Shown piece by piece: positions 1-64,000 of a DNA stretch of 64,000 nt. Numbering within the stretch: position 1 is the stretch's first letter; each line of letters begins with the position of its first letter. The notes beneath the pieces are model-generated. The model searched no databases, had not been told where the DNA came from, and was given only the letters and a program-made list of their open reading frames with translations. Position numbers and translations under genes: made by a program. The DNA comes from Streptomyces hundungensis (lineage in GTDB: Bacteria; Actinomycetota; Actinomycetes; Streptomycetales; Streptomycetaceae), in NCBI RefSeq assembly GCF_003627815.1, contig NZ_CP032698.1, forward strand, positions 6,696,001-6,760,000. The letters run 5' to 3'.

Positions 1-2673
1 CAGGACGACCTCGGCATCAAGAGCTTCGCCTACTTCCCCGAACCCCATCTGGTCGGCGCGGCCGACCGCACCCCCCAGCGGGTCCTCGCCTCCCGGGCCG
101 CGGCCGGAATGGTGCTGCGCGGGTACGAGGGGCGGCGCGCGTACTGGGAGCGGATGCACCACGAGCTGGACATCATCGCGCACTGGGGATTCGCCTCGTA
201 CTTCCTCACCGTCGCCCAAGTCGTCGACGACGTACGGGAGATGGGCATCCGGGTCGCGGCGCGCGGCTCCGGCGCGGGCTCGCTCGTCAACCACCTGCTC
301 GGCATCGCCCACGCGGATCCGGTCGAGAGCGGGCTCCTGATGGAGCGCTTCCTGTCCAAGCAGCGGCCGGTGCTGCCCGACATCGACATCGACGTGGAGT
401 CGGCCCGCCGGCTCGACGTCTACCGCGCGATCATCGACCGCTTCGGCACCGAGCGGGTGGCCGCCGTGGCCATGCCCGAGACCTACCGGGTGCGGCACGC
501 CATCCGGGACGTGGGCGCCGCCCTGTCCATGGACCCGGCGGTGATCGACAAGATCGCCAAGTCCTTCCCGCACATCCGGGCCCGCGACGCCCGCACCGCC
601 CTGAAGGAACTGCCCGAACTGCGGTCCCTGGCAGGGGAGATGGAGAAGTACGGCAAGCTCTGGGAGCTCGTCGAGGCGCTGGACGCCCTGCCGCGCGGCA
701 TCGCCATGCACCCGTGCGGCGTGCTCCTCTCGGACGCCTCGCTGCTGCGCCGCACCCCCGTGGTGCCCACCAGCGGCGAGATCCCCCTGGGTGACGGCCA
801 GGGAAGCGCCCCCTTCCCCATGTCCCAGTTCGACAAGGAGGACGTGGAGGACCTCGGCCTGCTCAAGCTGGACGTCCTCGGCGTGCGGATGCAGTCCGCG
901 ATGGCCCACGCGGTCGCCGAGATCGGCCGGGCCACCGGCGAGGAGCTCGACCTCGACGACCCGGCGCAGGTCCCGCCGGGCGACAAGAAGACGTATCGAC
1001 TCATCCAGTCCACCGAGACGTTGGGCTGCTTCCAGATCGAGTCGCCCGGCCAGCGCGACCTGGTCGGCCGGCTCCAGCCGTCCACCTTCCACGACCTCGT
1101 CGTCGACATCTCGCTGTTCCGCCCCGGGCCGGTCGCGGCCGACATGGTGCGCCCGTTCATCGAGGCCCGGCACGGCCGGGCCCCGGTCCGCTTCCCCCAC
1201 CCCGACCTGGCGGACGCGCTGCGCGACACCTATGGGGTGGTCGTCTTCCACGAGCAGATCATCGAGATCGTGAACATCATGACCGGCTGCGGCCGGGGCG
1301 AGGCCGACCGGGTGCGGCGCGGGCTCTCCGACCCGGAGCCGCAGGCGGGCATCAAGGTCTGGTTCGCCCAGCGCGCCGAGGAGCGCGGCTACGCGCCCGA
1401 GGTGATCGCCCGCACCTGGGAGATCGTCGAGGCCTTCGGGTCGTACGGTTTCTGCAAGGCGCACGCCGTCGCGTTCGCCGTGCCGACCTACCAGTCGGCC
1501 TGGCTCAAGGCGCACCACCCGGCCGCCTTCTACGCCGGGCTGCTCACCCACGACCCCGGGATGTACCCCAAGCGCCTGCTGCTCGCGGACGCGCGGCGGC
1601 GCGGGGTGCCGATCCTGCCGGTGGATGTGAACCGGTCCTCGGTCGCCCACACAATCGAACTGGTGTCCGGTACCTGGGGGGTGCGGCTCGCCCTCTGCGA
1701 CGTCCACGGCATCAGCGAGGCCGAGAGCGCCCGCATCGAGGCCGGCCGGCCCTACGCCTCACTGCGCGACTTCTGGCAGCGGGCCAGGCCCGGCCGTCCG
1801 GTCGCCGAACGGCTCGCCCGGATCGGCGCGCTCGACGCGTTCGGCGCCAACCGGCGCGACCTGCTGCTCCACCTGTCCGAACTGCACGGCTCCCGCCGCG
1901 CGGCGGGCGGCCAACTCCCGCTGGACGGAGGCCAGTTGACAGCCCCTGCCGGGCTGCCCGACCTGGACGGGGCGGAGCGGCTCAGCGCCGAACTCGGCGT
2001 GCTCGGCATGGACGCCTCCCGCCATCTGATGGAGGACCACACCGCGTTCCTGAACGAGCTCGGCGTCCTCTCCGCCAAGCGGCTGCGCGAGGCCGAACAC
2101 GGACAGACCGTCCTGGTCGCGGGCGCCAAGGCGGCCACCCAGACCCCGCCGATCCGCTCCGGCAGGCGGGTCGTCTTCAGCACCCTGGACGACGGCACGG
2201 GCCTGGTCGACCTGGCCTTCTTCGACGACAGCCACGACGCCTGCGCCTACACCGTCTTCCACTCCTGGCTGCTCCTCGTACGGGGCGTGGTGCAGCGACG
2301 CGGCCCGCGCAGCCTCAGCGTGGTGGGCGCCCGCGCCTGGAACCTCGCCGAACTCGCCGAACTGCGCCGCGAGGGCGGCCTGGACGCCGTCTCCGCGCGC
2401 CTCGCGGCCCCGCCCGAGCCGTCCGCCCCCACCACCGAGACCGCACCCGGGACGCGGGCGGACACCCCGGCCGGACCCGGGACCGACACCGGACCCGGGA
2501 CCGACACCGGACCCGGGACCGACACCGCGCCCGGCCCCGCCACCGACCACGGCCGCCGCATCCACCTGTCCACCGGCTATGAACTGAACCCCTGGGCCGA
2601 CCTGCGCCCGGCGGGCGAAGGGGTCGCCACCGGGCGGAAGTTGTGGCATTCGAGCCCGGGGAGCGCCGGATGA
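1..2673 (+). CDS. dnaE2: Error-prone DNA polymerase III alpha subunit DnaE2, 5'-truncated by the window edge
   Basis: The frame is open from base 1, so the start and the N-terminal PHP domain lie outside the window; 890 codons are visible. The product is a C-family polymerase used in mutagenic translesion synthesis. The palm motif PDIDID at nt 376-393 supplies catalytic aspartates. The finger/helix-hairpin-helix region follows, then an OB-fold-like segment near nt 2100-2330. The C-terminal linker carries a Gly-Pro-Thr-Asp repeat from an 18-bp minisatellite. The shuffled C-terminus and the overlap with a Y-family homologue fit DnaE2 rather than replicative DnaE1. The stop overlaps the next start (ATGA), so the two are translationally coupled. 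Confidence 0.93.
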   Translation, partial: QDDLGIKSFAYFPEPHLVGAADRTPQRVLASRAAAGMVLRGYEGRRAYWERMHHELDIIAHWGFASYFLTVAQVVDDVREMGIRVAARGSGAGSLVNHLLGIAHADPVESGLLMERFLSKQRPVLPDIDIDVESARRLDVYRAIIDRFGTERVAAVAMPETYRVRHAIRDVGAALSMDPAVIDKIAKSFPHIRARDARTALKELPELRSLAGEMEKYGKLWELVEALDALPRGIAMHPCGVLLSDASLLRRTPVVPTSGEIPLGDGQGSAPFPMSQFDKEDVEDLGLLKLDVLGVRMQSAMAHAVAEIGRATGEELDLDDPAQVPPGDKKTYRLIQSTETLGCFQIESPGQRDLVGRLQPSTFHDLVVDISLFRPGPVAADMVRPFIEARHGRAPVRFPHPDLADALRDTYGVVVFHEQIIEIVNIMTGCGRGEADRVRRGLSDPEPQAGIKVWFAQRAEERGYAPEVIARTWEIVEAFGSYGFCKAHAVAFAVPTYQSAWLKAHHPAAFYAGLLTHDPGMYPKRLLLADARRRGVPILPVDVNRSSVAHTIELVSGTWGVRLALCDVHGISEAESARIEAGRPYASLRDFWQRARPGRPVAERLARIGALDAFGANRRDLLLHLSELHGSRRAAGGQLPLDGGQLTAPAGLPDLDGAERLSAELGVLGMDASRHLMEDHTAFLNELGVLSAKRLREAEHGQTVLVAGAKAATQTPPIRSGRRVVFSTLDDGTGLVDLAFFDDSHDACAYTVFHSWLLLVRGVVQRRGPRSLSVVGARAWNLAELAELRREGGLDAVSARLAAPPEPSAPTTETAPGTRADTPAGPGTDTGPGTDTGPGTDTAPGPATDHGRRIHLSTGYELNPWADLRPAGEGVATGRKLWHSSPGSAG
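2473..2526 (+). repeat. 18-bp in-frame minisatellite, three copies, inside dnaE2
   Basis: GGACCCGGGACCGACACC is repeated exactly three times at 2473-2490, 2491-2508 and 2509-2526. It encodes three GPGTDT units in the linker between the OB-fold and the C-terminal end of DnaE2. Being a multiple of 3 bp, copy-number change would alter linker length without a frameshift. Confidence 0.9.
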
Positions 2674-3638
2674 TCCTCTGTGCACGCTTCGTCCTCGCCG
2701 ACACGGGAGCGGCGCTCCCCGCGCTGGTCGCCCTCGCCGAGGGACTCACCCCGGTCGTCCAGGCCCTGCCACCCGAGGGCCTCCTCGCCGACCTCGCGGG
2801 CGCCGAGAAGTACTTCGGGCAGGACGCCGGACAGCTCGCCGCCGTCCTGCGGGTCCGCGCCCTCGCCCACCTCGGCCTGGACTGCGCGATCGGTCTCGCG
2901 CCCAACCCGATGCTGGCCGGGATGGCCGCCCGGGACGCCGGACCCGGCACCACCCGCACGGTGCGCCCCGACGAGGTGGACCGCTACCTCGCCACGAAAC
3001 CGGTCCGCGCGCTCGACGGCGTCGGCCGCTCGACCGCCCGCACCCTGTGCGCGTACGGCCTCGACACGGCGGGGCGCCTCGCCGCGGCCCCGCCCGGCAC
3101 CGTCCAGCGGATCCTCGGCGCCCGGCAGGGCCGCGACCTCCAGGAGCGCGCCCGCGGCATCGACCGCACCCCCGTCGTGCCGAACGCCTCGGCGCGCTCG
3201 CTCGCGGCCGAACGGGCTTTCCCCCGCGACGAGTTGGACCCGGTACGCCATCGCAGGGCGCTGCTCTCCCTCGCGGAGGAGCTGGGCGTCCGGCTGCGCG
3301 GCGCCGACCAGGTGTGCCGTTCCCTCAGCCTCACCGTGCGCTACGCCGACCGGTCCACCACCACCCGCACCCGCGCCCTGCGCGAGCCGTCGGCCCACTC
3401 GCCCGCGCTGGCCGAGCAGGCCTACGCCCTCCACTCGGCCCTCGGTCTGCAACGGGCCAGGGTGCGCGGCATCTCCCTGCGCGCCGAGGGGCTCATGGCG
3501 GCCGAACACGCCGCGCACCAGCTGACGTTCGCCCCCGAGGACGAGCGGGCCCGTCGCATCGAGGAGGTGGCCGACCGGGCCCGGGCCAAGTTCGGCCCCC
3601 ACGCCATCATCCCGGGATCACTGTCGAAGGCGGCCTGA
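2670..3638 (+). CDS. Y-family DNA polymerase homologue, probably inactive (ImuB-like partner of DnaE2)
   Basis: Protein of 322 aa if it starts at the ATG inside the dnaE2 stop (ATGA, 2670-2673); an in-frame GTG at 2643 is an alternative. The order of elements is Y-polymerase-like: a palm-like N-terminus, GLAPNPMLAGMAA, then a helix-hairpin-helix (ALDGVGRSTARTL) and a little-finger region. The usual SxDE acidic pair is replaced by PPEG, and the N-terminal DxD is not evident. By family knowledge, ImuB is a non-catalytic Y-family protein that recruits DnaE2 through the beta clamp. It is shorter than typical ImuB (about 500 aa), and no imuA is visible downstream. Confidence 0.75.
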   Translation: MILCARFVLADTGAALPALVALAEGLTPVVQALPPEGLLADLAGAEKYFGQDAGQLAAVLRVRALAHLGLDCAIGLAPNPMLAGMAARDAGPGTTRTVRPDEVDRYLATKPVRALDGVGRSTARTLCAYGLDTAGRLAAAPPGTVQRILGARQGRDLQERARGIDRTPVVPNASARSLAAERAFPRDELDPVRHRRALLSLAEELGVRLRGADQVCRSLSLTVRYADRSTTTRTRALREPSAHSPALAEQAYALHSALGLQRARVRGISLRAEGLMAAEHAAHQLTFAPEDERARRIEEVADRARAKFGPHAIIPGSLSKAA

Positions 3639-3645
3639 GCGAGGG

Positions 3646-4287
3646 TCAGGAAGCCAGCCGCTTCTTGACGTCCGCCACCTCGGGCCCGGCGTCGGCGGCC
3701 GGGACCCTCCAGCGGCTCTCGCTGCCGGTGGCGTCGGTGTAGACGAGCGTGCCGCCCGGCCCGGCCTGCTCCGGTGTCAGGTCGAAGACCTCGGAGCGCG
3801 CCTGCGAGGTCCCCGGCTCGATCGTGCCGACGCCGTCATGACCGGTCACCAGGACCTTGGACGCGTTGCCGTTGTTCTCGGCGACGCCCTGGCCGCCGGC
3901 GGCCATCCAACGCCAGCCTCGCTCCAGGCCGTTGGCGGGCTCCTCGTCCGCCGCGTTGGCGGTGAGCGAGGCGTCCTTGGTGGTGATGACGACGAAGGTG
4001 CCGAACCGCGAGGTCGCCCCGTCCGCCTGCCGGGTGTGGACGACGGCCGTCGGTGTGATCTCCAGGATGCCGACGAGTTTGACCCCCACCGTCCGGACCG
4101 GGGTGCCGAACTCCAGCGCGCCCTGTTCGGCCCCGGCCCCCGAACTCGGCGCCGCCGAGCGGCCGTTGGCGGTGCTCGTGGGTGTGGGCGCGGTGGTGGT
4201 GGGCCGGTGGTCGGAGCCGCCGCCCGGGCCGCAGGCGGTCAGGGCGAGACAGGCCGTTGCGGCGCTCGCGAGCAGGATCTTGCGCAT
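3646..4287 (-). CDS. Secreted lipoprotein, DUF4352-like
   Basis: The 213-aa protein opens with a signal sequence and a lipobox LTAC-G, giving lipidated Cys19, followed by a Thr/Pro/Ser-rich linker to about residue 50. The C-terminal part, with its beta-rich pattern and NNG segment, resembles DUF4352-type immunoglobulin-like lipoproteins; this is inference. I chose the ATG at 4287 because a GGGGGGAA ribosome-binding site sits just upstream; a TTG at 4299 is in frame. It converges on the polymerase genes with only 7 bp between stops. The specific role is unknown. Confidence 0.75.
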   Translation of the reverse strand: MRKILLASAATACLALTACGPGGGSDHRPTTTAPTPTSTANGRSAAPSSGAGAEQGALEFGTPVRTVGVKLVGILEITPTAVVHTRQADGATSRFGTFVVITTKDASLTANAADEEPANGLERGWRWMAAGGQGVAENNGNASKVLVTGHDGVGTIEPGTSQARSEVFDLTPEQAGPGGTLVYTDATGSESRWRVPAADAGPEVADVKKRLAS

Positions 4288-4687
4288 GGTTCCCCCCAAG
4301 GCTGTGACACTCGCCGTGAACGTACCGCGATGCCGGGGACACCCAGCGTGAAGTGACCGGACTGGGACGAAAGGGGGCGCCGCCGTTGCGAACCCCCGGC
4401 AACCGGGACGCGGTGGTCGAGCGGCCGGGACGGAGCGGCCGGGCCCGGGGTCCGCGGCGGAGGAGGCGGAGTGAGAGGGGGGCGGGGCACGGGCCCAGGA
4501 CCGACGTGGGCACGCCGCCTTCCGGCACCGCAGTTTTTACCGACGCGTAACTTCACTCCTGGACTACCCGTGCGTAATTTGGCATGAGCACGCTCCGTAC
4601 ATCACCCCGTACGGCACCTCACTTGTGGTCCGGGCCGCAGGGCGAATCCCCCATCGCAACTCCCTTGAGCCGCAAGGAGATCACCCG
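4288..4687. promoter_or_regulatory. 400-bp divergent intergenic region with two TAC-N6-GTA half-palindromes
   Basis: Between the lipoprotein (-) and the lipase (+). TTACCGACGCGTAA (4537-4550) and CTACCCGTGCGTAA (4564-4577) share 10 of 13 core bases. They are spaced 27 bp start to start and each has TAC/GTA dyad ends. They lie about 110-150 bp before the lipase ATG in the only A/T-rich stretch, so they may be operator copies or promoter elements. The lipase ribosome-binding site AAGGAGA is at 4673-4679. I see no convincing ORF in the rest. Confidence 0.45.
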
Positions 4688-5548
4688 ATGCTGCCCTGGA
4701 AACGTGTGCTCAGACCGCTGTCGGCGCTCCTGCTGGCCGCCGCGGCCTCGCTCGCCCCGGCCACCGCCGCGCACGCCCAGTCCGCGCCGAGCAGTGGCTG
4801 GAACAACTACTCCTGCCGACCCTCCGCCGCCCACCCCCGGCCCGTCGTCCTCGTACACGGCACCTTCGGCAACGGCACCGACAACTGGCTGGCCCTCGCG
4901 CCGTATCTGGTCGACCGCGGATACTGCGTCTTCTCCCTCGACTACGGCCAACTCCCCGGCGTCCCCCTCTTCGACGGCCTCGGCCCCATCGACAAGTCGG
5001 CCGGCCAGCTCGCCACCTTCGTCGACACGGTGCTCGCCGCCACCGGCACCGCCAAGGCCGATCTGGTGGGCCACTCCCAGGGCGGCATGATGCCGCGCTG
5101 GTACCTGAAGTTCCTCGGCGGCGCCGCCAAGGTCAACGCCCTCGTCGGCATCGCCCCCGACAACCACGGCACCACGCTGGACGGCCTGACCCGGCTCCTG
5201 CCCTACTTCCCCGGCGCACAGGACCTGTTGACGCTCGCCACCCCCGGACTCGCGGACCAGATCGCCGGCTCGCCCTTCGTCACCAAGCTCAACCAGGGCG
5301 GCGACACCGTACCCGGAGTCCACTACACGGTCATCGCGTCCACGTACGACGAGGTGGTCACCCCCTACCGCTCCCAGTTCCTGAGCGGTCCCGACGTCAA
5401 CAACGTCCTGATCCAGGACAAGTGCGCGCTCGACCTCTCCGAACACGTGGCGATCGGCCTCACCGACCGCGTCGCCTACCACGAGGTGGCCAACGCGCTG
5501 GATCCGGCGCACGCCACCCCCACCACCTGCGCCTCCGTCGTCGGCTGA
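4688..5548 (+). CDS. Secreted triacylglycerol lipase (lipase class 2, alpha/beta hydrolase)
   Basis: Extracellular esterase/lipase of 286 aa. Residues 1-30 form a Sec signal peptide ending AHA. The oxyanion region is VLVHGTFGN (residues 54-62) and the nucleophile elbow GHSQGG gives Ser130. Asp221 (STYDEVVTPY) and His253 (SEHVAIG) complete a plausible triad, and four Cys could form disulfides. The ATG at 4688 is preceded by AAGGAGA; an upstream ATG at 4625 would put 21 odd residues before the signal. A strong hairpin follows, so it is likely monocistronic. Confidence 0.9.
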   Translation: MLPWKRVLRPLSALLLAAAASLAPATAAHAQSAPSSGWNNYSCRPSAAHPRPVVLVHGTFGNGTDNWLALAPYLVDRGYCVFSLDYGQLPGVPLFDGLGPIDKSAGQLATFVDTVLAATGTAKADLVGHSQGGMMPRWYLKFLGGAAKVNALVGIAPDNHGTTLDGLTRLLPYFPGAQDLLTLATPGLADQIAGSPFVTKLNQGGDTVPGVHYTVIASTYDEVVTPYRSQFLSGPDVNNVLIQDKCALDLSEHVAIGLTDRVAYHEVANALDPAHATPTTCASVVG

Positions 5549-5578
5549 CCCCCACGTAGAACCGCCCGGCCCCACGCC

Positions 5579-5611
5579 ACCGCCCCCTCCCGGCAGCCGG
5601 GAGGGGGCGGT
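5579..5611. terminator. Bidirectional hairpin terminator between lipase and LPMO
   Basis: A perfect 15-bp stem (ACCGCCCCCTCCCGG, loop CAG, complementary arm) lies between two convergent genes, 30 bp after the lipase stop and 12 bp before the LPMO stop. There is no U-tract, which is usual for Streptomyces. Confidence 0.85.
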
Positions 5612-5623
5612 GTGCCGTACGGG

Positions 5624-6685
5624 TCAGCGGCTGTGCCGGCCGGCCGCCAGGCTCTTGCGGCGGAGCGTCGCGAACAGCGCCGCCGCGCCCAGCGCGATCG
5701 CCCCCGCGCCGCCGATGGCGAGATAGGAGGTGCTGCCGTCGCCGCCGGTCTCCGCGAGGTTGCGGGTGCCGGTCGTGTCCGCGGTGGCGGCGCCGCCGGG
5801 CGGGCCGACCGGGGTGGCCGCCGCGGCCTCGTCCGGCGCCGGCCGGTTGCCCGGGGCCGCGGCGTTCGCCGCCGGGGCGGAACTCGGCCGGGTGCCCGGC
5901 GTCGCGGCGCCGTGGTGGTGCTGGACCGTCGACTTGGCCGCGCCGTCCGCGATCTCCTGGTCGGTGGGCGCGGACGCCTTCGGCGCGGGCGCGCCCGCGC
6001 CGCCGTCCTTGCCGAACACCACGTCGGAGCAGGTGTAGAAGGCCTCGGGGCTGTCGGAGCGCTGCCAGATCGAATAGATCAGATGGCGGCCCGAACGAGC
6101 CGGGATCTTCCCTTCGAAGACGTAGTCGCCGCCCCGCATCGGCGGGTCGGCCACCTCGGCGAACGGGGTCGCCTCCAGGTCCGACCACTTGAGCGGCTTC
6201 GACGGGTCGTAGCCGGCCTTGGTGATGTACAGCGCGAACGACCCCTTGTGCGGCGCCGTCCCCTTGTAGCGGAAGGTGTGCTCGCCCGCCGAGAGCGTGG
6301 TGGCCGGCCAGTCCGCGCGCGGCAGGTCGAGGCCCCGGTACTTGTCGTTGCCTCCGCTGCACAGCTTGCCGTCGGGGATGATCTGCTTCGACTTTCCCGC
6401 GGCGTTGGCCATGTTCACCCCGTTCCAGTCGTAGAGGGCCTGCGCCCCGCCGGCCGCCACCGCCGCCTTGCACGCGGCCGACTTGGGGCTCTCGGGGCCC
6501 TCCGCGTAACAGGCCGAGACCCGGCTCACCGGGTCCGTCATGGAGCCGTGAGCCGCGGCGGGCCCGGCCGCGAGACCCGTCAGGGCGAGCGGCGCCAACC
6601 CCACGGCGGCGACGGCGACGGCGGCGGCCCCGCGCCGACGCGGCACCCGCTGCTCGGACGCGGTGGAGAGGTGGGGGAAGGTCAT
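5624..6685 (-). CDS. AA10 lytic polysaccharide monooxygenase with a sortase (LAETG) cell-wall anchor
   Basis: 353-aa copper enzyme for oxidative cleavage of chitin or cellulose. Signal cleavage after PAAA exposes His46, the N-terminal histidine-brace residue; His136 (SAGEHTF) is the likely second ligand. The catalytic domain runs to about residue 225. A Pro/Ala/Thr-rich linker then leads to LAETG (310-314), a membrane helix (about 321-341) and a basic tail (RRK). LAxTG is the class E sortase signal known from Streptomyces chaplins, so the enzyme is probably wall-attached, not free. No carbohydrate-binding module is evident. The start ATG follows GGAG. Confidence 0.9.
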   Translation of the reverse strand: MTFPHLSTASEQRVPRRRGAAAVAVAAVGLAPLALTGLAAGPAAAHGSMTDPVSRVSACYAEGPESPKSAACKAAVAAGGAQALYDWNGVNMANAAGKSKQIIPDGKLCSGGNDKYRGLDLPRADWPATTLSAGEHTFRYKGTAPHKGSFALYITKAGYDPSKPLKWSDLEATPFAEVADPPMRGGDYVFEGKIPARSGRHLIYSIWQRSDSPEAFYTCSDVVFGKDGGAGAPAPKASAPTDQEIADGAAKSTVQHHHGAATPGTRPSSAPAANAAAPGNRPAPDEAAAATPVGPPGGAATADTTGTRNLAETGGDGSTSYLAIGGAGAIALGAAALFATLRRKSLAAGRHSR

Positions 6686-6890
6686 CGTGAGGTACTCCTT
6701 CGACGGTGCGCGGGCATGGGGCGCGTGGGGGTGTGCGACGGTCGGACATCCCGTCCGGCGCTCAGCACGCTAGCCCCGCGAAACCGTGAAATCCCCTGCT
6801 GGGAGCGGGTGATGGCGATCCTTATGGTCGCGTTAAGAGGCCACTCAGAACGCATTAAGAACGCGGGCGCCCGCGACGTACCGTGTCCCC

Positions 6891-7367
6891 ATGAACGATG
6901 AGATCCGGCTCGCCCGCCCCGACGACGTACCCCGGGTGAAGGAGGTCACCGACGCCGCCTACCGCCCCTACATCGAACGCATCGGCGTCGTGCCGGTCCC
7001 CATGGAGGCCGACCACGCGGCCGACGTGGCGGCGGGGCGGGTCTTCGTCGCGGGCGACCCGGTCGTCGGGGTGCTCGTCCTGATCGCCGAGCCGGACCAT
7101 CTCTTCCTGGACTCGATCGCCGTCCACCCCGACGTCAAGGGCACGGGCCTGGGACGCAGGCTGCTGCACTTCGTGGACGACCACGCGCGGGCGCTCGGAC
7201 TGCCCGAAGTCCGGCTCTACACCAACGCGATGATGTGGGAGAACCAGAAGATCTATCCGCGGTACGGATACGAACTCGTCGAGCGGCGGGTGCGAGGCCC
7301 GTACGACCGCTTCCACTACCGCAAGGTGCTGGCCCCGCCCGCCGGGGCCGGCCAGGACCGCGACTGA
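6891..7367 (+). CDS. GNAT family N-acetyltransferase
   Basis: 158-aa soluble protein with the GNAT acetyl-CoA site: LDSIAVHPDVKGTGLGRRLL (about residues 71-90), where the Q/RxxGxG/A loop reads KGTGLG, followed by the alpha3-beta5 region ending in a Tyr-rich segment (YPRYGYELVERR). The substrate cannot be inferred. It is divergent from the LPMO gene across 205 bp. There is no clear ribosome-binding site; TACCGT lies only 9 bp before the ATG, so the transcript could be leaderless. Confidence 0.85.
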   Translation: MNDEIRLARPDDVPRVKEVTDAAYRPYIERIGVVPVPMEADHAADVAAGRVFVAGDPVVGVLVLIAEPDHLFLDSIAVHPDVKGTGLGRRLLHFVDDHARALGLPEVRLYTNAMMWENQKIYPRYGYELVERRVRGPYDRFHYRKVLAPPAGAGQDRD

Positions 7368-7408
7368 TCGCCGGATCGATTGTCAGTGGTGCCTGGCAGC
7401 ATCGGGGC

Positions 7409-7987
7409 ATGGACATCGACTGGGACGACGCCGCGGACACCTTCGACCGGGAGCCGGACCACGGCCTGCGCGACCCCGTGGTGCGGACCGCCTGGGACGA
7501 GCGCCTCGGCGGCTGGCTGCCGGACCGCCCGGGTGACCTCCTCGACCTCGGCTGCGGCACCGGCAGCCTGTCGCTGCTCGCCGCCGAGCGGGGCTTTCGG
7601 GTCACGGGCGTCGACCTGTCGCCCCGGATGACCGAGCGGGCCCGCGCCAAGCTGGCCGGCACCGGCGCCGAGGTGCTGACCGGCGACGCGGCACGGCCGC
7701 CCGTCGAGGGGCGCGCCTTCGACGTGGTGCTGGCCCGCCACGTGGTGTGGGCGCTGCCCGACCACGAGGCGGCGCTGCGGCACTGGTGGTCGCTGCTGCG
7801 CCCGGGGGGCCGGCTCGTCCTGGTCGAGGGGGTGTGGGGCGGCACCGGCATACCCGCCGAGCGCCTCACCGCGGCGCTCGCGCAGCTGAACGCCGAGCCG
7901 CGCTACGAACGTCTTTCGGGGGACGCGCGGTTGTGGGGGCGCGAGGTGGACGACGAGCGGTACGTGGTGGTCGCCACGGCGCCCTGA
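7409..7987 (+). CDS. Class I SAM-dependent methyltransferase
   Basis: 192-aa protein with the Rossmann SAM motif LLDLGCGTGSLSLLAA near residues 46-61, an acidic post-I residue (VTGVDLS), motif II GDAARPP and motif IV/V segments (VVLARHVVWALP, LRPGGRLVLVEG). This is the layout of small-molecule methyltransferases of the UbiE/type 11 group. The substrate is unknown. It lies 41 bp after the acetyltransferase and may be co-transcribed with it. The ATG at 7409 opens directly onto the conserved region. Confidence 0.85.
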   Translation: MDIDWDDAADTFDREPDHGLRDPVVRTAWDERLGGWLPDRPGDLLDLGCGTGSLSLLAAERGFRVTGVDLSPRMTERARAKLAGTGAEVLTGDAARPPVEGRAFDVVLARHVVWALPDHEAALRHWWSLLRPGGRLVLVEGVWGGTGIPAERLTAALAQLNAEPRYERLSGDARLWGREVDDERYVVVATAP

Positions 7988-8083
7988 CGCCAGCCGGCGG
8001 TGCGGGAGGGCGGTGGGCATGCTCCGGTCGGCCGCCCACAGCGCGGCGGCGGGCCGCGTGACCCCCCGGCCCCGGGGAACGGC

Positions 8084-8584
8084 TCAGTCGATCAGCGAGG
8101 TGAACCGGCCCAGTTTCGCGAGGAGTTCGAGCTCCTCCAGGGCGGCCAGCGCGCGGGCCGCCGCCTCGGGGTCGCGTTCGGCGAGCCCGCTCTCGGCGAA
8201 CTCGTCCTCGTCCAGGCGCAGTACGGTCGCGCCGTCGGCCGAGAGCCAGAGGTCGAGGTCCAGGTCCTCGGCCAGCACCTCGCCGTCCCGGACCACCGCG
8301 GGCCGCGTGATGTCGCAGTACCAGCCCTTGAGCACCGAGTCGGCGTCCCGGACCTCCTTCACCGCGTACCAGCGGTCGCGCCAGTAGTGCTCGGTGAAGA
8401 CGTCGCCGGGCTCGAACCGTACGAAGCCGAAGTCACGGACGCCGTCCGCGGCCCAGGGCGCGCGCACGCTCAGCCGGGTTCCGTCGTCGGCGATCACCGA
8501 CGCGGGGTAACGCAGCTTCGTACGACCGGACTTGACCAGAACGATCTCGATACGGGCGTCGGCCTCGGCCGAGCTCGTGGACAT
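8084..8584 (-). CDS. DUF402 domain protein (possible nucleotide phosphatase)
   Basis: 166-aa cytosolic protein. The central region matches DUF402: FEPGDVFTEHYWRDRWYAVKEVRD, then GWYCDITRPAVV and a conserved acidic stretch DLDLDLWLSADG with EDEF. Some family members are metal-dependent nucleoside tri/diphosphatases, and the acidic residues here are compatible with that; the activity is inference. The ATG at 8584 has a good GGAGG site (CGGAGGTATGTG). It is convergent with the methyltransferase and divergent from the YtrA-type regulator. Confidence 0.8.
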   Translation of the reverse strand: MSTSSAEADARIEIVLVKSGRTKLRYPASVIADDGTRLSVRAPWAADGVRDFGFVRFEPGDVFTEHYWRDRWYAVKEVRDADSVLKGWYCDITRPAVVRDGEVLAEDLDLDLWLSADGATVLRLDEDEFAESGLAERDPEAAARALAALEELELLAKLGRFTSLID

Positions 8585-8767
8585 CACATACCTCCGTGGC
8601 AGGGACTGCGCGGGCCGACCTCGACCTCCGCCGCACGCTACGCGGCCGCCCGGCACCGCCGCCTCCCCATTTCGGACCCGCGCCGGGCGGACCCGGGTCG
8701 GCCCGGCGCGGGTGAACGGGGGCCCGGCGCGTTCTCGTCCGGTTCCGGCGCGGGGGAGAATCGGACG

Positions 8768-9142
8768 GTGACCCTGAAGATCGTGATCGACCCGGGCGCG
8801 ACCACCGCGCCGTACGAGCAACTGCGCGCCCAGATCGCCGACCGGGCCCGCTCCGGGAAGCTGCCGGTGGGCTTCAAGCTGCCCACGGTCCGCGGCCTCG
8901 CCGAGGACCTCGGCCTGGCCGCGAACACGGTGGCCAAGGCCTACCGGGCCCTGGAGGCGGACGGGGTCATCGAGACCCGGGGCCGCAACGGGACGTTCAT
9001 CGCGGCGGCGGGGGACGCGTCGGAGCGTCTCGCCGCGGCCGCCGCCGCCACCTACGCGGGGGAGGCCCGCAGGCTCGGCCTGAGCCGCGAAGCGGCCCGC
9101 ACCGCGATCGAGGAAGCGCTACGGGCGGCATACGACAAGTAG
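8768..9142 (+). CDS. GntR family transcriptional regulator, YtrA-like (short C-terminus)
   Basis: 124-aa protein. Residues about 10-75 form the winged helix of GntR proteins (APYEQLRAQIADRARSGKLP ... LPTVRGLAEDLGLAANTVAKAYRALEADGVIETRG). The C-terminus is only about 50 residues of helix, so it lacks FCD/UTRA/MocR effector domains. Such YtrA-type repressors usually control ABC exporters, but none is adjacent here. The GTG start at 8768 follows GGGGGAGAA. Confidence 0.88.
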   Translation: MTLKIVIDPGATTAPYEQLRAQIADRARSGKLPVGFKLPTVRGLAEDLGLAANTVAKAYRALEADGVIETRGRNGTFIAAAGDASERLAAAAAATYAGEARRLGLSREAARTAIEEALRAAYDK

Positions 9143-9148
9143 GCCCCG

Positions 9149-9173
9149 GGGCCGGGGAGAGAAGCCCCGGCCC
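9149..9173. terminator. Hairpin after the YtrA-like gene
   Basis: GGGCCGGGG (9149-9157) pairs perfectly with CCCCGGCCC (9165-9173) around a 7-nt loop, starting 6 bp after the stop. It also lies between this gene and the convergent AAA ATPase gene. Confidence 0.6.
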
Positions 9174-9190
9174 GGCCGCCCCCCTCCGCG

Positions 9191-9232
9191 TCCTACAGAT
9201 CGCGCCCTACAGATCGCGTCCTACAGATACAG
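9191..9232. repeat. 14-bp tandem triplication overlapping the stop codon of the AAA gene
   Basis: TCCTACAGATCGCG, CCCTACAGATCGCG and TCCTACAGATACAG are three consecutive 14-bp units. The innermost contains the TAG stop (9221-9223, minus strand) of the AAA ATPase gene, so each outer unit carries a copy of the same CTGTAG end. It looks like slippage at the gene's 3' end. Confidence 0.8.
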
Positions 9233-10315
9233 CCCCGCGTCCGCCCCCGCGCGCTGGTCCGGGACCGAGGCCGGGGAAGTGCCTCGGCGCAGTGCGTACA
9301 GCTCGGCCAGGGTGGCGCCGTCATGGGCGACGCCCTCCTCCGTGCCGAGCCAGCCGACCGCCTCCGACCGGGTCAGCGGGCCGACCTCGATACGGGCCAG
9401 ACAGCGGCCGGGCCGGACCACCGCCGGGTGCAGGCGCTCCAGGTCCTCGTTGGTCGTGACGCCGACCAGCACGTTGCGGCCCTGGCCGAGCAGGCCGTCG
9501 GTCAGGTTGAGCAGCCTCGAAAGGGCCTGGCCCGCCGTGTGTTTGGCCTCGCCGCGGATCAACTCGTCGCAGTCCTCCAGGAGCAGCAGGCGCCAGCGGC
9601 CCTTCGCGCTGCCGTCGTCCTCGCCGATCGCGATGTCCATCAGATAGCCGACGTCGTTGAAGAGCCGCTCGGGGTCGAGCACACAGTCCACCTGGCACCA
9701 GTCGCGCCAGGACCGGGCCAGCGTGCGCAGCGCCGAGGTCTTGCCGGTGCCGGGCGGCCCGTGCAGCAGGAGCAGCCGCCCCGCGATGTCGTCCGGGGTC
9801 ATCTTCATCAGGCGGTCGAGCGCGTCGGCCACCGGCGCCGTGTAGTTGGGCCGCACCTCGTCCCAGGTGCCCGCCGCGATCTGCCGCGTCGTGCGGTGCG
9901 GGCCGCGCCGGGGCGACACGTACCAGAAGCCCATCGTGACGTTCTCGGGCTGTGGCTCCGGCTCGTCCTCGGCGCCGTCGGTGGCCTGTTTCAGTACCTG
10001 CTCGGCCAGCTCCTCGCTGGTCGCGGTCACGGTGACGTCCGCGCCCCGGTTCCAGCGCGAGACGAGCAGGGTCCAGCCCGGGCCCTCCGCGAGCGTCGCG
10101 CTGCGGTCGTCGTCGCGGGCGGCGCGCAGCACCTTCGCGGCGGGCGGCAGCAGAGTGAGGCCCTTCTTGACCCGGTCGATGGAGGAGCTGTGCGAGAACG
10201 GCTGCTCGCCCGTGGCGAAGCGGCCGAGGAAGAGGGCGTCGACGACGTCGGACGGTGAGTCGCTGTCGTCCATGGTCAGCCGAATCGGCAGCGCGGCCTC
10301 AGGGTGTGCGGACAT
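9221..10315 (-). CDS. AAA family ATPase (DUF5925-type)
   Basis: 364 aa. The N-terminal 150 residues form a domain typical of actinobacterial DUF5925 proteins. The ATPase part has Walker A GPPGTGKT, Walker B LLLLEDCDEL, a sensor-like VGVTTNE and an arginine finger region (RPGRCLARIEVG), i.e. a classical AAA core. No partner is obvious nearby; the role may be remodelling or chaperone-like, but this is unknown. The start is the ATG at 10315; another in-frame ATG at 10324 is equally possible, and neither has a strong ribosome-binding site. Confidence 0.8.
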   Translation of the reverse strand: MSAHPEAALPIRLTMDDSDSPSDVVDALFLGRFATGEQPFSHSSSIDRVKKGLTLLPPAAKVLRAARDDDRSATLAEGPGWTLLVSRWNRGADVTVTATSEELAEQVLKQATDGAEDEPEPQPENVTMGFWYVSPRRGPHRTTRQIAAGTWDEVRPNYTAPVADALDRLMKMTPDDIAGRLLLLHGPPGTGKTSALRTLARSWRDWCQVDCVLDPERLFNDVGYLMDIAIGEDDGSAKGRWRLLLLEDCDELIRGEAKHTAGQALSRLLNLTDGLLGQGRNVLVGVTTNEDLERLHPAVVRPGRCLARIEVGPLTRSEAVGWLGTEEGVAHDGATLAELYALRRGTSPASVPDQRAGADAGLYL

Positions 10316-10680
10316 GGCGCCCATGATCCGGCAACGCGCCCGCGTGCGCACGTGTTTTGTCCCGTTGACGCTCCTGGGACGTTCTGCCCCCGTTCCGGCG
10401 AAACCGTCCGGAATGACACCTGCCACCGACCCGCCGCCCGGGACGAAACCTCGTCGAGGGCCCCCGGCAGCCTTGTACCCACGCCGATTCGCATACGGGA
10501 CACGGCAGTTGACACACTGTCAGCGGAGTGTGGTGCTCCGGTGAAGGATTACTCGCGAGTTGCTGACGGATCACCAGATAGCCGTGGATGTCCGTCAGTT
10601 GTTCTTGGCATGGACACTTCCCGCGCCGAGTGGGGGCTGGTACCACTGCCGTGGCGGAAAACCCGCTACAAGGAGGTTCC
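10316..10680. promoter_or_regulatory. 365-bp divergent region with dyads before the GDSL esterase
   Basis: Two inverted repeats are visible: TGACA-CAC-TGTCA (10510-10522), and CTGACGGA (10563-10570) with TCCGTCAG (10591-10598) 20 bp apart. The GTCAG/CTGAC element recurs at both. They lie 80-170 bp before the esterase ATG, where an activator or repressor could act. A strong AAGGAGG ribosome-binding site precedes 10681. I see no gene here. Confidence 0.4.
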
Positions 10681-11490
10681 ATGAAACTGTCCCGAATCGC
10701 GGCTTATGCATGGGCGCTCGTGCTGACGGTCGCGCTTTCCCTCACCGGGGCCGGCGTGGCGGCTGCGGCAACCCAGGCGGCCGGATCCCACTACGTGGCG
10801 CTCGGCGACTCGTACTCCTCCGGCGTCGGAGCCGGAAGCTACGACAGCGCGAGCGGCAGCTGCAAGCGCTCCACGAAGGCCTACCCGGCCCTGTGGGCGG
10901 CGGCGCACTCACCCGCCTCGTTCAACTTCACCGCGTGTTCCGGCGCTCGTACGAGTGATGTGACGTCGAGCCAGCTCGGCCCGCTCAGCTCGACCACCGA
11001 CCTCGTCTCGATCAGCATCGGAGGCAACGACGCCGGCTTCTCGGACGTCATGACCAGCTGCGTCCTGTACTCGGAGTCCACCTGCCTCAGCAAGGTGGCG
11101 GCGGCCCGCGCCTACGTCGACTCGACGCTGCCCGGACTGCTCGACTCGGTGTACTCGGCGATCAGATCCAAGGCCCCCAACGCCCATGTCGTCGTCATCG
11201 GCTACCCGCACTTCTACAAGATCGGCGGCAGCTGCATCGCGGGCCTGAGCGACACGTCCCGTTCGGCGATCAACGGCGCCGCCGACGAGCTCAACACGGT
11301 GACCGCCAAGCGCGCGGCCGACCACGGCTACAGCTTCGCCGAGGTCGTCTCGGGCTTCACCGGACACGAGATCTGCACCAGCAGCCCGTGGCTGAACAGC
11401 GTCGTGTGGACCAACATCGGCGAGTCCTACCACCCCACCGCCGCCGGCCAGTCCGGCGCCTACCTGCCCGCCTTCACCCGCGCGGCCTGA
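10681..11490 (+). CDS. Secreted GDSL/SGNH esterase-lipase
   Basis: 269 aa. The signal peptide ends near AAAA (residue 30). Block I is GDSYSSG with nucleophile Ser44, block III GGND gives Asn116, and block V has His251 (YHPTAAGQ). Six Cys in the mature protein fit the three disulfides known for the Streptomyces extracellular SGNH lipase family (S. scabies esterase, S. rimosus lipase). It hydrolyses acyl esters outside the cell. The start is unambiguous from AAGGAGGTTCC. It converges on the kinase gene with 6 bp between. Confidence 0.93.
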   Translation: MKLSRIAAYAWALVLTVALSLTGAGVAAAATQAAGSHYVALGDSYSSGVGAGSYDSASGSCKRSTKAYPALWAAAHSPASFNFTACSGARTSDVTSSQLGPLSSTTDLVSISIGGNDAGFSDVMTSCVLYSESTCLSKVAAARAYVDSTLPGLLDSVYSAIRSKAPNAHVVVIGYPHFYKIGGSCIAGLSDTSRSAINGAADELNTVTAKRAADHGYSFAEVVSGFTGHEICTSSPWLNSVVWTNIGESYHPTAAGQSGAYLPAFTRAA

Positions 11491-11496
11491 AACCGC

Positions 11497-13119
11497 TCAG
11501 CCGGAGGGCGAAGCCGAGCCCGTCGGTGAGGAAGAGGAGGAGGCCCCGCCCGTCGGGGTCTCCTCCTCGCACGTCACCCGGTACGCCACCGCACCGGACG
11601 ACGCCTTCACCGGCCCGCGCACCTCGACATGGACCTCGTTGGAACCGCTGCGCGACGGCGACTCGGTGTGCGCGACCTGCCGGGTCCTCGGCCCGCCCGA
11701 GGCGAAGGAGAGCGTCTGCCAGGCCGGGTCGCCGGAACGGCCGTCCCGGGTGACCCAGCGGTACTCCACGTCCGCCGGTGTCCGGCCCACCGTGAACGCG
11801 GCGACCATCGAGGGCGCCGACGCGCTCGGCGCCGGGCAGCGCCCCTGGTAACTCCCGCGCACGACGTGCAGGTCGACCTCCACCGACTGCGGGGGCGGCG
11901 ACGAGGGGGAGGGGCTCGGGGAGGCGCCGCTGGTGGACGGGGAAGGGGCGGGAGACGTGCCCGCGGGCGTGCCGCCGCCGGTCGCGGGCGGCGCGGAGTG
12001 CGGAAGGGAGGGCGCGCGCGAGGCGCTCGGCGAACCCCCGCCGTCATCGCGCCCCTTGTCCCGCACCAGCGCGTACACCAGGAAACCCAGCACGAGCAGC
12101 AGCACCACCACCCCGGCCAGCACCACCGCCCCGGTGTGCTGCCGACGGCCGTCGTCCTCGCCGGTCGTGACCGTGCCGGCGCCGGTGGATCCGGCCGCGG
12201 GCCGCGGCAGTACGGACGTCGGCGCCATCGCGGGCGGCCCGACCGCCACCGTCGTGGCCTCGAAGCGGCCCGGCACCGGGCGCACCGTGCCGCCCGCCGC
12301 GACCAGCCGCAACTGGTGCTCCGCCTCTTCGACAGGCGGTCGCTCCGCCGGGTCCTTCCGCAGCAGACCCTCGATGACCGGAGCCAGCGGGCCCGCCCGG
12401 CGCGGCGGCGGCAGTGCGTCGTCGACCACCGCCCGCAGCGTGGACAGCGGGGTGTCGTGGCGGAACGGGGAGTTGCCCTCGACCGCCGCGTACAGGAGCA
12501 CACCCAGCGACCACAGGTCCGAGGCGGGCCCGGGCGTGCGCCCCAACGCCCGCTCGGGGGCGAGGAATTCGGGCGACCCGACGACTTCGCCGGTCAGGGT
12601 GAGCGTCTGGGTCCCCGCCACCGTCGCGATGCCGAAGTCGGTCAGGACCACCCGGCCGTCGTTGGCGAGCAGCACGTTCGCCGGTTTCACATCGCGGTGC
12701 AGCACCCCCGCGTCGTGTGCGGAGCGCAGCGCGGCGAGCACCTCGGCGCCGATCCGCGCGGTGCGCTGCGGGCTCAACGGCCCCTCCGCGTCCAGTACGT
12801 CCGACAGGGCGAGCCCGCGCACCAGCTCCATGACGATCCACGGCCGGCCGTCCTCGGTCGCCACGTCGTACACCGTCACCACATTGCGGTGCGAGACCCG
12901 GGCCGCCGCCCACGCCTCCCGCTCCAGGCGCGCGTACAGCCGTGCCTCCTCGGCGGCGTCCAGCGCGGCGGGCGCTCGGACCTCCTTGACGGCGACCTCG
13001 CGCCCCAGGACCTCGTCCCGCGCGCGCCACACCACGCCCATGCCGCCCCGGCCCAGGGGCGAGAGGAGCCGGTAGCGCCCCGCGATCAATCGCTGCTCAC
13101 TGCCCGGCACTTCGCTCAC
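11497..13119 (-). CDS. Membrane-bound Ser/Thr protein kinase (PknB type)
   Basis: 540 aa. Kinase domain about 15-275: glycine loop GRGGMG (23-28), Lys45 (VAVKEV), catalytic HRDVKPAN (141-148), DFG (161-163) and APE (187-189). A juxtamembrane Pro-rich region and one transmembrane helix (about 331-352) follow. The extracellular part is a Pro/Ser/Thr-rich linker and a beta-type domain with two Cys (RGSYQGRCP, YRVTCEE). No PASTA repeats are seen, so the sensor differs from PknB itself. The ligand is unknown. It is divergent from the small basic protein gene. Confidence 0.92.
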   Translation of the reverse strand: MSEVPGSEQRLIAGRYRLLSPLGRGGMGVVWRARDEVLGREVAVKEVRAPAALDAAEEARLYARLEREAWAAARVSHRNVVTVYDVATEDGRPWIVMELVRGLALSDVLDAEGPLSPQRTARIGAEVLAALRSAHDAGVLHRDVKPANVLLANDGRVVLTDFGIATVAGTQTLTLTGEVVGSPEFLAPERALGRTPGPASDLWSLGVLLYAAVEGNSPFRHDTPLSTLRAVVDDALPPPRRAGPLAPVIEGLLRKDPAERPPVEEAEHQLRLVAAGGTVRPVPGRFEATTVAVGPPAMAPTSVLPRPAAGSTGAGTVTTGEDDGRRQHTGAVVLAGVVVLLLVLGFLVYALVRDKGRDDGGGSPSASRAPSLPHSAPPATGGGTPAGTSPAPSPSTSGASPSPSPSSPPPQSVEVDLHVVRGSYQGRCPAPSASAPSMVAAFTVGRTPADVEYRWVTRDGRSGDPAWQTLSFASGGPRTRQVAHTESPSRSGSNEVHVEVRGPVKASSGAVAYRVTCEEETPTGGASSSSSPTGSASPSG

Positions 13120-13407
13120 TGGCGGGCCCCCTCCGCGACGGAGAAACCCTTACAAGTTAGCCCAGGGCCGGGCCGCTGCCGCCCCCTTGAACGGCATTGC
13201 GCCTCACGTGCGAACACAGGTCGCGACGCTGCGTGACGCGACGTCAGGGATCTGTCCAACTCGCCCTGGAATCAGTTGTATTCGGAGCGTAGTCGTCAAC
13301 CTGGCCGCTGTGAGGTGAATCCCGCCGGCGGGATACACGAGTGTGATGTCGGGGCGATAGGGTTAACCTGCCCGGGCCCGGGTGCCCTCGTACGGGTGGG
13401 GAGTGAC

Positions 13408-13671
13408 ATGGAACAGATAACAGTGCGCAGCAGGGCGCGAGTGCCTGCCATCACCTGCGGGAGCAGCGCGACCAGCTCGCGGCTCGACCGCCATCTCTCG
13501 GTGCTCGGCGGCCCCGCCGTCCCGCACCGCGAGGCGGCCGAGGCCACGTTGCTGATGCGGGAGCTGACCTCGCGTGACGTCGCGCACACCCGCAGGAGCA
13601 AGAGCGCTCGCGTCTCGCTCTTCGCGCCGCTGCGGCGCCTGCGCCGCTCGCTCTTCGGCAGCCGCGGCTGA
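13408..13671 (+). CDS. Small basic protein of unknown function
   Basis: I do not recognise this 87-aa protein. The ATG at 13408 has a GGGGAG site 7-12 bp upstream. The C-terminal third is strongly basic and could form an amphipathic helix (TRRSKSARVS, then LFAPLRRLRRSLFG), compatible with membrane or nucleic-acid binding. The middle is polar, with one Cys. An earlier in-frame start at 13276 would add 44 residues of poor composition. The 288 bp upstream separate it from the divergent kinase gene. Coding status is supported by codon usage only. Confidence 0.55.
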   Translation: MEQITVRSRARVPAITCGSSATSSRLDRHLSVLGGPAVPHREAAEATLLMRELTSRDVAHTRRSKSARVSLFAPLRRLRRSLFGSRG

Positions 13672-13700
13672 ATCCACTCCCGACTCCACGCGTACCCCGC

Positions 13701-14897
13701 TCAGGCGATCACGCCGTCCCGGCGCAACTCTGCCACCTGCTCGTCCGTCATTCCCAGGGCCCGCAGCGTTGTGCCGGTGTGTTCGCCGAGCGCGGGCACC
13801 GCACCCATCCGTGCCTCCTGACTGCCGCCCAGATTGATGGGCGGCAGCAGCGCCCGCAGCTTTCCGACCGGTGACTCCACCTCCCGCCAGCGGTCCCGTG
13901 CCGCCAGTTGCGGATGAGCGGCGACGTCGTCGACCGTGTTCAGGCGGGCGCAGGCGATGCCCGCCGACTCGAGACGGCCGACCGCTTCGGCGGCCGTGAG
14001 TCCGGCCAGCACTTTCGCCACCGCCTCGTCCGTGCCGGCCCGGTGCGCGACCCGTGCCGCATTGGTGGCGAAGGCCGCGTCGTGCGCCAACTCCGGCCGC
14101 GCCAGGACGAGTTCGGCGAGGCGGCGCCACTCCCTGTCGTTCTGCACCGAGAGCAGCACCTGACCGCCGTCCGCCGTGGCATAGGCGTCGTAGGGGGCGA
14201 TGACGGCGTGCGCGACACCGGTGCGCGCCGGTTCGGTGCCCCCGTGCATCGCATGGTGCAGGGGATGCCCGAGCCACTCCGTGAGCGCCTCCAGCATCGA
14301 GATCTCCACCGGGCCGCCGCGCCCCGTCGTGCCGCGCCGCACCAGGGCCGCGAGCACGCCCGAGAAGGCGTACATGGCGGCCGCGATGTCGGCGGCCGGG
14401 ATCCCCGCCTTGACGGGCTGCTCGGGGGTCCCGGTGACCGACACCAGACCCGCCTCGCACTGCACCAGCATGTCGTAGGCCCGCTTGTGCGCGTACGGCC
14501 CCTCGGCCCCGTACCCCGATATGTCGACGGCCACGAGCCGCGGGTGCGCCGCACACAGCGACGCCGCGTCCAGGCCGAGCCGGGCCGCGGCGCCCTGCGC
14601 CAGGTTCTGCACAAACACGTCGGCGTCCGCGATCAGGCGGTGCGCGATGTCCAGGCCGCGCGGGTCCTTCAGGTCCAGCGCGACCGACTCCTTGCCCCGG
14701 TTGCACCACACGAAGTGCGAGGCGAGGCCGCGGGCCGCGGTGTCGTAGCCACGCGCGAAGTCGCCGCCGTCGGGGCGCTCCACCTTGAGGACGCGGGCCC
14801 CCAGATCGGCGAGCTGACGGGTCGCGAACGGTGCGGCGACGGCCTGTTCGACGGCGACGACGGTGATGCCTTCGAGAGGCAGCGGCTGAGTGCTCAT
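13701..14897 (-). CDS. Class III CoA-transferase (CaiB/BaiF family)
   Basis: 398-aa cytosolic enzyme that moves CoA between organic acids. The N-terminus has the family pattern LADLGARVLKVERPDGGDFARGY; the catalytic Asp lies in AYDMLVQCEAGLVSVTG; and the family block GGPVEISMLEALTEWLG is present. Length is normal (about 400 aa), and formyl-CoA transferase and alpha-methylacyl-CoA racemase relatives are equally possible. The start ATG has only a weak AGG site. It is co-directional with the ABC exporter genes upstream, 48 bp away, so may share their transcript. Confidence 0.87.
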   Translation of the reverse strand: MSTQPLPLEGITVVAVEQAVAAPFATRQLADLGARVLKVERPDGGDFARGYDTAARGLASHFVWCNRGKESVALDLKDPRGLDIAHRLIADADVFVQNLAQGAAARLGLDAASLCAAHPRLVAVDISGYGAEGPYAHKRAYDMLVQCEAGLVSVTGTPEQPVKAGIPAADIAAAMYAFSGVLAALVRRGTTGRGGPVEISMLEALTEWLGHPLHHAMHGGTEPARTGVAHAVIAPYDAYATADGGQVLLSVQNDREWRRLAELVLARPELAHDAAFATNAARVAHRAGTDEAVAKVLAGLTAAEAVGRLESAGIACARLNTVDDVAAHPQLAARDRWREVESPVGKLRALLPPINLGGSQEARMGAVPALGEHTGTTLRALGMTDEQVAELRRDGVIA

Positions 14898-14945
14898 AGC
14901 CGTACCTATCGCGTGCGGGGTGCCCTTGTCACTTCTTGGCGCTGT

Positions 14946-15728
14946 TCAGCGGCCCGAGCGCGCGTAGCGGCGTACCGAGAGCGGCACGAAGACCACCAGC
15001 AGCACGGCGCACCAGGCGAGCGAGCCCGCCACCGGGTGGGCGACGGGCCAGGCGGCGTCAGCGGCGGGCGAGGCGTTGCCGCAGAGGTCGCGGACGGCCG
15101 AGGCGACCGCGCTGATCGGGTTCCACTCGGCGATGGTGCGCAGCCAGCCGGGGAGCCGGTCGGTGGGGATGTACGCGTTCGACAGGAGCGGCAGGATGAA
15201 GGTCGCCGAGCCGAGCTGGCCCGCGGCCTCCTCGCTGCGGGTGAGCAGCCCGAGGAACGAGCCCGCCCAGGTCGTCGCGAGGCGGAGCAGCATCACCAGC
15301 CCGAAGGCGCCGAGCGCGCCCGCAATCCCCCGCTCGATCCGCCAGCCCACCGCGAGTCCCACCAGCATCAGCGGAATCATGCCGAGCGCGGTGGTCAGCA
15401 GGTCGGCCGCGCTCTGGCCGACCGGCACCGCGGCCCGGCTCATCGGCAGGGTGCGCAGCCGGTCCATCACCCCGCGGTGCGAGTCCTGCGCGGCTTGGAA
15501 CATCCCGGTCATCAGGCCGTTGGCCGCCGTCGCCACCACCAGGCCGGGCACCAGATAGGCGCGGTACTGCTCGCCCGGTACCGCGAGCGCGCTGCCGAAG
15601 ACGTAGCCGAAGAACAGCAGCATCGTGATCGGCATGGTCTGGGTGAGGATCAGCACCCCCGGCGCGTGCTTGATGCGCTGGAGCTGGCGGCCGAGCAGGG
15701 CCGTGCTGTCGTAGGCGAGCGAACTCAT
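14946..15728 (-). CDS. ABC-2 type exporter permease (DrrB-like)
   Basis: 260 aa with about six hydrophobic segments (for example TMPITMLLFFGYVFG, YLVPGLVVATAANGLMTGMF, LGMIPLMLVGLAVG and a C-terminal helix near AWCAVLLVVFVPL). This is the size and layout of the DrrB/NodJ permeases for drugs or lipids. The start overlaps the ATPase stop by 4 bp (ATGA at 15725-15728), so the two are coupled. The substrate is unknown; the adjacent repressor suggests an efflux role induced by its cargo. Confidence 0.9.
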   Translation of the reverse strand: MSSLAYDSTALLGRQLQRIKHAPGVLILTQTMPITMLLFFGYVFGSALAVPGEQYRAYLVPGLVVATAANGLMTGMFQAAQDSHRGVMDRLRTLPMSRAAVPVGQSAADLLTTALGMIPLMLVGLAVGWRIERGIAGALGAFGLVMLLRLATTWAGSFLGLLTRSEEAAGQLGSATFILPLLSNAYIPTDRLPGWLRTIAEWNPISAVASAVRDLCGNASPAADAAWPVAHPVAGSLAWCAVLLVVFVPLSVRRYARSGR

Positions 15729-16687
15729 GTCACAAGCTCCTTGCGGGAGTTGGCGGAGTCGGTGAGGCGCAGGAACACCTCGTCGAGGGTGGGCGGGCGC
15801 AGGCCCGCGTCGAGGATCGGGACCCCGGCCGCGTCCAGTTCGCGCACGATGCGGGGCAGGGTGAGCGTCGGGTCCATGGAGACGGCTCCCACCGTCCGCC
15901 TCAGGGCATCGAGCTGGGGCTCGGCTCCCGTCAACTGGTCCAGGACGGCGGCGGCTTGGGGCAGGGCGGCCTCGCTCGCCACCACGATCTCGGCGTAGGC
16001 CCCGATCCGGGCCTTCAGTTCGGCGGGGGTGCCGGTCACGGCGGCCCGGCCCTCGTCGATCAGCACGATGTGGTCGGCGAGCCGGTCGGCCTCCTCCAGG
16101 TACTGGGTGGTGAGCAGCACTGTGGTGCCCTCGGCGGTCAGGGCGCGCACGGCGGCCCAGATCTGGTTGCGGCTGGCCGGGTCGAGCCCGGTGGTGGGCT
16201 CGTCGAGGAAGAGCACCCGGGGGCGGGTGAGCAGGCTCGCGGCGAGGTCGAGGCGCCGCCGCATGCCCCCGGAGTACGTGCCCGCCGCCCGGTCGGCCGC
16301 GTCCAACAGGCCGAACTGGTCGAGGAGTTCATCGGCGCGCCCGCGGCCCGCCGCGCCGCGCACGCCGTGCAGCTTGGCGAAGAGCCGGAGGTTCTGCCGC
16401 CCGGTGAGCTCGACGTCGACGGAGGTCGACTGGCCGGTCACCCCGATGTGCCGGCGCACCGCGTCCTGCTCGCGCACCACGTCGTACCCGGCCACCCGGG
16501 CGGAGCCCGCGTCCGGCGCGAGCAGCGTCGTCAGCAGGCGGACGGCGGTCGTCTTGCCCGCGCCATTGGGCCCGAGCACCCCGCAGACGGTGCCCTCCGG
16601 GACGGCGAGATCGAGGCCGCGCAGCGCCCGCACCTCGCCGAAGCGCTTCTCCAGACCTTCACTAAGTACAGCGTACGTAGTTGTCAT
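15725..16687 (-). CDS. ABC exporter ATPase (DrrA-like)
   Basis: 320 aa. Walker A GPNGAGKTT, Q-loop VTGQSTSVD, signature YSGGMRRR, Walker B VLFLDEPTTGLDP and an H-loop region are present. The C-terminal extension (about 230-320) matches the DrrA-type accessory domain (DUF4162). It powers the coupled permease. I prefer the ATG at 16687, preceded by GGTGGGCCGC; an ATG at 16699 is in frame. The first codons overlap one of two TetR-type operators, so the regulator would block initiation directly. Confidence 0.92.
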   Translation of the reverse strand: MTTTYAVLSEGLEKRFGEVRALRGLDLAVPEGTVCGVLGPNGAGKTTAVRLLTTLLAPDAGSARVAGYDVVREQDAVRRHIGVTGQSTSVDVELTGRQNLRLFAKLHGVRGAAGRGRADELLDQFGLLDAADRAAGTYSGGMRRRLDLAASLLTRPRVLFLDEPTTGLDPASRNQIWAAVRALTAEGTTVLLTTQYLEEADRLADHIVLIDEGRAAVTGTPAELKARIGAYAEIVVASEAALPQAAAVLDQLTGAEPQLDALRRTVGAVSMDPTLTLPRIVRELDAAGVPILDAGLRPPTLDEVFLRLTDSANSRKELVT

Positions 16688-16723
16688 GCGGCCCACCATA
16701 GCGCACTACGTACGGTGTACGTA
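16663..16723. promoter_or_regulatory. Two TetR-type operators controlling the exporter and its regulator
   Basis: TACGTAC-GGT-GTACGTA (16707-16723) is a perfect 7-bp dyad. TAAGTAC-AGC-GTACGTA (16663-16679) is a second copy with one arm mismatch, 44 bp away. The first lies in the 64-bp divergent promoter region; the second overlaps the first codons of the ATPase gene. The duplicated 17-bp palindrome is what a TetR dimer would bind. Confidence 0.85.
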
Positions 16724-16751
16724 ACTACGATGGAGGGCGAGGTGATGATTC

Positions 16752-17459
16752 ATGGCGGGGCGACCTGCTGAACCAGAAGTGATCTGGGCGCGCCCCGAGC
16801 GCGCCGGACGGGGCCCCAGGCCCGCATTCAGCCGTGCCGACATCGCGGCCGCCGCCGTACGGATCGCCGACGCGGACGGCCTCGACGCCGTCTCCATGCG
16901 CCGCGTCGCCACCGAACTCGGCTGCGGAACCATGTCGCTCTACAACTACGTCCCGCGCAAGGAGGACCTGTACGAGCTGATGGTGGACGCGGTCAGCGCC
17001 GAGTACGAGCTGAGCGAGCCGACCGGCGACTGGCGGGCCGACATGCTCGGCCTCGCCCACCAGACCCGCGCCCTGATGCACCGCCATCCCTGGCTGCCGC
17101 GTCTGATGTCACCCGTGTACGGCTTCAGCCCCAATGCCCTGCGGTACCTGGAGCACTGCATGACCTGTCTGGACCCGCTTCAGACGCCGTACGGCACCAA
17201 GATGGAGCTCATCGCCTCCGTGAACGGCGTCGTCACCACGTATGTCGCCAACGAGATCGCCACCGCCGAACGGACCCGCTCCCTGCCCTGGACACCGGAG
17301 CAGGAACAGGCCGTACGGATCGCCTACCTCTTCGGCCAGGTCGCCACCGGCCGCTATCCCCGCCTGGCCGCCGCCTTCGCCGAGGACTCGGGCCCCATCG
17401 ACCTCGACGCGGTCTTCGTCCGGGCCCTGACCAGGACACTCGACGCCTTCGGTGACTAG
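16752..17459 (+). CDS. TetR family repressor of the DrrAB-like exporter
   Basis: 235 aa. The helix-turn-helix lies at about 27-72 (FSRADIAAAAVRIADADGLD ... VSMRRVATELGCGTMSLYNYV). The C-terminus resembles the TetR_C_1 class of tetracycline-repressor-like proteins that sense exported drugs. Divergence from the ABC genes and the paired operators in between make it their likely local regulator. The ATG at 16752 follows GGAGGGCGAGG. The ligand is probably the exporter's substrate (inference). Confidence 0.9.
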   Translation: MAGRPAEPEVIWARPERAGRGPRPAFSRADIAAAAVRIADADGLDAVSMRRVATELGCGTMSLYNYVPRKEDLYELMVDAVSAEYELSEPTGDWRADMLGLAHQTRALMHRHPWLPRLMSPVYGFSPNALRYLEHCMTCLDPLQTPYGTKMELIASVNGVVTTYVANEIATAERTRSLPWTPEQEQAVRIAYLFGQVATGRYPRLAAAFAEDSGPIDLDAVFVRALTRTLDAFGD

Positions 17460-17514
17460 CGGGGGCGCGGGCGGCGGATTTCCGGCTCGGGCCGGGTCCG
17501 TGCAGGATGGCCCC

Positions 17515-18048
17515 ATGACCGAGATCCGCACCCCCCGCCTCCTGCTGCGCCGCTGGACCGACGACGACCTCGTCCCGATGGCGGACATCAACGCCGACCC
17601 GGAGGTCATGCGCTGGATCGGCGACGGCTCGGTCCGCGACCTGGAGCAGACCGCCGAGGACATCGAGAACTGGGAGGAGGAGTGGGACGAGGAGGGCTTC
17701 GGCCTCTTCGCCGTCGAACTGCTCGCCTCCGGTGAACTGATCGGCTTCGCCGGTCTGTCCGTGCCCGAGTTCCAGCCCGCCGGCGTGCCCGACGTACAGA
17801 TCAGCTGGCGCCTGGGCCGCCCGTTCTGGGGCCAGGGCTACGCCTCCGAAGCCGCCCACGCCACCTTGGAGTTCGCCCTCCAGGACCGGGGCCTGGACGG
17901 CGTCATCAGCATCACCCACCTGAGCAACACCGCCTCCGAGAACATCTCGCGCAAGCTCGGCATGGACCTCGCCAGCGAGGTGCGGCACCCGGTGCACAAG
18001 ACCCCGCAGCACATCCACACCATCGACCTGACCGAGTACGAGGGCTGA
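17515..18048 (+). CDS. RimJ/RimL-type GNAT acetyltransferase
   Basis: 177 aa. It starts TEIRTPRLLLRRWTDDDL, the standard opening of the acetyltransf_3 group, and has the acetyl-CoA loop LGRPFWGQGYASEAAHATLEF near residues 100-120, then a typical NTASENISRKLGM segment. It probably acetylates an N-terminal or small-molecule amine; the substrate is unknown. The start follows GCAGGATGG, not a strong site. It is 55 bp downstream of the TetR gene on the same strand. Confidence 0.87.
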   Translation: MTEIRTPRLLLRRWTDDDLVPMADINADPEVMRWIGDGSVRDLEQTAEDIENWEEEWDEEGFGLFAVELLASGELIGFAGLSVPEFQPAGVPDVQISWRLGRPFWGQGYASEAAHATLEFALQDRGLDGVISITHLSNTASENISRKLGMDLASEVRHPVHKTPQHIHTIDLTEYEG

Positions 18049-18072
18049 GCGCGCCCGTCCCGCCCGTCCCGC

Positions 18073-19272
18073 TCACACCAGGGCGAACTGGCCGCCCGGG
18101 CCCTCCTCGTGGTGGTCGAACACCGAGGCCGGGCGGCGCGCCCCGGCAGGGGCGGGCAGCACTCCGGCGGCCGTGAGCCGCTCCCGTGTCAGCGAGGATC
18201 CCGAGGCCAACTCGGCCTGGCACGGCCGCAGTTCGGCGAGCAGCGCCAGTACGGTGATCAGTTCCAGCAGGTCGGACGTCCACTCCTGGGGCCACCGCGC
18301 CGGGCCGACCGCGGCCAGCGTGCCCGCCTCGGCGGGTCTGGTGCGCTGCTGGAACCACGACTCCAGCACCCGCGCCCCGCCCATCTGGAACTCCCAGGCC
18401 TCGGACGGAACCGGCGAGATACGACCGCCGTCGCCCACGTGCAGCGTCTCCTCCGCGGGGTCGTAGCGCAGCTCCACGGGGCGGGCCGGGAGCGCCGCCC
18501 GGACGTAGGGCCGCCGCCCGCCGGGCAGTCGTGGCTTGTCACCGCCGTGCGCCCCCCGCGTCATCAGCGCACTCATGCGATGCCCCAACTCCACACCTGT
18601 GGACCAGAGTTGAGGGTCCTCGGGCAGCGGCACCAGGCACCCGGCGGCGCTCGGCCGTGTGGCCGCCACGGCCCAGGCGAGCACGTCGTGCGCGGTGACC
18701 TCGCTCTCGTAGGCGGTGGTGAGGAAGGCGAGCAGGCCCGGCGCGAGGTTGGGTTCGAGGCCGCCGGGCCGGCGGTGGAGCGGACGGATGCGGCCGGGGC
18801 GCCCGGTGGGGCAGTGCCCGTCGGGCAGCAGCGCGGAGACGGTCAGCGCGGGACCGCCCGCCCTGGCCCCCGGGGCCTGCTCGACCGCGAAGAGCTGATG
18901 GGCGTCGGCCACCCGCCACAGCTCCGGCCGGGCGGCGTCGATCAGACGCTGGTCCGGTATCAGCCACTGCTCGTCGAAGGCGCCGTGCTGGACGCGGACC
19001 GGATCCGGACAGACCCCCCGCTCCTGGGCGAGCGGCCCGGTGCCCGCGCTCCGGCCGGGCAGGGCGGCGACCATCGAGCGCAGCGTACGGGAGCGGCTCG
19101 GGCCGAACAGGCGCTCCCGCTCGGCCGGTTCGGAGCGCAGGAGCAGGTCCCAGCGGGACCGCAGGGTCCGCTCGTCCGGCGCCATCACCCAGTCGCGCCC
19201 CAGCCGCAGCGGGGCCACCGACCAGGGCATCAGGTCGTCGAGGAGGGGCACGTCATCGCTCACAGCCAGCAT
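18073..19272 (-). CDS. Orphan C-terminal specificity domain of a type ISP restriction-modification enzyme (LlaBIII-like)
   Basis: 399 aa. The second half has the LlaBIII C-terminal hallmarks: SALLPDGHCPTGRPGRIRPL, then a VTAHDVLAWAVAA block, ELRYDPAEETLHVGDGGRIS, and WEFQMGGARVLESWFQQR with WTSDLLELITVL near the end. Full LlaBIII-type proteins are about 1,500 aa, with nuclease, helicase and methyltransferase domains; none is present here or next door. It therefore cannot restrict on its own and may be a DNA-recognition domain reused for another job. Start: ATG 19272, with a weak ribosome-binding site. Confidence 0.72.
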   Translation of the reverse strand: MLAVSDDVPLLDDLMPWSVAPLRLGRDWVMAPDERTLRSRWDLLLRSEPAERERLFGPSRSRTLRSMVAALPGRSAGTGPLAQERGVCPDPVRVQHGAFDEQWLIPDQRLIDAARPELWRVADAHQLFAVEQAPGARAGGPALTVSALLPDGHCPTGRPGRIRPLHRRPGGLEPNLAPGLLAFLTTAYESEVTAHDVLAWAVAATRPSAAGCLVPLPEDPQLWSTGVELGHRMSALMTRGAHGGDKPRLPGGRRPYVRAALPARPVELRYDPAEETLHVGDGGRISPVPSEAWEFQMGGARVLESWFQQRTRPAEAGTLAAVGPARWPQEWTSDLLELITVLALLAELRPCQAELASGSSLTRERLTAAGVLPAPAGARRPASVFDHHEEGPGGQFALV

Positions 19273-19351
19273 GCTAGGGGGTGCCCGGCGGGTCGGGGTC
19301 GGGGTCTCGACGCCCGGTCCGGGCCGCGTGGGGGCGGTCGGCGCGTACGCG

Positions 19352-20104
19352 TCAGCGGGCCTCGACCGTGACCGAGAACGAGAAGCGGTCACCCCGGTAG
19401 TGGATGCGGGCCACGTCGACGACCCGGCCGTCCTGGTCGTAGGTGACGCCCGTGTAGTGCAGGATCGGCGAGAGCAGGGGGACCTGGAGCAGCTCGGCGG
19501 TGACCGGATCGGCGAGCCGGGCCTCCACGGTGTCCGTGATGCGCGCGATGTCCACCCCCACCGCGTCCCGCAGCACCTTCGTCATCGGCCAGCGGCCCAG
19601 ATCCGCGAGGTCGATCGCGGCCGCCACCTCCGGACGCACCGCGTTGTACGCCCAGTTGGTGGGCTCCCCGCTCTCCTCCTCGCAGCGCAGCCGCCGATAG
19701 GCCACGACCTCGGCGCAGCCCGGGAAGTACTCGGCGAGGTCGCCGGGGACCGGCTCCGGGCCGTGGTCCAGGATCGTGGTGCGCTCGCCCGACTGCTGGG
19801 CCACGATCGCGTCGATCGAGCCGAGCAGCCGGACCGGGGACGCGCGCCGGGCGGCCGGCTCGATGAACGTGCCGCGCCGCCGGTGCCGGCTGATCAGGCC
19901 CTCCTCCTCCAGCTCCTTGAGGGCCTGACGCATCGTCAGGACGCTCACCCCGTAGTGCGCCGCGAGCTGCTCCTCGGTGGGCAGCCGCAGCGAGGCGTCG
20001 GGGGAGCGGCCCAGTATCGAGGCGCGCAGCGACTGGGAGACCTGGTACCAGAGCGGCAGCTTCCGGTTCAGGAGCAGGGAGTCGGGTGCGAAGGAGGAGG
20101 TCAC
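19352..20104 (-). CDS. GntR family regulator, HutC/UTRA type
   Basis: 250 aa. The N-terminal winged helix (about 15-85) includes LPTEEQLAAHYGVSVLTMRQALKELEEEGLI and a Arg-rich wing. The C-terminal UTRA domain (about 95-245) ends VVDVARIHYRGDRFSFSV, the usual ligand-binding fold. The gene lies 23 bp after hmgA on the same strand, so it is probably in that transcript. By context it may respond to an aromatic catabolite, but UTRA ligands vary widely. The ATG at 20104 lies in the short gap after hmgA. Confidence 0.9.
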   Translation of the reverse strand: MTSSFAPDSLLLNRKLPLWYQVSQSLRASILGRSPDASLRLPTEEQLAAHYGVSVLTMRQALKELEEEGLISRHRRRGTFIEPAARRASPVRLLGSIDAIVAQQSGERTTILDHGPEPVPGDLAEYFPGCAEVVAYRRLRCEEESGEPTNWAYNAVRPEVAAAIDLADLGRWPMTKVLRDAVGVDIARITDTVEARLADPVTAELLQVPLLSPILHYTGVTYDQDGRVVDVARIHYRGDRFSFSVTVEAR

Positions 20105-20127
20105 AGGGATTCCGTATCAGGTGGTGC

Positions 20128-21453
20128 TCAGGAGCGGAAGTGGCGCTGGAGACCCTGCCACACGTCGTCGTAACCGCGCTGGAGATGGTCGGCCGTCGCC
20201 GCCTGCTCGGTGGCGGTGACCGGCCAGCGCGTCTCGAACATGAAGGCCAGGCCGTCGTCGATCTTCTGCGGCTTCAGCTCGGCGGCGCTCGCCCGGTCGA
20301 AGGTCTCCCGGTCGGGGCCGTGCGCCGACATCATGTTGTGCAGCGAGCCGCCGCCGGGCACGAAGCCCTCCGCTTTGGCGTCGTAGGCGCCGTCGATCAG
20401 GCCCATGTACTCGCTCATCACGTTGCGGTGGAAGTACGGCGGGCGGAAGGTGTCCTCGCCGACCAGCCAGCGCGGCGCGAACACCACGAAGTCGACGCCG
20501 GCCAGACCCGGGGTGTCGGACGGCGAGGTGAGCACCGTGAAGATCGACGGATCGGGGTGGTCGTAGCTGATGCTGCCGATCACATTGAAGGTGCGCAGGT
20601 CGTAGACGTACGGGGTGTGGGTGCCGTGCCAGGCGACGACGTCGAGCGGCGAGTGGTCGTAGACGGCGCTCCAGAGGTTGCCGCAGAACTTGTTGACCAC
20701 CTCGACCGGGCCCTCCGTGTCCTCGTACGCGGCCAGCGGGGCTCGGAAGTCCCGCGCGTTGGCGAGGCCGTTGGCGCCGATCGGGCCGAGTTCCGGCAGC
20801 TCGAAGGGGTGGCCGTAGTTCTCGCAGACGTAGCCGCGGGCGCTCTCGTCGAGCAGCTCGACCCGGAAGCGCACCCCCCGCGGGATCAGGGCGACCTCGC
20901 CGGGGCGGGCGGCGAGCAGCCCGAGCTCGGTGCGAAGGAGCAGCCCGCCGCGCTCGGGAACGATCAACAGCTCGCCGTCCGCGTCGCTGAACACCCTCGT
21001 ATCCATCGAGGAGTTGGCGTGGTAGAGGTGCACGGCCATGCCGGTGCGCTGGGTCGCGTCGCCGTTGCCGCCCAGCGTCCACAGTCCGGCCAGCCAGTCG
21101 GTGCCCGCCGGGGGCTCCGGCAGCGGGTTCCAGCGCAGCCGGTTGGGGTCGGGCACGGTCTCGGTGAAGGGCGCCGTACGGATCCGGCCGTTGTCGGTCC
21201 GGGTGAACGGCGGGTGGGCGGCCGATGGCCGGATTCGATACAGCCAGGAGCGGCGGTTGCTCGCGCGGGGCTCGGTGAAGGCGGAACCGCTGAGCTGTTC
21301 CGCGTACAGACCGAGCGGGGCGCGCTGCGGCGCGTTGCGGCCGTGCGGCAGAGCGCCGGGGACCGCCTCCGAGCTGTGCTCATTGCCGAATCCCCGGGAG
21401 TGACCGAGGCCCTCCACGATCTTTCGCGCCTGGTCGCCGCTGGGTGTCGTCAT
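20128..21453 (-). CDS. hmgA: Homogentisate 1,2-dioxygenase
   Basis: 441-aa non-haem Fe(II) enzyme that opens homogentisate to maleylacetoacetate in tyrosine and phenylalanine breakdown. The metal ligands known in the human enzyme align here as His342 and Glu348 ([11 protein letters not shown]) and His378 (SAHGPDRE). The N-terminus [16 protein letters not shown] is characteristic and the length is normal. The next pathway enzymes (maleylacetoacetate isomerase, fumarylacetoacetase) are not in the window. It is divergent from a TetR gene, with an inverted repeat in between. Confidence 0.97.
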
Positions 21454-21479
21454 CGTGCGCTCTCCTGCTCCCGTGCCGA

Positions 21480-21503
21480 AATCCTATGCTCAACCGTAGG
21501 ATT
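21480..21503. promoter_or_regulatory. Inverted repeat in the hmgA / tetR divergent promoter
   Basis: AATCCTA (21480-21486) and TAGGATT (21497-21503) form a perfect 7-bp dyad with a 10-bp centre. It lies 27 bp from the hmgA start and 53 bp from the TetR start, the only AT-rich stretch of this 102-bp region. It is a candidate operator for one of the two flanking regulators. Confidence 0.6.
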
Positions 21504-21555
21504 ACGATGCGGTCGCGTCAACGGGAAAACCGGCCGCTCGGGGGATGATGGGCGG

Positions 21556-22176
21556 GTGCCTCCTGCTCCTGATCTTCACGCCAACCTCCGCCGGGCGCCC
21601 GTGCAGCGACGCAGCGCCGAGCGGCTCTCCCGGATACTCGACGCCTGTGCCGAACTCCTCGACGAGACCGGCTACGAGGACCTCTCCACCCGGGCCGTGG
21701 CCCAACGCGCGGGCGTGCCGATCGGCTCGGTCTACCGCTTCTTCGGCAACAAGCGCGCCATGGCCGAGGCGCTCGCCGCCCGCAACCTCGACCGCTACGC
21801 CGGCATGATCAACGCCCGCCTCGCCACCATCGAAGCGGCCGACTGGCGGGGCGCGGTCGATGCGGTCCTGGACGAGTACCTCGTGCTGAAGCAGACGGTT
21901 CCCGGGTTCAACCTGGTCGACTTCGGCGGCCCCCAGCCGGTGCCCGACCCGGACGCCGACGCCAACCACCTCCTGGCCGCCCGGCTCGCCGAACTCCTCC
22001 CCGCCCAGTTCGGCCGCACCCTGGACGCGGAGCTGCGCCGGGTCATCCTGGTCGCCGTGGAGGCGGCCGACGCCACCCTGCGCCTCGCCTTCCGTACGGA
22101 TCCCCAGGGCGACCCGGGCATCGTGGCCGAGACCCGGCAACTGCTGCACGCCTATCTCGCCCGCACCCTGGACTGA
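21556..22176 (+). CDS. TetR family transcriptional regulator
   Basis: 206 aa from a GTG start; the nearby ATG codons are out of frame. The helix-turn-helix is at about 20-65 (RILDACAELLDETGYEDLSTRAVAQRAGVPIGSVYRFFGNKRAMAEAL, written here as one helix set). The C-terminal domain is all-alpha with no recognised ligand class. It is divergent from hmgA and 78 bp before the molybdopterin oxidoreductase on the same strand, with candidate operators on both sides. It could control either unit. Confidence 0.87.
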   Translation: MPPAPDLHANLRRAPVQRRSAERLSRILDACAELLDETGYEDLSTRAVAQRAGVPIGSVYRFFGNKRAMAEALAARNLDRYAGMINARLATIEAADWRGAVDAVLDEYLVLKQTVPGFNLVDFGGPQPVPDPDADANHLLAARLAELLPAQFGRTLDAELRRVILVAVEAADATLRLAFRTDPQGDPGIVAETRQLLHAYLARTLD

Positions 22177-22197
22177 CCCCGGCCGGGACCTCCCGCA

Positions 22198-22218
22198 CAT
22201 GCCTACCGGTCGGTATGC
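22198..22218. promoter_or_regulatory. TetR-type operator before the molybdopterin oxidoreductase (site A)
   Basis: CATGCCTACCGGTCGGTATG (22198-22217) is a 20-bp palindrome with 16 of 20 symmetrical positions. Its minus strand contains GCATACCGACCGGT (22205-22218), also found at 43787-43800 and, with one pyrimidine change, at 49310-49323. It ends 36 bp before the ATG. Confidence 0.7.
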
Positions 22219-22254
22219 TCCAAGGGCCCGCGCGCCGTCGCCCTGGGAGGACGA

Positions 22255-24480
22255 ATGTCCCGCACCGCCCTGCGTATCTGCCCGCTCTGCGAAGCCACCT
22301 GCGGGCTGAGCCTCACCATCGAGGGCACCCGGGTGACCGGCGCCCGGGGGGACGCGGACGACGTGTTCAGCCAGGGCTTCATCTGCCCCAAGGGCGCCGC
22401 CTTCGGAGAGCTGGACGCCGACCCCGACCGGCTGACCGGGCCGCTGGTGCGGCGCGACGGGGTCCTGCGCGAGGCCGGCTGGGCCGAGGCCTTCGACCTG
22501 ATCGCGGCCCGGATGCGCCCGATCGTCGAAGAGCACGGGCCGAACGCGGTCGGGGTGGTCCTCGGCAACCCCAACGTCCACACCATGGCCGGCGCCCTCT
22601 ACCCGCCCGCCCTCCTCCAGGCGCTGCGCACCCGCAACCTCTTCACCGCGAGCACCCTGGACCAGATGCCCAAGCACGTCTCCAGCGGGCTCCTGTTCGG
22701 CGACCCGTTCGCCATCCCCGTGCCCGACCTCGACCGCACCAGCCATCTGCTGCTGCTCGGCGCCAACCCGCTGGAGTCCAACGGCAGCCTGTGCACCGCC
22801 CCCGACTTCCCCGGAAAACTGCGCGCCCTGCGCCGACGCGGCGGCACCCTCACCGTCGTCGACCCGCGCCGCACCCGCACCGCGAAACTCGCCGACCGGC
22901 ACATCGCGATCCGGCCCGGCACCGACGCGCTGCTCCTCGCCTCGATCGCCCAGGTCCTCTTCGAGGAGAAGCTCACCGCCCCGGGCGAGACCGAGCCACA
23001 CCTCGAAGGACTGGCCCAAGTGGCGGACGCCGTAAAGGAGTTCACGCCCGAGAGGGTCGGCCCCCGGTGCGACATGGACCCCGACACCATCCGCGCCCTC
23101 GCCCGCGAACTCGCCGCCGCGCCCACCGCGGCGGTGTACGGACGGATCGGCAGCAGCACCGTCGAGCACGGCACCCTGGCCAACTGGCTCATCGACGTCC
23201 TTAACATCCTCACCGGCAACCTCGACCGGCCGGGCGGCGCCCTCTTCCCGCTCTCCGCCACCGACCGGACGCCCAGGCCCGCCGGCCCCGGCAAGGGCTT
23301 CGCGCTCGGGCGCTGGCACAGCCGGGTCTCCGGCCACCCCGAGGTGAAGTCCGAACTGCCGCTCGCCGCCCTCGCCGAGGAGATCGAGACACCGGGCGAG
23401 GGGCGGATCCGGGCGCTCATCACCAGTGCGGCCAACCCCGTCCTGTCCGCGCCCGACGGAGACCGCCTCGACCGGGCGCTGGCCGGGCTCGACTTCATGG
23501 TCAGCGTCGACCCCTACCTCAACGAGACCTCGCTGCACGCCGATGTCGTGCTGCCCCCGCCGCCGCCCTCCCAGAGCGCCCACTTCGACTTCGCCTTCAA
23601 CGGCTTCGCCGTCCGCGACCAGGTCCGCTACACCCGGCCCGCCGTGCCGCTCGCCGACGGCCGGATGGACGAGTGCGAGATCCACGCCCGCCTCGTGCTC
23701 GCGGTGAGCGGCCTGCACGGCGCCGCCCCCGACGCCGTGGACGCGATGGTCGTCGAGCGCACCCTTTCCCAGGCCGTCGCCGACCCGCACTCACCCGTGC
23801 ACGGCCGGGACGCGGCGGCCCTCGCCGCCGAACTCACCGGCGCGAGCGGCCCCGAGCGGCGCCTGGACCTGATGCTCCGGCTCGGCCCCTACGGCGACGG
23901 CTTCGGCGCCGACCCGGACGGCCTCACCCTGGAGCGCGTGCTCGCCCACCCCCACGGCATCGACCTCGGGCCGCTGAAACCACGCCTCGCACAGGTGCTC
24001 AGGACCCGCAGCGGCCGCATCGAACTGCTCCCCGCGCCCATCGCCGCCGACCTGCCCCGACTGCGCGCCGCACTCGACCAGCCGGCCGCCTCCCTGGTCC
24101 TGGTGGGCCGGCGCCATCTGCGCTCCAACAACAGCTGGCTGCACAACATCCCCGCCCTGAGCGGCGGTTCCAACCGGTGCACGCTCCAGATCCACCCCGA
24201 GGACGCGGCCCGGCTGGGTCTCGTCGACGGCGCCGACGTACGGGTCACGGCGGACGGCGGAGCGGTCACGGCGCCGGTGGAGATCACCGACAGTGTGCGC
24301 CGGGGTGTGGTCAGCCTGCCGCACGGCTGGGGCCACAGCAGGCCCGGCAGCAGGCTGGCGGTCGCCGCCGAACGCCCCGGCGTCAACGTCAACCAGCTCC
24401 TGGACGGCTCACGGCTCGACCCGCTGTCGGGCACCGCCGTGCTCAACGGCTTCCCCGTCGAGCTCACACCCCTGGCGTGA
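22255..24480 (+). CDS. Molybdopterin-dependent oxidoreductase with N-terminal 4Fe-4S cluster (DMSO reductase superfamily)
   Basis: 741 aa. Cluster cysteines are Cys9, Cys12, Cys16 and Cys44 (CX2CX3CX27C). The molybdopterin guanine dinucleotide domains follow (LLLLGANPLESNGSL, GTLTVVDPRRTRTAKLAD, ALITSAANPVLSAPD), and the C-terminal molydop-binding domain has LRSNNSWLHNIPAL. No Tat signal is present, so it is cytoplasmic. It is alone, without partner subunits, like the actinobacterial assimilatory or FdhA-like oxidases. The substrate cannot be read from sequence. The start follows GGGAGGACGA. Confidence 0.9.
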   Translation: MSRTALRICPLCEATCGLSLTIEGTRVTGARGDADDVFSQGFICPKGAAFGELDADPDRLTGPLVRRDGVLREAGWAEAFDLIAARMRPIVEEHGPNAVGVVLGNPNVHTMAGALYPPALLQALRTRNLFTASTLDQMPKHVSSGLLFGDPFAIPVPDLDRTSHLLLLGANPLESNGSLCTAPDFPGKLRALRRRGGTLTVVDPRRTRTAKLADRHIAIRPGTDALLLASIAQVLFEEKLTAPGETEPHLEGLAQVADAVKEFTPERVGPRCDMDPDTIRALARELAAAPTAAVYGRIGSSTVEHGTLANWLIDVLNILTGNLDRPGGALFPLSATDRTPRPAGPGKGFALGRWHSRVSGHPEVKSELPLAALAEEIETPGEGRIRALITSAANPVLSAPDGDRLDRALAGLDFMVSVDPYLNETSLHADVVLPPPPPSQSAHFDFAFNGFAVRDQVRYTRPAVPLADGRMDECEIHARLVLAVSGLHGAAPDAVDAMVVERTLSQAVADPHSPVHGRDAAALAAELTGASGPERRLDLMLRLGPYGDGFGADPDGLTLERVLAHPHGIDLGPLKPRLAQVLRTRSGRIELLPAPIAADLPRLRAALDQPAASLVLVGRRHLRSNNSWLHNIPALSGGSNRCTLQIHPEDAARLGLVDGADVRVTADGGAVTAPVEITDSVRRGVVSLPHGWGHSRPGSRLAVAAERPGVNVNQLLDGSRLDPLSGTAVLNGFPVELTPLA

Positions 24481-24538
24481 CCTGGACTTTTGCTCGTATT
24501 GCTCAGGTGTCAACATCTTGTTAAGGATCGAAACGGCG

Positions 24539-24595
24539 ACCTAACGTCATCCGCACCGCCAGCCCCTGGTGGGAGTTCAAGGGTGAACGTTAGGT
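24539..24595 (+). promoter_or_regulatory. Long inverted repeat overlapping the ribosome-binding site of the citrate transporter
   Basis: ACCTAACGT (24539-24547) and ACGTTAGGT (24587-24595) are a perfect 9-bp inverted repeat 39 bp apart. The loop holds a second stem, CCGCCAG/CTGGTGG (one G-U pair). The right arm covers the AGGTG ribosome-binding site of the ATG at 24603. As RNA this would hide the site; as DNA it could be a pair of operator half-sites. A further dyad, AACA-TCT-TGTT, lies at 24512-24522. Confidence 0.55.
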
Positions 24596-24602
24596 GTCCT
24601 CC

Positions 24603-25991
24603 ATGCTGACCATCCTCGGCTTCGGCATGATCGCGACCTTCCTGGTCCTGATCATGCTGAAGAAGATGTCGCCGATCGCGGCGCTGGTTCTGATCCCCGC
24701 TCTCTTCTGCGTCTTCGTCGGCAAGGGAGCCCATCTCGGCGACTACGTCATCAAAGGCGTCGGCTCGCTGGCGCCGACCGCCGCGATGCTCATGTTCGCG
24801 ATCATCTACTTCGGCCTGATGATCAACGTGGGCCTCTTCGACCCGATCGTGCGGGGCATCCTGCGCTTCTGCAAGGCCGACCCGATGCGGGTGGTCGTCG
24901 GCACGGCGCTGCTCGCCGCGATCGTCTCGCTCGACGGCGACGGCTCCACCACCTTCATGATCACCGTGTCCGCGATGTACCCCCTGTACAAGCGGCTCGG
25001 CATGAGCCTGGTGGTGATGACGGGCGTCGCCGCGATGGCCAACGGCGTGATGAACACGCTCCCTTGGGGCGGCCCCACCGCCCGCGCCGCCACCGCCCTC
25101 AAGCTGGACGCCTCCGACATCTTCGTGCCGATGATCCCGGCCCTCGCGGTCGGCCTGGTCGCCGTGCTCGTCCTCTCGTACGTCCTCGGCATCCGCGAAC
25201 GCAAGCGGGTGGGCCACCTTTCCATCGAGTCCATCGAGACGGTTCTGGAGCCCCGCACCGAAGCCGTGCTCGTGGGCACCTCGGGGTCCGACGCGTCCCC
25301 CCACCGCCCGGTGGGTGACGCCGGTACCGGCCCGTTGGACGGCGACGACTTCCAGGGGCTCGACTCCGCACGCGAGACCCTGCGGCCCAAGCTGTACTGG
25401 TTCAACGCGCTGCTCACCGTCGCGCTGCTCACCTCCATGATCATGGAGTGGCTGCCGATCCCGGTCCTCTTCCTCATCGGCGCGGCCCTCGCCCTGACCG
25501 TCAACTTCCCGCACATCCCGGCCCAGAAGGCCCGCATCGCCGCCCACGCCGACAACGTCGTCAACGTCTCCGGGATGGTCTTCGCGGCCGCCGTCTTCAC
25601 GGGTGTCCTCAACGGCACCGGCATGGTCAAGCACATGGCGGACTGGCTGGTCGGGGTGGTGCCGGACAGCATGGGCTCGCAGATGGGCCTGGTCACCGGG
25701 GTGCTCAGCATCCCTCTGACCTACTTCATGTCGAACGACGGCTTCTACTTCGGTGTGGTGCCGGTGCTCGCCGAGGCCGGCGCCGCGCACGGGGTGTCCT
25801 CCCTGGAGATCGCCCGCGCCTCGCTCGTCGGCCAGGCCCTGCACATGTCGAGCCCGCTGGTCCCGGCGGTGTACGTGCTGGTCGGCATGGCCAAGGTGGA
25901 GTTCGGCGACCACACCCGGTTCACGGTGAAATGGGCGGCCCTGACCTCGATGGTGGTGCTGGGGGCGGGCATTCTTTTCGGCATCATCTGA
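24603..25991 (+). CDS. CitMHS-family metal-citrate/proton symporter
   Basis: 462-aa inner-membrane protein with 11-12 hydrophobic segments. It starts MLTILGFGMIATFLVLIML, as CitM proteins do, and has the family blocks SLDGDGSTTFMITVSAMYPLY and LPWGGPTARAATAL. A hydrophilic cytoplasmic loop (about residues 200-265) splits two halves. The family imports citrate bound to divalent metal or Fe(III); a Streptomyces coelicolor member has been characterised as such. A GTG at 24594 is an alternative start. Upstream dyads suggest regulation at the leader. Confidence 0.9.
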   Translation: MLTILGFGMIATFLVLIMLKKMSPIAALVLIPALFCVFVGKGAHLGDYVIKGVGSLAPTAAMLMFAIIYFGLMINVGLFDPIVRGILRFCKADPMRVVVGTALLAAIVSLDGDGSTTFMITVSAMYPLYKRLGMSLVVMTGVAAMANGVMNTLPWGGPTARAATALKLDASDIFVPMIPALAVGLVAVLVLSYVLGIRERKRVGHLSIESIETVLEPRTEAVLVGTSGSDASPHRPVGDAGTGPLDGDDFQGLDSARETLRPKLYWFNALLTVALLTSMIMEWLPIPVLFLIGAALALTVNFPHIPAQKARIAAHADNVVNVSGMVFAAAVFTGVLNGTGMVKHMADWLVGVVPDSMGSQMGLVTGVLSIPLTYFMSNDGFYFGVVPVLAEAGAAHGVSSLEIARASLVGQALHMSSPLVPAVYVLVGMAKVEFGDHTRFTVKWAALTSMVVLGAGILFGII

Positions 25992-26020
25992 GCCGGTCCC
26001 GCCGGCCACCCCTGGCGCCC

Positions 26021-26041
26021 AAAAACTAACGGCGCTAGTTT
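26021..26041. promoter_or_regulatory. A-rich palindrome before the aldehyde dehydrogenase (site D)
   Basis: AAACTA (26023-26028) and TAGTTT (26036-26041) form a perfect dyad with a 7-bp centre, 40 bp before the ATG at 26081. The 20-mer AAAAACTAACGGCGCTAGTT matches 15 of 20 bases of the site at 30437-30456. Confidence 0.65.
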
Positions 26042-26080
26042 GATCGGCGGACGATGCCTGCGCAGCTCGGGAGGAATGTG

Positions 26081-27475
26081 ATGAAGGCCCACGACGGCAT
26101 GTACATCGACGGTGAATGGCGGGCCGCCGCGGGCCGCGACACCATCGCCGTGCTCAACCCGGTCGACGAGCAGCTCATCGACCACGTCCCGGCCGGCACG
26201 GCCGAGGACGTCGACGCCGCGGTGCGGGCCGCCCGCGCCGCCCTGCCGGCCTGGGCCGCGACCCCGCCCGCCGAGCGCGCCGCCAAGCTCGCGGCGCTGC
26301 GGGACGGGCTGCTTGCCCGCAAGGACGAGATAGCCGCGACCATCAGCGCCGAACTGGGCGCCCCGCTCCCGTTCGCACAGGCCGTACAGACGGGACTGCC
26401 GATCGCGGTCGCCGGTTCCTACGCCGACCTCGCCGCCTCCTACGCCTTCGAGGAGAAGATCGGGAACTCCACCGTCCATCTGGAGCCGGTCGGCGTCGTC
26501 GGCGCGATCACGCCCTGGAACTATCCGCTGCACCAGATCGTCAACAAGGTGGCGCCCGCCCTCGCGGCGGGGTGCACGGTCGTCCTCAAGCCCGCCGAGG
26601 ACACGCCCCTGACCGCGCAGCTCTTCGCCGAGGCCGTGCACGACATCGGCCTGCCCGCCGGGGTGTTCAACCTCGTCACCGGTCTCGGCCCGGTCGCGGG
26701 CCAGGCACTCGCCGAGCACGACGGGGTCGACCTGGTCTCCTTCACCGGCTCGACCGCCGTCGGACGGCAGATCGGCGCCACCGCCGGGGCCGCCGTCAAG
26801 CGGGTCGCCCTGGAGCTCGGCGGCAAGTCCGCCAATGTGATCCTGCCCTCCGCCGACCTGGCCAAGGCCGTGAACGTGGGCGTTGCCAACGTCATGGGCA
26901 ACTCCGGCCAGACGTGCAGCGCCTGGACGCGGATGCTGGTCCACGCCGACCAGTACGACGAGGCCGTCGAGCTCGCCTCGGCCGCCGCGGCCAAGTACAC
27001 CGTCGGCGACCGCGTCGGCCCACTGGTCAACGCCAAGCAGCTGACGCGCGTGCGCGGGTACATCGACAAGGGCGTCGAGGAGGGCGCGCGCATCGTGGCG
27101 GGCGGCTCCGAGGCACCCCTGGAGCGGGGCTACTACGTCGCGCCGACCGTCTTCGCGGACGTCACCCCCGAGATGACCATCGCCCAGGAGGAGATCTTCG
27201 GCCCGGTCGTCTCGCTCATCCGGTACGAGGACGAGGACGACGCCCTGCGGATCGCCAACGGCACCGTGTACGGCCTGGCCGGCGCCGTCTGGGCGGGCGA
27301 CGAAGCGGAGGCGGTGGCCTTCGCGCGCCGCATGGACACCGGCCAGGTCGACATCAACGGCGGACGCTTCAACCCGCTCGCTCCGTTCGGCGGTTACAAG
27401 CAGTCGGGGGTGGGCCGCGAACTCGGCGTCCACGGTCTGACCGAGTACCTCCAGACCAAGTCGCTCCAGTTCTGA
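26081..27475 (+). CDS. NAD(P)-dependent aldehyde dehydrogenase
   Basis: 464 aa, oxidising aldehydes to acids. It has the cofactor motif [12 protein letters not shown], the catalytic Glu in [12 protein letters not shown] and the catalytic Cys in [12 protein letters not shown], with [13 protein letters not shown] as the Rossmann entry. Length is somewhat short of the 480-500 norm at the N-terminus. The start ATG 26081 is set by GGGAGGA; an ATG at 26054 is in frame. The alcohol dehydrogenase follows 41 bp later, so the pair may run alcohol to aldehyde to acid. Confidence 0.93.
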
Positions 27476-27516
27476 GCCCCTTCAGCCCTTCCCACCGTTC
27501 AGGAGTCACGCACGCC

Positions 27517-28596
27517 ATGGTTCGCGCCGCCGTACTGCCCGCCGTCGGCTCTCCGCTGGAGATCACCGACATCGACCTGCCCGAGCCGGGCCCCGGCCAG
27601 GTGCGGGTCCGCCTGGCCGCCGCCGGGGTCTGCCACTCCGACCTCTCCCTCACCAACGGCACCATGCGGGTCCCGGTCCCGGCCGTCCTCGGGCACGAGG
27701 GCGCGGGCACCGTCGTCGCCGTCGGCGAGGGCGTCACCTCGGTCGCCCCGGGGGCCGAGGTCGTCCTCAACTGGGCCCCGTCCTGCGGGAGTTGTCACCC
27801 GTGTTCGCTCGGCGAGGTGTGGCTCTGCGTCAACGCCCTGAACGGCGCGGCGTCCGTGTACGCCCGCACGGCGGACGGCGCCGAGCTGCACCCGGGCCTG
27901 AACGTGGCCGCGTTCGCCGAGGAGACCGTCGTCGCCGAGAACTGCCTGATCCCGCTGCCCGAGGGGATACCGCTCACCGAGGCCGCGCTGCTCGGCTGCG
28001 CGGTCCTCACCGGGTACGGGGCGATCCACCACTCGGCGAGGGTGCGCGCGGGGGAGACCGTGGCGGTGTTCGGCGCGGGCGGCGTGGGCCTCGCCACCCT
28101 TCAGGCCGCCCGGATCGCGGGCGCCGGGCAGATCATCGCCGTCGACGTCTCCCCCGAGAAGGAGGAGCTGGCCCGCCGGGCCGGCGCGACGGACTACGTG
28201 GTCGCCTCCGAGACCACGGCCAAGGACATCCGCCGGCTCACCGGCGGCCACGGCACCGATGTGGCCGTCGAGTGCGTGGGCCGCGCGGTCACCATCCGCA
28301 CCGCCTGGGAGTCGACCCGGCGCGGCGGCCGAACCACCGTCGTCGGCATCGGGGGCAAGGACCAGCAGGTCACCTTCAACGCCCTGGAGATCTTCCACTG
28401 GGGCCGCACCCTCGCGGGCTGTGTGTACGGCAACTGCGACCCCGCGGCCGACCTTCCGGTCCTGGCCGACCACATCCGCTCCGGCCGCCTCGACCTCACC
28501 TCGATGGTGTCCGAGCGGATCACCCTCGACGGCATCCCGGCCGCCTTCGACACCATGCTCGCGGGCAAGGGCGGCCGGGCGCTGGTGGTGTTCTGA
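27517..28596 (+). CDS. Zinc-dependent alcohol dehydrogenase (MDR superfamily, class III-like)
   Basis: 359 aa. Catalytic zinc ligands are in CHSDLSL (Cys38 region), GHEGAGTV and Cys near CAVL. The structural zinc site is CGSCHPC...C (NWAPSCGSCHPCSLGEVWLC). The NAD-binding motif is GAGGVG. This layout is that of class III/NDMA-type long-chain alcohol dehydrogenases. The gene is the second of a two-gene unit with the aldehyde dehydrogenase; AGGAG lies 11 bp before the ATG. The substrate is unknown. Confidence 0.92.
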   Translation: MVRAAVLPAVGSPLEITDIDLPEPGPGQVRVRLAAAGVCHSDLSLTNGTMRVPVPAVLGHEGAGTVVAVGEGVTSVAPGAEVVLNWAPSCGSCHPCSLGEVWLCVNALNGAASVYARTADGAELHPGLNVAAFAEETVVAENCLIPLPEGIPLTEAALLGCAVLTGYGAIHHSARVRAGETVAVFGAGGVGLATLQAARIAGAGQIIAVDVSPEKEELARRAGATDYVVASETTAKDIRRLTGGHGTDVAVECVGRAVTIRTAWESTRRGGRTTVVGIGGKDQQVTFNALEIFHWGRTLAGCVYGNCDPAADLPVLADHIRSGRLDLTSMVSERITLDGIPAAFDTMLAGKGGRALVVF

Positions 28597-28671
28597 GGGA
28601 CCCGGCCGGGTCCCGGTGGTGTCTTGAGGGACCCGGCCGGGAGCTCATGGTGTTCTGAGGGACCCGGCCGG
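28587..28671. repeat. 31-bp periodic triplication at the end of the alcohol dehydrogenase gene
   Basis: A 23-bp unit starting GGTGTTCTGAGGGACCCGGC occurs at 28587-28609, 28618-28640 (two changes) and 28649-28671. The first unit includes the gene's own stop codon. Each holds a GGGACCCGGCCGG core, and the first extends to an 18-bp palindrome that could act as a terminator. The gene end has been duplicated twice. Confidence 0.85.
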
Positions 28672-28674
28672 TCC

Positions 28675-29673
28675 TCAGTCGACCCGCTCCGCCGAGCCGT
28701 CGGGCGCGGGCGGGACCGCTCCGGGCTCGGCGGTGGGGGCGGGCACGCCCGTCGCGGCGACACCGCCGCCCTCGCGTGCGGCGGGCCGGGAGCGGGAGAC
28801 CGCCACACCCGCGAGGCAGATCGCGCCGCCCACCAGCGTGAGCGCGGCCGGCACCTCGTCGAGCACCGCCCAGGACATCAGCACGACCAGGGCGGGCACC
28901 ACATAGGTCGTCGCGCCCATCCGGCTGGCCGAGGTGCGCGCAAGGGCGTACGCCCAGGTGGTGAAGGCGAGGGCGGTCGGAAAGACGCCGAGGTAGACCA
29001 TGTTGAGGGTCGCCGAAGCCGGCGCGTGCGAGGCGTCCGAGACCAGCTGCCCGCTGAACGGCAGACAGGTCAGGGCCCCCACCAGGCAGGCGAAGAAGGT
29101 CACTTGGAGCGGGCTGCCGTGCCGCAGCGCGGGCTTTTGCAGGACGACTCCGGCCGCGTAGGTGGCCGCCGCGACCAGGCACAGCACCACCCCGAGCACC
29201 GAGGCGTGCCCCTCGCCCGACATGGAGAGCCCCACGGCGATCGCGCCCGCGAAGGAGACGGCCATGCCGGCGATCAGCCGCGGCGGCAGTGCCTCGCCGA
29301 GGAAGCGCGAGGCGAGCAGGGCCATGAGGATGGGGCCGATGTTCACGATCATCGCGGCGGTACCGGCGTCGACCTGCTGCTCGCCCCAGTTCAGCAGGGC
29401 GACCGTGTAGCAGGCGAACCACAGCACTCCGGACGCCACGATGCCGGGCCAGGCGGCGCGCGGCGGCAGCCCTTCACGGCGTATGAGCAGCAGGAGACCG
29501 AGCACGAGCGTCCCGGCGAGGAGCCGTCCAAGGGCCAGGGCGCCGGGGGAGTAGGCCGCGCCCGCGCTGCGGATCGACACGAAGGCCGAGGCCCACAGCA
29601 CGACGGAGACCGCCACCGCGGCCAGGGCGAGCCGAGCGGAACGGCGCTCGGGCGAGAAGTTCGTCAGGGTCAT
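28675..29673 (-). CDS. EamA-type DMT superfamily transporter (exporter)
   Basis: 332 aa with ten predicted membrane helices in two EamA halves (for example VVLWASAFVSIRSAG ... GVLWFACYTVALLNWGEQQV, and the second half from SVLGVVLCLVAAATYAAGV). The C-terminal 45 residues are a hydrophilic Pro/Ala-rich tail. Members export amino acids or metabolites; the cargo is unknown. The ATG at 29673 gives MTLTNFSPERRSARL, a good inside-positive start; the frame is open 20 codons further. It converges with the alcohol dehydrogenase. Confidence 0.88.
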   Translation of the reverse strand: MTLTNFSPERRSARLALAAVAVSVVLWASAFVSIRSAGAAYSPGALALGRLLAGTLVLGLLLLIRREGLPPRAAWPGIVASGVLWFACYTVALLNWGEQQVDAGTAAMIVNIGPILMALLASRFLGEALPPRLIAGMAVSFAGAIAVGLSMSGEGHASVLGVVLCLVAAATYAAGVVLQKPALRHGSPLQVTFFACLVGALTCLPFSGQLVSDASHAPASATLNMVYLGVFPTALAFTTWAYALARTSASRMGATTYVVPALVVLMSWAVLDEVPAALTLVGGAICLAGVAVSRSRPAAREGGGVAATGVPAPTAEPGAVPPAPDGSAERVD

Positions 29674-29769
29674 GCGAGGACAGTAAGCGCAGCGGGGTCT
29701 GGATCCGGCCGAATTTTCGGCGGGCCCGGCCACCCCGGGCGCCCGGGCGCGAGGGGCGGTTCGGGCCGA

Positions 29770-30410
29770 CTACCGGGCGAGCGCCTCGTACTGGAGGGAG
29801 AGCCCGTCGAGCAGGGCCCGCAGCCCCGTCTCGAAGGCGCCCTCGTCGATCTCCTGCTGCCGTTCGGCCAGGAGGTGCGCCTGGCCGAGATGGGGATAGT
29901 CCGCCGGATCGTAGGCCGCCTCGTCGTCCACGAAACCGCGGGCGAAGGAGCCGAGCGCCGACCCCATCACGAAGTACCGCATCAGCGCGCCGATCCGGGT
30001 CGCCTGGGCGGGGGCCAGCCCGCGGCGACCATCGAGCCGAACACCGCGTCCGCGAGCCGCAGGCCCGCCGGGCGCCGGCCGGGACCCTGGGCCAGGACCG
30101 GAACGATGTGGGGGTGGCGGGTCAGGACGGAGCGGTAGGCGAGCGCCCAGTCGTGCAGGGCGGTACGCCAGTCGCGGTCGTCGTCCGCCTCGAACATCGA
30201 CAGGTCGACCTGGGCGGAGGTGGCGTCCGCGACCGCTTCCAGGATCTCGTCCTTGGTGCGGAAGTGGTTGTAGAGGGAGGGCCCGCTGACCCCGAGCTCG
30301 GCGGCCAAGCGCCGGGTCGACACGGCGGCCAGGCCCTCCGCGTCCACCAGCGCGCTCGCCGCCGCGACGATGCGGTCGGTGCTCAGGAGGGGCTTGCGCG
30401 GTCGGGCCAT
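29770..30410 (-). pseudogene. TetR family regulator broken by a -1 frameshift
   Basis: The start ATG at 30410 begins MARPRKPLLSTDRIVAAASA with an intact helix-turn-helix (RRLAAELGVSGPSLYNHFRT). Reading fails near 30009: the frame becomes PPPRRPGSAR and stops at 29982. Restoring one C in GGGCGGGGG (about 30006-30014) rejoins it to a normal TetR C-terminus (ATRIGALMRYFVMGSALGSF ... LQYEALAR, stop 29770). The intact protein would be about 213 aa. Either the repressor is inactive or there is a homopolymer sequencing error. It is divergent from the acyl-CoA dehydrogenase. Confidence 0.82.
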
Positions 30411-30436
30411 GCGGCACATAGTAGGGCCTGCCAACC

Positions 30437-30456
30437 AAAAACTAGCAGTGGTAATT
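30437..30456. promoter_or_regulatory. A-rich operator between the TetR gene and the acyl-CoA dehydrogenase (site E)
   Basis: AAAAACTAGCAGTGGTAATT matches 15 of 20 positions of site D (26021-26040), with the CTA/TA dyad ends kept. It sits in the 66-bp divergent gap, where the adjacent TetR protein would be expected to bind, 20 bp before the dehydrogenase ATG. Confidence 0.65.
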
Positions 30457-30476
30457 AAAACTGGGGTGCAGTCACC

Positions 30477-31628
30477 ATGAACCTGGAGCTGAGCGAGGAA
30501 CAGACGGCGGCCCGGCGGCTGGCCGAGGAGTTCGTCGCGCGCGAGATCACCCCGCACGTCGTCGAGTGGGACCGCTCCGAGAACGTCGACAAATCGATCG
30601 TGAAGAAGCTGGGCGCGCTCGGCTTCCTCGGGCTCACCATCGACGAGGAGTACGGCGGCTCGGGCGGTGACCACCTCGCGTACTGCCTGGTCACCGAGGA
30701 ACTCGGCCGGGGCGACTCCTCGGTCCGCGGCATCGTCTCCGTCTCGCTCGGCCTGGTCACCAAGACGATCGCGTCCTGGGGCGATGAGGAGCAGAAGCGG
30801 GCCTGGCTGCCGCGACTGACCTCGGGCGACGCCATCGGCTGCTTCGGCCTCACCGAGCCGGGCACCGGTTCCGACGCGGGCAACCTCACCACGAAGGCGG
30901 TCCGCGACGGCGACGCGTATGTGATCAACGGCGCCAAGATGTTCATCACCAACGGCACCTGGGCCGATGTGGTGCTGCTCTTCGCCCGCACCAACGACAC
31001 CCCGGGCCACCGCGGTGTGTCCGCCTTCCTGGTCCCCACCGACACCCCCGGCCTCACCCGCCGCACCATCCACGGCAAGCTCGGACTGCGCGGACAGGCG
31101 ACCGCCGAGCTCGTCCTCGACGACGTACGGGTCCCGGCGGGCGCGCTGCTCGGCCCCGAGGGCAAGGGGTTCTCGATCGCGATGTCGGCGCTCGCCAAGG
31201 GGCGGATGTCGGTCGCGGCGGGCTGCGTCGGCATCGCCCAGGCCGCCCTGGACGCGGCCGTCGGATACGCGCGCGAACGCGAGCAGTTCGGCAAGCCGAT
31301 CGCCCACTACCAGCTCGTCCAGGAGCTGATCAGCGACATCTCGGTGGACGTGGACGCCGCCCGGCTCCTCACCTGGCGGGTCGCCGACCTCATCGACCGC
31401 GGCGAGGAGTTCGCGACCGCCGCCTCCAAGGCCAAGCTGTTCGCCTCCGAGGCCGCGGTGCGCGCGGCCAACAACGCGCTCCAGGTCTTCGGCGGATATG
31501 GCTACATCGACGAGTACCCGGTCGGAAAGCTGCTGCGGGACGCCCGGGTGATGACGCTGTACGAGGGCACGAGCCAGATCCAGAAACTCATCATCGGCCG
31601 TGCGGAGACCGGGATTTCGGCGTTCTGA
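30477..31628 (+). CDS. Acyl-CoA dehydrogenase
   Basis: 383-aa FAD flavoenzyme introducing the alpha-beta double bond in acyl-CoA. Motifs: CFGLTEPGTGSDAGNL (FAD/substrate loop), MFITNGTWADV, an ETF-facing region, and MTLYEGTSQIQKLIIGR, whose Glu is the catalytic base of short/medium-chain enzymes. Length matches the short-chain/glutaryl group. It is divergent from the frameshifted TetR gene, which may leave it derepressed. The chain-length specificity cannot be called. Confidence 0.94.
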   Translation: MNLELSEEQTAARRLAEEFVAREITPHVVEWDRSENVDKSIVKKLGALGFLGLTIDEEYGGSGGDHLAYCLVTEELGRGDSSVRGIVSVSLGLVTKTIASWGDEEQKRAWLPRLTSGDAIGCFGLTEPGTGSDAGNLTTKAVRDGDAYVINGAKMFITNGTWADVVLLFARTNDTPGHRGVSAFLVPTDTPGLTRRTIHGKLGLRGQATAELVLDDVRVPAGALLGPEGKGFSIAMSALAKGRMSVAAGCVGIAQAALDAAVGYAREREQFGKPIAHYQLVQELISDISVDVDAARLLTWRVADLIDRGEEFATAASKAKLFASEAAVRAANNALQVFGGYGYIDEYPVGKLLRDARVMTLYEGTSQIQKLIIGRAETGISAF

Positions 31629-31707
31629 GGGTCACTGGGTCATCTGAGTACGTACTGAGTACGGGAGCGGATGTGGCGCACGCCACGTCCGCTCCATGCT
31701 GTCCGTC

Positions 31708-31995
31708 ATGAGTGAGACACCGGTCAAGCAGCAGAACACCGCGGCGTACTACGGACAGGCCGTCGCCGCCTTCTCGATCGCGCTCGTCGCCACCGCGATC
31801 GGCATCCTCCGCCTCCAGGCGGACGCCTGGGTCCGCGCCTTCCTGGCCATGGCGGTCCTCTACCTCGTCACCTCCGCCTTCACGCTGGCCAAGGTGATCA
31901 GGGACCGGCAGGAGGCCGGCCAGATCGTCAGCCGGGTCGACCAGGCCCGCCTGGAGAAGCTCCTGGCCGAACACGACCCGTTCCAGAAGCTCTAA
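31708..31995 (+). CDS. YiaA/YiaB-type small membrane protein
   Basis: 95 aa with two transmembrane helices (about 17-37 and 42-62) separated by a short loop, the YiaA/YiaB two-helix domain pattern, and a charged C-terminal tail (IRDRQEAGQIVSRVDQARLE). Function in the family is unknown. The ATG at 31708 is chosen because it begins the hydrophilic MSETPVKQQN leader; an ATG at 31696 is in frame. It is 80 bp after the acyl-CoA dehydrogenase. Its stop codon overlaps the operator of the next TetR gene. Confidence 0.85.
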   Translation: MSETPVKQQNTAAYYGQAVAAFSIALVATAIGILRLQADAWVRAFLAMAVLYLVTSAFTLAKVIRDRQEAGQIVSRVDQARLEKLLAEHDPFQKL

Positions 31996-32006
31996 GCGCT
32001 TGCTCA
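31994..32006. promoter_or_regulatory. AAGCGCTTGCTCA element before the TetR gene
   Basis: The 13-mer contains the palindrome AAGCGCTT and lies 60 bp before the TetR ATG, over the stop codon of the YiaA gene. The same 13-mer is found at 33364-33376, 67 bp before the MaoC start. An autoregulatory operator is likely. Confidence 0.6.
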
Positions 32007-32066
32007 CCCTCGGGGTATGGTGTTCGTCCTGCTGAACGAAGCGCGGACGGACGAGAGGGGCGAGCG

Positions 32067-32702
32067 ATGGGTACGGCTGACGTGACCGAGGAGACGGCCG
32101 GCGGCGAGGAGAAGCCGTGGGGCGAGGTCACGCCCGAGGCCGCCAGGAGGCTGCTCGTCGCCGCCGTCGAGGCCTTCGCCGAGCGCGGGTACCACGCCAC
32201 CACCACCCGCGACATCGCGGGCCGGGCCGGCATGAGCCCGGCCGCGCTCTACATCCACTACAAGACCAAGGAAGAGCTGCTCCACCGGATCAGCCGGATC
32301 GGCCACGACAAGGCCCTGGAGATCCTGCGGTCCGCGGCCGAAGGGGAGGGCAGCGCCGCCGAGCGGCTCTCCGCCGCCGTGCGCTCCTTCGTCCGCTGGC
32401 ACGCGGGGCACCACATGACGGCGCGCGTGGTCCAGTACGAGCTCGACGCGCTCGGCGCCGAGCACCGCGGCGAGATCGTGGAACTGCGACGCCAGAGCGA
32501 CGCCGCGGTGCGCCGCATCCTGGGCGACGGTGTGGCCGCGGGCGAGTTCGACGTCCCGGACGTGCCGGGCACCACCCTCGCCGTGCTGTCGCTCTGCATC
32601 GACGTGGCGCGCTGGTTCAACACCGAGGGACGCCGGACGCCCGACGAGGTCGGCGCGCTCTACGCCGACCTCGTACTGCGCATGGTGGGCGCCCAGAAGT
32701 AG
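32067..32702 (+). CDS. TetR family regulator (probably of the MaoC-type hydratase)
   Basis: 211 aa. Helix-turn-helix at about 28-72 (FAERGYHATTTRDIAGRAGMSPAALYIHYKTKEELL). The C-terminal domain (SAAVRSFVRWHAGHHMTARVVQYEL ...) resembles TetR proteins of acyl-CoA metabolism such as KstR2-like repressors. The shared 13-mer before it and before the MaoC gene, both within this 1.4 kb, makes a self- and hydratase-regulating role likely. The start follows GAGAGGGGCGAGCG. The ligand is probably an acyl-CoA (inference). Confidence 0.88.
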   Translation: MGTADVTEETAGGEEKPWGEVTPEAARRLLVAAVEAFAERGYHATTTRDIAGRAGMSPAALYIHYKTKEELLHRISRIGHDKALEILRSAAEGEGSAAERLSAAVRSFVRWHAGHHMTARVVQYELDALGAEHRGEIVELRRQSDAAVRRILGDGVAAGEFDVPDVPGTTLAVLSLCIDVARWFNTEGRRTPDEVGALYADLVLRMVGAQK

Positions 32703-32835
32703 CGGCGGCCCGGGGGCACTTGGGGCGTGCGGGGCCGGCGGGTGTCGGCGGGGAGGTCCGGCCCGGCGGTCAGGGGCATCGGCCGGGCGGGCAGGCCCGT
32801 CGGGCGGGGAGGTGCCGGGAAAAATCCGGGGCCGC

Positions 32836-33297
32836 TCAGAAGAAGTAGCGCGAGACCGACTCGGCCACGCACACCGGCTTGTCGCCGCCCTCGCGCTCGA
32901 CGGTGACCTTCGCGGTGACCTGGACGCCGCCGCCCGCCTCCACGACCTCCGTCAGCTCCGCGGTGGCGCGCAGCCGCGAGCCGACCGGCACGGGGGAGGG
33001 GAAACGGACCTTGTTCGTGCCGTAGTTGATGCCCATCTTCATGCCTTCGACGCGCAGGACCTGCGGGACCAGCGTCGGCAGCAGCGACAGGGTGAGATAG
33101 CCGTGCGCGATCGTCGTCCCGAACGGTCCGGTCGCGGCCCGGGCCGGGTCGACGTGGATCCACTGGTGGTCGCCGGTGGCGTCGGCGAACAGGTCGATCC
33201 GCTTCTGGTCGATCTCCAGCCAGTCGCTGTGCCCGAGCTGCTCGCCCACCCCGGCCTTCAACTCCTCGGCGGACGTGAAGATCCTCGGCTCTGCCAT
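32836..33297 (-). CDS. MaoC-like (R)-specific enoyl-CoA hydratase
   Basis: 153-aa hot-dog fold protein. The hydratase-2 motif is [34 protein letters not shown], with the Asp and His dyad in DHQWIHVD. It hydrates trans-2-enoyl-CoA; NodN-like binding proteins share the fold. The ATG at 33297 is clear although the frame is open further upstream. It converges on the TetR gene and is divergent from soxR. Confidence 0.9.
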
Positions 33298-33363
33298 GTC
33301 CTTGGTCCCTGCCTCTCGCGACGCTCTCACCGTCATGGAAACCGCCTGCGCACGCTCCTGTAC

Positions 33364-33376
33364 AAGCGCTTGCTCA
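33364..33376. promoter_or_regulatory. AAGCGCTTGCTCA element before the MaoC gene
   Basis: Identical 13-mer to 31994-32006; here it sits in the perfect 10-bp palindrome CAAGCGCTTG (33363-33372). The CAAG-NN-CTTG form resembles the published KstR2 motif, though the regulator here may differ. Confidence 0.6.
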
Positions 33377-33466
33377 GCAAGCTCAGCATGGGCGGGACCG
33401 CCGGTCCTGTCAACGATGTCCCGGGCGGCCCCGAGGGCCCGCCCGGCGGCCAGTAGGGTTCGAGGG

Positions 33467-33928
33467 GTGCCGCAGATTCCAGAGAAGATCCACGAGCTCA
33501 CGGTCGGCCAGCTGTCCGCGCGCAGTGGCGCAGCCGTGTCCGCCCTGCACTTCTACGAGACCAAGGGCCTGATCGTCAGCCGCCGGACCTCCGGCAACCA
33601 GCGCCGCTACGGCCGCGACACCCTGCGCCGCGTCGCCTTCATCCGGGCCGCGCAGCGCGTCGGCATTCCGCTGGCCACGATCCGGGACGCCCTGGCCGCG
33701 CTTCCCGAGGAGCGCACCCCGACCAAGGAGGACTGGGCGCTCCTGTCCGAGAACTGGCGTGCCGAACTCGACCGGCGGATAAGCCAGTTGGGCCGGTTGC
33801 GCGACCATCTCTCGGACTGCATCGGCTGCGGCTGTCTGTCCCTCGACACCTGTGTGCTGTCCAATCCGGACGACGTCTTCGGCACCAGCAGGACCGGCTC
33901 CCGCCTCCTCGCCGAACGCAAGGCCTGA
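33467..33928 (+). CDS. soxR: Redox-sensing MerR family activator SoxR
   Basis: 153 aa. MerR-type helix-turn-helix at about 11-55 ([26 protein letters not shown]), a dimer helix, then the [2Fe-2S] site Cys118, Cys121, Cys123 and Cys129 (CX2CXCX5C), exactly as in SoxR. In Streptomyces it answers redox-active antibiotics rather than superoxide, switching on a few oxidoreductase/transport genes. There is no soxS (not expected). Start: GTG 33467 after a GAGGG site. Neighbours do not look like its targets. Confidence 0.95.
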
Positions 33929-33998
33929 CCTTCCGGCCGGTCGCGCACGCCGGGGCGCGGAACGGCTGGGCCCCGGGTGTCGTGCGGGCCCGGTACAC

Positions 33999-34706
33999 CT
34001 ACGCGCGGCCCAGCGCCGCGCTCACCAACTGGGCGTTGGAGGCGGCACGTTGACCGTCCGGCAGGACCAGCACGTCCTCCAGGCCCACGCGGGTGTCGAG
34101 GCCGAGCGCGAGCGCCAGACGCAGCACCGGCCAGGCGTGGTCGTCCTCGCCGTGCAGCAGCACGGGCCTGCCGTGCGCGGCGCCGAGCTCGGCGAGGAGG
34201 GCGCGGGCCGTCGGCTCGGCGGCCCCCTGCGCGGGGTCGGTCACCTCGGCCAGAACACGCAGCACCCTCGGCCCGAGCGGGGAGGCGAGAAAGCGCCGGG
34301 CCGCGTCGGTGCCGGACCAGATGCCCGCCTCGATGCCCACCCCCCGGTCGAGCAGCGCGGCCGCCACCGCCTCGGCGCCCTCCTCGTGCCAGTTGACCGA
34401 GGCGTAGTCGGGCAGCACCGTCCAGGACTTGACGCGCTCCACACGGCGCGCCGGATCGGGCTCGGCCCAGGCGCCGGTGGTGACGCCCACCGGCACGCTC
34501 ACCACGGCCCGTATCGCCTCCAGCGCCGGTCCCACCACACCAGGTGAGAGCGAGTCGTCGCCGCAGGGCGTCTTGGGGTGGACGTGGATCTCGGCGGCGC
34601 CGGCGGCCACCGCATCGGCCGCGGAGCGCGCGAGGGCGGCCGGGGACAACGGCACCATCGCGCCGTCGGCCGCGCCGCGGGCGCCGTTCAGACAGACCTG
34701 GATCAT
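33999..34706 (-). CDS. BKACE-family beta-keto acid cleavage enzyme (DUF849)
   Basis: 235 aa. Zinc-binding HVH in IHVHPKTP (residues about 48-55), a TGAWAEPDP segment, and the C-terminal RVGLEDVLVLPDG typical of DUF849 proteins. The family condenses beta-keto acids with acetyl-CoA; 3-keto-5-aminohexanoate cleavage enzyme is the founding member. It is shorter than the usual 270-310 aa, and NWHEEGAEAVAA replaces part of the middle, so the substrate pocket is likely altered. The ATG at 34706 is preceded by a long purine-rich repeat region. Confidence 0.82.
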   Translation of the reverse strand: MIQVCLNGARGAADGAMVPLSPAALARSAADAVAAGAAEIHVHPKTPCGDDSLSPGVVGPALEAIRAVVSVPVGVTTGAWAEPDPARRVERVKSWTVLPDYASVNWHEEGAEAVAAALLDRGVGIEAGIWSGTDAARRFLASPLGPRVLRVLAEVTDPAQGAAEPTARALLAELGAAHGRPVLLHGEDDHAWPVLRLALALGLDTRVGLEDVLVLPDGQRAASNAQLVSAALGRA

Positions 34707-34776
34707 GTCTTCGAGGGTGCCAGAGCCCACTGACATCGACGCCGGAAGGGGCCGACGGGAATCATCGTGATCCCCC

Positions 34777-34821
34777 GGGGACGGAGGAATCGGGGACGGA
34801 AGAATCGGGAACGGAGGAAGA
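34777..34821. repeat. 15-bp tandem repeat between BKACE and the zinc-ribbon gene
   Basis: GGGGACGGAGGAATC, GGGGACGGAAGAATC and GGGAACGGAGGAAGA are three adjacent degenerate 15-bp units. They lie in the 177-bp gap upstream of the BKACE start and are purine-rich on the plus strand. Confidence 0.75.
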
Positions 34822-34883
34822 GGACGCAGGAGGCGAGGGGTCGGGTGGCACCGCGGGGGAGAGTCGGCTCGCCCCCGCGCCGC

Positions 34884-35495
34884 TCACGCCACCGATGCCA
34901 GTTCTCCGCGACGTGCCGCCTTGGCCCGGGACAGTGCCTCCGGGGTCAGTACCGGCTGCGGCACCAGGATCCCGCAGCCCGAGCACACCGGGCCGAACCA
35001 CGGCTCGTGGGACAGGTCCTGGCTCCACACCAGCCGACTCTCCCGGCACACCGGGCACAGCGTGCCGGGTTGGGCCCGCAGCGCCGCGATCATGCGGCCG
35101 AGCACCACGGCCAGCGGTTCGACGGGATGCGTCCGGGGGTCGTCGCACCACGCCACTCCGAAACCGCCCCAGGTGCGCCGGTGCCAGTCGTCGAAGGAAC
35201 CCGGCCGCCGCAGTCCGGCGTGCTTCTCGCGCTTCCTGCGCGCCGCGAACTCCACTTCGTAGGCGAGCCAGACGGCCCTGGCCGCCTCCAACTCCTCCAG
35301 CGCGGCCACCAGCCGCGCCGGATCGGGGGCCCGGTCCTCGGGCCCGATGCGGTGCCTGCGGCACAGATGGTCCCAGGTCGCCCGGTGCCCGTAGGGGGCG
35401 AACCGCTCCAGACACTTGCGCAGCGAATAGCGCCGCAACGCGAGATCGTTCCTCGGGTCGCGCACCTGTCTCGCCAGACTGCGGAATCCAGCCAT
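34884..35495 (-). CDS. Hypothetical protein with C-terminal zinc ribbon
   Basis: I do not recognise this 203-aa protein. It starts MAGFRSLARQVRDPRNDLALR after a GGAGGTGG site. The N-terminal two thirds are alpha-helical and Arg/Trp-rich (WHRRTWGGFGVAWCDD). Near the end, CPVCRESR and CSGCG are separated by about 20 residues and form a four-Cys zinc-ribbon candidate. A nucleic-acid or protein-binding role is only a guess. The frame stays open far upstream, but that part is non-coding by composition. Confidence 0.65.
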   Translation of the reverse strand: MAGFRSLARQVRDPRNDLALRRYSLRKCLERFAPYGHRATWDHLCRRHRIGPEDRAPDPARLVAALEELEAARAVWLAYEVEFAARRKREKHAGLRRPGSFDDWHRRTWGGFGVAWCDDPRTHPVEPLAVVLGRMIAALRAQPGTLCPVCRESRLVWSQDLSHEPWFGPVCSGCGILVPQPVLTPEALSRAKAARRGELASVA

Positions 35496-36035
35496 GGCCC
35501 TGCCACCTCCGTCGCTCGTACTTCGGCGTCGAGGAATGGACGTACCGGAAGACGATCCGGCTCCATCGAATTTCCGATGAGGTCCATTACGGGGGATTCG
35601 CCTACCCTGTCCCAACCGTTGGAATCCGATTCTCACGAACTCCTCAGAAGGTGGCCCATACCCGACGGTCACGCCGCCGACCTGCTGGAACGGTCGAAGT
35701 GCCAGGTCGCGGGAGGCCCGGGAGGGTTCGCAACGCGCCAGGTGATCCGCACCGTCGGACGCCTCATGAATCCCTTCAACACCTCCGCTCGCCGTGGTCA
35801 CTTGTGCCCCGACGACCCGACCGGTATTCCTCGACCTCCCCCAACACCGCGCAGTCCGAAGGTGATACGCGCACCGACGGAGGCGGCATGGATACGGCGT
35901 GCGGTGGTACGCCTTCGGAACGCGAAGCCGATCGGGCGGGCGTGTGGGGATTCGGAGAAGGTGACGCATGTTCACCTTACGGCGCGGCGTACCCCCCAGT
36001 AGCGTCCGGCGCATCGGCCCCCACTAGGAGCGCGC
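35496..36035. promoter_or_regulatory. 540-bp divergent region before the acylase gene
   Basis: This is the lowest-GC stretch nearby and has no credible ORF. AAGGTGA (35958-35964) and TCACCTT (35972-35978) form a perfect 7-bp dyad with a 7-bp centre, 57 bp before the acylase ATG. A further AAGGTGATACGC half-site is at 35859-35870. The dyad is well placed for a repressor of the acylase gene. Promoter hexamers are not clear. Confidence 0.45.
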
Positions 36036-38870
36036 ATGCGACGACGCACCGCACGGCTCACAACAGCCGCCACCACCAACAGACTTCGACGGGTCAAGGG
36101 CATCGGACGCGGCAGAGCCGCCGCCTGTGCCGCCACCGTCATCGCCCTCTCCGCCGCCCTGCTCGGACCCGCGATCCCGGCCGGCGCCGCCGAGCCCGCC
36201 GACGGGGACCACTGTCAGGGGCAGTGCTCCGACATCCTGCCGCCGGGCGCCAACGGCAACGCCACCCTCGTCGAGATCCTCGGCAACAAGCTGTTCGGGA
36301 CCCACCCCGCCCACAGCGACGACGAGCTCGGCAAGTACGACGCACTGGTCGCGGGCCAGTCCTCGCTCACCGACGACAAGCTCAACGCCTTCTTCAACGA
36401 CGCCTCCTTCGGGGTGCCCAGCGGGCAGGTACAGTCGACCAGTTCACCCCGCCCCGACGTCACCATCACCCGGGACAAGGCGACGGGCGTGCCGCACATC
36501 AAGGGCACCACGCGCTACGGCACCGAGTACGGCGCCGGATACGCGGCGGGCCAGGACCGGCTCTGGCTCATGGACCTCTTCCGGCACATCGGACGCGGCG
36601 AACTCACCTCCTTCGCGGGCGGCGCCCTCGCCAACCAGGGTCTTGAACAGGAGTTCTGGCCGCAGGCCCCGTACACCGAGGCCGATCTCCAGGCGCAGGT
36701 CGACCGCATCCGCACCGGCAACGGCGCCCGCGGCGAACAGGCCATGGCCGACGCCCAGGCCTATGTGGACGGCATCAACGCCTATGCCAAGCAGTCCAAG
36801 GACGGCCGTTACTTCCCCGGCGAGTACGTCCTCACCGGCAAGATCGACTCCATAACGAACGTGGGGGAGATCCAGCCCTTCAAGCTCACCGACCTGATCG
36901 CGCTCGCCTCCGTCGTGGGCGGCTTGTTCGGCGGCGGCGGAGGCGGGGAGGTGCAGGCCGCGCTCTCGCTCCAGGCCGCGCAGGCCAAGTACGGCGTCGC
37001 CGAAGGCACCAAGGTCTGGGAGTCCTTCCGCGAGCGCGACGACCCCGAGGCCGTGCTCACCGTCCACGACGGCACCAGCTTCCCGTACGCGGGCAAGCCC
37101 GCCAACGCCCGGGGCACCGCGCTGCCGGACCCCGGCTCCGTCGTCCCCGAACAGCTCGTCTACGACCGCACCGGCTCCGCCAACACCCAGGCCAAGGCGG
37201 ACGTGAAGGCCCCGCCGAAGCTCGCGCCACTGAAGGGCATGTACGACAACGGCGTGCTGCCCGGCATCGACCTCGGCAAGCCGCGCGGCATGTCCAACGC
37301 CCTCGTGGTCTCCGGCTCGCACACCGCGAGCGGCCACCCCGTGGCCGTGTTCGGTCCCCAAACCGGCTACTTCGCGCCACAGTTGCTGATGCTCCAGGAG
37401 ATCCAGGGACCCGGCATCAGCGCCCGGGGCGCCTCCTTCGCCGGCGTCGGCATGTACGTCCAGCTCGGCCGCGGCCAGGACTACGCCTGGTCGGCCACCT
37501 CCGCGGGCCAGGACATCACCGACACCTACGCGGTGGAGCTGTGCCAGGACGCCACCCACTACCTCTACCGCGGCACCTGCACGCCCATGGAGAAGATGGA
37601 GAAGGCCAACTCCTGGAAGCCGACCGTCGCCGACACCACCGCGGCCGGCTCCTACCGGATGCAGGTCTGGCGCACGAACTACGGCATCGTCACGGCCCGC
37701 GCCACCGTGGGCGGCAAGCCCGTCGCCTACACCTCGCTGCGCTCCACCTACCGCCACGACGCGGACTCGATCATCGGCTTCCAGATGATGAACGACCCCA
37801 CCTTCGTCAAGGACGCCCAGTCCTTCCAGGAGGCGGCCCGCTCCGTCGACTACACCTTCAACTGGTTCTACGCGGACTCCCGCACCGCCGCCTACTACAA
37901 CAGCGGCCTCAACCCGGTGCGCAACCCCGACGTCGACCCGTCGCTTCCCGTCAAGGCGGAGCAGGCCTACGAATGGCAGGGCTTCGACCCCACCTCCAAC
38001 ACGGCCGGCTACACCCCGCCCGCCCAGCACCCCCAGTCGATCGGCCAGGACTACTACGTGTCCTGGAACAACAAGCAGGCCAAGGAGTACTCCACGGCCG
38101 GCTTCGGCGACGGCTCCGTGCACCGGGCCAACCTCCTCGACGACCGGGTGAAGGCACTGGTCGCCCAGGGAGGTGTCACCCGCTCCTCGCTGACCCGGGC
38201 CATGGCCCAGGCCGCCGTCACCGACCTGCGCGGTGAGGACGTGCTGCCCGAACTCCTCAAGGTGCTGCACAGCGCGCCCGTGACCGACCCCCAACTGGCC
38301 ACCGCCGTCCAGCAGTTGGACGCCTGGAAGGCCGACGGCACCCAGCGCCGCGAGACCTCTCAGGGCTCCCACACCTACACCCACCCCGACGCCGTCCGCC
38401 TCATGGACGCCTGGTGGCCGCTGCTCGTCGAGGCCGAGTTCCGGCCCGGACTCGGCGATCCGCTCTACAACGCCCTGACCACCAACCTGGGCATCGACGA
38501 GGCCCCCTCGGCGGGCCACGGCCCGACCGGCTCCCACGCGGGCTCCGCCTTCCAGTACGGCTGGTGGAGCTATGTCGACAAGGATCTGCGGACGGTCCTG
38601 GGCGAGCCCGTGCAGGGCCCGCTGGGCCGCGCCTTCTGCGGCGACGGCAAGCCGGCCGCCTGCCGTGACAGCCTGCTCGGCACGCTCAAGCAGGCCGCCG
38701 CCAAGACCCCGGCCCAGGTCTACCCCGGGGACGCCGGCTGTTCGGCGGGCGACCAGTGGTGCGCCGACAGCATCGTCCAGCGCCCGCTGGGCGGCATCAC
38801 CCAGTCGGTGATCAACTGGCAGAACCGGCCGACCTACCAGCAGGTCGTCGAGTTCCCCAGCCACCGCTAG
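36036..38870 (+). CDS. Secreted penicillin-acylase family Ntn-hydrolase
   Basis: 944-aa precursor. A long N-terminus (Arg-rich, then a hydrophobic run ending IPAGAAEPA) directs export. The alpha region is about 130-400. GKPRGMSNALVV places the autocatalytic nucleophile at Ser420, which would become the N-terminus of the beta chain. A conserved GFAG...QLGRGQDYAWSATSAGQDITDTY block follows. Homologues cleave amide-linked acyl chains: beta-lactams, acyl-homoserine lactones or lipopeptides such as aculeacin. The substrate is unresolved. Cys pairs are present. It probably is secreted and self-processed. Confidence 0.9.
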   Translation: MRRRTARLTTAATTNRLRRVKGIGRGRAAACAATVIALSAALLGPAIPAGAAEPADGDHCQGQCSDILPPGANGNATLVEILGNKLFGTHPAHSDDELGKYDALVAGQSSLTDDKLNAFFNDASFGVPSGQVQSTSSPRPDVTITRDKATGVPHIKGTTRYGTEYGAGYAAGQDRLWLMDLFRHIGRGELTSFAGGALANQGLEQEFWPQAPYTEADLQAQVDRIRTGNGARGEQAMADAQAYVDGINAYAKQSKDGRYFPGEYVLTGKIDSITNVGEIQPFKLTDLIALASVVGGLFGGGGGGEVQAALSLQAAQAKYGVAEGTKVWESFRERDDPEAVLTVHDGTSFPYAGKPANARGTALPDPGSVVPEQLVYDRTGSANTQAKADVKAPPKLAPLKGMYDNGVLPGIDLGKPRGMSNALVVSGSHTASGHPVAVFGPQTGYFAPQLLMLQEIQGPGISARGASFAGVGMYVQLGRGQDYAWSATSAGQDITDTYAVELCQDATHYLYRGTCTPMEKMEKANSWKPTVADTTAAGSYRMQVWRTNYGIVTARATVGGKPVAYTSLRSTYRHDADSIIGFQMMNDPTFVKDAQSFQEAARSVDYTFNWFYADSRTAAYYNSGLNPVRNPDVDPSLPVKAEQAYEWQGFDPTSNTAGYTPPAQHPQSIGQDYYVSWNNKQAKEYSTAGFGDGSVHRANLLDDRVKALVAQGGVTRSSLTRAMAQAAVTDLRGEDVLPELLKVLHSAPVTDPQLATAVQQLDAWKADGTQRRETSQGSHTYTHPDAVRLMDAWWPLLVEAEFRPGLGDPLYNALTTNLGIDEAPSAGHGPTGSHAGSAFQYGWWSYVDKDLRTVLGEPVQGPLGRAFCGDGKPAACRDSLLGTLKQAAAKTPAQVYPGDAGCSAGDQWCADSIVQRPLGGITQSVINWQNRPTYQQVVEFPSHR

Positions 38871-38886
38871 CCGGGGCGGCCGCGGG

Positions 38887-40197
38887 TCAGATCCTCACGA
38901 TCCGGCCCGCGGCCAGCACCAGCCGGGCGAGCTCCGGATGGCAGATGTCGCTGTGCGACCCGGACGGCGGCCCGCCCGCCTTCACCACCGAGGACGCGTC
39001 GACACTGACACAGCCCGAGTCCGGCACCCCGTCGCGCAGCGCCTCGGCGAGCGTGAGCGTGGTGCAGGGGGTCACGGCCTGGATACCGTCGTGACCGATC
39101 GCCCACCACCGCCGGTCCAGGCCGGGCAGCTCGCTCGCGTAGTCCCCGGACAGCGCGGAGGCCAGCGGGTAGATGACGCCCAGTGCGGTGTCGGAGCGCG
39201 AGTAGCAGGACACGACCGGGCCGTCGGCACGGTCCTGCGCGTCGCTCAGCGCACCCGCCCCCGGCAGACCGTCCGGCAGCCGCTCGGCGAAGGCGTAATG
39301 GGAGAAGGCCCCTTCGAGCAAGGTCACCGACTTCACATTGCGCGCCCCGCGCGGCAGCCCCTTGAGGGCGAAGGCCACCAGCCGGGCCCCCTGGCTGTGT
39401 CCCACGAGATGAATGCGCAAGTCCGGCCTGGACAAGGAGAGTTGGCCGATGAGGGGACCGAGACCGAGCTGGCCCACTGTGCCCGCCCGATGCTTCATCT
39501 CGTAGTACGTCAGCTGACGCAACACCTCCTTCGCCCCGTCCCACAGGTGCTTGAGGGAGCCACCGATCGAGAACGAGGGCCCCGGCGGCCCCGCCTCCAC
39601 GGGCATCCCGGTGTCCGCGAGGGCCGCGGTGAACCTCTGACACAGCGTCAGCGTGTCGTCGGTGAGGATCGCGGCCGAGACGCCCTGGCCGTTCTCCGCC
39701 GCCAGGTCACCCATGGCCCCCGCTCTGCCCGCCCCGGTCGTCACCAGCCGCCGGCTCAGCAGCCCGAACTCCTCGAACGCCTCCTGCGCGTCCGGCCGTT
39801 GGGCGAGCAGAGCGGCGATCCGGTCGACGTCCGCGTCCTGGCCGGGGAAGAACCCTTTGAGTGCGGCCACGGTCCTCTCGTCGAGCCCTGGTGCGGGGTC
39901 GGTCTGCGTGGCGTGCGGAAAGTTCGGGATGGTCTCGTCCGTGAAGCGGATCGAGGGCCAGGTCACCCCGCCGTACCCCAGCCGTACCCCCGACGTGCCC
40001 GAGAGCAGCGCGGGGAACGGTGCGAAGAAGGCCCGGTACAGGCCCCGGGCCGTGTCCGGGGTGTTGTTCCAGCCGTGCGCGAACAGCACCAGATCGGTGG
40101 CGTCCACGCCGGTCAGGGCCGTGCGCTCGGCGGGATCGGCGTCGCCGTCCGCGTCAAAGGTGATCTCCCGGTACGGCTCGACTCCGATGTCCGCCAT
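38887..40197 (-). CDS. Alpha/beta-hydrolase-like protein
   Basis: 436 aa. HGWNNTPDTARGL near residue 40 and the nucleophile elbow GHSQGARL (Ser around 268) mark an alpha/beta hydrolase, with a likely catalytic His late in the sequence. It has no signal peptide, so it probably stays in the cytoplasm, unlike its neighbours. It is longer than most simple esterases, with an inserted helical region between the two motifs. Substrate unknown. The ATG at 40197 follows GGAGGTC. It converges with the acylase gene. Confidence 0.75.
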   Translation of the reverse strand: MADIGVEPYREITFDADGDADPAERTALTGVDATDLVLFAHGWNNTPDTARGLYRAFFAPFPALLSGTSGVRLGYGGVTWPSIRFTDETIPNFPHATQTDPAPGLDERTVAALKGFFPGQDADVDRIAALLAQRPDAQEAFEEFGLLSRRLVTTGAGRAGAMGDLAAENGQGVSAAILTDDTLTLCQRFTAALADTGMPVEAGPPGPSFSIGGSLKHLWDGAKEVLRQLTYYEMKHRAGTVGQLGLGPLIGQLSLSRPDLRIHLVGHSQGARLVAFALKGLPRGARNVKSVTLLEGAFSHYAFAERLPDGLPGAGALSDAQDRADGPVVSCYSRSDTALGVIYPLASALSGDYASELPGLDRRWWAIGHDGIQAVTPCTTLTLAEALRDGVPDSGCVSVDASSVVKAGGPPSGSHSDICHPELARLVLAAGRIVRI

Positions 40198-40282
40198 GAC
40201 CCCGACCTCCGGTCCGCTCGACGATGAGCGAGCCCATCGTCCCGCCGGACCGGGGAGCTGACCATACGGAGGACCAAGGCGG

Positions 40283-41650
40283 TCAGAGCCGGTCGGCAGC
40301 CCGCACCCGGTGCAGATGGATCAGGATGTCGAACGAGGCCCCCAGGCGGGTCCGTTCGACCTCGGCCGGCCAGGCGTTGCCTATGGAACGGGTCGGCCGG
40401 GTCACGGCCAGCCAGGCGCGGGCGGGCCGGGAGGCGGCACGCAGATCCAGGTAGAAGTCGCGCGGCGACACCCGCTCCAGGACCTCCTCGTTGCTGCCCG
40501 CGCCGAGCGGAGGCACCGAGAAGGTGCGGATCGGCTCGGCCGGGTCGGTGAGGTCGAAGGCGTTGAACGAGCCCTGCCCGAAGGTGAAGCCGATGCTCAC
40601 ATACCGGCTGCCGATGGCCTCCCGGAGGAAGGCGCCCTGCATTTTCGGGTATTCGCCGTCGCCGGTGGGCTCGTAGCCGACGTGACCGTTGTGCGCGGAC
40701 AACAGCATGCGGTGCCCGGTGTGCCGCTGCCACCACAGCGTGTTCTCCGCCATGACCCGGTCCCGGTAGCCCCGGGACGCGCGCAACTGCTCCGGGTCGT
40801 CGAAGTCGTAGCCGAACTGCTGACCCGTCTGCGCGATGGTGCGGGCGTCCTGCACCACCCAGTCGAATGCCTCCGCGTCCGCGCCCGGATGCTGCGCCGA
40901 CAGCAGGGCGTAGGCGCGGGCGGTGTCGGCGGCCATCCGTTGGCGCTCGTTCATGGGGCGCCGGAGGTAGGACATCATCGTGTCACCGACGCCCGCCGTG
41001 GGCCGTGACTGCCGGTAGAGCCGGTCGATCTCGGGCAGCAGCTTCGGGTAGTGCCGCGCCGTGTACGCCGTCACCCGGTCGAACAGCGCCGGACCCGCGT
41101 AGCCCATGTCGTCCCCCATGAACTGCACCTGGTTGGCGGGGTGGTGCTGGTTGTAGCCCCGCATCCAGCGGATCAGGTCCAGATACTCCTGGGTGTCCCA
41201 CACGGTGTACGACCCCTGGAACTCCTCGTGCACGACGCGCTCCGGGTCGCCCTTGCCGTACCGCACGTAGTCATTGACGCGCAGGCCCGAACTCCAGCTG
41301 ACCTCAAGGGCGAAGGTGGTGAAACCCCGCTGCTCGACGAGGTACTGGAAGACGCGCTGTTTGGTCGCGAAGAACTCGTGCGAGTTGTGCGTGGCCTCGC
41401 CCAGGCCCACGATGTCCGCCCCTGCCGTCATGCGGCCCAGCGGGCGCGGATCGCTCAGCGGCACGGCGCCGCGCGCCAGTTCCCGTACCGGATCGGAGGG
41501 CAGCGCGGGGCCGGCGGGGAGGGGAGCGGCGCGGGCCGGCGGCACGGTGGTCAGTAGGCCGAGGCACAGGGTGAGCAGGAGCAGCACGGCCCCCCGCCCC
41601 GACAGGGGGGACCGCCTCGACCGGTGGAGAGTTTCCGTGAAGAGGTTCAT
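40283..41650 (-). CDS. Secreted erythromycin-esterase family protein
   Basis: 455 aa. A signal sequence (about 1-42, ending PARAAP) is followed by the erythromycin esterase fold: GLGEATHNSHEFF near 83-95, ALEVSWSSGLRVNDYV, MGDDMGYAGP, and MLLSAHNGHVGYEP carrying a conserved His. Erythromycin esterases EreA/EreB open macrolide lactones, but most secreted homologues have no known substrate. Thus a resistance role here is a guess. Start: ATG 41650 with weak ribosome-binding site. Confidence 0.85.
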   Translation of the reverse strand: MNLFTETLHRSRRSPLSGRGAVLLLLTLCLGLLTTVPPARAAPLPAGPALPSDPVRELARGAVPLSDPRPLGRMTAGADIVGLGEATHNSHEFFATKQRVFQYLVEQRGFTTFALEVSWSSGLRVNDYVRYGKGDPERVVHEEFQGSYTVWDTQEYLDLIRWMRGYNQHHPANQVQFMGDDMGYAGPALFDRVTAYTARHYPKLLPEIDRLYRQSRPTAGVGDTMMSYLRRPMNERQRMAADTARAYALLSAQHPGADAEAFDWVVQDARTIAQTGQQFGYDFDDPEQLRASRGYRDRVMAENTLWWQRHTGHRMLLSAHNGHVGYEPTGDGEYPKMQGAFLREAIGSRYVSIGFTFGQGSFNAFDLTDPAEPIRTFSVPPLGAGSNEEVLERVSPRDFYLDLRAASRPARAWLAVTRPTRSIGNAWPAEVERTRLGASFDILIHLHRVRAADRL

Positions 41651-41766
41651 GGATCAAGGGTGTCGGTCGCGAGGCCCCTTTCCCAGCGTGGCACCCCCAC
41701 CAACGAGGCGGGGGTTAGCACCAGTTCACAGGGTTCGGCCAGCACGTCCTTCCCCCTGTCGGCGGC

Positions 41767-43014
41767 TCAGTCGTACAGCAGATGCTCCGCGCGCAGGGCG
41801 CGGAACGCCCTGAGCCCCGGCTGCCAGGCGGCGACGATGTCGTCCGTGCTCGCGCCGGCGTCGATCATCGTGCGGACCAGGGCGGAGCCCGTGAGCTTGT
41901 CGACCCAGTGGTCCGGACGCCACGCGAAGCCGGCCCACACGCGTTTGGCGGTCACCAGGGCCGCGATGCCGGTACGGACCGGGTCGAACAACCTCCGTTC
42001 GTGGACGTGGAGTTGAACCCCTCCCACGGTCTTCCCCGCGAACTTGGAGAAGGTCGGCGCGAAGTACGCCTCGCGGAACCGGACGCCGGGCAGGGCGAGC
42101 GCGTCGAGCGCGGCCGCCCAGCGGCCGTCGAGCCCCTCGGCGCCGAGCAGCTCGAACGACCGTGTCGTGCCGCGCCCCTCCGACAGGTTGGTGCCTTCGA
42201 ACAGACAGGTGCCGGAGTAGACGAGGGCGGAGTCCGGGGTCGGCATGTTGGGGCTCGGCGGCACCCACGGCAGGCCGGTGCGGTCAAAGAAGTCCGAGCG
42301 CCGCCACCCGGACATGCGCACGGTGGTCAACCGCACCTTCCCGCCCAGGAACTCGGCGTTGAAGAGGCGGGCGAGCTCGGCGGCGGTCATCCCGTGCGCC
42401 TGGGAGATGGGCACGCGTCCGACGAAACTGGCGAACGCCGGGTCCAGGACCGGGCCGTACGCGGCTCGCCCCGTCACCGGGTTCGGCCGGTCGAGGACCA
42501 CGAACCTCTTGCCCGCGAGGGCCGCGGCCTCCATGCAGTCGTACAGCGTCCAGATGTAGGTGTAGAAGCGGGCGCCGACGTCCTGGATGTCGAAGACGAC
42601 CGTGTCCACGCCGGAGGCGCCGAAGATGTCCGCGAGGGCGCGGCCGCTCTTGGTGTACGTGTCGTACACGGGCAGCCCGGTCGCCGGATCGTCGTAGCGG
42701 CCCTGCGAACCGCCGGCCTGGGCGGTGCCGCGGAAGCCGTGTTCGGGGCCGAAGACGGCGACGAGGTGCACGCGGGGGTCGGCGTGCATGACGTCCACGA
42801 AGTGCCGTACGTCTCGGGTCACTCCGGTGGGGTTGGTGACGAGGCCGACCTTCTGGTTGGTGAGGTCGGTGTAGGCGGTGGTGGTGAGGTGGTCGAAGCC
42901 GGTGCGGGTTTGGGTGGGGGCGGCCGCCCTCGCGGGTGCGCTTGTGCCGAGGGCTGTGGTGGTGGCGCCGGTGGTTAGGGCTCCTGTGAGGAGGGTTCGT
43001 CTGGGGAGGGTCAT
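41767..43014 (-). CDS. Secreted DUF1343 / NamZ-type exo-beta-N-acetylmuramidase
   Basis: 415 aa. A Tat-type signal (MTLPRRTLLTGALTTG ... APARA) leads to the DUF1343 domain: KVGLVTNPTGVTRD, VAVFGPEHGFRG, VDTVVFDIQDVGARFYTYIWTL, FVVLDRPNPV and SPNMPTPDSALVYSGTCLFEGTN. By family knowledge NamZ proteins release N-acetylmuramate from peptidoglycan ends, for recycling. Start: ATG 43014 with GGAGGAG 10-16 bp upstream; the upstream in-frame extension is repeat-derived and rejected. It lies beside the erythromycin-esterase-type gene, 116 bp apart. Confidence 0.88.
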   Translation of the reverse strand: MTLPRRTLLTGALTTGATTTALGTSAPARAAAPTQTRTGFDHLTTTAYTDLTNQKVGLVTNPTGVTRDVRHFVDVMHADPRVHLVAVFGPEHGFRGTAQAGGSQGRYDDPATGLPVYDTYTKSGRALADIFGASGVDTVVFDIQDVGARFYTYIWTLYDCMEAAALAGKRFVVLDRPNPVTGRAAYGPVLDPAFASFVGRVPISQAHGMTAAELARLFNAEFLGGKVRLTTVRMSGWRRSDFFDRTGLPWVPPSPNMPTPDSALVYSGTCLFEGTNLSEGRGTTRSFELLGAEGLDGRWAAALDALALPGVRFREAYFAPTFSKFAGKTVGGVQLHVHERRLFDPVRTGIAALVTAKRVWAGFAWRPDHWVDKLTGSALVRTMIDAGASTDDIVAAWQPGLRAFRALRAEHLLYD

Positions 43015-43841
43015 TTGGGGGGCCTCCTCCGGGGGATGGGTGGGGTGGGCACGGTACAGCGCGTTGAACGGCCTGACCCCCTGGGGCTCCGCCCCAGACC
43101 CCGCGGGTTCGCCCACCCACCCGCCCGTGACGGGGGTTGGACAGCCCGGGCCCCTGGGGCTCCGCCCCAGACCCCGTATCGCGCCTTAAGGGCGCTCGTC
43201 CTCAATCGCCGGACGGGCTGAGGGGGCCGACGCGGGCCCGCACCGAGCAGTTAGGGGCGCGGGGAACTGCGCGACCAGCCCCCCACGACCCGCAGCCGAA
43301 AACGGGTTTTCAGGGGCGCGAGGAACTGCGCGAGAAGCGACCACGGCCCGCAGGCCGAGAGCGGGGTTAGGGGCGCGGGGAACTGCGCGACCAGCCACGC
43401 ACGGTGCGAGGACGAAAACGGGTTTTGAGGGGCGCGAGGAACTGTGCGAGAAGCGACCACGGCCCGCAGGCCGAGAGCGGGGTTAGGGGCGCGGGGAACT
43501 GCGCGGGACGCGGGCACGGTCCGCGGACGGCCGAGCACCTAAGGGGCGCGGGGAACTGCGCGATCAGCCACGCACGGTGTGAGGGCGCAAGGGGGTTAGG
43601 GGCGCGGGGAACTGCGCGATCAGCCACGCACGGTGTGAGGGCGCAAGGGGGTTGGGGGCGCGGGGAAGTGGTACGGGCCGCAGGGCCGGAGCGGCAGTAG
43701 GGGGTGGTGGTGGCGCGGGGCCGGCCGTGGCCGCCCGGGCCGTCGGGAGGAGGCCGTGGGGCCTCGCGGGTTGGGGGTTTCGGGGGGCATACCGACCGGT
43801 TAGTCTGTCGGGGCATCCGGCACGCAGAGAGGCGGGTCTCC
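43015..43841. repeat. Intergenic repeat cluster: hairpins plus eight copies of a GGCGCGGGGAACTGCGCG unit
   Basis: 827 bp without a gene. Two CTGGGGCTCCGCCCCAG hairpins (43081-43097, 43154-43170) are followed by a unit at 43191-43221 (GGCGCTCGTCCTCAATCGCC plus GGACGGGCTGA). Then eight units start at 43254, 43313, 43370, 43429, 43486, 43543, 43599 and 43655 (the last degenerate), spaced 56-59 bp. Spacers are related to each other (units 2 and 4 near-identical, 6 and 7 identical). The same parts recur at 63563-63848. I recall such sequences as common intergenic repeats in Streptomyces; function unknown. Confidence 0.92.
43786..43805. promoter_or_regulatory. TetR-type operator before the SDR/ligase operon (site B)
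   Basis: GGCATACCGACCGGTTAGTC contains GCATACCGACCGGT (43787-43800), identical to site A at 22205-22218 (minus strand) and a one-base variant of site C at 49310-49323. It ends 41 bp before the ATG at 43842. Confidence 0.75.
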
Positions 43842-44615
43842 ATGAGCACGGGACAGACGGCCGAGGGCACCACCGTGGTGGTCACCGGCGCGGGCGGCGG
43901 CATCGGCGCCGCCCTCGCCCGTAGATTCGCGGCGCAGGGCGCCCGGGTCGTCGTCAATGATCTGGACGCGGACAAGGCCCGCAGGACCGCCGAGGAGATC
44001 GGCGCCATCGCCGTGCCGGGCGACGCCTCCACCGTCGTGGGGGCCGCCCGCGACGCCCTGGGCGGGACCATCGACGTCTACTGCGCCAACGCGGGCCTGG
44101 GCTCGGGCGGTTCGGAGTCCGCGCCCGAGGACGTGTGGGCCGCCGCCTGGGACGTCAATGTGATGGCCCACGTCCGCGCGGCCCGTGAGCTGCTGCCCGA
44201 TTGGCTGGAGCGCGGACGGGGCCGCTTCGTGTCGACCGTCTCCGCCGCCGGCCTGCTCACGATGATCGGCGCGGCGCCGTACAGCGTCACCAAGCACGGC
44301 GCGCTGGCCTTCGCCGAATGGCTGTCGCTGACCTACCGCCACCGCGGCATCCAGGTCCACGCCATCTGCCCGCAGGGGGTGCGCACCGACATGCTGGCCG
44401 ACACCGGGACCGCCGGTGACCTCGTGCTCAAGCCCACCGCGATCGAGCCGGACGAGGTCGCCGACGCGCTCTTCGCCGCGATGGCGGAGGATCGCTTCCT
44501 GGTGCTGCCGCACCCCGAGGTCGCCGACTACTACACGGCCCGCGCCGCCACCCCGGACCGCTGGCTGACCAGCATGAACCACCTTCAGCAGAAGTGGGAG
44601 GCGAGCGCCGGATGA
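43842..44615 (+). CDS. Short-chain dehydrogenase/reductase
   Basis: 257 aa. NAD(P) motif TGAGGGIG, catalytic Tyr-Lys in YSVTK with Ser upstream (STVSAAG), and NAG in YCANAGLG. It interconverts an alcohol and a ketone; a role on a keto- or hydroxyacyl-CoA is suggested by the neighbours. The stop overlaps the ligase start (ATGA), so the two are coupled. It is like LvaD of the levulinate pathway in class and context only. The start at 43842 follows AGAGAGGCGGG. Confidence 0.92.
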   Translation: MSTGQTAEGTTVVVTGAGGGIGAALARRFAAQGARVVVNDLDADKARRTAEEIGAIAVPGDASTVVGAARDALGGTIDVYCANAGLGSGGSESAPEDVWAAAWDVNVMAHVRAARELLPDWLERGRGRFVSTVSAAGLLTMIGAAPYSVTKHGALAFAEWLSLTYRHRGIQVHAICPQGVRTDMLADTGTAGDLVLKPTAIEPDEVADALFAAMAEDRFLVLPHPEVADYYTARAATPDRWLTSMNHLQQKWEASAG

Positions 44616-46264
44616 GCTCGATCTATGCGACCAAACCCTGGCTTTCCCAGCTCAGCGCCGCCCAGCGGGCGGACATCGACCCGCCGGAGACGGTGCTCGA
44701 CTCCTTCCGCGCCGCCGTCGCCCGCGCCCCCGAACACACCGCGCTCGCCTACTTCGACGGCCGGCTCAGCTACCGCGAGGTCGATGAGCTGTCCGATTCC
44801 GTGGCCGGTCACCTCGCCGCGCGGGGCCTGGTGCGGGGCGACCGGGTCGCGCTCATGCTCCAGAACAGCCCGCACTTCGTGATCGCCCTGCTCGGCGCGT
44901 GGAAGGCCGGGGCCACCGTCGTGCCGCTCAACCCGATGTACAAGGCGGGCGAGGTCGCGCACGTCCTGCACGACGCCGAGGCCGCCGCGCTGATCTGCTC
45001 CGACCGCGCCTGGGAGGGCTATCTGCGCGACACTGCGGCCGACTCCCCGGTGCGCGTCGCGCTCACCGCCTGCGAGCTCGACCTCCAGAGCCGCGACGAC
45101 GAGCGGGTCCTCGGCTTCGAGCGGCTGCCCGTGGCCGCCGATGCCGACGACCTTCTCGCTGTCGCCCGGCAGGGCCTCGCCGCCCCCTCGGGACGGGAAC
45201 TCGGCGGTGGGGACACGGCGTTGATCAGTTACACCTCCGGCACCAGCGGGACCCCCAAAGGCGCGATGAACACCCATCGCGGCATCACCTACCAGGCGGA
45301 GAGGCAGCGCACCGGGCATCCGATACCGCCGGGCGCGGGCTACTTCGCGCTCGCTCCGCTCTTCCACATCACCGGCATGGTCTGCGAGCTGGCGACGTGC
45401 GTCGCCAACGCGGGCACCCTCGTCCTGACCTACCGCTTCCACCCGGGCGTCGTCCTGGACGCGTTCGTCGAGCACCGCCCCGCCTACACGGTCGGACCCT
45501 CCACGGCCTTCATGGCGCTCGCGGCCACCCCCGGAGCCACCCCCGAGCACTTCGCCTCCTTCAAGCTCATCTCCTCGGGCGGCGCGCCCCTGCCGCCCGC
45601 GCTCGTCGAGAAGTTCCGCGAGGGCTTCGGACCGTACATCCGCAATGGCTACGGCCTCACCGAGTGCACCGCCCCCTGTGCCTCGGTGCCACCCGAGAAG
45701 GAGGCGCCCGTCGACCCGGTCTCCGGCACCCTGTCGGTCGGCGTGCCCGGCCCCGAGACGGTCGTACGGATCGTCGGCCCCGAAGGCAAGGAGGTCCCCT
45801 TCGGCGAGCAGGGGGAGATCGTGGTGCGCGGGCCCCAGGTCGTGCCCGGTTACTGGCGCCGGCCCGAAGCCACCGTCGAGGCGTTTCCCGACGGCGAACT
45901 GCGCACCGGCGACATCGGGTTCATGGACCGCGACGGCTGGCTCTATGTGGTCGACCGCATGAAGGACATGATCAACGCGTCCGGCTTCAAGGTCTGGCCG
46001 CGCGAGGTCGAGGACGTCCTGTACAGCCACCCGGCGGTCCGCGAGGCAGCCGTCGTGGGCATCCCGGATTCCTACCGCGGGGAGAGCGTCAAGGCGTACG
46101 TCAGTCTGCGCCCGGGCGCCGAGGCGGGCCCGGCCGAGCTCGCCGCGTACTGCAAGGAGCGGCTCGCCGCCTACAAATACCCCCGCGAGGTGGAGATCCT
46201 GGCGGAGCTTCCCAAGACCACGAGTGGGAAGATCCTCAGGCGGGAGCTGCGCACCCAGGCGTAG
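44612..46264 (+). CDS. AMP-dependent acyl-CoA synthetase/ligase
   Basis: 550 aa. The AMP-binding P-loop is ISYTSGTSGTPKGAMN, then NGYGLTECTAP (A5), ELRTGDIGFMDRDGWLYVVDR (A7/A8) and the C-terminal lysine in LPKTTSGKILRREL (A10). It activates a carboxylic acid as acyl-AMP and loads CoA. The acid is unknown; medium-chain or 4-hydroxy/keto acids are suggested by the module. Start ATG 44612, coupled to the SDR. A 139-bp gap follows before the TetR gene. Confidence 0.95.
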   Translation: MSSIYATKPWLSQLSAAQRADIDPPETVLDSFRAAVARAPEHTALAYFDGRLSYREVDELSDSVAGHLAARGLVRGDRVALMLQNSPHFVIALLGAWKAGATVVPLNPMYKAGEVAHVLHDAEAAALICSDRAWEGYLRDTAADSPVRVALTACELDLQSRDDERVLGFERLPVAADADDLLAVARQGLAAPSGRELGGGDTALISYTSGTSGTPKGAMNTHRGITYQAERQRTGHPIPPGAGYFALAPLFHITGMVCELATCVANAGTLVLTYRFHPGVVLDAFVEHRPAYTVGPSTAFMALAATPGATPEHFASFKLISSGGAPLPPALVEKFREGFGPYIRNGYGLTECTAPCASVPPEKEAPVDPVSGTLSVGVPGPETVVRIVGPEGKEVPFGEQGEIVVRGPQVVPGYWRRPEATVEAFPDGELRTGDIGFMDRDGWLYVVDRMKDMINASGFKVWPREVEDVLYSHPAVREAAVVGIPDSYRGESVKAYVSLRPGAEAGPAELAAYCKERLAAYKYPREVEILAELPKTTSGKILRRELRTQA

Positions 46265-46307
46265 TACCCCCCGGCCCCGGCCGGCGGACCCGCCCGGCAC
46301 GACCGGT

Positions 46308-46391
46308 ACAGCACGAACAGCACCAACAGCACGAAGAGCACACGACGAGGGCTCGATCCCTCACGCGCGTACGAGAGACACGTACGAGAGA
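46308..46391. repeat. 9-bp microsatellite and an 11-bp direct repeat before the TetR gene
   Basis: ACAGCACGA, ACAGCACCA, ACAGCACGA and AGAGCACAC are four consecutive units (46308-46343). CGTACGAGAGA occurs twice, at 46368-46378 and 46381-46391, ending 12 bp before the TetR ATG. The second pair could be an operator or a leader element; the first looks like slippage. Confidence 0.6.
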
Positions 46392-46403
46392 AAGGTGGCG
46401 GCG

Positions 46404-47000
46404 ATGGCCAAGGCGACGGACACGAGTGGCACCACCCCCGTGCCCCAGCGGCTGCTCGCCGCCGCCACCCGCCTGTTCGCGGAGAACGGCTACGACCGCA
46501 CCTCCGTGCAGGAGATCGTCGAGGCGGCCGGCGTCACCAAGGGCGCGCTCTACCACTACTTCGGGTCCAAGGAGGATCTGCTCCAGGAGGTGTACGCCCG
46601 GGTGCTGCGCCTCCAGCAGGAGCGGCTCGACGCGTTCGCCGACGCCGACGAGCCGATCGAGCGCAGGCTGCGCGAGGCGGCCGCCGACGTGGTGGTGACC
46701 ACCATCGACAACCTCGACGACGCCGCGATCTTCTTCCGCTCGATGCACCATCTGAGCCCGGAGAAGAACAAGCAGGTCCGTGCGGAGCGCCGCCGCTACC
46801 ACGAGCGGTTCCGTGCGCTCGTCGAAGAGGGCCAGAACGCCGGGGTGTTCTCCACGGCCACCCCGGCCGATCTGGTGGTGGACTACCACTTCGGCTCGGT
46901 CCACCACCTGTCCACCTGGTACCGCCCGGACGGCCCGCTCACCCAGCAGCAGGTCGCCGATCATCTGGCCGACCTGCTGCTGCGCGCCCTGCGTCCCTGA
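46404..47000 (+). CDS. TetR family regulator of the acyl-CoA module (KstR2-like)
   Basis: 198 aa. Helix-turn-helix at about 15-60 (TRLFAENGYDRTSVQEIVEAAGVTKGALYHYFGSKEDLL). The C-terminal domain (FFRSMHHLSPEKNKQVRAERRRYHERFRALVEEGQ) is typical of repressors of CoA-ester catabolism. It lies between the two operons that share sites B and C, so it is their most likely regulator. Start: ATG 46404 after AAAGGTGGCGGCG. It converges with the acyl-CoA dehydrogenase, 12 bp between stops. Confidence 0.9.
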   Translation: MAKATDTSGTTPVPQRLLAAATRLFAENGYDRTSVQEIVEAAGVTKGALYHYFGSKEDLLQEVYARVLRLQQERLDAFADADEPIERRLREAAADVVVTTIDNLDDAAIFFRSMHHLSPEKNKQVRAERRRYHERFRALVEEGQNAGVFSTATPADLVVDYHFGSVHHLSTWYRPDGPLTQQQVADHLADLLLRALRP

Positions 47001-47012
47001 ACTACCCGGTCG

Positions 47013-48227
47013 CTACAGGTACTTCTTCAGTTCGCGGCGGGCCAGCGAGCGCTGGTGCACCTCGTCCGGCCCGTCCGCGAGCCTCAACGTCCTTGCCGAG
47101 GCCCACAGTTCGGCCAGCGGGAAGTCCTGGCTCACGCCGCCCGCGCCGTGCAGTTGGATCGCCTTGTCGATGATGTCGAGGACGGTGCGCGGGGTGGCGA
47201 TCTTGATGGCCTGGATCTCGGTGTGCGCCCCGCGGTTGCCCACCGTGTCCATCAGCCAGGCCGTCTTGAGGACGAGCAGCCGTACCTGCTCGACCGCGAC
47301 GCGGGCGTCCGCGATCCACTCCTGCACCACGCCCTGCTGAGCCATCGGCTTGCCGAAGGCCGTACGGGACACGGCCCTTCGGCACATCAGCTCGATCGCC
47401 CGCTCGGCCATTCCGATCAGCCGCATGCAGTGGTGGATCCGGCCGGGTCCCAGCCGCGCCTGCGCGATGGCGAAGCCGCCGCCGGCCTCCCCGATCAGGT
47501 TGCTCGCGGGCACCCGGGCCCCGTGGAAGACGACCTCCGCGTGACCGCCGTGGGAGTGGTCCTCATAGCCGTACACCTGCATGGCGCGGCGGATCTCGAC
47601 GCCCGGGGTGTCGCGGGGGACCAGGACCATCGACTGCTGGCGGCGCACATCGGCGTTGCCGGGGTCGGTCTTGCCCATCACGATGAAGATCGCGCAGTCC
47701 GGGTTCATCGCGCCGGAGATGTACCACTTGCGCCCGGTGATGACGTAGTCGTCGCCGTCCCGCTCGATGCGGGTCTCGATGTTGGTGGCGTCCGAGGAGG
47801 CGACCTCGGGCTCGGTCATCGCGAAGGCGGAACGGATCTCACCGGCGAGCAGCGGCTGGAGCCACTGCTTCTTCTGCTCGTCCGAGCCGAACTGGGCGAG
47901 CGCCTCCATGTTGCCGGTGTCGGGGGCGGCGCAGTTGAGGGCGGTGGGCGCCAAGTGCGGGGAGCGGCCGGTGATTTCGGCCAGTGGGGCGTACTGGAGG
48001 TTGGTGAGGCCCGCGCCGTGCTCGGCGTCGGGGAGGAACAGGTTCCACAGGCCCTGCCTGCGCGCCTCTGCCTTCAGGTCCTCCACCACCTGGGGGGTGT
48101 CCCACGGCGAGGCGAGCTGGGCGCGCTGCTCATGGGCGGTGACCTCGGCGGGGTGGACGTACTCGTCCATGAAGGCGAGGAGCGTGGCCCGCAGTTCTTC
48201 GGTGCGGGCGTCGTATGCGAAGTCCAT
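47013..48227 (-). CDS. Acyl-CoA dehydrogenase, ACAD10/11-like
   Basis: 404 aa. Motifs: AFAMTEPEVASSDATNIETR (FAD/substrate loop), KWYISGAMNPDCAIFIVMGK, RIHHCMRLIGMAERAIELM, and C-terminal LRLADGPDEVHQRSLARREL, the GPDEVH pattern of ACAD10/11-type proteins. It follows the kinase by 9 bp on the same strand, so they are co-transcribed. In mammals one polypeptide (ACAD11) carries both domains for 4-hydroxyacyl-CoA catabolism; here they are separate. In Pseudomonas LvaC plays the matching part. Confidence 0.92.
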   Translation of the reverse strand: MDFAYDARTEELRATLLAFMDEYVHPAEVTAHEQRAQLASPWDTPQVVEDLKAEARRQGLWNLFLPDAEHGAGLTNLQYAPLAEITGRSPHLAPTALNCAAPDTGNMEALAQFGSDEQKKQWLQPLLAGEIRSAFAMTEPEVASSDATNIETRIERDGDDYVITGRKWYISGAMNPDCAIFIVMGKTDPGNADVRRQQSMVLVPRDTPGVEIRRAMQVYGYEDHSHGGHAEVVFHGARVPASNLIGEAGGGFAIAQARLGPGRIHHCMRLIGMAERAIELMCRRAVSRTAFGKPMAQQGVVQEWIADARVAVEQVRLLVLKTAWLMDTVGNRGAHTEIQAIKIATPRTVLDIIDKAIQLHGAGGVSQDFPLAELWASARTLRLADGPDEVHQRSLARRELKKYL

Positions 48228-48236
48228 GACGGGCTT

Positions 48237-49259
48237 TCAGCCTTCCTGAAGGGTGGTGAGGCCGTGCTCGATGAAGACGGGGACCAGTTCGCCGATGCGG
48301 TCGAACCCGGCGCCCACCGTCTGGCCCAGGGTGTAGCGGTAGTGGATGCCTTCGAGGATCACGGCGAGCTTGAACCAGGCGAACGCCGTGTACCAGGAGA
48401 GGGCGGAGGTGTCGCGGCCGGAGCGGGCCGCGTAGCGCTCGATGAGCTCGGCGGGCGAGGGGTGGCCGGCCGCGCCCGCCGTGGTCGAGACCGGCGAGTG
48501 GGGAAGTTCCAGCTTCGCGCTGTACATCACGAGGAGGCCCAGGTCGGTCAACGGGTCGCCCAGGGTGGACATCTCCCAGTCGAGCACCGCCTTGATCCGT
48601 TCGTCGTCACCGATGAGCACGTTGTCCAGGCGGTAGTCGCCGTGGATGACGGTGGGCGCGGGGGAGGTGGGGAGTGCGCGTCCCAGGGCGGCGTGCAGCT
48701 CGTCGATGCCGGCCAGGTCGCGGTTGCGCGAGGCGTCGAGCTGCTTGCCCCAGCGGCGCAGTTGACGGTCGAGGAAGCCCTCGGGCCTCCCGAAGTCCCC
48801 GAGCCCCACGGCCTGCGGGTCCACCGCGTGCAGTTCCACGAGCGTGTCGACCAGCGCGAGCACGGCCGCCCGGGTCCGCTCGGGGCCCAGCGGTGCGAGC
48901 TGTTCGGCGGTGCGGTAGGGCGTGCCGGTCACGTACTCCATGACGTAGAACGGCGAGCCGAGCACCGACTCGTCCTCGCAGAGCAGCACCGGCTCCGGCA
49001 CCGGGACGGCCGTAGGGTGCAGGGCGCTGATGACCCGGTGCTCGCGGCGCATGTCGTGCGCGGTGGCGAGCACATGCCCCAGCGGCGGCCGGCGCACGAC
49101 CCACTGGCCGGTCCCGTCCGTGACGACATACGTCAGGTTCGAGCGGCCCCCCTCGATCAGCCGGGCCGTGAGCGGTCCGCTCACCAGACCGGGCCGCACG
49201 CGGTCGAGGTGGGCCCGCAGCGTCTCCGGGTCGAGGCCTGGCGGGGGGACTGTGCTCAT
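48237..49259 (-). CDS. APH-type phosphotransferase (LvaA/ACAD11 kinase-like)
   Basis: 340 aa in the aminoglycoside-phosphotransferase fold. The kinase motifs are VIHGDYRLDNVLIGD (catalytic loop, Asp and Asn) and KAVLDWEMSTLGDPLTDLG (metal-binding Asp). This is the acyl-CoA-linked group in the family rather than antibiotic resistance enzymes: LvaA phosphorylates 4-hydroxyvaleryl-CoA. The start ATG 49259 has a good GGAGGTG site; a GTG at 49268 is in frame. Operator site C lies just upstream. Confidence 0.88.
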   Translation of the reverse strand: MSTVPPPGLDPETLRAHLDRVRPGLVSGPLTARLIEGGRSNLTYVVTDGTGQWVVRRPPLGHVLATAHDMRREHRVISALHPTAVPVPEPVLLCEDESVLGSPFYVMEYVTGTPYRTAEQLAPLGPERTRAAVLALVDTLVELHAVDPQAVGLGDFGRPEGFLDRQLRRWGKQLDASRNRDLAGIDELHAALGRALPTSPAPTVIHGDYRLDNVLIGDDERIKAVLDWEMSTLGDPLTDLGLLVMYSAKLELPHSPVSTTAGAAGHPSPAELIERYAARSGRDTSALSWYTAFAWFKLAVILEGIHYRYTLGQTVGAGFDRIGELVPVFIEHGLTTLQEG

Positions 49260-49304
49260 CTGCGGCACCTCCGGAACGGGTCGGGCGACTGTCCGAAGAC
49301 ACGC

Positions 49305-49323
49305 TACCGACCAGTCGGTATGC
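49305..49323. promoter_or_regulatory. TetR-type operator before the kinase/dehydrogenase operon (site C)
   Basis: TACCGAC-CA-GTCGGTA (49305-49320) is a perfect 7-bp dyad. On the minus strand it reads GCATACCGACTGGT (49310-49323), shared with sites A and B apart from one pyrimidine. It lies 46 bp before the kinase start. Confidence 0.8.
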
Positions 49324-49437
49324 CGTCCAGGGTGAGTCCCGGATTACGGCGTGGCGCAGCGCTCGGGCACGGCCGGAGGAAACCGGGGTCGCGGTCACCC
49401 GGCCGCGTCTACGTCTCCAACGTCCCGCCCGGCGCGC

Positions 49438-49758
49438 TCAGAACAGCGTGGCGAGGGCGAAGCAGGCCAGGGCCACCGTGCACAGCGCCGCGGCGGCGGC
49501 CGAGCGCACCCCCAGCATCCGGGGCCGCACCCCGTGGCTCAGGGCCTGGATGCGGCGGTGCGCCACGGCGAGGAAGCCGAGCCACACCAGCCCGCTGAGG
49601 GCCACCGCGACCAGCGCGAGCGGTGAACTCCCTTGCCGCAGTGCCTGTTTGGCGGCCAGTACGGCCGCCACCGTGCAGGACAGGGTGGTACGCCGCCAGG
49701 CGAGCCGGGTCCGCTCCGGCTGGAGCCCGGGGTCGCGCGCCGAGACCGCCGAGGGCAT
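49438..49758 (-). CDS. DUF202 membrane protein (second of a pair)
   Basis: 106 aa with three hydrophobic helices. LQPERTRLAWRRTTLSCTVAAVLAAKQAL matches the DUF202 signature (E-R-T-x-L-A-W-x-R-T). The role of these small membrane proteins is not known. The ATG at 49758 overlaps the stop of the upstream DUF202 gene, so the pair is translationally coupled and may form a heteromer. Confidence 0.85.
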   Translation of the reverse strand: MPSAVSARDPGLQPERTRLAWRRTTLSCTVAAVLAAKQALRQGSSPLALVAVALSGLVWLGFLAVAHRRIQALSHGVRPRMLGVRSAAAAALCTVALACFALATLF

Positions 49759-50150
49759 CAGCCGGCCCAGCCGAAGACGACGACCACCACCATCACCACG
49801 GCCACCACCGCGACCGCGAGGCTCAGCAGGGTGGGGAAGCGCGAGACCGGCAGGTCCTCGCCGCGCCGCATGGCCCGCTCGCAGCGCACCCAGTGGTTCA
49901 CCGCCCGCAGCGCGCACAGCACCCCCGCCGCCAGCAGGGCGAGGGCGAGCGCGACCCGGACGCCCCAGCGCAGGTCGGGCAGGAACTGGTCGACCGCGAA
50001 ACCCCCGCCGACCAGCGCGAGCGAGGTCCTGATCCAGGCCAGGAAGGTGCGCTCGTTGGCGAGCGAGAACCGGTAGTCGGGGGTCTCGCCCTCCTCGCCG
50101 ATGCGCTGGGGCGCGAACCACAGCCGCAGGGTCTGCACGATCGTGATCAC
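49758..50150 (-). CDS. DUF202 (YidH-like) membrane protein (first of a pair)
   Basis: 130 aa with three helices. The signature YRFSLANERTFLAWIRTSLALVGGG is the YidH/DUF202 core (residues about 26-50). The GTG at 50150 starts ITIVQTLRLWF directly before the core; no strong ribosome-binding site is visible. The gene stops inside the next start codon region (TGATG). Confidence 0.82.
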   Translation of the reverse strand: MITIVQTLRLWFAPQRIGEEGETPDYRFSLANERTFLAWIRTSLALVGGGFAVDQFLPDLRWGVRVALALALLAAGVLCALRAVNHWVRCERAMRRGEDLPVSRFPTLLSLAVAVVAVVMVVVVVFGWAG

Positions 50151-50175
50151 CCGCCGCACCCTACCCGGCGGCCCC

Positions 50176-50691
50176 TCAGGAAGGGCCGAGCCCCGAGGCG
50201 CGCAGCCGCCGCCAGGCCGCGAGCCCGTCCGGCACCCACTCCCAGGTGTCGATGCGGCGCTCCACCTCGGCGAGCGGCAGGAAGGTGTGCCAGGCGACCT
50301 CCTCCACCTGGGGGTGCACCGGTACCTCGCAGCGCACCTCGTACACCGAGGACCACCAGCTCTGCTCGCCGTTCTCGTAGAGGAACGTGAACAGGGGCGC
50401 CGGCCGGGGCAGCCCCTGGACGCCGAGTTCCTCCTCGGCCTCGCGCAGCGCCGCGTCGTCGTACGACTCGCCCGCGCCGACCACCCCGCCCACGAACATG
50501 TCGTACAGGGAGGGAAAGACGAGCTTGTCCGGGGTGCGGCGGTGCACGAAGATCCGGCCCGCCGCGTCCCGGGCCAGGATGAACACACAGCGGTGGCGCA
50601 GTCCGCGGGCGTAGACCTCGGCGCGCCGGGCCTGGCCGATCACGGTGTCGTTCTCGTCGACGATGTCCAGGATTTCGTCAGCCGGATTCAT
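50176..50691 (-). CDS. Nudix hydrolase (IPP-isomerase-like group)
   Basis: 171 aa. The Nudix box is complete, GGVVGAGESYDDAALREAEEELGV (GX5EX7REUXEEXGU pattern), so metal-dependent diphosphate hydrolysis is expected. RHRCVFILARDAAGRIFVHRR and the FVGGVV context are like Idi/YfcD-type proteins. It is 25 bp upstream of the DUF202 pair. Substrate unknown. The ATG at 50691 is in a MNPADEILDIVDEND context. Confidence 0.9.
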   Translation of the reverse strand: MNPADEILDIVDENDTVIGQARRAEVYARGLRHRCVFILARDAAGRIFVHRRTPDKLVFPSLYDMFVGGVVGAGESYDDAALREAEEELGVQGLPRPAPLFTFLYENGEQSWWSSVYEVRCEVPVHPQVEEVAWHTFLPLAEVERRIDTWEWVPDGLAAWRRLRASGLGPS

Positions 50692-50785
50692 GGGGCCATG
50701 AAAGCACCGCCGCCCCGGTCGCCGACCGCTCGGTGCCCCTGCCCGTCGGCGGGCCGACCGGCAGCGGCATCGGGCGGGTGGTGGC

Positions 50786-51682
50786 TCAGTGCGGCTGGAG
50801 GTCGCGGGACTCCTCCGGGGACGCCGTGCCCGAGGGCATCGCCGGATGCAGACCGAGCAGCACGATCCCCGTCACGATCGCCGCGAGCCCCGCCGCCTCC
50901 CAGGCAAGCGCGCCCGTGTCGGTACGCAGCCGGTCGCCCAGGAAGCCGACCCCGCAGGCGATTCCGGCGAGCGGCTGGGCGGCCGTCAGGGCGGGCAGCG
51001 ACATCCGCAGCGGCGCCGTCTCGAAGGCGCTCTGCACCAGGACGAGCCCGGTCACCCCCAGCGCGATCACCCCGTACAGCTGCCAGCTCGTCAGCAGCTC
51101 CGACCAGCCGCCGCCCGAAAGACGCTGTCCGCTGATCCGGGTCAGCGCGTCCTGGAGGCCGTACAGCAGGCCCGCCGCGACGGCCAGCAGGACGGGGGCC
51201 GCCACGCTGAGCCGATCGTGTTTGGCGAGGCCCGCCATGAGCAGCGCGATGCCGACCACAAGACCCACGATCAGCCAGTGCCGCAGCGCGCCCGCCTCCG
51301 CGACGCCACCGTGCGGCTGGCCCGCCACGATGAACGCCGTCACCCCGCCCGCGAGCAGGGCCAGACCCGCCCAGCCCTGGCGGCCCAGCGGCTGGCGGGT
51401 CTGGAGGCGGGACAGCCACATGGCGAAGAACAAGTTGGTCGCCACCAGCGGTTCGACCAGGGAGACCTCGCCCGAGCCGAGGGCGAGCGCGCTGAGCACC
51501 ATCCCCGCCACCATCAGGCCTATCCCCGCCAGCCAGCGCGGCATCCGCACCAGGTCGAGCAGGAGCCGCGGCGACAGGAAGTCGCTGATCGGGGCGTGCT
51601 GCGCCGCGTTCTGTTGCAGCACGAAGCCCGAGCCCAGACAGCAGGCTGCGCTCACGGCGAGGACGAGGACCAGGACCGACAC
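50786..51682 (-). CDS. EamA-like DMT superfamily membrane protein
   Basis: 298 aa with nine or ten helices (VLVLVLAVSAACCLGSGFVL ... GLAAIVTGIVLLGL). It has the DMT layout, but the second half is less standard. GTG 51682 is set by an AGGTG site; GTG 51691 is an alternative. The cargo is unknown. It is divergent from the FAD dehydrogenase. Confidence 0.78.
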   Translation of the reverse strand: MSVLVLVLAVSAACCLGSGFVLQQNAAQHAPISDFLSPRLLLDLVRMPRWLAGIGLMVAGMVLSALALGSGEVSLVEPLVATNLFFAMWLSRLQTRQPLGRQGWAGLALLAGGVTAFIVAGQPHGGVAEAGALRHWLIVGLVVGIALLMAGLAKHDRLSVAAPVLLAVAAGLLYGLQDALTRISGQRLSGGGWSELLTSWQLYGVIALGVTGLVLVQSAFETAPLRMSLPALTAAQPLAGIACGVGFLGDRLRTDTGALAWEAAGLAAIVTGIVLLGLHPAMPSGTASPEESRDLQPH

Positions 51683-51848
51683 GACGTGCACCTCAAGTAC
51701 GGCCGGGGGGCGCCGACTTGGCCGACGATAGCGCCCCTGGGGAGAGGCTGCCTCCCGGGCGCCCCGGCCCGGGCGGTTGACGCCGGATGAGCGCCCACCC
51801 AAGATCTGACGCACGAGTAACGTGGCGGACGAGCGGAGTGACGGGCCC

Positions 51849-53504
51849 ATGGCGTACGACGCCGATGTGATCGTGATCGGGGCGGGGCTCGCGGGCCTGG
51901 TGGCCACCGCCGAGCTGGCGGACGCCGGCAGGAAGGTGATCCTGCTCGACCAGGAGCCCGAGCAGTCGCTCGGCGGCCAGGCCCACTGGTCGTTCGGCGG
52001 GCTCTTCCTCGTGGACTCGCCCGAACAGCGCCGCATGCGGATCAAGGACAGCCGGGCGCTCGCGCTCCAGGACTGGTACGGGACGGCCGGCTTCGACCGC
52101 GACGAGGATCGATGGCCGCGTGCGTGGGCCGAGGCCTACGTCGACTTCGCCTCCGGCGAGAAGCGGGCGTGGCTGCACGCCCAGGGGGTGCGGTTCTTCC
52201 CCGTGGTGGGCTGGGCCGAGCGGGGCGGTTACGACGCCAACGGCCATGGCAACTCCGTTCCCCGCTTCCACATCACCTGGGGCACCGGGCCGGGCATAGT
52301 CGCGCCGTTCGAGCGGAGGGTGCGGGAGGCCGCCGCCCGGGGGCTCGTCCGGTTCGGGTTCCGCCATCGGGTGACCGGGCTCGGCCGCAGCGCCGGGGTC
52401 GTCGACACCGTGAGCGGCGAGATCCTCGAACCGTCCGGCGCCGAACGCGGGACGGCGTCCACCCGGACCGTCACCGGATCCTTCGAGCTTACGGCGCAGG
52501 CCGTCATCGTGACCAGCGGCGGCATCGGGGGCAACCACGACCTCGTACGGGCCCAGTGGCCCCAGCGGCTCGGCACCCCGCCGGAGCATCTGCTGTCCGG
52601 AGTGCCCGCCCATGTCGACGGGCTCATGCTCGGCATCACCGAGAAGGCCGGCGCCCACCACATCAACCGCGACCGGATGTGGCACTACACCGAGGGCATC
52701 CAGAACTGGAACCCGATCTGGGCGCGGCACGGCATCCGCATCCTGCCCGGCCCCTCCTCGCTCTGGCTGGACGCCCGCGGCAACCGGCTGCCCGTGCCGC
52801 TGTTCCCCGGCTTCGACACCCTCGGCACGCTCGACCACATCATGAAGACCGGATACGGCCACACGTGGTTCGTGCTCGACCAGAAGATCATCGGCAAGGA
52901 GTTCGCGCTGTCGGGCTCCGAGCAGAACCCCGACCTGACCGGCAAGTCCGTGCGCGGTGTCATCGGGCGGGCCCGGGCCGATGTGCCGGGCCCGGTGCGG
53001 GCGTTCATGGACCGCGGCGCGGACTTCGTCGTCGAGAAGGACCTCGCCGCCCTGGTGCGCGGCATGAACGCGCTCACCGAGGAGCCCCTCCTCGACGAGG
53101 CGGCGCTGCGCCGCGAGATCGTGGCCCGGGACCGCGAGATCGCCAACCCGTTCACCAAGGACCTCCAGGTCACCGCCATCCGGGGGGCCCGCAACTACCT
53201 CGGCGACAAGCTCATCCGCACCGCGGCCCCGCACCGCATCCTCGACCCGAAGGCCGGCCCGCTGATCGCGGTCAAGCTGCACATCCTGACCCGCAAATCG
53301 CTCGGCGGACTGGAGACCGACCTGTCCTCCCGCGTGCTCACCGCGACCGGCGAGCCCCTGCCCGGCGTGTACGCGGCGGGGGAGGCGGCCGGGTTCGGCG
53401 GTGGTGGCGTGCACGGCTACCGCTCGCTCGAAGGCACCTTTCTCGGCGGCTGCCTCTTCTCGGGCCGGGCCGCGGGCCGCGCGGCGGCGAAGGCCGTCTC
53501 CTAG
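51849..53504 (+). CDS. FAD-binding dehydrogenase (fumarate reductase/ketosteroid dehydrogenase flavoprotein family)
   Basis: 551 aa. The ADP-binding motif DVIVIGAGLAGLVATAELADAG is at residues 5-26, with Glu/Asp at the second strand end (LLDQEPEQSLGGQAHWSFGG). The C-terminal FAD motif GVYAAGEAAGFGGGGVHGYRSLEGTFLGG is the flavoprotein family pattern. It probably desaturates or reduces a carbonyl-conjugated substrate, as 3-ketosteroid dehydrogenases do. The ATG at 51849 begins MAYDADVIVIG; a GTG at 51822 is in frame. The following gap is 233 bp. Confidence 0.9.
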   Translation: MAYDADVIVIGAGLAGLVATAELADAGRKVILLDQEPEQSLGGQAHWSFGGLFLVDSPEQRRMRIKDSRALALQDWYGTAGFDRDEDRWPRAWAEAYVDFASGEKRAWLHAQGVRFFPVVGWAERGGYDANGHGNSVPRFHITWGTGPGIVAPFERRVREAAARGLVRFGFRHRVTGLGRSAGVVDTVSGEILEPSGAERGTASTRTVTGSFELTAQAVIVTSGGIGGNHDLVRAQWPQRLGTPPEHLLSGVPAHVDGLMLGITEKAGAHHINRDRMWHYTEGIQNWNPIWARHGIRILPGPSSLWLDARGNRLPVPLFPGFDTLGTLDHIMKTGYGHTWFVLDQKIIGKEFALSGSEQNPDLTGKSVRGVIGRARADVPGPVRAFMDRGADFVVEKDLAALVRGMNALTEEPLLDEAALRREIVARDREIANPFTKDLQVTAIRGARNYLGDKLIRTAAPHRILDPKAGPLIAVKLHILTRKSLGGLETDLSSRVLTATGEPLPGVYAAGEAAGFGGGGVHGYRSLEGTFLGGCLFSGRAAGRAAAKAVS

Positions 53505-53737
53505 GCACCCGGCGAGGGCCGTCTCCTGGCGCCGACCGGGGCCCCAACGCCTGTGCGCGGGGGCCGAGTTCACGGGCCGGCAAGAGGCGAACGGCCTTGA
53601 CGTGCGACGGCGGGCACCGCTTTGCTGGCGGGGACCCTCGCGCATGCGTTCAGGGAACAACCACGCCCCGGCGCCCCCCTCGACGGACGACGCCACGGGG
53701 CGGTCCGCTCCGGGCACTCCGAAAGGGCACACCGCGC

Positions 53738-55291
53738 ATGTCGAGCCGGACCAGCGAGACCGAGACCAGCACCGACCAGGGACAGGACGGTGCTCTGCGC
53801 GCCGACCGCCTCGGTACCGCGGGGCTGCTGTTCTCGGTCCTGGCGGCGAGCGCGCCCCTGACGGTCATGGCCGCCGTGATGCCCACCGCGTTCGCCACGG
53901 TGGGACTCGTCGGACAGCCGCTGATCTTCCTCGTCCTCGGCGTGGTGTCCGCGCTCTTCACCGTCGGCTATGCCGAGCTGAGCCGCCGCGCGCACCACGC
54001 GGGCGCGTTCTACGCCCACATCGCGCGCGGCCTCGGCCCCACCGTCGGCGCCGGAGCCTCCCATGTGGCGCTCGCGTCCTACTGCGCGCTTCAGGCGGGC
54101 CTCGGCGGCCTGATCGGCTTCGGGGTCTGCGAACTGATCGACCACCGCTTCGATGTCACCATCGACTGGTGGGTGCCCGCGCTGCTCGCGGTGGCGCTGG
54201 TCGGCGGGCTCGCCCGGCTGAGGGTCGACCTCGGCGCCAAGGTGCTGGGCGTGCTCCTGCTCGTCGAGGTCGCGCTCGTCGTCGTCTTCGACGCCGCGGC
54301 CCTCGTCCAGCCGGCCGCCGACCGGCTCTCGCCGCACGCCCTCAACCCGCACACGCTGGCCCGGGGCGGCGTCGGCACCGCCCTGTGCCTGTGCGCCGCC
54401 GCGTTCACCGGCTTCGCGCAGGCACCGGTGTACGCCGAGGAGACCAGGCGCCCGGGGGTCGTCGTCCGACGCGTCCTGTTCCTCGCCGTCGGCTCGGTGA
54501 CCGCTCTCCTGGTGCTCGGCTCCTGGGCGCTGACCCTCGCGGCGGGCCCCCGGGACATCGTGGACTCGGCCCAGAAACAGGGGTCCGGCCTTCTGTTCGC
54601 CCTCGCCGGGAACACCCTGGGCGCCACCTTCGCCGATGTGCTCCACGTCCTGTACGTGACCGGCGTCCTCGCGGCGCTGCTCGCCTTCCACAACGTGGCC
54701 GCCCGCTACGCCTTCGCGATGGGACGTGAGGGTCTGCTGCCCGCGGGCTTCGGCCGCACCCGCCCGGCCGGCGGGGCCCCGATGGCCGGCTCGTTGCTCG
54801 GGACGGCGATCTCGGTGGTCCTCGTCGCGGCCTTCGCGCTCACCGACAGCCGGCCCCCGGGCGATCCGACCGCCCCGGTCACCCAAATGTGCGCCTGGAC
54901 GGGCGCCTTCGGCGGGCTCGGCGTGGTGGTGCTGATGGCCGCCTCCTGCCTCTCCGCGATCGTGTACTTCGTGCGCCGGGGCGAGGCCGCGCCCCAGCGG
55001 TGGCGGCTGCTCGCCGCGGGCCTCGCCGGGCTCGCCCTGCTCGGCATCGCCGCGTACGGCGTGAAACGGCTCCCGGTGCTCCTCGGCGCCGACCCGCACG
55101 GCGCGCTAGGCCGGGTGCTGCCCGGTCTGCTGGTGCTTGTGCTGGTGGGGGGCCTCGTCCAGGGCCTGGTGCTGCGGGTGCGCAGGCCCGAGGTGCACGC
55201 GGGAATCGGCCGGGGCAACGAGGCCCGCCGCACCACCCCCGGGTCGGGTACCGGGCAGGAGCGGGCCACGGAACATCTGACGGAACGGTGA
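53738..55291 (+). CDS. APC superfamily amino-acid/polyamine permease
   Basis: 517 aa with about 12 helices, starting after a hydrophilic SSRTSETETSTDQGQDG leader. LGTAGLLFSVLAASAPLTVMAAVMPTAFATVG is the first transmembrane pair with the APC consensus. A long hydrophilic tail (about 480-517) ends the protein. Substrate unknown. The 233 bp upstream contain no gene. The start ATG is at 53738; no strong ribosome-binding site was seen. Confidence 0.88.
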   Translation: MSSRTSETETSTDQGQDGALRADRLGTAGLLFSVLAASAPLTVMAAVMPTAFATVGLVGQPLIFLVLGVVSALFTVGYAELSRRAHHAGAFYAHIARGLGPTVGAGASHVALASYCALQAGLGGLIGFGVCELIDHRFDVTIDWWVPALLAVALVGGLARLRVDLGAKVLGVLLLVEVALVVVFDAAALVQPAADRLSPHALNPHTLARGGVGTALCLCAAAFTGFAQAPVYAEETRRPGVVVRRVLFLAVGSVTALLVLGSWALTLAAGPRDIVDSAQKQGSGLLFALAGNTLGATFADVLHVLYVTGVLAALLAFHNVAARYAFAMGREGLLPAGFGRTRPAGGAPMAGSLLGTAISVVLVAAFALTDSRPPGDPTAPVTQMCAWTGAFGGLGVVVLMAASCLSAIVYFVRRGEAAPQRWRLLAAGLAGLALLGIAAYGVKRLPVLLGADPHGALGRVLPGLLVLVLVGGLVQGLVLRVRRPEVHAGIGRGNEARRTTPGSGTGQERATEHLTER

Positions 55292-55343
55292 CGTACGGCC
55301 GCGGCCCCTGGCAGGACCGGCCCCCGGGTGTTCGAATCGACGG

Positions 55344-56075
55344 GTGACACCAGAACCGACACCGTCGCCCCCGCGCGGCACACCCGTGGGGCGCCGGCTC
55401 GTGCTCGGCATGCTCGGCCTCGGCGTGGCCGGGGTGGCCTCGGCGCGCTACGTCCAGGGCGGCCTCGAATCCTTCCTCGGCGCCGCCGCCGACAAGGACC
55501 CCACGGGGCTCACCAATCTGCTGCCCAACGGCGGCGGCTTCCGCTACTACTCGGTGGCCTCCTCGGTGCCGGACAAGAGCGCCGCCGACTACCGGCTCAC
55601 CGTCGACGGCCTGGTCACCAGGCCGGCCACGTACACCCTGGACGCGCTGCGCGCGCTGCCGCAGACACGGCTGGTGCGCGATGTGCAGTGCGTGACCGGA
55701 TGGCGGGTGCCGGGCACCCCCTTCGCGGGGGTCCAGCTGTCCCGCCTCCTGGACGCGGCGGGCGTGCGCCCGGGCGCCGGTGCGGTCCGCTTCACCTGCT
55801 TCGACGGGGCGTACAGCGAGAGCCTCACCCTCGAACAGGCGCGCCGCGACGACGTGTTGATCGCCCTGAGCATGCAGGACAAGCCGGTCAGCCACGCGCA
55901 CGGCGGCCCGGTCCGGCTGTATGTGGCGCCCATGTACTTCTACAAGTCGGCGAAGTGGCTGTCCGGGATCACCGTGACCCACACGGTCGAGCGGGGCTTC
56001 TGGGAGGAGCGAGGCTATGACACCGACGCCTGGGTCGGCCGGTCCAACGGACGCGAAGACACCCCCACCACCTGA
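55344..56075 (+). CDS. SUOX-type molybdopterin oxidoreductase (MsrP/YedY-like)
   Basis: 243 aa from a GTG start. The N-terminus PVGRRLVLGMLGLGVAG is a Tat/membrane signal. The sulfite-oxidase fold follows; Cys116 in RDVQCVTGW is the molybdenum-ligand Cys. HAHGGPVRLYVAPMYFYKSAKWL is another family block. It probably reduces a sulfoxide or oxidised Met residue outside the cell. It overlaps the next gene by 59 bp, so the two are made together. The length is short (usual about 300). Confidence 0.85.
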   Translation: MTPEPTPSPPRGTPVGRRLVLGMLGLGVAGVASARYVQGGLESFLGAAADKDPTGLTNLLPNGGGFRYYSVASSVPDKSAADYRLTVDGLVTRPATYTLDALRALPQTRLVRDVQCVTGWRVPGTPFAGVQLSRLLDAAGVRPGAGAVRFTCFDGAYSESLTLEQARRDDVLIALSMQDKPVSHAHGGPVRLYVAPMYFYKSAKWLSGITVTHTVERGFWEERGYDTDAWVGRSNGREDTPTT

Positions 56076-56715
56076 ACTGCCGGGCACCGTACGGAGGTTC
56101 ACGCCCGGCCAGCGCTGGGTGCACCGGGCCACGGCCTGGCTGATGGGCGCCTGCGTGGTCACCGCGGCGATCCTGTACGTCCCCCAGTTCGCCGAGGCGG
56201 TGGGCCGGCGCGAACTGGTGGTGCGGGTGCACGAGATCTGCGGGGCGCTGCTGCCCCTACCGGTCCTGCTCGGCGTGGCCTCGCGGGCGTTCCGCGCGGA
56301 CCTCGGCCGTCTCAACCGCTTCCACCCCTATGACCGCACCTGGCTGCGCACCGCGCTGCGCCGGGAGCGGGAGCCGCGTCCGGCGGGCAAGTTCAACGCC
56401 GGGCAGAAGGTGTACGCGGGCTGGATCGCGGGGGCCGCCCTGGTGATGCTGGGCACCGGGCTGCTGATGTGGTTCACCCATCTCGCGCCCATCGAGGTGC
56501 GGATCGGGTCCACGTTCGTGCACGACTGGCTGTCGCTGGCCGTCGGCGTCGTCGTCGCCGGACATGTGTGGATGGCGATCGGCGACCCGGAGGCACGCCG
56601 TGGCATGCGCACCGGGTCGGTCGAGCGGTCCTGGGCGAGGCGTGAACATCCGTTGTGGGAGCGGGAGTTGGCCGAGGAGCCGGACCCGGCCGGTTCGGGG
56701 CCCGGCCGCACCTAG
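56017..56715 (+). CDS. Cytochrome b561-like membrane haem subunit
   Basis: 232 aa with four membrane helices. His residues that could bind two haems are in GQRWVHRATAWL, VRVHEICGALL, FVHDWLSLAVG and VVAGHVWMAIG. It resembles the MsrQ/Ni-Fe hydrogenase b-type family that passes quinol electrons to a partner. It overlaps the SUOX-type gene and is presumably its electron donor. It converges on gntP with a 4-nt overlap of stops (CTAG). Confidence 0.85.
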   Translation: MTPTPGSAGPTDAKTPPPPELPGTVRRFTPGQRWVHRATAWLMGACVVTAAILYVPQFAEAVGRRELVVRVHEICGALLPLPVLLGVASRAFRADLGRLNRFHPYDRTWLRTALRREREPRPAGKFNAGQKVYAGWIAGAALVMLGTGLLMWFTHLAPIEVRIGSTFVHDWLSLAVGVVVAGHVWMAIGDPEARRGMRTGSVERSWARREHPLWERELAEEPDPAGSGPGRT

Positions 56716-58118
56716 ACGACGAGCGAGAGCAGCAGCACGAAGCCGAGTGCCACCACCGAGATGATCGTCTCCATCACCGACCAGGTCTTGACCGTCTGGC
56801 CGACGTCCATCCCGAAGTACTCCTTCACCAGCCAGAACCCGGCGTCGTTCACATGGCTGAAGAACAGCGAACCGGCGCCGACGGCGAGCACGAGCAGGGC
56901 CGTGTGCGCGGTCGACATGTCGGCGGCCAGCGGCGCCACCAGACCCGCCGCGGAGATGGTGGCCACCGTCGCGGACCCCGTCGCGAGCCGGATCGCCACC
57001 GCGATCAGCCAGGCCAGGAGCAGCGAGGGGATCGCCCAGCCCTTGGAGAAGTCCAGGATCATCCGGCCGACGCCCACATCGATCAGCGTCTGCTTGAAGC
57101 CGCCGCCCGCGCCCACGATCAGCAGGATGCCCGCGATCGGCGCGAGCGACTTCTCGACGGTCGTCGAGATCCGCTCCTTGGTGAATCCGGCCGCCCGGCC
57201 CAGGGTGAAGAGGGCGACCAGGACGGCGGCGAGCAGCGCGATGAGCGGCGAGCCGACGACGTCGGTGACCCGCTGGAGGTGGTTCTTCGGGTCGTCGACC
57301 ACGATGTCGACCAGCGCCTTGGCCAGCATCAGGACGACCGGGAGCAGCACGGTGGCGAGGGTCGCGCCGAAGCTCGGCCGCTTCTGAAGATCCTCCGACG
57401 GTCGGGCGGGGACCATCCTGTCCGGAGCCGGGATGTCGACCCAGCGGGCCGCGTACCGGGAGAACAGCGGGCCCGCGATGATCACGGTGGGGACGGCGAC
57501 GACGACACCGAGCGCGAGGGTCACTCCGAGGTTGGCGCCGATCGCGTCGATGGCGACGAGCGGCCCCGGGTGCGGCGGGATCAGGCCGTGCATGACGGAG
57601 AGGCCGGCCAGCGCCGGGATGCCGATCCGCATGAGCGAGTAGTTGCCGCGCTTGGCGACGAGCAGCACCACGGGGATCAGCAGCACGATGCCGACCTCGA
57701 AGAAGAGCGGGAGCCCGATGATCGAGGCGATGGCCACCATCGCCCAGGGCATCGCCCGCCCGCCGGACTTGCCGGCCTTCGCCAAGATGGTGTCGACGAT
57801 CTGGTCGGCGCCGCCGGAGTCGGCGAGCAGCTTGCCGAGGATCGCACCGAGCGCGATCAATACGCCCACTCCGGCGACCGTGCTGCCCAGCCCGGAGGTG
57901 AAGCTGGTGATGGTCTTGTCGAGCGGGGCGCCCGCGAAGGCGCCGAGTGCCAGCGAGCCGATGGTCAGGGCCAGGAAGGCGTGCAGCTTGAAGCGGGTGA
58001 TGAGCAGGACGATGACGGCGATGCCCGCGAGTACGGCGATGCCCAACTGGGCGTTGCCGGCCGAGGTGATCGGCTGCGTGGCGTCCGCTGCCAGGAACTC
58101 GACGCTGAGTCTGGTCAC
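56712..58118 (-). CDS. gntP: Gluconate:H+ symporter, GntP family
   Basis: 468 aa with about 12-14 helices. It has the family blocks GLPLFFEVGIVLLIPVVLLVA, MHGLIPPHPGPLVAIDAIGAN and GAGSLFFSHVNDAGFWLVKEYF. Inner-membrane uptake of gluconate. Start: GTG 58118 with AAGGA; the frame is open far upstream. It is 11 bp after gntK, so the two form an operon. Its stop overlaps that of the convergent cytochrome gene. Confidence 0.95.
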   Translation of the reverse strand: MTRLSVEFLAADATQPITSAGNAQLGIAVLAGIAVIVLLITRFKLHAFLALTIGSLALGAFAGAPLDKTITSFTSGLGSTVAGVGVLIALGAILGKLLADSGGADQIVDTILAKAGKSGGRAMPWAMVAIASIIGLPLFFEVGIVLLIPVVLLVAKRGNYSLMRIGIPALAGLSVMHGLIPPHPGPLVAIDAIGANLGVTLALGVVVAVPTVIIAGPLFSRYAARWVDIPAPDRMVPARPSEDLQKRPSFGATLATVLLPVVLMLAKALVDIVVDDPKNHLQRVTDVVGSPLIALLAAVLVALFTLGRAAGFTKERISTTVEKSLAPIAGILLIVGAGGGFKQTLIDVGVGRMILDFSKGWAIPSLLLAWLIAVAIRLATGSATVATISAAGLVAPLAADMSTAHTALLVLAVGAGSLFFSHVNDAGFWLVKEYFGMDVGQTVKTWSVMETIISVVALGFVLLLSLVV

Positions 58119-58129
58119 GGTGGGGATCC

Positions 58130-58639
58130 TTAAATGGTGAGCGTTCGCAGGGCGGCGGCGGCCCGCTGTGCGATGTCCTCGGGGGTGCCGGACACGTCGA
58201 CGGCGACGCCGGCCTCGTCGGGGCCGAGCGGCTGGAGGGTGGCGAACTGCGAGTCGAGCAGCGCGGCCGGCATGAAGTGGCCCTTGCGCTCGGCCATCCG
58301 CCGCTCGATGAGCCCGCGCTCGCCGGTGAGGTGCAGGAAGACGACCCCGGGGGCGGCGGCGCGCAGCCGGTCGCGGTAGCTCCGCTTGAGCGCGGAGCTG
58401 CTGACGACTCCGCCCAGGCCCGCCCGGCCGTGCGCCCAGGCGCCGATCGCGTCGAGCCAGGGCCACCGGTCGGCGTCGTCCAGCGGGATGCCCGCGGACA
58501 TCTTGGCGACGTTGGCCGCGGGGTGGAAGTCGTCGCCCTCGGCATAGGGAACGCCGAGGCGCTCGGCGACCAGCGGCCCGATGGTGGTCTTGCCGGTCCC
58601 GGCGACACCCATCACGACGATGGTCAGGGGGGAGTTCAT
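58130..58639 (-). CDS. gntK: Gluconokinase
   Basis: 169 aa. P-loop GVAGTGKTTIG at about 10-20, then EGDDFHPAANVAKMSAGIPLDDADRWPWL and SSSALKRSYRDRLR, the gluconokinase blocks. It makes 6-phosphogluconate from gluconate. The ATG at 58639 begins MNSPLTIVVMG; an earlier in-frame ATG would add 26 odd residues. It is the first gene of the gnt operon, divergent from gntR. Confidence 0.96.
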   Translation of the reverse strand: MNSPLTIVVMGVAGTGKTTIGPLVAERLGVPYAEGDDFHPAANVAKMSAGIPLDDADRWPWLDAIGAWAHGRAGLGGVVSSSALKRSYRDRLRAAAPGVVFLHLTGERGLIERRMAERKGHFMPAALLDSQFATLQPLGPDEAGVAVDVSGTPEDIAQRAAAALRTLTI

Positions 58640-58729
58640 ACGGGTGGTGCCTCGCTGTCCTCTTCGACATCGATGTCCGTCGCGCACACTCAAACCCATT
58701 AGGTACGACATATTCAAGAGTCCGTGATG

Positions 58730-58746
58730 TAAAAGTCATACTTTTA
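58730..58746. promoter_or_regulatory. GntR operator in the gntK/gntR intergenic region
   Basis: TAAAAGT-CAT-ACTTTTA is a perfect 7-bp dyad with a 3-bp centre, unusually AT-rich for this genome. It is 31 bp before the gntR ATG and 91 bp before gntK. It is the obvious binding site for the adjacent FCD-type GntR. Confidence 0.75.
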
Positions 58747-58777
58747 AGCGCTCGATGGTGACCCGTAGGCTTGGCCC

Positions 58778-59479
58778 ATGACGACTGAGGCGCGGGGGCT
58801 CCACACGCATGTGCTCACCAGCCTGGGTCTCGCGATCACCGCGGGTGCGTACCCGCCCGGCAGCGTGCTGCGCACCGATGAACTCGCCCAGCGCTTCGAC
58901 GTCTCGCGCACCGTTGTCCGGGAAGTGGTCCGGGTCCTGGAGTCCATGCATCTGGTCGAGTCCCGGCGCCGGGTCGGGGTGACGGTACGGCCGGCCGAGC
59001 AGTGGAACGTGTACGACCCCCAGGTCATCCGCTGGCGGCTCGCGGGCGCCGACCGGCCGCGCCAGCTCCGCTCGCTGACCGTGCTGCGCTCCGCGATCGA
59101 GCCGGTCGCCGCCGGGCTCGCCGCCCGGCTGGCCACCCCGGCACAGTGCGCCGACCTCACCGAGCAGGCCCTCGGGATGGTGGCCACCTCACGGGGGCGC
59201 CGGCTGGAGGCGTACCTCGTGCACGACGTCGCCTTCCACCGGATCGTGCTCAACGCCTCCGGCAACGAGATGTTCGCCCGGCTCGGGGACGTGGTCGCCG
59301 AGGTCCTCGCCGGGCGCACCCACCACCAGGTGATGTTCCCCGACCCCGATCCGGCCGCCGTCACTTTGCACGTGCGGGTGGCCGAGGCGATCCGGGAACG
59401 CGACGCCGAGAAGGCCGAGCGGCTGACCCGGGAGATCGCGGTGGGCGCCCTCCAGGAACTGGACGTCCTCGCACCCTAG
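58778..59479 (+). CDS. gntR: GntR family (FadR/FCD type) regulator of gluconate use
   Basis: 233 aa. The winged helix is at about 8-75 (LAITAGAYPPGSVLRTDELAQRFDVSRTVVREVVRVLESMHLVESRR), and the FCD domain at about 90-225 has metal-site His residues (YLVHDVAFHRIVLNASGN, GRTHHQVMF). It sits divergently beside gntK-gntP. In Streptomyces an orthologous gluconate regulator is described as their repressor. Start: ATG 58778. No ribosome-binding site is clear, so leaderless initiation is possible. Confidence 0.93.
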   Translation: MTTEARGLHTHVLTSLGLAITAGAYPPGSVLRTDELAQRFDVSRTVVREVVRVLESMHLVESRRRVGVTVRPAEQWNVYDPQVIRWRLAGADRPRQLRSLTVLRSAIEPVAAGLAARLATPAQCADLTEQALGMVATSRGRRLEAYLVHDVAFHRIVLNASGNEMFARLGDVVAEVLAGRTHHQVMFPDPDPAAVTLHVRVAEAIRERDAEKAERLTREIAVGALQELDVLAP

Positions 59480-59687
59480 GTACCCTGAGCAACAAAAACC
59501 GCTCACCGGATACCTTTCGGTTACCTCAGAAACAGCTCAAATCTGCCCGTACGTGACATTGGCCACTGCCAAACTGTGCCGACAGCCGGGACTATGGGCC
59601 GCCGGCCCGTGCCGAGGTGACGCCCCGCGTCACCAGGACGGCCGGTCCCGCACGACCGCATGACCCCTCACAAAGGCGAACTACTCC

Positions 59688-61145
59688 ATGAGTGACCGCA
59701 CCATGCCTGCGGCCGAGCCCCAGAGTGCCCCTGCGGGGGCGACACCGGGTACCCCCCACATCGACGCCGGTGACGCCGGTTACAGCAAGGACCTCAAGTC
59801 CCGCCACATCAACATGATCGCCATCGGCGGCGCGATAGGCACCGGCCTCTTCCTCGGTGCCGGCGGCCGCATGGCAGGGGCCGGCCCCTCGCTCGCGATC
59901 GCCTACGCGGTCTGCGGCGTCTTCGCCTTCTTCGTCGTCAGGGCCCTCGGCGAGCTCGTGCTCTACCGCCCCTCCTCGGGCGCCTTCGTCTCCTACGCCC
60001 GTGAGTTCATGGGCGAGAAGGGCGCCTACACGGCGGGCTGGCTGTACTTCCTGAACTGGTCGACCACCGCCGTCGCCGACATCACCGCGGCCGCGACCTA
60101 CGCCCACTTCTGGGCCATGTTCAGCGACGTACCGCAGTGGCTCTGCGCGCTCGTCGCGCTCGCCGTCGTCCTGACCGCCAACCTGATCTCGGTTAAGTAC
60201 TTCGGCGAGATGGAGTTCTGGTTCGCGATCATCAAGGTCGTAGCCCTGGTCGCCTTCATGCTGGTCGGCATCTATCTGGTGGTGACCCAGCACGACGTGG
60301 ACGGCTCCACCCCGGGCTTCGCCAACATCACCAGCCACGGCGGCATCTTCCCGATGGGCATGCTCCCCATGCTCCTCGTCATCCAGGGCGTCGTCTTCGC
60401 GTACGCCTCGGTCGAGCTGTGCGGTGTCGCCGCCGGCGAGACGGAGAACCCGCAGAAGATCCTGCCCAAGGCGATCAACTCGATCATGTGGCGGGTCGGC
60501 GTCTTCTACGTCGGCTCGGTGGTCCTGCTCGCGCTGCTGCTTCCGTACACCGAGTACTCCGAGGGCCAGAGCCCGTTCGTCACCGTCCTCGACAAGGTCG
60601 GCGTTCCGGGCGCGGCCGGCGTGATGAACCTCGTGGTCCTCACCGCGGCCCTCTCCAGCCTCAACTCGGGCCTGTACTCCACCGGCCGCATCCTGCGCTC
60701 GATGTCGCTCGCGGGCTCCGCGCCCAAGTTCGTCGGCGTCATGAACAAGGGCAAGGTGCCCTACGGCGGCGTCCTGTTCACCGCGTTCTTCGGTGTCCTC
60801 GGCGTCGCCCTCAACGGCTTCGTACCCGACGACGCCTTCGAGATCGTGCTGAACTTCGCCTCCATCGGCATCCTCGGCACCTGGGCGATGATCATGATCT
60901 GCTCGCTGCTGTTCTGGCGCCGCGCCCAGGAGGGAGCCCTGGAACGCCCCTCCTACCGGCTGCCCTGGGCCCCGTACACGCAGATCGTGACGCTGGTCTT
61001 CCTCGCGAGCGTCGCGTTCTTGATGTGGTACGGCGGGGGAGTGGGCCGCACCACGATCTACTGCCTGCCGATCATCGCGGCGCTGCTCGTCGGCGGCTGG
61101 TACGTCGTGCGCAAGCGGGTCGTCGCGCTCGCCTCGGCGAAGTAG
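59688..61145 (+). CDS. Amino-acid permease (GabP/AnsP type)
   Basis: 485 aa with 12 helices. The family pattern KSRHINMIAIGGAIGTGLFLGAG (residues 37-60) and ALGELVLYRPSSGAFVSYAREF mark the amino-acid transporter family 2.A.3.1. Uptake of GABA, asparagine or a related amino acid by proton symport. The upstream 208 bp hold a TTGGC-CACT-GCCAA dyad. It ends before a strong terminator. Start ATG 59688 with a weak AAAGGCGA site. Confidence 0.92.
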   Translation: MSDRTMPAAEPQSAPAGATPGTPHIDAGDAGYSKDLKSRHINMIAIGGAIGTGLFLGAGGRMAGAGPSLAIAYAVCGVFAFFVVRALGELVLYRPSSGAFVSYAREFMGEKGAYTAGWLYFLNWSTTAVADITAAATYAHFWAMFSDVPQWLCALVALAVVLTANLISVKYFGEMEFWFAIIKVVALVAFMLVGIYLVVTQHDVDGSTPGFANITSHGGIFPMGMLPMLLVIQGVVFAYASVELCGVAAGETENPQKILPKAINSIMWRVGVFYVGSVVLLALLLPYTEYSEGQSPFVTVLDKVGVPGAAGVMNLVVLTAALSSLNSGLYSTGRILRSMSLAGSAPKFVGVMNKGKVPYGGVLFTAFFGVLGVALNGFVPDDAFEIVLNFASIGILGTWAMIMICSLLFWRRAQEGALERPSYRLPWAPYTQIVTLVFLASVAFLMWYGGGVGRTTIYCLPIIAALLVGGWYVVRKRVVALASAK

Positions 61146-61159
61146 TCCCGACGCCTTGA

Positions 61160-61195
61160 GAGGGCGGCATCCCCGGCCACGGGGGTGCCGCCCTC
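61160..61195. terminator. Strong hairpin terminator after the amino-acid permease
   Basis: GAGGGCGGCATCCCC (61160-61174) pairs with GGGGGTGCCGCCCTC (61181-61195), 15 bp with one G-U, across a 6-nt loop. It lies between the convergent permease and TetR genes and could serve both. Confidence 0.88.
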
Positions 61196-61212
61196 TTCCG
61201 TGTCCGCGCCCC

Positions 61213-61920
61213 TCAGGGCCGTACGTGCCGCAACCGGGCCGCGGCCGCCGCCAGCATCATGTCCAGGGCGGCCGGATAGGCGCTGCGGCCCATCTCCGCC
61301 ACCAGGGTCGGCGCGGTCGCCGCCACATGCGGATGGGTGTCGGCCGGCAGCCGCGCGTAACGGTCCCGCCAGGTCCGCTCCTCCAGCGCCCGGGACTCCT
61401 CGGGCAGGGTGAGCACGGCGGCGTCCAGCGCCGCGAACGACAGCGTCTGGTCGACGAAGACGTGGTATATCCGCACCGCCTCGGCGTCCGGGAACCCGGC
61501 TTCGCGCAGGATCCCCAGGATCGTCTCCACCGACCGCATCTCGTGCACCCGGCCGGTCACCCGGGTGAAGGTGAGCATCGCCGCCTGCGGATGGGCCTGG
61601 TAGTCGGCGTGGATGCGCAGCCCGAGCGAACGCAGGTCCGCCCGCCACTCGCCGGACGGCCGCCAGGCGCGCAGCGTGCGGCCGATGAGCTCGTCCGCCA
61701 CCGCGAGCAGCAGATCGTCGGTGTCCTGGAAGTACCGGTAGAGCGCGCTGGGGTCCGCGCCAAGGGCGGTGCCGAGGCGGCGCACGGTCAGGGCCGCCGC
61801 GCCGTGCTCACCGATCAGCCGCAGCGCCGTCTCCACGATCAGCCCCTCGGACAGGACGGTGCCGCCCTTGGTGGGCCGCCGTCGGCGCCGCTCTCCGTCC
61901 GCCACGACTCGCTCGCTCAT
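61213..61920 (-). CDS. TetR family regulator
   Basis: 235 aa. Helix-turn-helix at about 25-72 (LIVETALRLIGEHGAAALTVRRLGTALGADPSALYRYF), C-terminal alpha domain with a TetR_C_1-like look. Start: ATG 61920 gives MSERVVADGERRRRRPTKGG. It is divergent from an APC permease across 117 bp that contain an interlocked dyad, so it probably regulates that transporter. Confidence 0.87.
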   Translation of the reverse strand: MSERVVADGERRRRRPTKGGTVLSEGLIVETALRLIGEHGAAALTVRRLGTALGADPSALYRYFQDTDDLLLAVADELIGRTLRAWRPSGEWRADLRSLGLRIHADYQAHPQAAMLTFTRVTGRVHEMRSVETILGILREAGFPDAEAVRIYHVFVDQTLSFAALDAAVLTLPEESRALEERTWRDRYARLPADTHPHVAATAPTLVAEMGRSAYPAALDMMLAAAAARLRHVRP

Positions 61921-61953
61921 GGGCCGCACCCTACGAACCGGGCGCCCTTATGA

Positions 61954-61971
61954 CAACAGCGTTGACGCAAC
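61954..61971. promoter_or_regulatory. Interlocked CAAC/GTTG dyads between TetR and permease
   Basis: CAACAGCGTTGACGCAAC reads as CAAC-AGC-GTTG and GTTG-ACG-CAAC sharing the central GTTG. With flanks, TGACAAC-AGC-GTTGACG is a 17-bp imperfect palindrome. Its position midway between divergent starts suits a TetR operator. Confidence 0.55.
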
Positions 61972-62037
61972 CGTCGTACCCGGAGTTCGATGTGCCGCCA
62001 TCGGGGCCGACGCGCCCCCTCGGTGAAGGAGCCCCTT

Positions 62038-63543
62038 GTGCGCACTCCCTACGGCAGTGACCCACCACCCGTTCTGCGCAAGAGCCTCGGCGTCGTCGAC
62101 GGGGTCGCCATCGCCGCCTCCTCCACGGCGGCCACCACCAGCATCGGCATCGGACTCGGTGTCACCGCGAGCGCCGTCGGGCTGCATCTGCCGATCGTCA
62201 TGCTGCTCGCGTTCCTCCCGATCCTGGGCATCGCGAGCGCCTACACCCGGCTCAACAAGGTCGAGCCCAACATGGGCAGCGGCTATGTGTGGGTGGGCCG
62301 TTCGCTCAGCCCCTGGCTCGGCTTCCTGACCGGCTGGATCGGCATCGTCTCGACCGTCGTCTTCCTCTCCTACACCACCGCCGTCACCGGCTCCGCCCTG
62401 CTCCAACTGGCGGGCGAGGCGGGCCTGGACACGCTCGGCGGGCTGCGGCTCGACCCCGACTCCACGGCCCAGTCCACCGCCATCGGCATCGTGGTCCTGA
62501 TCGCCGTCACCTTCACCGCGGTCATCGGAACCCGCTCGGCCGCCACCCTCCAGAAGTGGCTGCTGGTCTTCGAGTACGCCGTGCTCCTCGGCTTCTGCGG
62601 GTACGGACTGATCGAGGGCCCCCACCCCTTCAGCCTCGACTGGCTGAACCCCTTCACCATCCCCTCCGGCCAGGCCCTCGCCCAGGGGCTGCTGCTCTCC
62701 GTCTTCTGCTACTGGGGCTTCGAGTCCACCTTCAGCGTGAACGAGGAGATCAAGGACCCCGAGGACGCCTCCAGAGCCGGACTCATCACCCTGTTCACCA
62801 TGCTCGGACTGTTCCTGCTCGGCTCGTTCGCCTTCCAACGCGTGCTCTCCGTCGAGGAGTTGACCGGCCACGGCGCCCAGGGCCTCACCTTCTTCGGTGA
62901 CCGGCTCGCCGGCCAACCGCTCGCCGCCCTTCCCCTGGTCGCCCTGACCTTCTCGGCCGTCGCCTCCCTCCAGTCCGGGGTGATCCCCACCGTGCGCGGC
63001 ATGTTCGCGATGAGCCGCGACCGCACGCTCGGCCCGCTCTGGCTCAAGGTCAGCCCCCGCTACGGGACCCCGGCGGCCGGCACGGTCGCGATCGGCTGCG
63101 CGGCGGCGGCCATCGCCGTCCTCTCGCTGCTCATCCCCAAGGTCGGCGATCTGATCCTGGCCTCCGTGAACGCGATCGGGATCGTCGTCTCCCTCTACTA
63201 CGCGCTGACCGCCCTGGCCGCCGCGAGCCGCTTCCGCGGTGCGCTGCGCGACGGCGTGGCCGAGGGTGCGCGGGCCGTCGTGATCCCGGCCCTGAGCGCG
63301 CTGTTCCTGCTCGGCCTCGGCGGTTACCTCGCCTGGACGTTCTACGCCTCCGCCGACCACTTCGAAGTCAGCCCCGACAACGGGTGGTTCATGCTGCTGT
63401 GCCCCGCTGTGATGGTCCTCAGCGGTGTCGCTGCGGCGGCCTGGGCCAAGTGGGTGCGGAAGTCCCCCTACTTCGTCCCCGGCCAGCCGCCCCCGGAGTC
63501 CCAGCCGGCGCCGCCGCCCGGCGCAACGCCCGAAACCGCCTGA
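62038..63543 (+). CDS. APC superfamily amino-acid/polyamine permease
   Basis: 501 aa with about 12 helices. LRKSLGVVDGVAIAASSTAATTSIGIGLG is the N-terminal helix with the APC consensus, and the second block is TRLNKVEPNMGSGYVWVGRS. GTG 62038 starts after GAAGGAG; earlier codons are poor. It ends in a Pro-rich tail (GQPPPESQPAPPPGATPETA). It is probably controlled by the divergent TetR gene and may work with the downstream amidohydrolase (inference). Confidence 0.9.
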   Translation: MRTPYGSDPPPVLRKSLGVVDGVAIAASSTAATTSIGIGLGVTASAVGLHLPIVMLLAFLPILGIASAYTRLNKVEPNMGSGYVWVGRSLSPWLGFLTGWIGIVSTVVFLSYTTAVTGSALLQLAGEAGLDTLGGLRLDPDSTAQSTAIGIVVLIAVTFTAVIGTRSAATLQKWLLVFEYAVLLGFCGYGLIEGPHPFSLDWLNPFTIPSGQALAQGLLLSVFCYWGFESTFSVNEEIKDPEDASRAGLITLFTMLGLFLLGSFAFQRVLSVEELTGHGAQGLTFFGDRLAGQPLAALPLVALTFSAVASLQSGVIPTVRGMFAMSRDRTLGPLWLKVSPRYGTPAAGTVAIGCAAAAIAVLSLLIPKVGDLILASVNAIGIVVSLYYALTALAAASRFRGALRDGVAEGARAVVIPALSALFLLGLGGYLAWTFYASADHFEVSPDNGWFMLLCPAVMVLSGVAAAAWAKWVRKSPYFVPGQPPPESQPAPPPGATPETA

Positions 63544-63934
63544 ACCCCAACGGTGCCTGCCGCCCTGGGGCTCCGCCCCAGACCCCGTTCGCGCCTTGAG
63601 GGCGCTCGTCCTCAATCGCCGGACGGGCTGAGGTTGCCCATGCGGGCCAGCACCAGCCCCGCCAGGGGCGCGGGGAACTGCGCGACCAGCCACCCACGAC
63701 CCGCGGACGAAAGCGGAGCTCCCTGGGGCTCTGCCCCAGACCCCGGTCGCGCCTGAACGGCGCTCGTCCTCAAACGCCGGACGGGCTGAGGTGGCCCGTG
63801 CGGGCCAGTGCCGAGTAGTTAGGGGCGCGGGGAACTGCGCGACCAGCCACCTGCGGCCCCAGCCCCGCCAGGGCGCGCGAGCCCAACCCGACCGAACGCG
63901 ACCCGATCCACCCGACCGAACCCACCCTCACAGA
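63544..63934. repeat. Two composite intergenic repeat elements
   Basis: 391 bp without a gene. Copy 1: hairpin CTGGGGCTCCGCCCCAG (63565-63581), GGCGCTCGTCCTCAATCGCC unit (63601-63631), GGCGCGGGGAACTGCGCGA unit (63665-63691). Copy 2: hairpin variant CTGGGGCTCTGCCCCAG (63723-63739), unit with AA for AT (63759-63789), and the third part at 63822-63848. Both follow the same order as at 43154-43280. The last 85 bp, before the next start, are AC-rich and show nothing else. Confidence 0.9.
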
Positions 63935-64000
63935 ATGGATCCCCCCATGCGCCACGCCCCCGCCGACCTCGTCTTCACCGGCGGCCCGGTCCTGACCCTG
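63935..64000 (+). CDS. N-terminus of a probable amidohydrolase, cut by the window end
   Basis: Only about 22 codons are visible. From ATG 63935 or ATG 63947, the frame reads APADLVFTGGPVLTL, the usual opening of YtcJ/amidohydrolase family proteins (ADLVFTGG then a beta strand). The start choice is open; neither has a clear site. It lies after an APC permease and may act on its imported substrate. Confidence 0.5.
   Translation, partial: MDPPMRHAPADLVFTGGPVLTL

Follow-up and report, generated by a model that had tools for sequence, protein, structure and literature searches.

The pathway kind considered here is already known from three described systems. In Pseudomonas putida, lvaABCDE brings together a kinase, an LvaC-type acyl-CoA dehydrogenase (ACAD), an SDR and a CoA ligase (PMC12440821, PMC11342911, PMC6692424), and LvaR is named as a regulator in PMC10164729. 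An lvaB mutant of P. putida is described in PMC6692424 as failing to grow on levulinate, and an lvaE mutant as still growing. Mammals possess ACAD11 and ACAD10, and an LvaA/LvaC pair from Burkholderia pseudomallei is reported to be active in place of the ACAD10 domains (PMC11342911). We compared with these systems a locus in the window, the 64,000-nucleotide stretch of Streptomyces hundungensis DNA analyzed here.

Like lvaABCDE, the Streptomyces locus encodes a kinase, an LvaC-type ACAD, an SDR and a CoA ligase together. However, it comprises two transcription units and a TetR gene with palindromic operators, and its SDR apparently belongs to another subfamily, as judged from SDRs of proteobacterial clusters rather than from LvaD. 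LvaR is a sigma-54 activator, whereas the regulator here consists of TetR_N and TetR_C_24 domains. The likeness to mammalian ACAD11/ACAD10 lies in the kinase, 38% identical to the ACAD11 kinase over 303 aligned residues, and in an ACAD of the same kind with the catalytic Asp and the phosphate-binding Arg, His and Arg. Unlike the mammalian enzymes, the Streptomyces kinase and ACAD are two separate proteins with no HAD domain, and the regulon adds a TetR regulator, an SDR and a ligase. Separate kinase and ACAD proteins are also the Burkholderia arrangement, and the B. multivorans pair matches that of the window at 40% identity for the kinase and 58% for the ACAD, although the Streptomyces kinase falls in a different clade and has different gene neighbors. 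Our literature search turned up no publication about this regulon in Streptomyces, and the listed papers on FadE36/FadE2 gave no lead.

Gene content and enzyme families

The ORF list of the window places five long ORFs at 43842-49259, in the order and on the strands given below with two operator sites. The first-pass annotation had described an SDR, an AMP-ligase, a TetR, an ACAD10/11-type dehydrogenase and an APH-type kinase clustered here; all five are present as ORFs, and their products score well over the Pfam cut-offs.

43791..43804, + strand: operator site B, ACCGACCGGTTAGT (extended GCATACCGACCGGTTAGTCTG); exact match, starting 51 bp 5' of the SDR start
43842..44615, + strand: SDR oxidoreductase, 257 aa (PF00106, 127 bits)
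44612..46264, + strand: AMP-forming acyl-CoA ligase, 550 aa (PF00501, 296 bits; PF13193)
46404..47000, + strand: TetR-family regulator, 198 aa (PF00440, PF17932)
47013..48227, - strand: ACAD10/11-type acyl-CoA dehydrogenase (LvaC-like), 404 aa (ACAD11, 461 bits)
48237..49259, - strand: APH-fold kinase (LvaA/ACAD11-kinase-like), 340 aa (PF01636, 200 bits)
49306..49319, - strand: operator site C, ACCGACCAGTCGGT (ACCGACTGGTCGGT on the - strand); exact match, starting 60 bp 5' of the kinase start

The SDR and ligase ORFs overlap by ATGA. The kinase has an alternative start, GTG, at 49268.

The structures closest to the kinase by sequence are 9o56 (238 bits), 3dxp (184 bits) and the ACAD11 kinase (176 bits), versus 26 bits for the best drug-kinase structure, a macrolide kinase, and the curated resistance-family cut-offs were not reached (best 37 bits vs. 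205 required). On these scores we rejected a reading as an antibiotic kinase, and aminoglycoside kinases, a potential counter-indication raised by the first-pass annotation, do not appear to be the closest relatives. The kinase also fell under the cut-off of all 8 NCBIfam models that it matched. Among the 120 database entries listed, most name it a "phosphotransferase family protein" and some an "aminoglycoside phosphotransferase (APT) family kinase" or "acyl-CoA dehydrogenase". The protein carries a catalytic motif, HGDYRLDN, with D208 and N213, as well as R165 and an R72-E73 pair. D208, N213 and R165 align with the catalytic D220 and N225 and the CoA-side R176 of ACAD11, for which the chain count runs one position below the published numbers. 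R72-E73 aligns with the Arg-Glu pair of ACAD11, where the published R86 (on the CoA side, beside the alphaC Glu) does not fit the chain count. The HGD..N pattern is found in 35 of the 37 kinases in loci L045-L091, the exceptions being proteobacterial (L085 and L087). In a tree, the kinase lies in an actinobacterial clade of its own (support 88/95), adjacent to two others, one holding ACAD11 and 3dxp and one holding 9o56; to our knowledge, no member of this clade has been characterized.

The nearest solved relatives of the ACAD by sequence are the PDB chains 8v3u, 8v3v, 4hr3 and 2wbi, at 450-461 bits, and the score of 461 bits for ACAD11 compares with 144 bits for the next chain, the best ordinary ACAD. 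Residues R258, R263, H266, R269 and D385 align with ACAD11 R626, R631, H634, R637 and D753. R258, H266 and R269, within RLGPGRIHHCMR, correspond to the active-site helix of ACAD11, in which the Arg/His residues are reported to bind phosphate. D385, in LADGPDEVH, occupies the place of the usual Glu and matches the catalytic D753, and the Asp is kept in all 47 homologs fetched (L045-L091). The role of this Asp in ACAD11-type enzymes has been published (PMC11342911). Judged by these scores and active-site residues, an ordinary fatty-acid enzyme does not seem to be the closest relative either.

The SDR contains TGAGGGIG, NAG and YSVTK, which we take to be SDR motifs, and met no NCBIfam cut-off among the best 25 of 210 matches. 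It is 56% identical to the SDR of a Tsukamurella APH-ACAD cluster, and 26-27% identical to the SDRs of two proteobacterial ACAD-APH-SDR clusters, which were compared in place of LvaD itself and are 63% identical to one another. An SDR-profile scan of genome contigs returned 80 loci, and the 40 examined (L098-L137) held SDR-APH(-ACAD) clusters of other proteobacteria; neither LvaD nor LvaB was identified among these 40. Among them is L133, from a MAG of the Desulfobacteraceae, which shows neither a kinase nor an ACAD match; here the query-type SDR has as neighbor an SDR with 48% identity to that of the window, so the SDR type of the window is not restricted to actinobacteria. The ligase is of a generic fatty-acyl type, its best PDB chains being feruloyl/fatty-acyl-CoA synthetases (272 bits). 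It is dispensable, being absent, a remnant or frame-split in 4 of the 20 Streptomyces loci sampled (L051, L061, L062 and L047), all of which keep the other four genes. We dropped an identification of the ligase as S. coelicolor FadD1 (SCO6196) on published gene arrangement, since PMC8062868 reports co-transcription of SCO6196 with a further ligase gene, SCO6195.

Operator sites and the TetR regulator

Site C lies within 43842-49323 and site B just outside, its end 38 bases short of 43842; these two are the only exact matches to ACCGACYRGTYRGT in the window. The SDR-side site is exact and in the same position in 19/19 sampled Streptomyces loci having the SDR, and the kinase-side site is found at the same position with 0-1 mismatch in 20/20, whereas 5' of the internal ACAD gene these 20 loci offer nothing closer than 3-5 mismatches. 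The pairing of B and C is therefore not due to chance, and the proposal that a shared operator ties the two halves together stands. In genera other than Streptomyces, the presence of the operator follows that of the TetR gene. In all likelihood, TetR binds both sites.

The looser pattern ACYRACYRGTYRGT occurs exactly at six places in the 8.39 Mb genome, B and C among them, compared with two per strand for the reversed pattern used as a control. We rejected a larger regulon, since the other four matches all lack the CATACCGAC flank. By ORF reading, one is near a DJ-1/PfpI-like gene (L009), one within a coding frame (L010), one near an ABC-transporter-like gene (L011) and one between another TetR gene and an aldo-keto reductase gene (L014). 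In view of such surroundings and the missing flank, no third member was added.

Distribution in other genomes

The kinase was found in about nine of ten Streptomyces genomes sampled (185/199), and the module surrounds it in all 20 Streptomyces loci opened, with one gene missing or broken in five. Across 149 genomes of the phylum, 57 have both kinase and ACAD, 5 the ACAD only (5/62 of those with ACAD, at the kinase cut-off), 3 the kinase only and 84 neither (Fisher p 2.5e-31, uncorrected for kinship). No kinase lies near the ACAD in 9 of 20 non-Streptomyces loci (L067, L072 and L078-L084), although all nine genomes list a kinase match elsewhere, at 40-62% identity. An SDR of at least 50% identity is near the ACAD in 19/20 Streptomyces loci and in 10/13 other loci of the family, L067 being one of these ten.

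Further genes join the cluster in relatives. The Tsukamurella cluster, on a plasmid, has a window-type SDR, a phosphotriesterase-family gene and a ligase; the phosphotriesterase family includes lactonases. An MDR gene is clustered on this plasmid and in 8 of the 13 non-Streptomyces family loci. The MDR superfamily contains enone/enal reductases, and this gene scores best against the PIG3 quinone-reductase model, at 246 bits where the cut-off is 297. The MDR ortholog of the window's genome (76%) lies elsewhere, 5.5 Mb away.

Predicted pathway and substrate

The best reading of the locus, and a very probable one from its sequence, is a dedicated regulon of two operons that channels 4-hydroxyacyl-CoA to beta-oxidation. 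The ligase would form the CoA thioester, and the SDR, which may well act on a 4-oxo/4-hydroxy pair, would convert 4-oxoacyl-CoA to 4-hydroxyacyl-CoA and so give 4-oxo acids entry to beta-oxidation. The kinase would then phosphorylate the 4-hydroxyl, and the ACAD10/11-type flavoenzyme would remove the phosphate via transient FAD redox to yield 2-enoyl-CoA; it is very likely that the pair carries out this phosphorylate-then-eliminate chemistry. TetR would repress both operons via sites B and C until freed by a pathway acid or its CoA ester.

As to the acids served, the chances are about even for salvage or detoxification of longer 4-hydroxy or 4-oxo acids or gamma-lactones (e.g., from oxidized lipids), an analog of mammalian ACAD11. 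The near-universal kinase in Streptomyces indicates that the cells probably meet the substrate commonly or make it themselves, and the clustered PIG3-nearest MDR gene of relatives is consistent with such a role, but sequence does not reveal chain length and the window genome's MDR ortholog is distant. A more specific and rather doubtful version is a near-core Streptomyces TetR regulon salvaging gamma-lactones and 4-oxo-2-enoic, 4-oxo and 4-hydroxy acids. Here an MDR enone reductase, clustered with the other genes in relatives, would act in series with the SDR, the split ACAD11-type kinase and the ACAD on a self-made or soil lactone or a lipid-oxidation acid rather than levulinate.

It seems unlikely that TetR controls one half only, or that the SDR-ligase operon is a different pathway sharing the regulator. 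Unrelated genes such as a peptidase do separate the halves in several genomes; L065 and L066 combine TetR, operator, kinase and ACAD but have nearby no ligase and no SDR exceeding 35%, and at L067 TetR, operator, ACAD and SDR occur without ligase or kinase. However, the operator is conserved at both promoters, and in other lineages (L067, L071, L075 and L090) the ACAD has an SDR ortholog as neighbor whether or not the kinase is there.

A true levulinate or gamma-valerolactone operon equivalent to P. putida lva is less probable still, even though the same enzyme classes share one regulon and the kinase and ACAD are homologous to LvaA/LvaC-type proteins. The SDR differs in subfamily from those of the two proteobacterial clusters compared, TetR stands in place of LvaR, the kinase forms a separate clade, no LvaB was seen on inspection of the five ORFs, and the ligase is lost or broken in some Streptomyces, although P. 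putida itself still grows when lvaE is mutated. We therefore rejected levulinate as a settled substrate, and either it or gamma-valerolactone is improbable as the main natural one. Thus, of the 4-hydroxyacid/levulinate module first proposed, the LvaA-LvaC/ACAD11-kind pair was borne out down to reported residues, but levulinate in particular was not. Finally, an ordinary fatty-acid beta-oxidation cluster beside an unrelated APH-fold kinase (e.g., for antibiotic resistance) would suit some database names and the generic ligase but is highly improbable given the ACAD11-specific residues and scores, the poor match to resistance models and the co-occurrence of kinase and ACAD (57 both, 8 one only).

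If the two-operon reading is true, Streptomyces would have a 4-hydroxyacyl-CoA pathway under a dedicated switch, which would offer a simple route to the natural 4-hydroxy acid, as inducer, and a candidate biosensor, as well as a single-domain model of ACAD10/11 that is amenable to genetics. Should the more specific salvage version hold, the regulon would parallel in bacteria the mammalian catabolism of 4-hydroxy lipids. With the kinase under generic or misleading names, it is easy to miss what is likely an enzyme of central metabolism in a genus that produces antibiotics.

Gene layout and curated families

The five genes that the first-pass annotation had grouped together were present as described, judged by their layout in the window:

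43842-44615, + strand, SDR gene, sharing an ATGA overlap with the ligase gene
44612-46264, + strand, AMP-forming ligase gene, starting within that overlap
46404-47000, + strand, TetR regulator gene, downstream of the ligase gene
47013-48227, - strand, ACAD10/11-type dehydrogenase (ACAD) gene, second in its operon after the kinase gene
48237-49259, - strand, APH-fold kinase gene, preceding the ACAD gene with a 9-base gap

The main Pfam family matches of all five proteins lay well over cut-off. No NCBIfam model reached its cut-off, either in the best 25 rows for the SDR and the ligase or in all rows for the other three, and therefore no curated name fits these proteins. We searched open-licence PubMed Central for Streptomyces, actinobacteria or Mycobacterium with levulinate, ACAD11, FadE36/FadE2 or 4-hydroxyacyl-CoA; none of the titles among the matches listed concerned a module of this kind in actinomycetes, which does not prove absence.

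Just upstream of the SDR promoter, at 43254-43618, lie seven copies (0-2 mismatches, period about 57 bases) of a repeat, GGGGCGCGGGGAACTGCGCG, which also occurs at 63665-63841. Exact copies number 592 genome-wide (316 on the + strand and 276 on the - strand), against 0 for the reversed control, and its first 19 bases, used as a text string, retrieved no paper from open-licence PubMed Central.

Dehydrogenase and kinase compared with ACAD11

Among PDB sequences, the best matches of the window ACAD were ACAD11 chains (461 and 459 bits), 4hr3 (458 bits) and the ACAD11 fragment 2wbi (450 bits); the chain ranked after these is an ordinary ACAD with 144 bits. According to excerpts of PMC12440821, D753 of ACAD11 is catalytic, R626, H634 and R637 touch the 4-phosphate in modelling, mutants of these residues lose ACAD activity, and R631 is conserved throughout ACADs. 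The positions of R626, R631, H634, R637 and D753 are occupied in the window ACAD by R258, R263, H266, R269 and D385, with identical spacing. The Arg/His pattern and the Asp are kept by the ACADs of all 47 comparison loci (L045-L091), including seven from the wider phylum (L078-L084) whose ACAD gene has no kinase gene nearby. These residues thus mark the ACAD family, and alone they are no proof of pairing with a local kinase. In the mechanism proposed in PMC11342911, FAD is transiently reduced, phosphate is lost and the hydride is returned.

The window kinase, whose nearest proteins among the matches listed come from Streptomyces species, scored 238 bits against 9o56, 184 against 3dxp and 176 and 172 against the ACAD11 kinase domain; further PDB matches fell to 44, 34 and then 26 bits, the last being a macrolide kinase. 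Over 303 residues the window kinase and the ACAD11 kinase are 38% identical, and the catalytic HGDYRLDN motif is present. An Arg aligns with the CoA-side R176 of ACAD11, with our chain count one position short of the published numbering; R86 as published fits no position in that count. In a 30-row tree, the window kinase falls in an actinobacterial group, apart from both the ACAD11/3dxp/Burkholderia group and the 9o56 group. Kinase paralogues from the same genome form long branches, some representing only part of a protein, and own_L003, one of these paralogues, joins the actinobacterial group without resolution. Similarity, residues and gene company support the putative kinase assignment, rather than a characterised close relative. 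The module very probably shares its core chemistry with ACAD10/11 and with LvaA-LvaC, the kinase and ACAD of the Pseudomonas putida levulinate (lva) operon.

Conservation of the gene set and its operator

A kinase match at E <= 1e-40 was found in 190 of 199 Streptomyces genomes; in 185, from a list read by eye, the best match was 1e-140 or better, and those of the other five are probably paralogues. We hand-picked 20 loci from kinase-positive genomes with few contigs. Kinase, ACAD and TetR genes occur together in all 20 and the SDR gene in 19 (missing in L063), while the ligase is near full length in a single frame in 16, being absent from L051 and L061, a remnant in L062 and split over frames in L047. 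In L045, L047, L048 and L049 a secreted M28-like peptidase gene (ORF read by eye) stands between the TetR and ACAD genes, and both operators are retained despite this separation of the module halves. Homologues of two further window ORFs, one FAD-binding dehydrogenase-like (51822-53504) and one on the opposite strand resembling a DMT-type membrane protein (50786-52045), occur close to the module in 12 loci (the former) and 11 loci (the latter) of the 20, by rough ORF calling and by-eye matching.

In the family sample, the ACAD was found in 55 of 61 genomes (E <= 1e-100) and the kinase in 58 (E <= 1e-60). Among 13 loci of other family genera, picked for having the ACAD, six hold all five genes (L068, L069, L073, L074, L076 and L077), L070 all except the ligase, L065 and L066 only TetR-operator-kinase-ACAD, and L067, L071, L072 and L075 other subsets. 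Across 149 genomes of the phylum, with at most 12-14 candidates scored per genome, the ACAD occurred in 62 (E <= 1e-80) and the kinase in 60 (E <= 1e-30): both in 57, ACAD only in 5, kinase only in 3 and neither in 84 (Fisher p 2.5e-31, uncorrected for shared ancestry). Each genome of L078-L084 has a kinase match elsewhere.

The first-pass annotation had also proposed that one operator serves both halves of the module, and this is supported by its conservation. Exact ACCGACYRGTYRGT occurs at only two places within the window, and ACYRACYRGTYRGT has six matches in the whole genome, a single contig of 8.39 Mb, among them the palindromes before the SDR gene (site B) and the kinase gene (site C). 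With gene starts read off alignments, the SDR-side site CATACCGACYGGTTAGTCTG is exact in 19/19 Streptomyces loci with the SDR, 39-75 bases upstream of the start, and the kinase-side site CATACCGACYRGTCGG is present with at most one mismatch in 20/20, 54-94 bases upstream. Upstream of the ACAD gene, an internal control as the second gene of its operon, nothing under 3 mismatches was found in the 20 loci, and likewise upstream of the TetR and ligase genes. Outside the genus, a site with at most one mismatch precedes the kinase in 9 of 11 kinase-bearing loci and the SDR in 6 of 10 loci whose SDR is at least 50% identical. Such a site precedes the kinase, SDR, ACAD or TetR gene in 10 of 11 TetR-bearing loci, the exception (L071) having two-mismatch sites only, and precedes module genes in 0 of the 9 loci without a nearby TetR gene (L072, L075 and L078-L084), five of which (L078, L079, L080, L081 and L083) carry a one-mismatch match elsewhere in the stretch. 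Phylogenetic footprinting argues that the palindrome is a real regulatory site, and the obvious inference is that the neighbouring TetR protein is its presumed binder.

Possible upstream chemistry and the levulinate label

By family, the window ligase is a generic acyl-CoA synthetase. The window SDR is 26-27% identical to SDRs of the two proteobacterial ACAD-APH clusters compared, those of Azoarcus and Azospirillum; these two SDRs are 63% identical mutually and both belong to model PRK07035. An MDR gene lies inside the cluster in 8 of the 13 other family loci (65-83% identity to the L074 MDR); its top NCBIfam model, a PIG3 quinone-reductase, is under cut-off. The window genome's own orthologue (76%) is about 5.5 Mb from the module, adjoining beta-oxidation-type genes (read by eye). 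There (L095, site at 2518) a divergent promoter carries the palindrome CATACTAAGCGGTCGCTTG, which has two mismatches to the operator pattern and is similar to the SDR-side site in some other genera. If an enone reductase, the MDR would deliver 4-oxoacyl-CoA to the SDR.

Two plasmids carry related genes. In Tsukamurella tyrosinosolvens plasmid 28 (L090, 88-13045), genes for an SDR (56% to the window's), an MDR (67% to the L074 MDR), a HAD phosphatase, MaoC, a kinase, three ACADs, a phosphotriesterase-family protein and a ligase run in one direction, and the set resembles a larger operon for the catabolism of lactones or 4-hydroxy acids. A Streptomyces sp. NBC_00388 plasmid (L091, 1-15203) carries a kinase and an ACAD gene together, their products 56% and 72% identical to those of the window, and the surrounding annotations name an AfsA-related hotdog protein, ketosynthase III genes and a CoA-transferase; given these neighbours, the two genes may have been recruited to a biosynthetic pathway, perhaps one related to lactones.

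Our description of the lva operon draws on excerpts of PMC12440821, PMC11342911 and PMC6692424. As excerpted, PMC6692424 reports that a P. putida lvaB mutant does not grow on levulinate, that an lvaE mutant still grows, and that the P. citronellolis cluster is without LvaB. That no LvaB is seen among the five genes therefore counts against a P. putida-type operon, not against the chemistry. The levulinate label should be dropped for now. The module itself is real, conserved and coherently regulated. The kind of pathway is known; what is new is the Streptomyces regulon and its operator.
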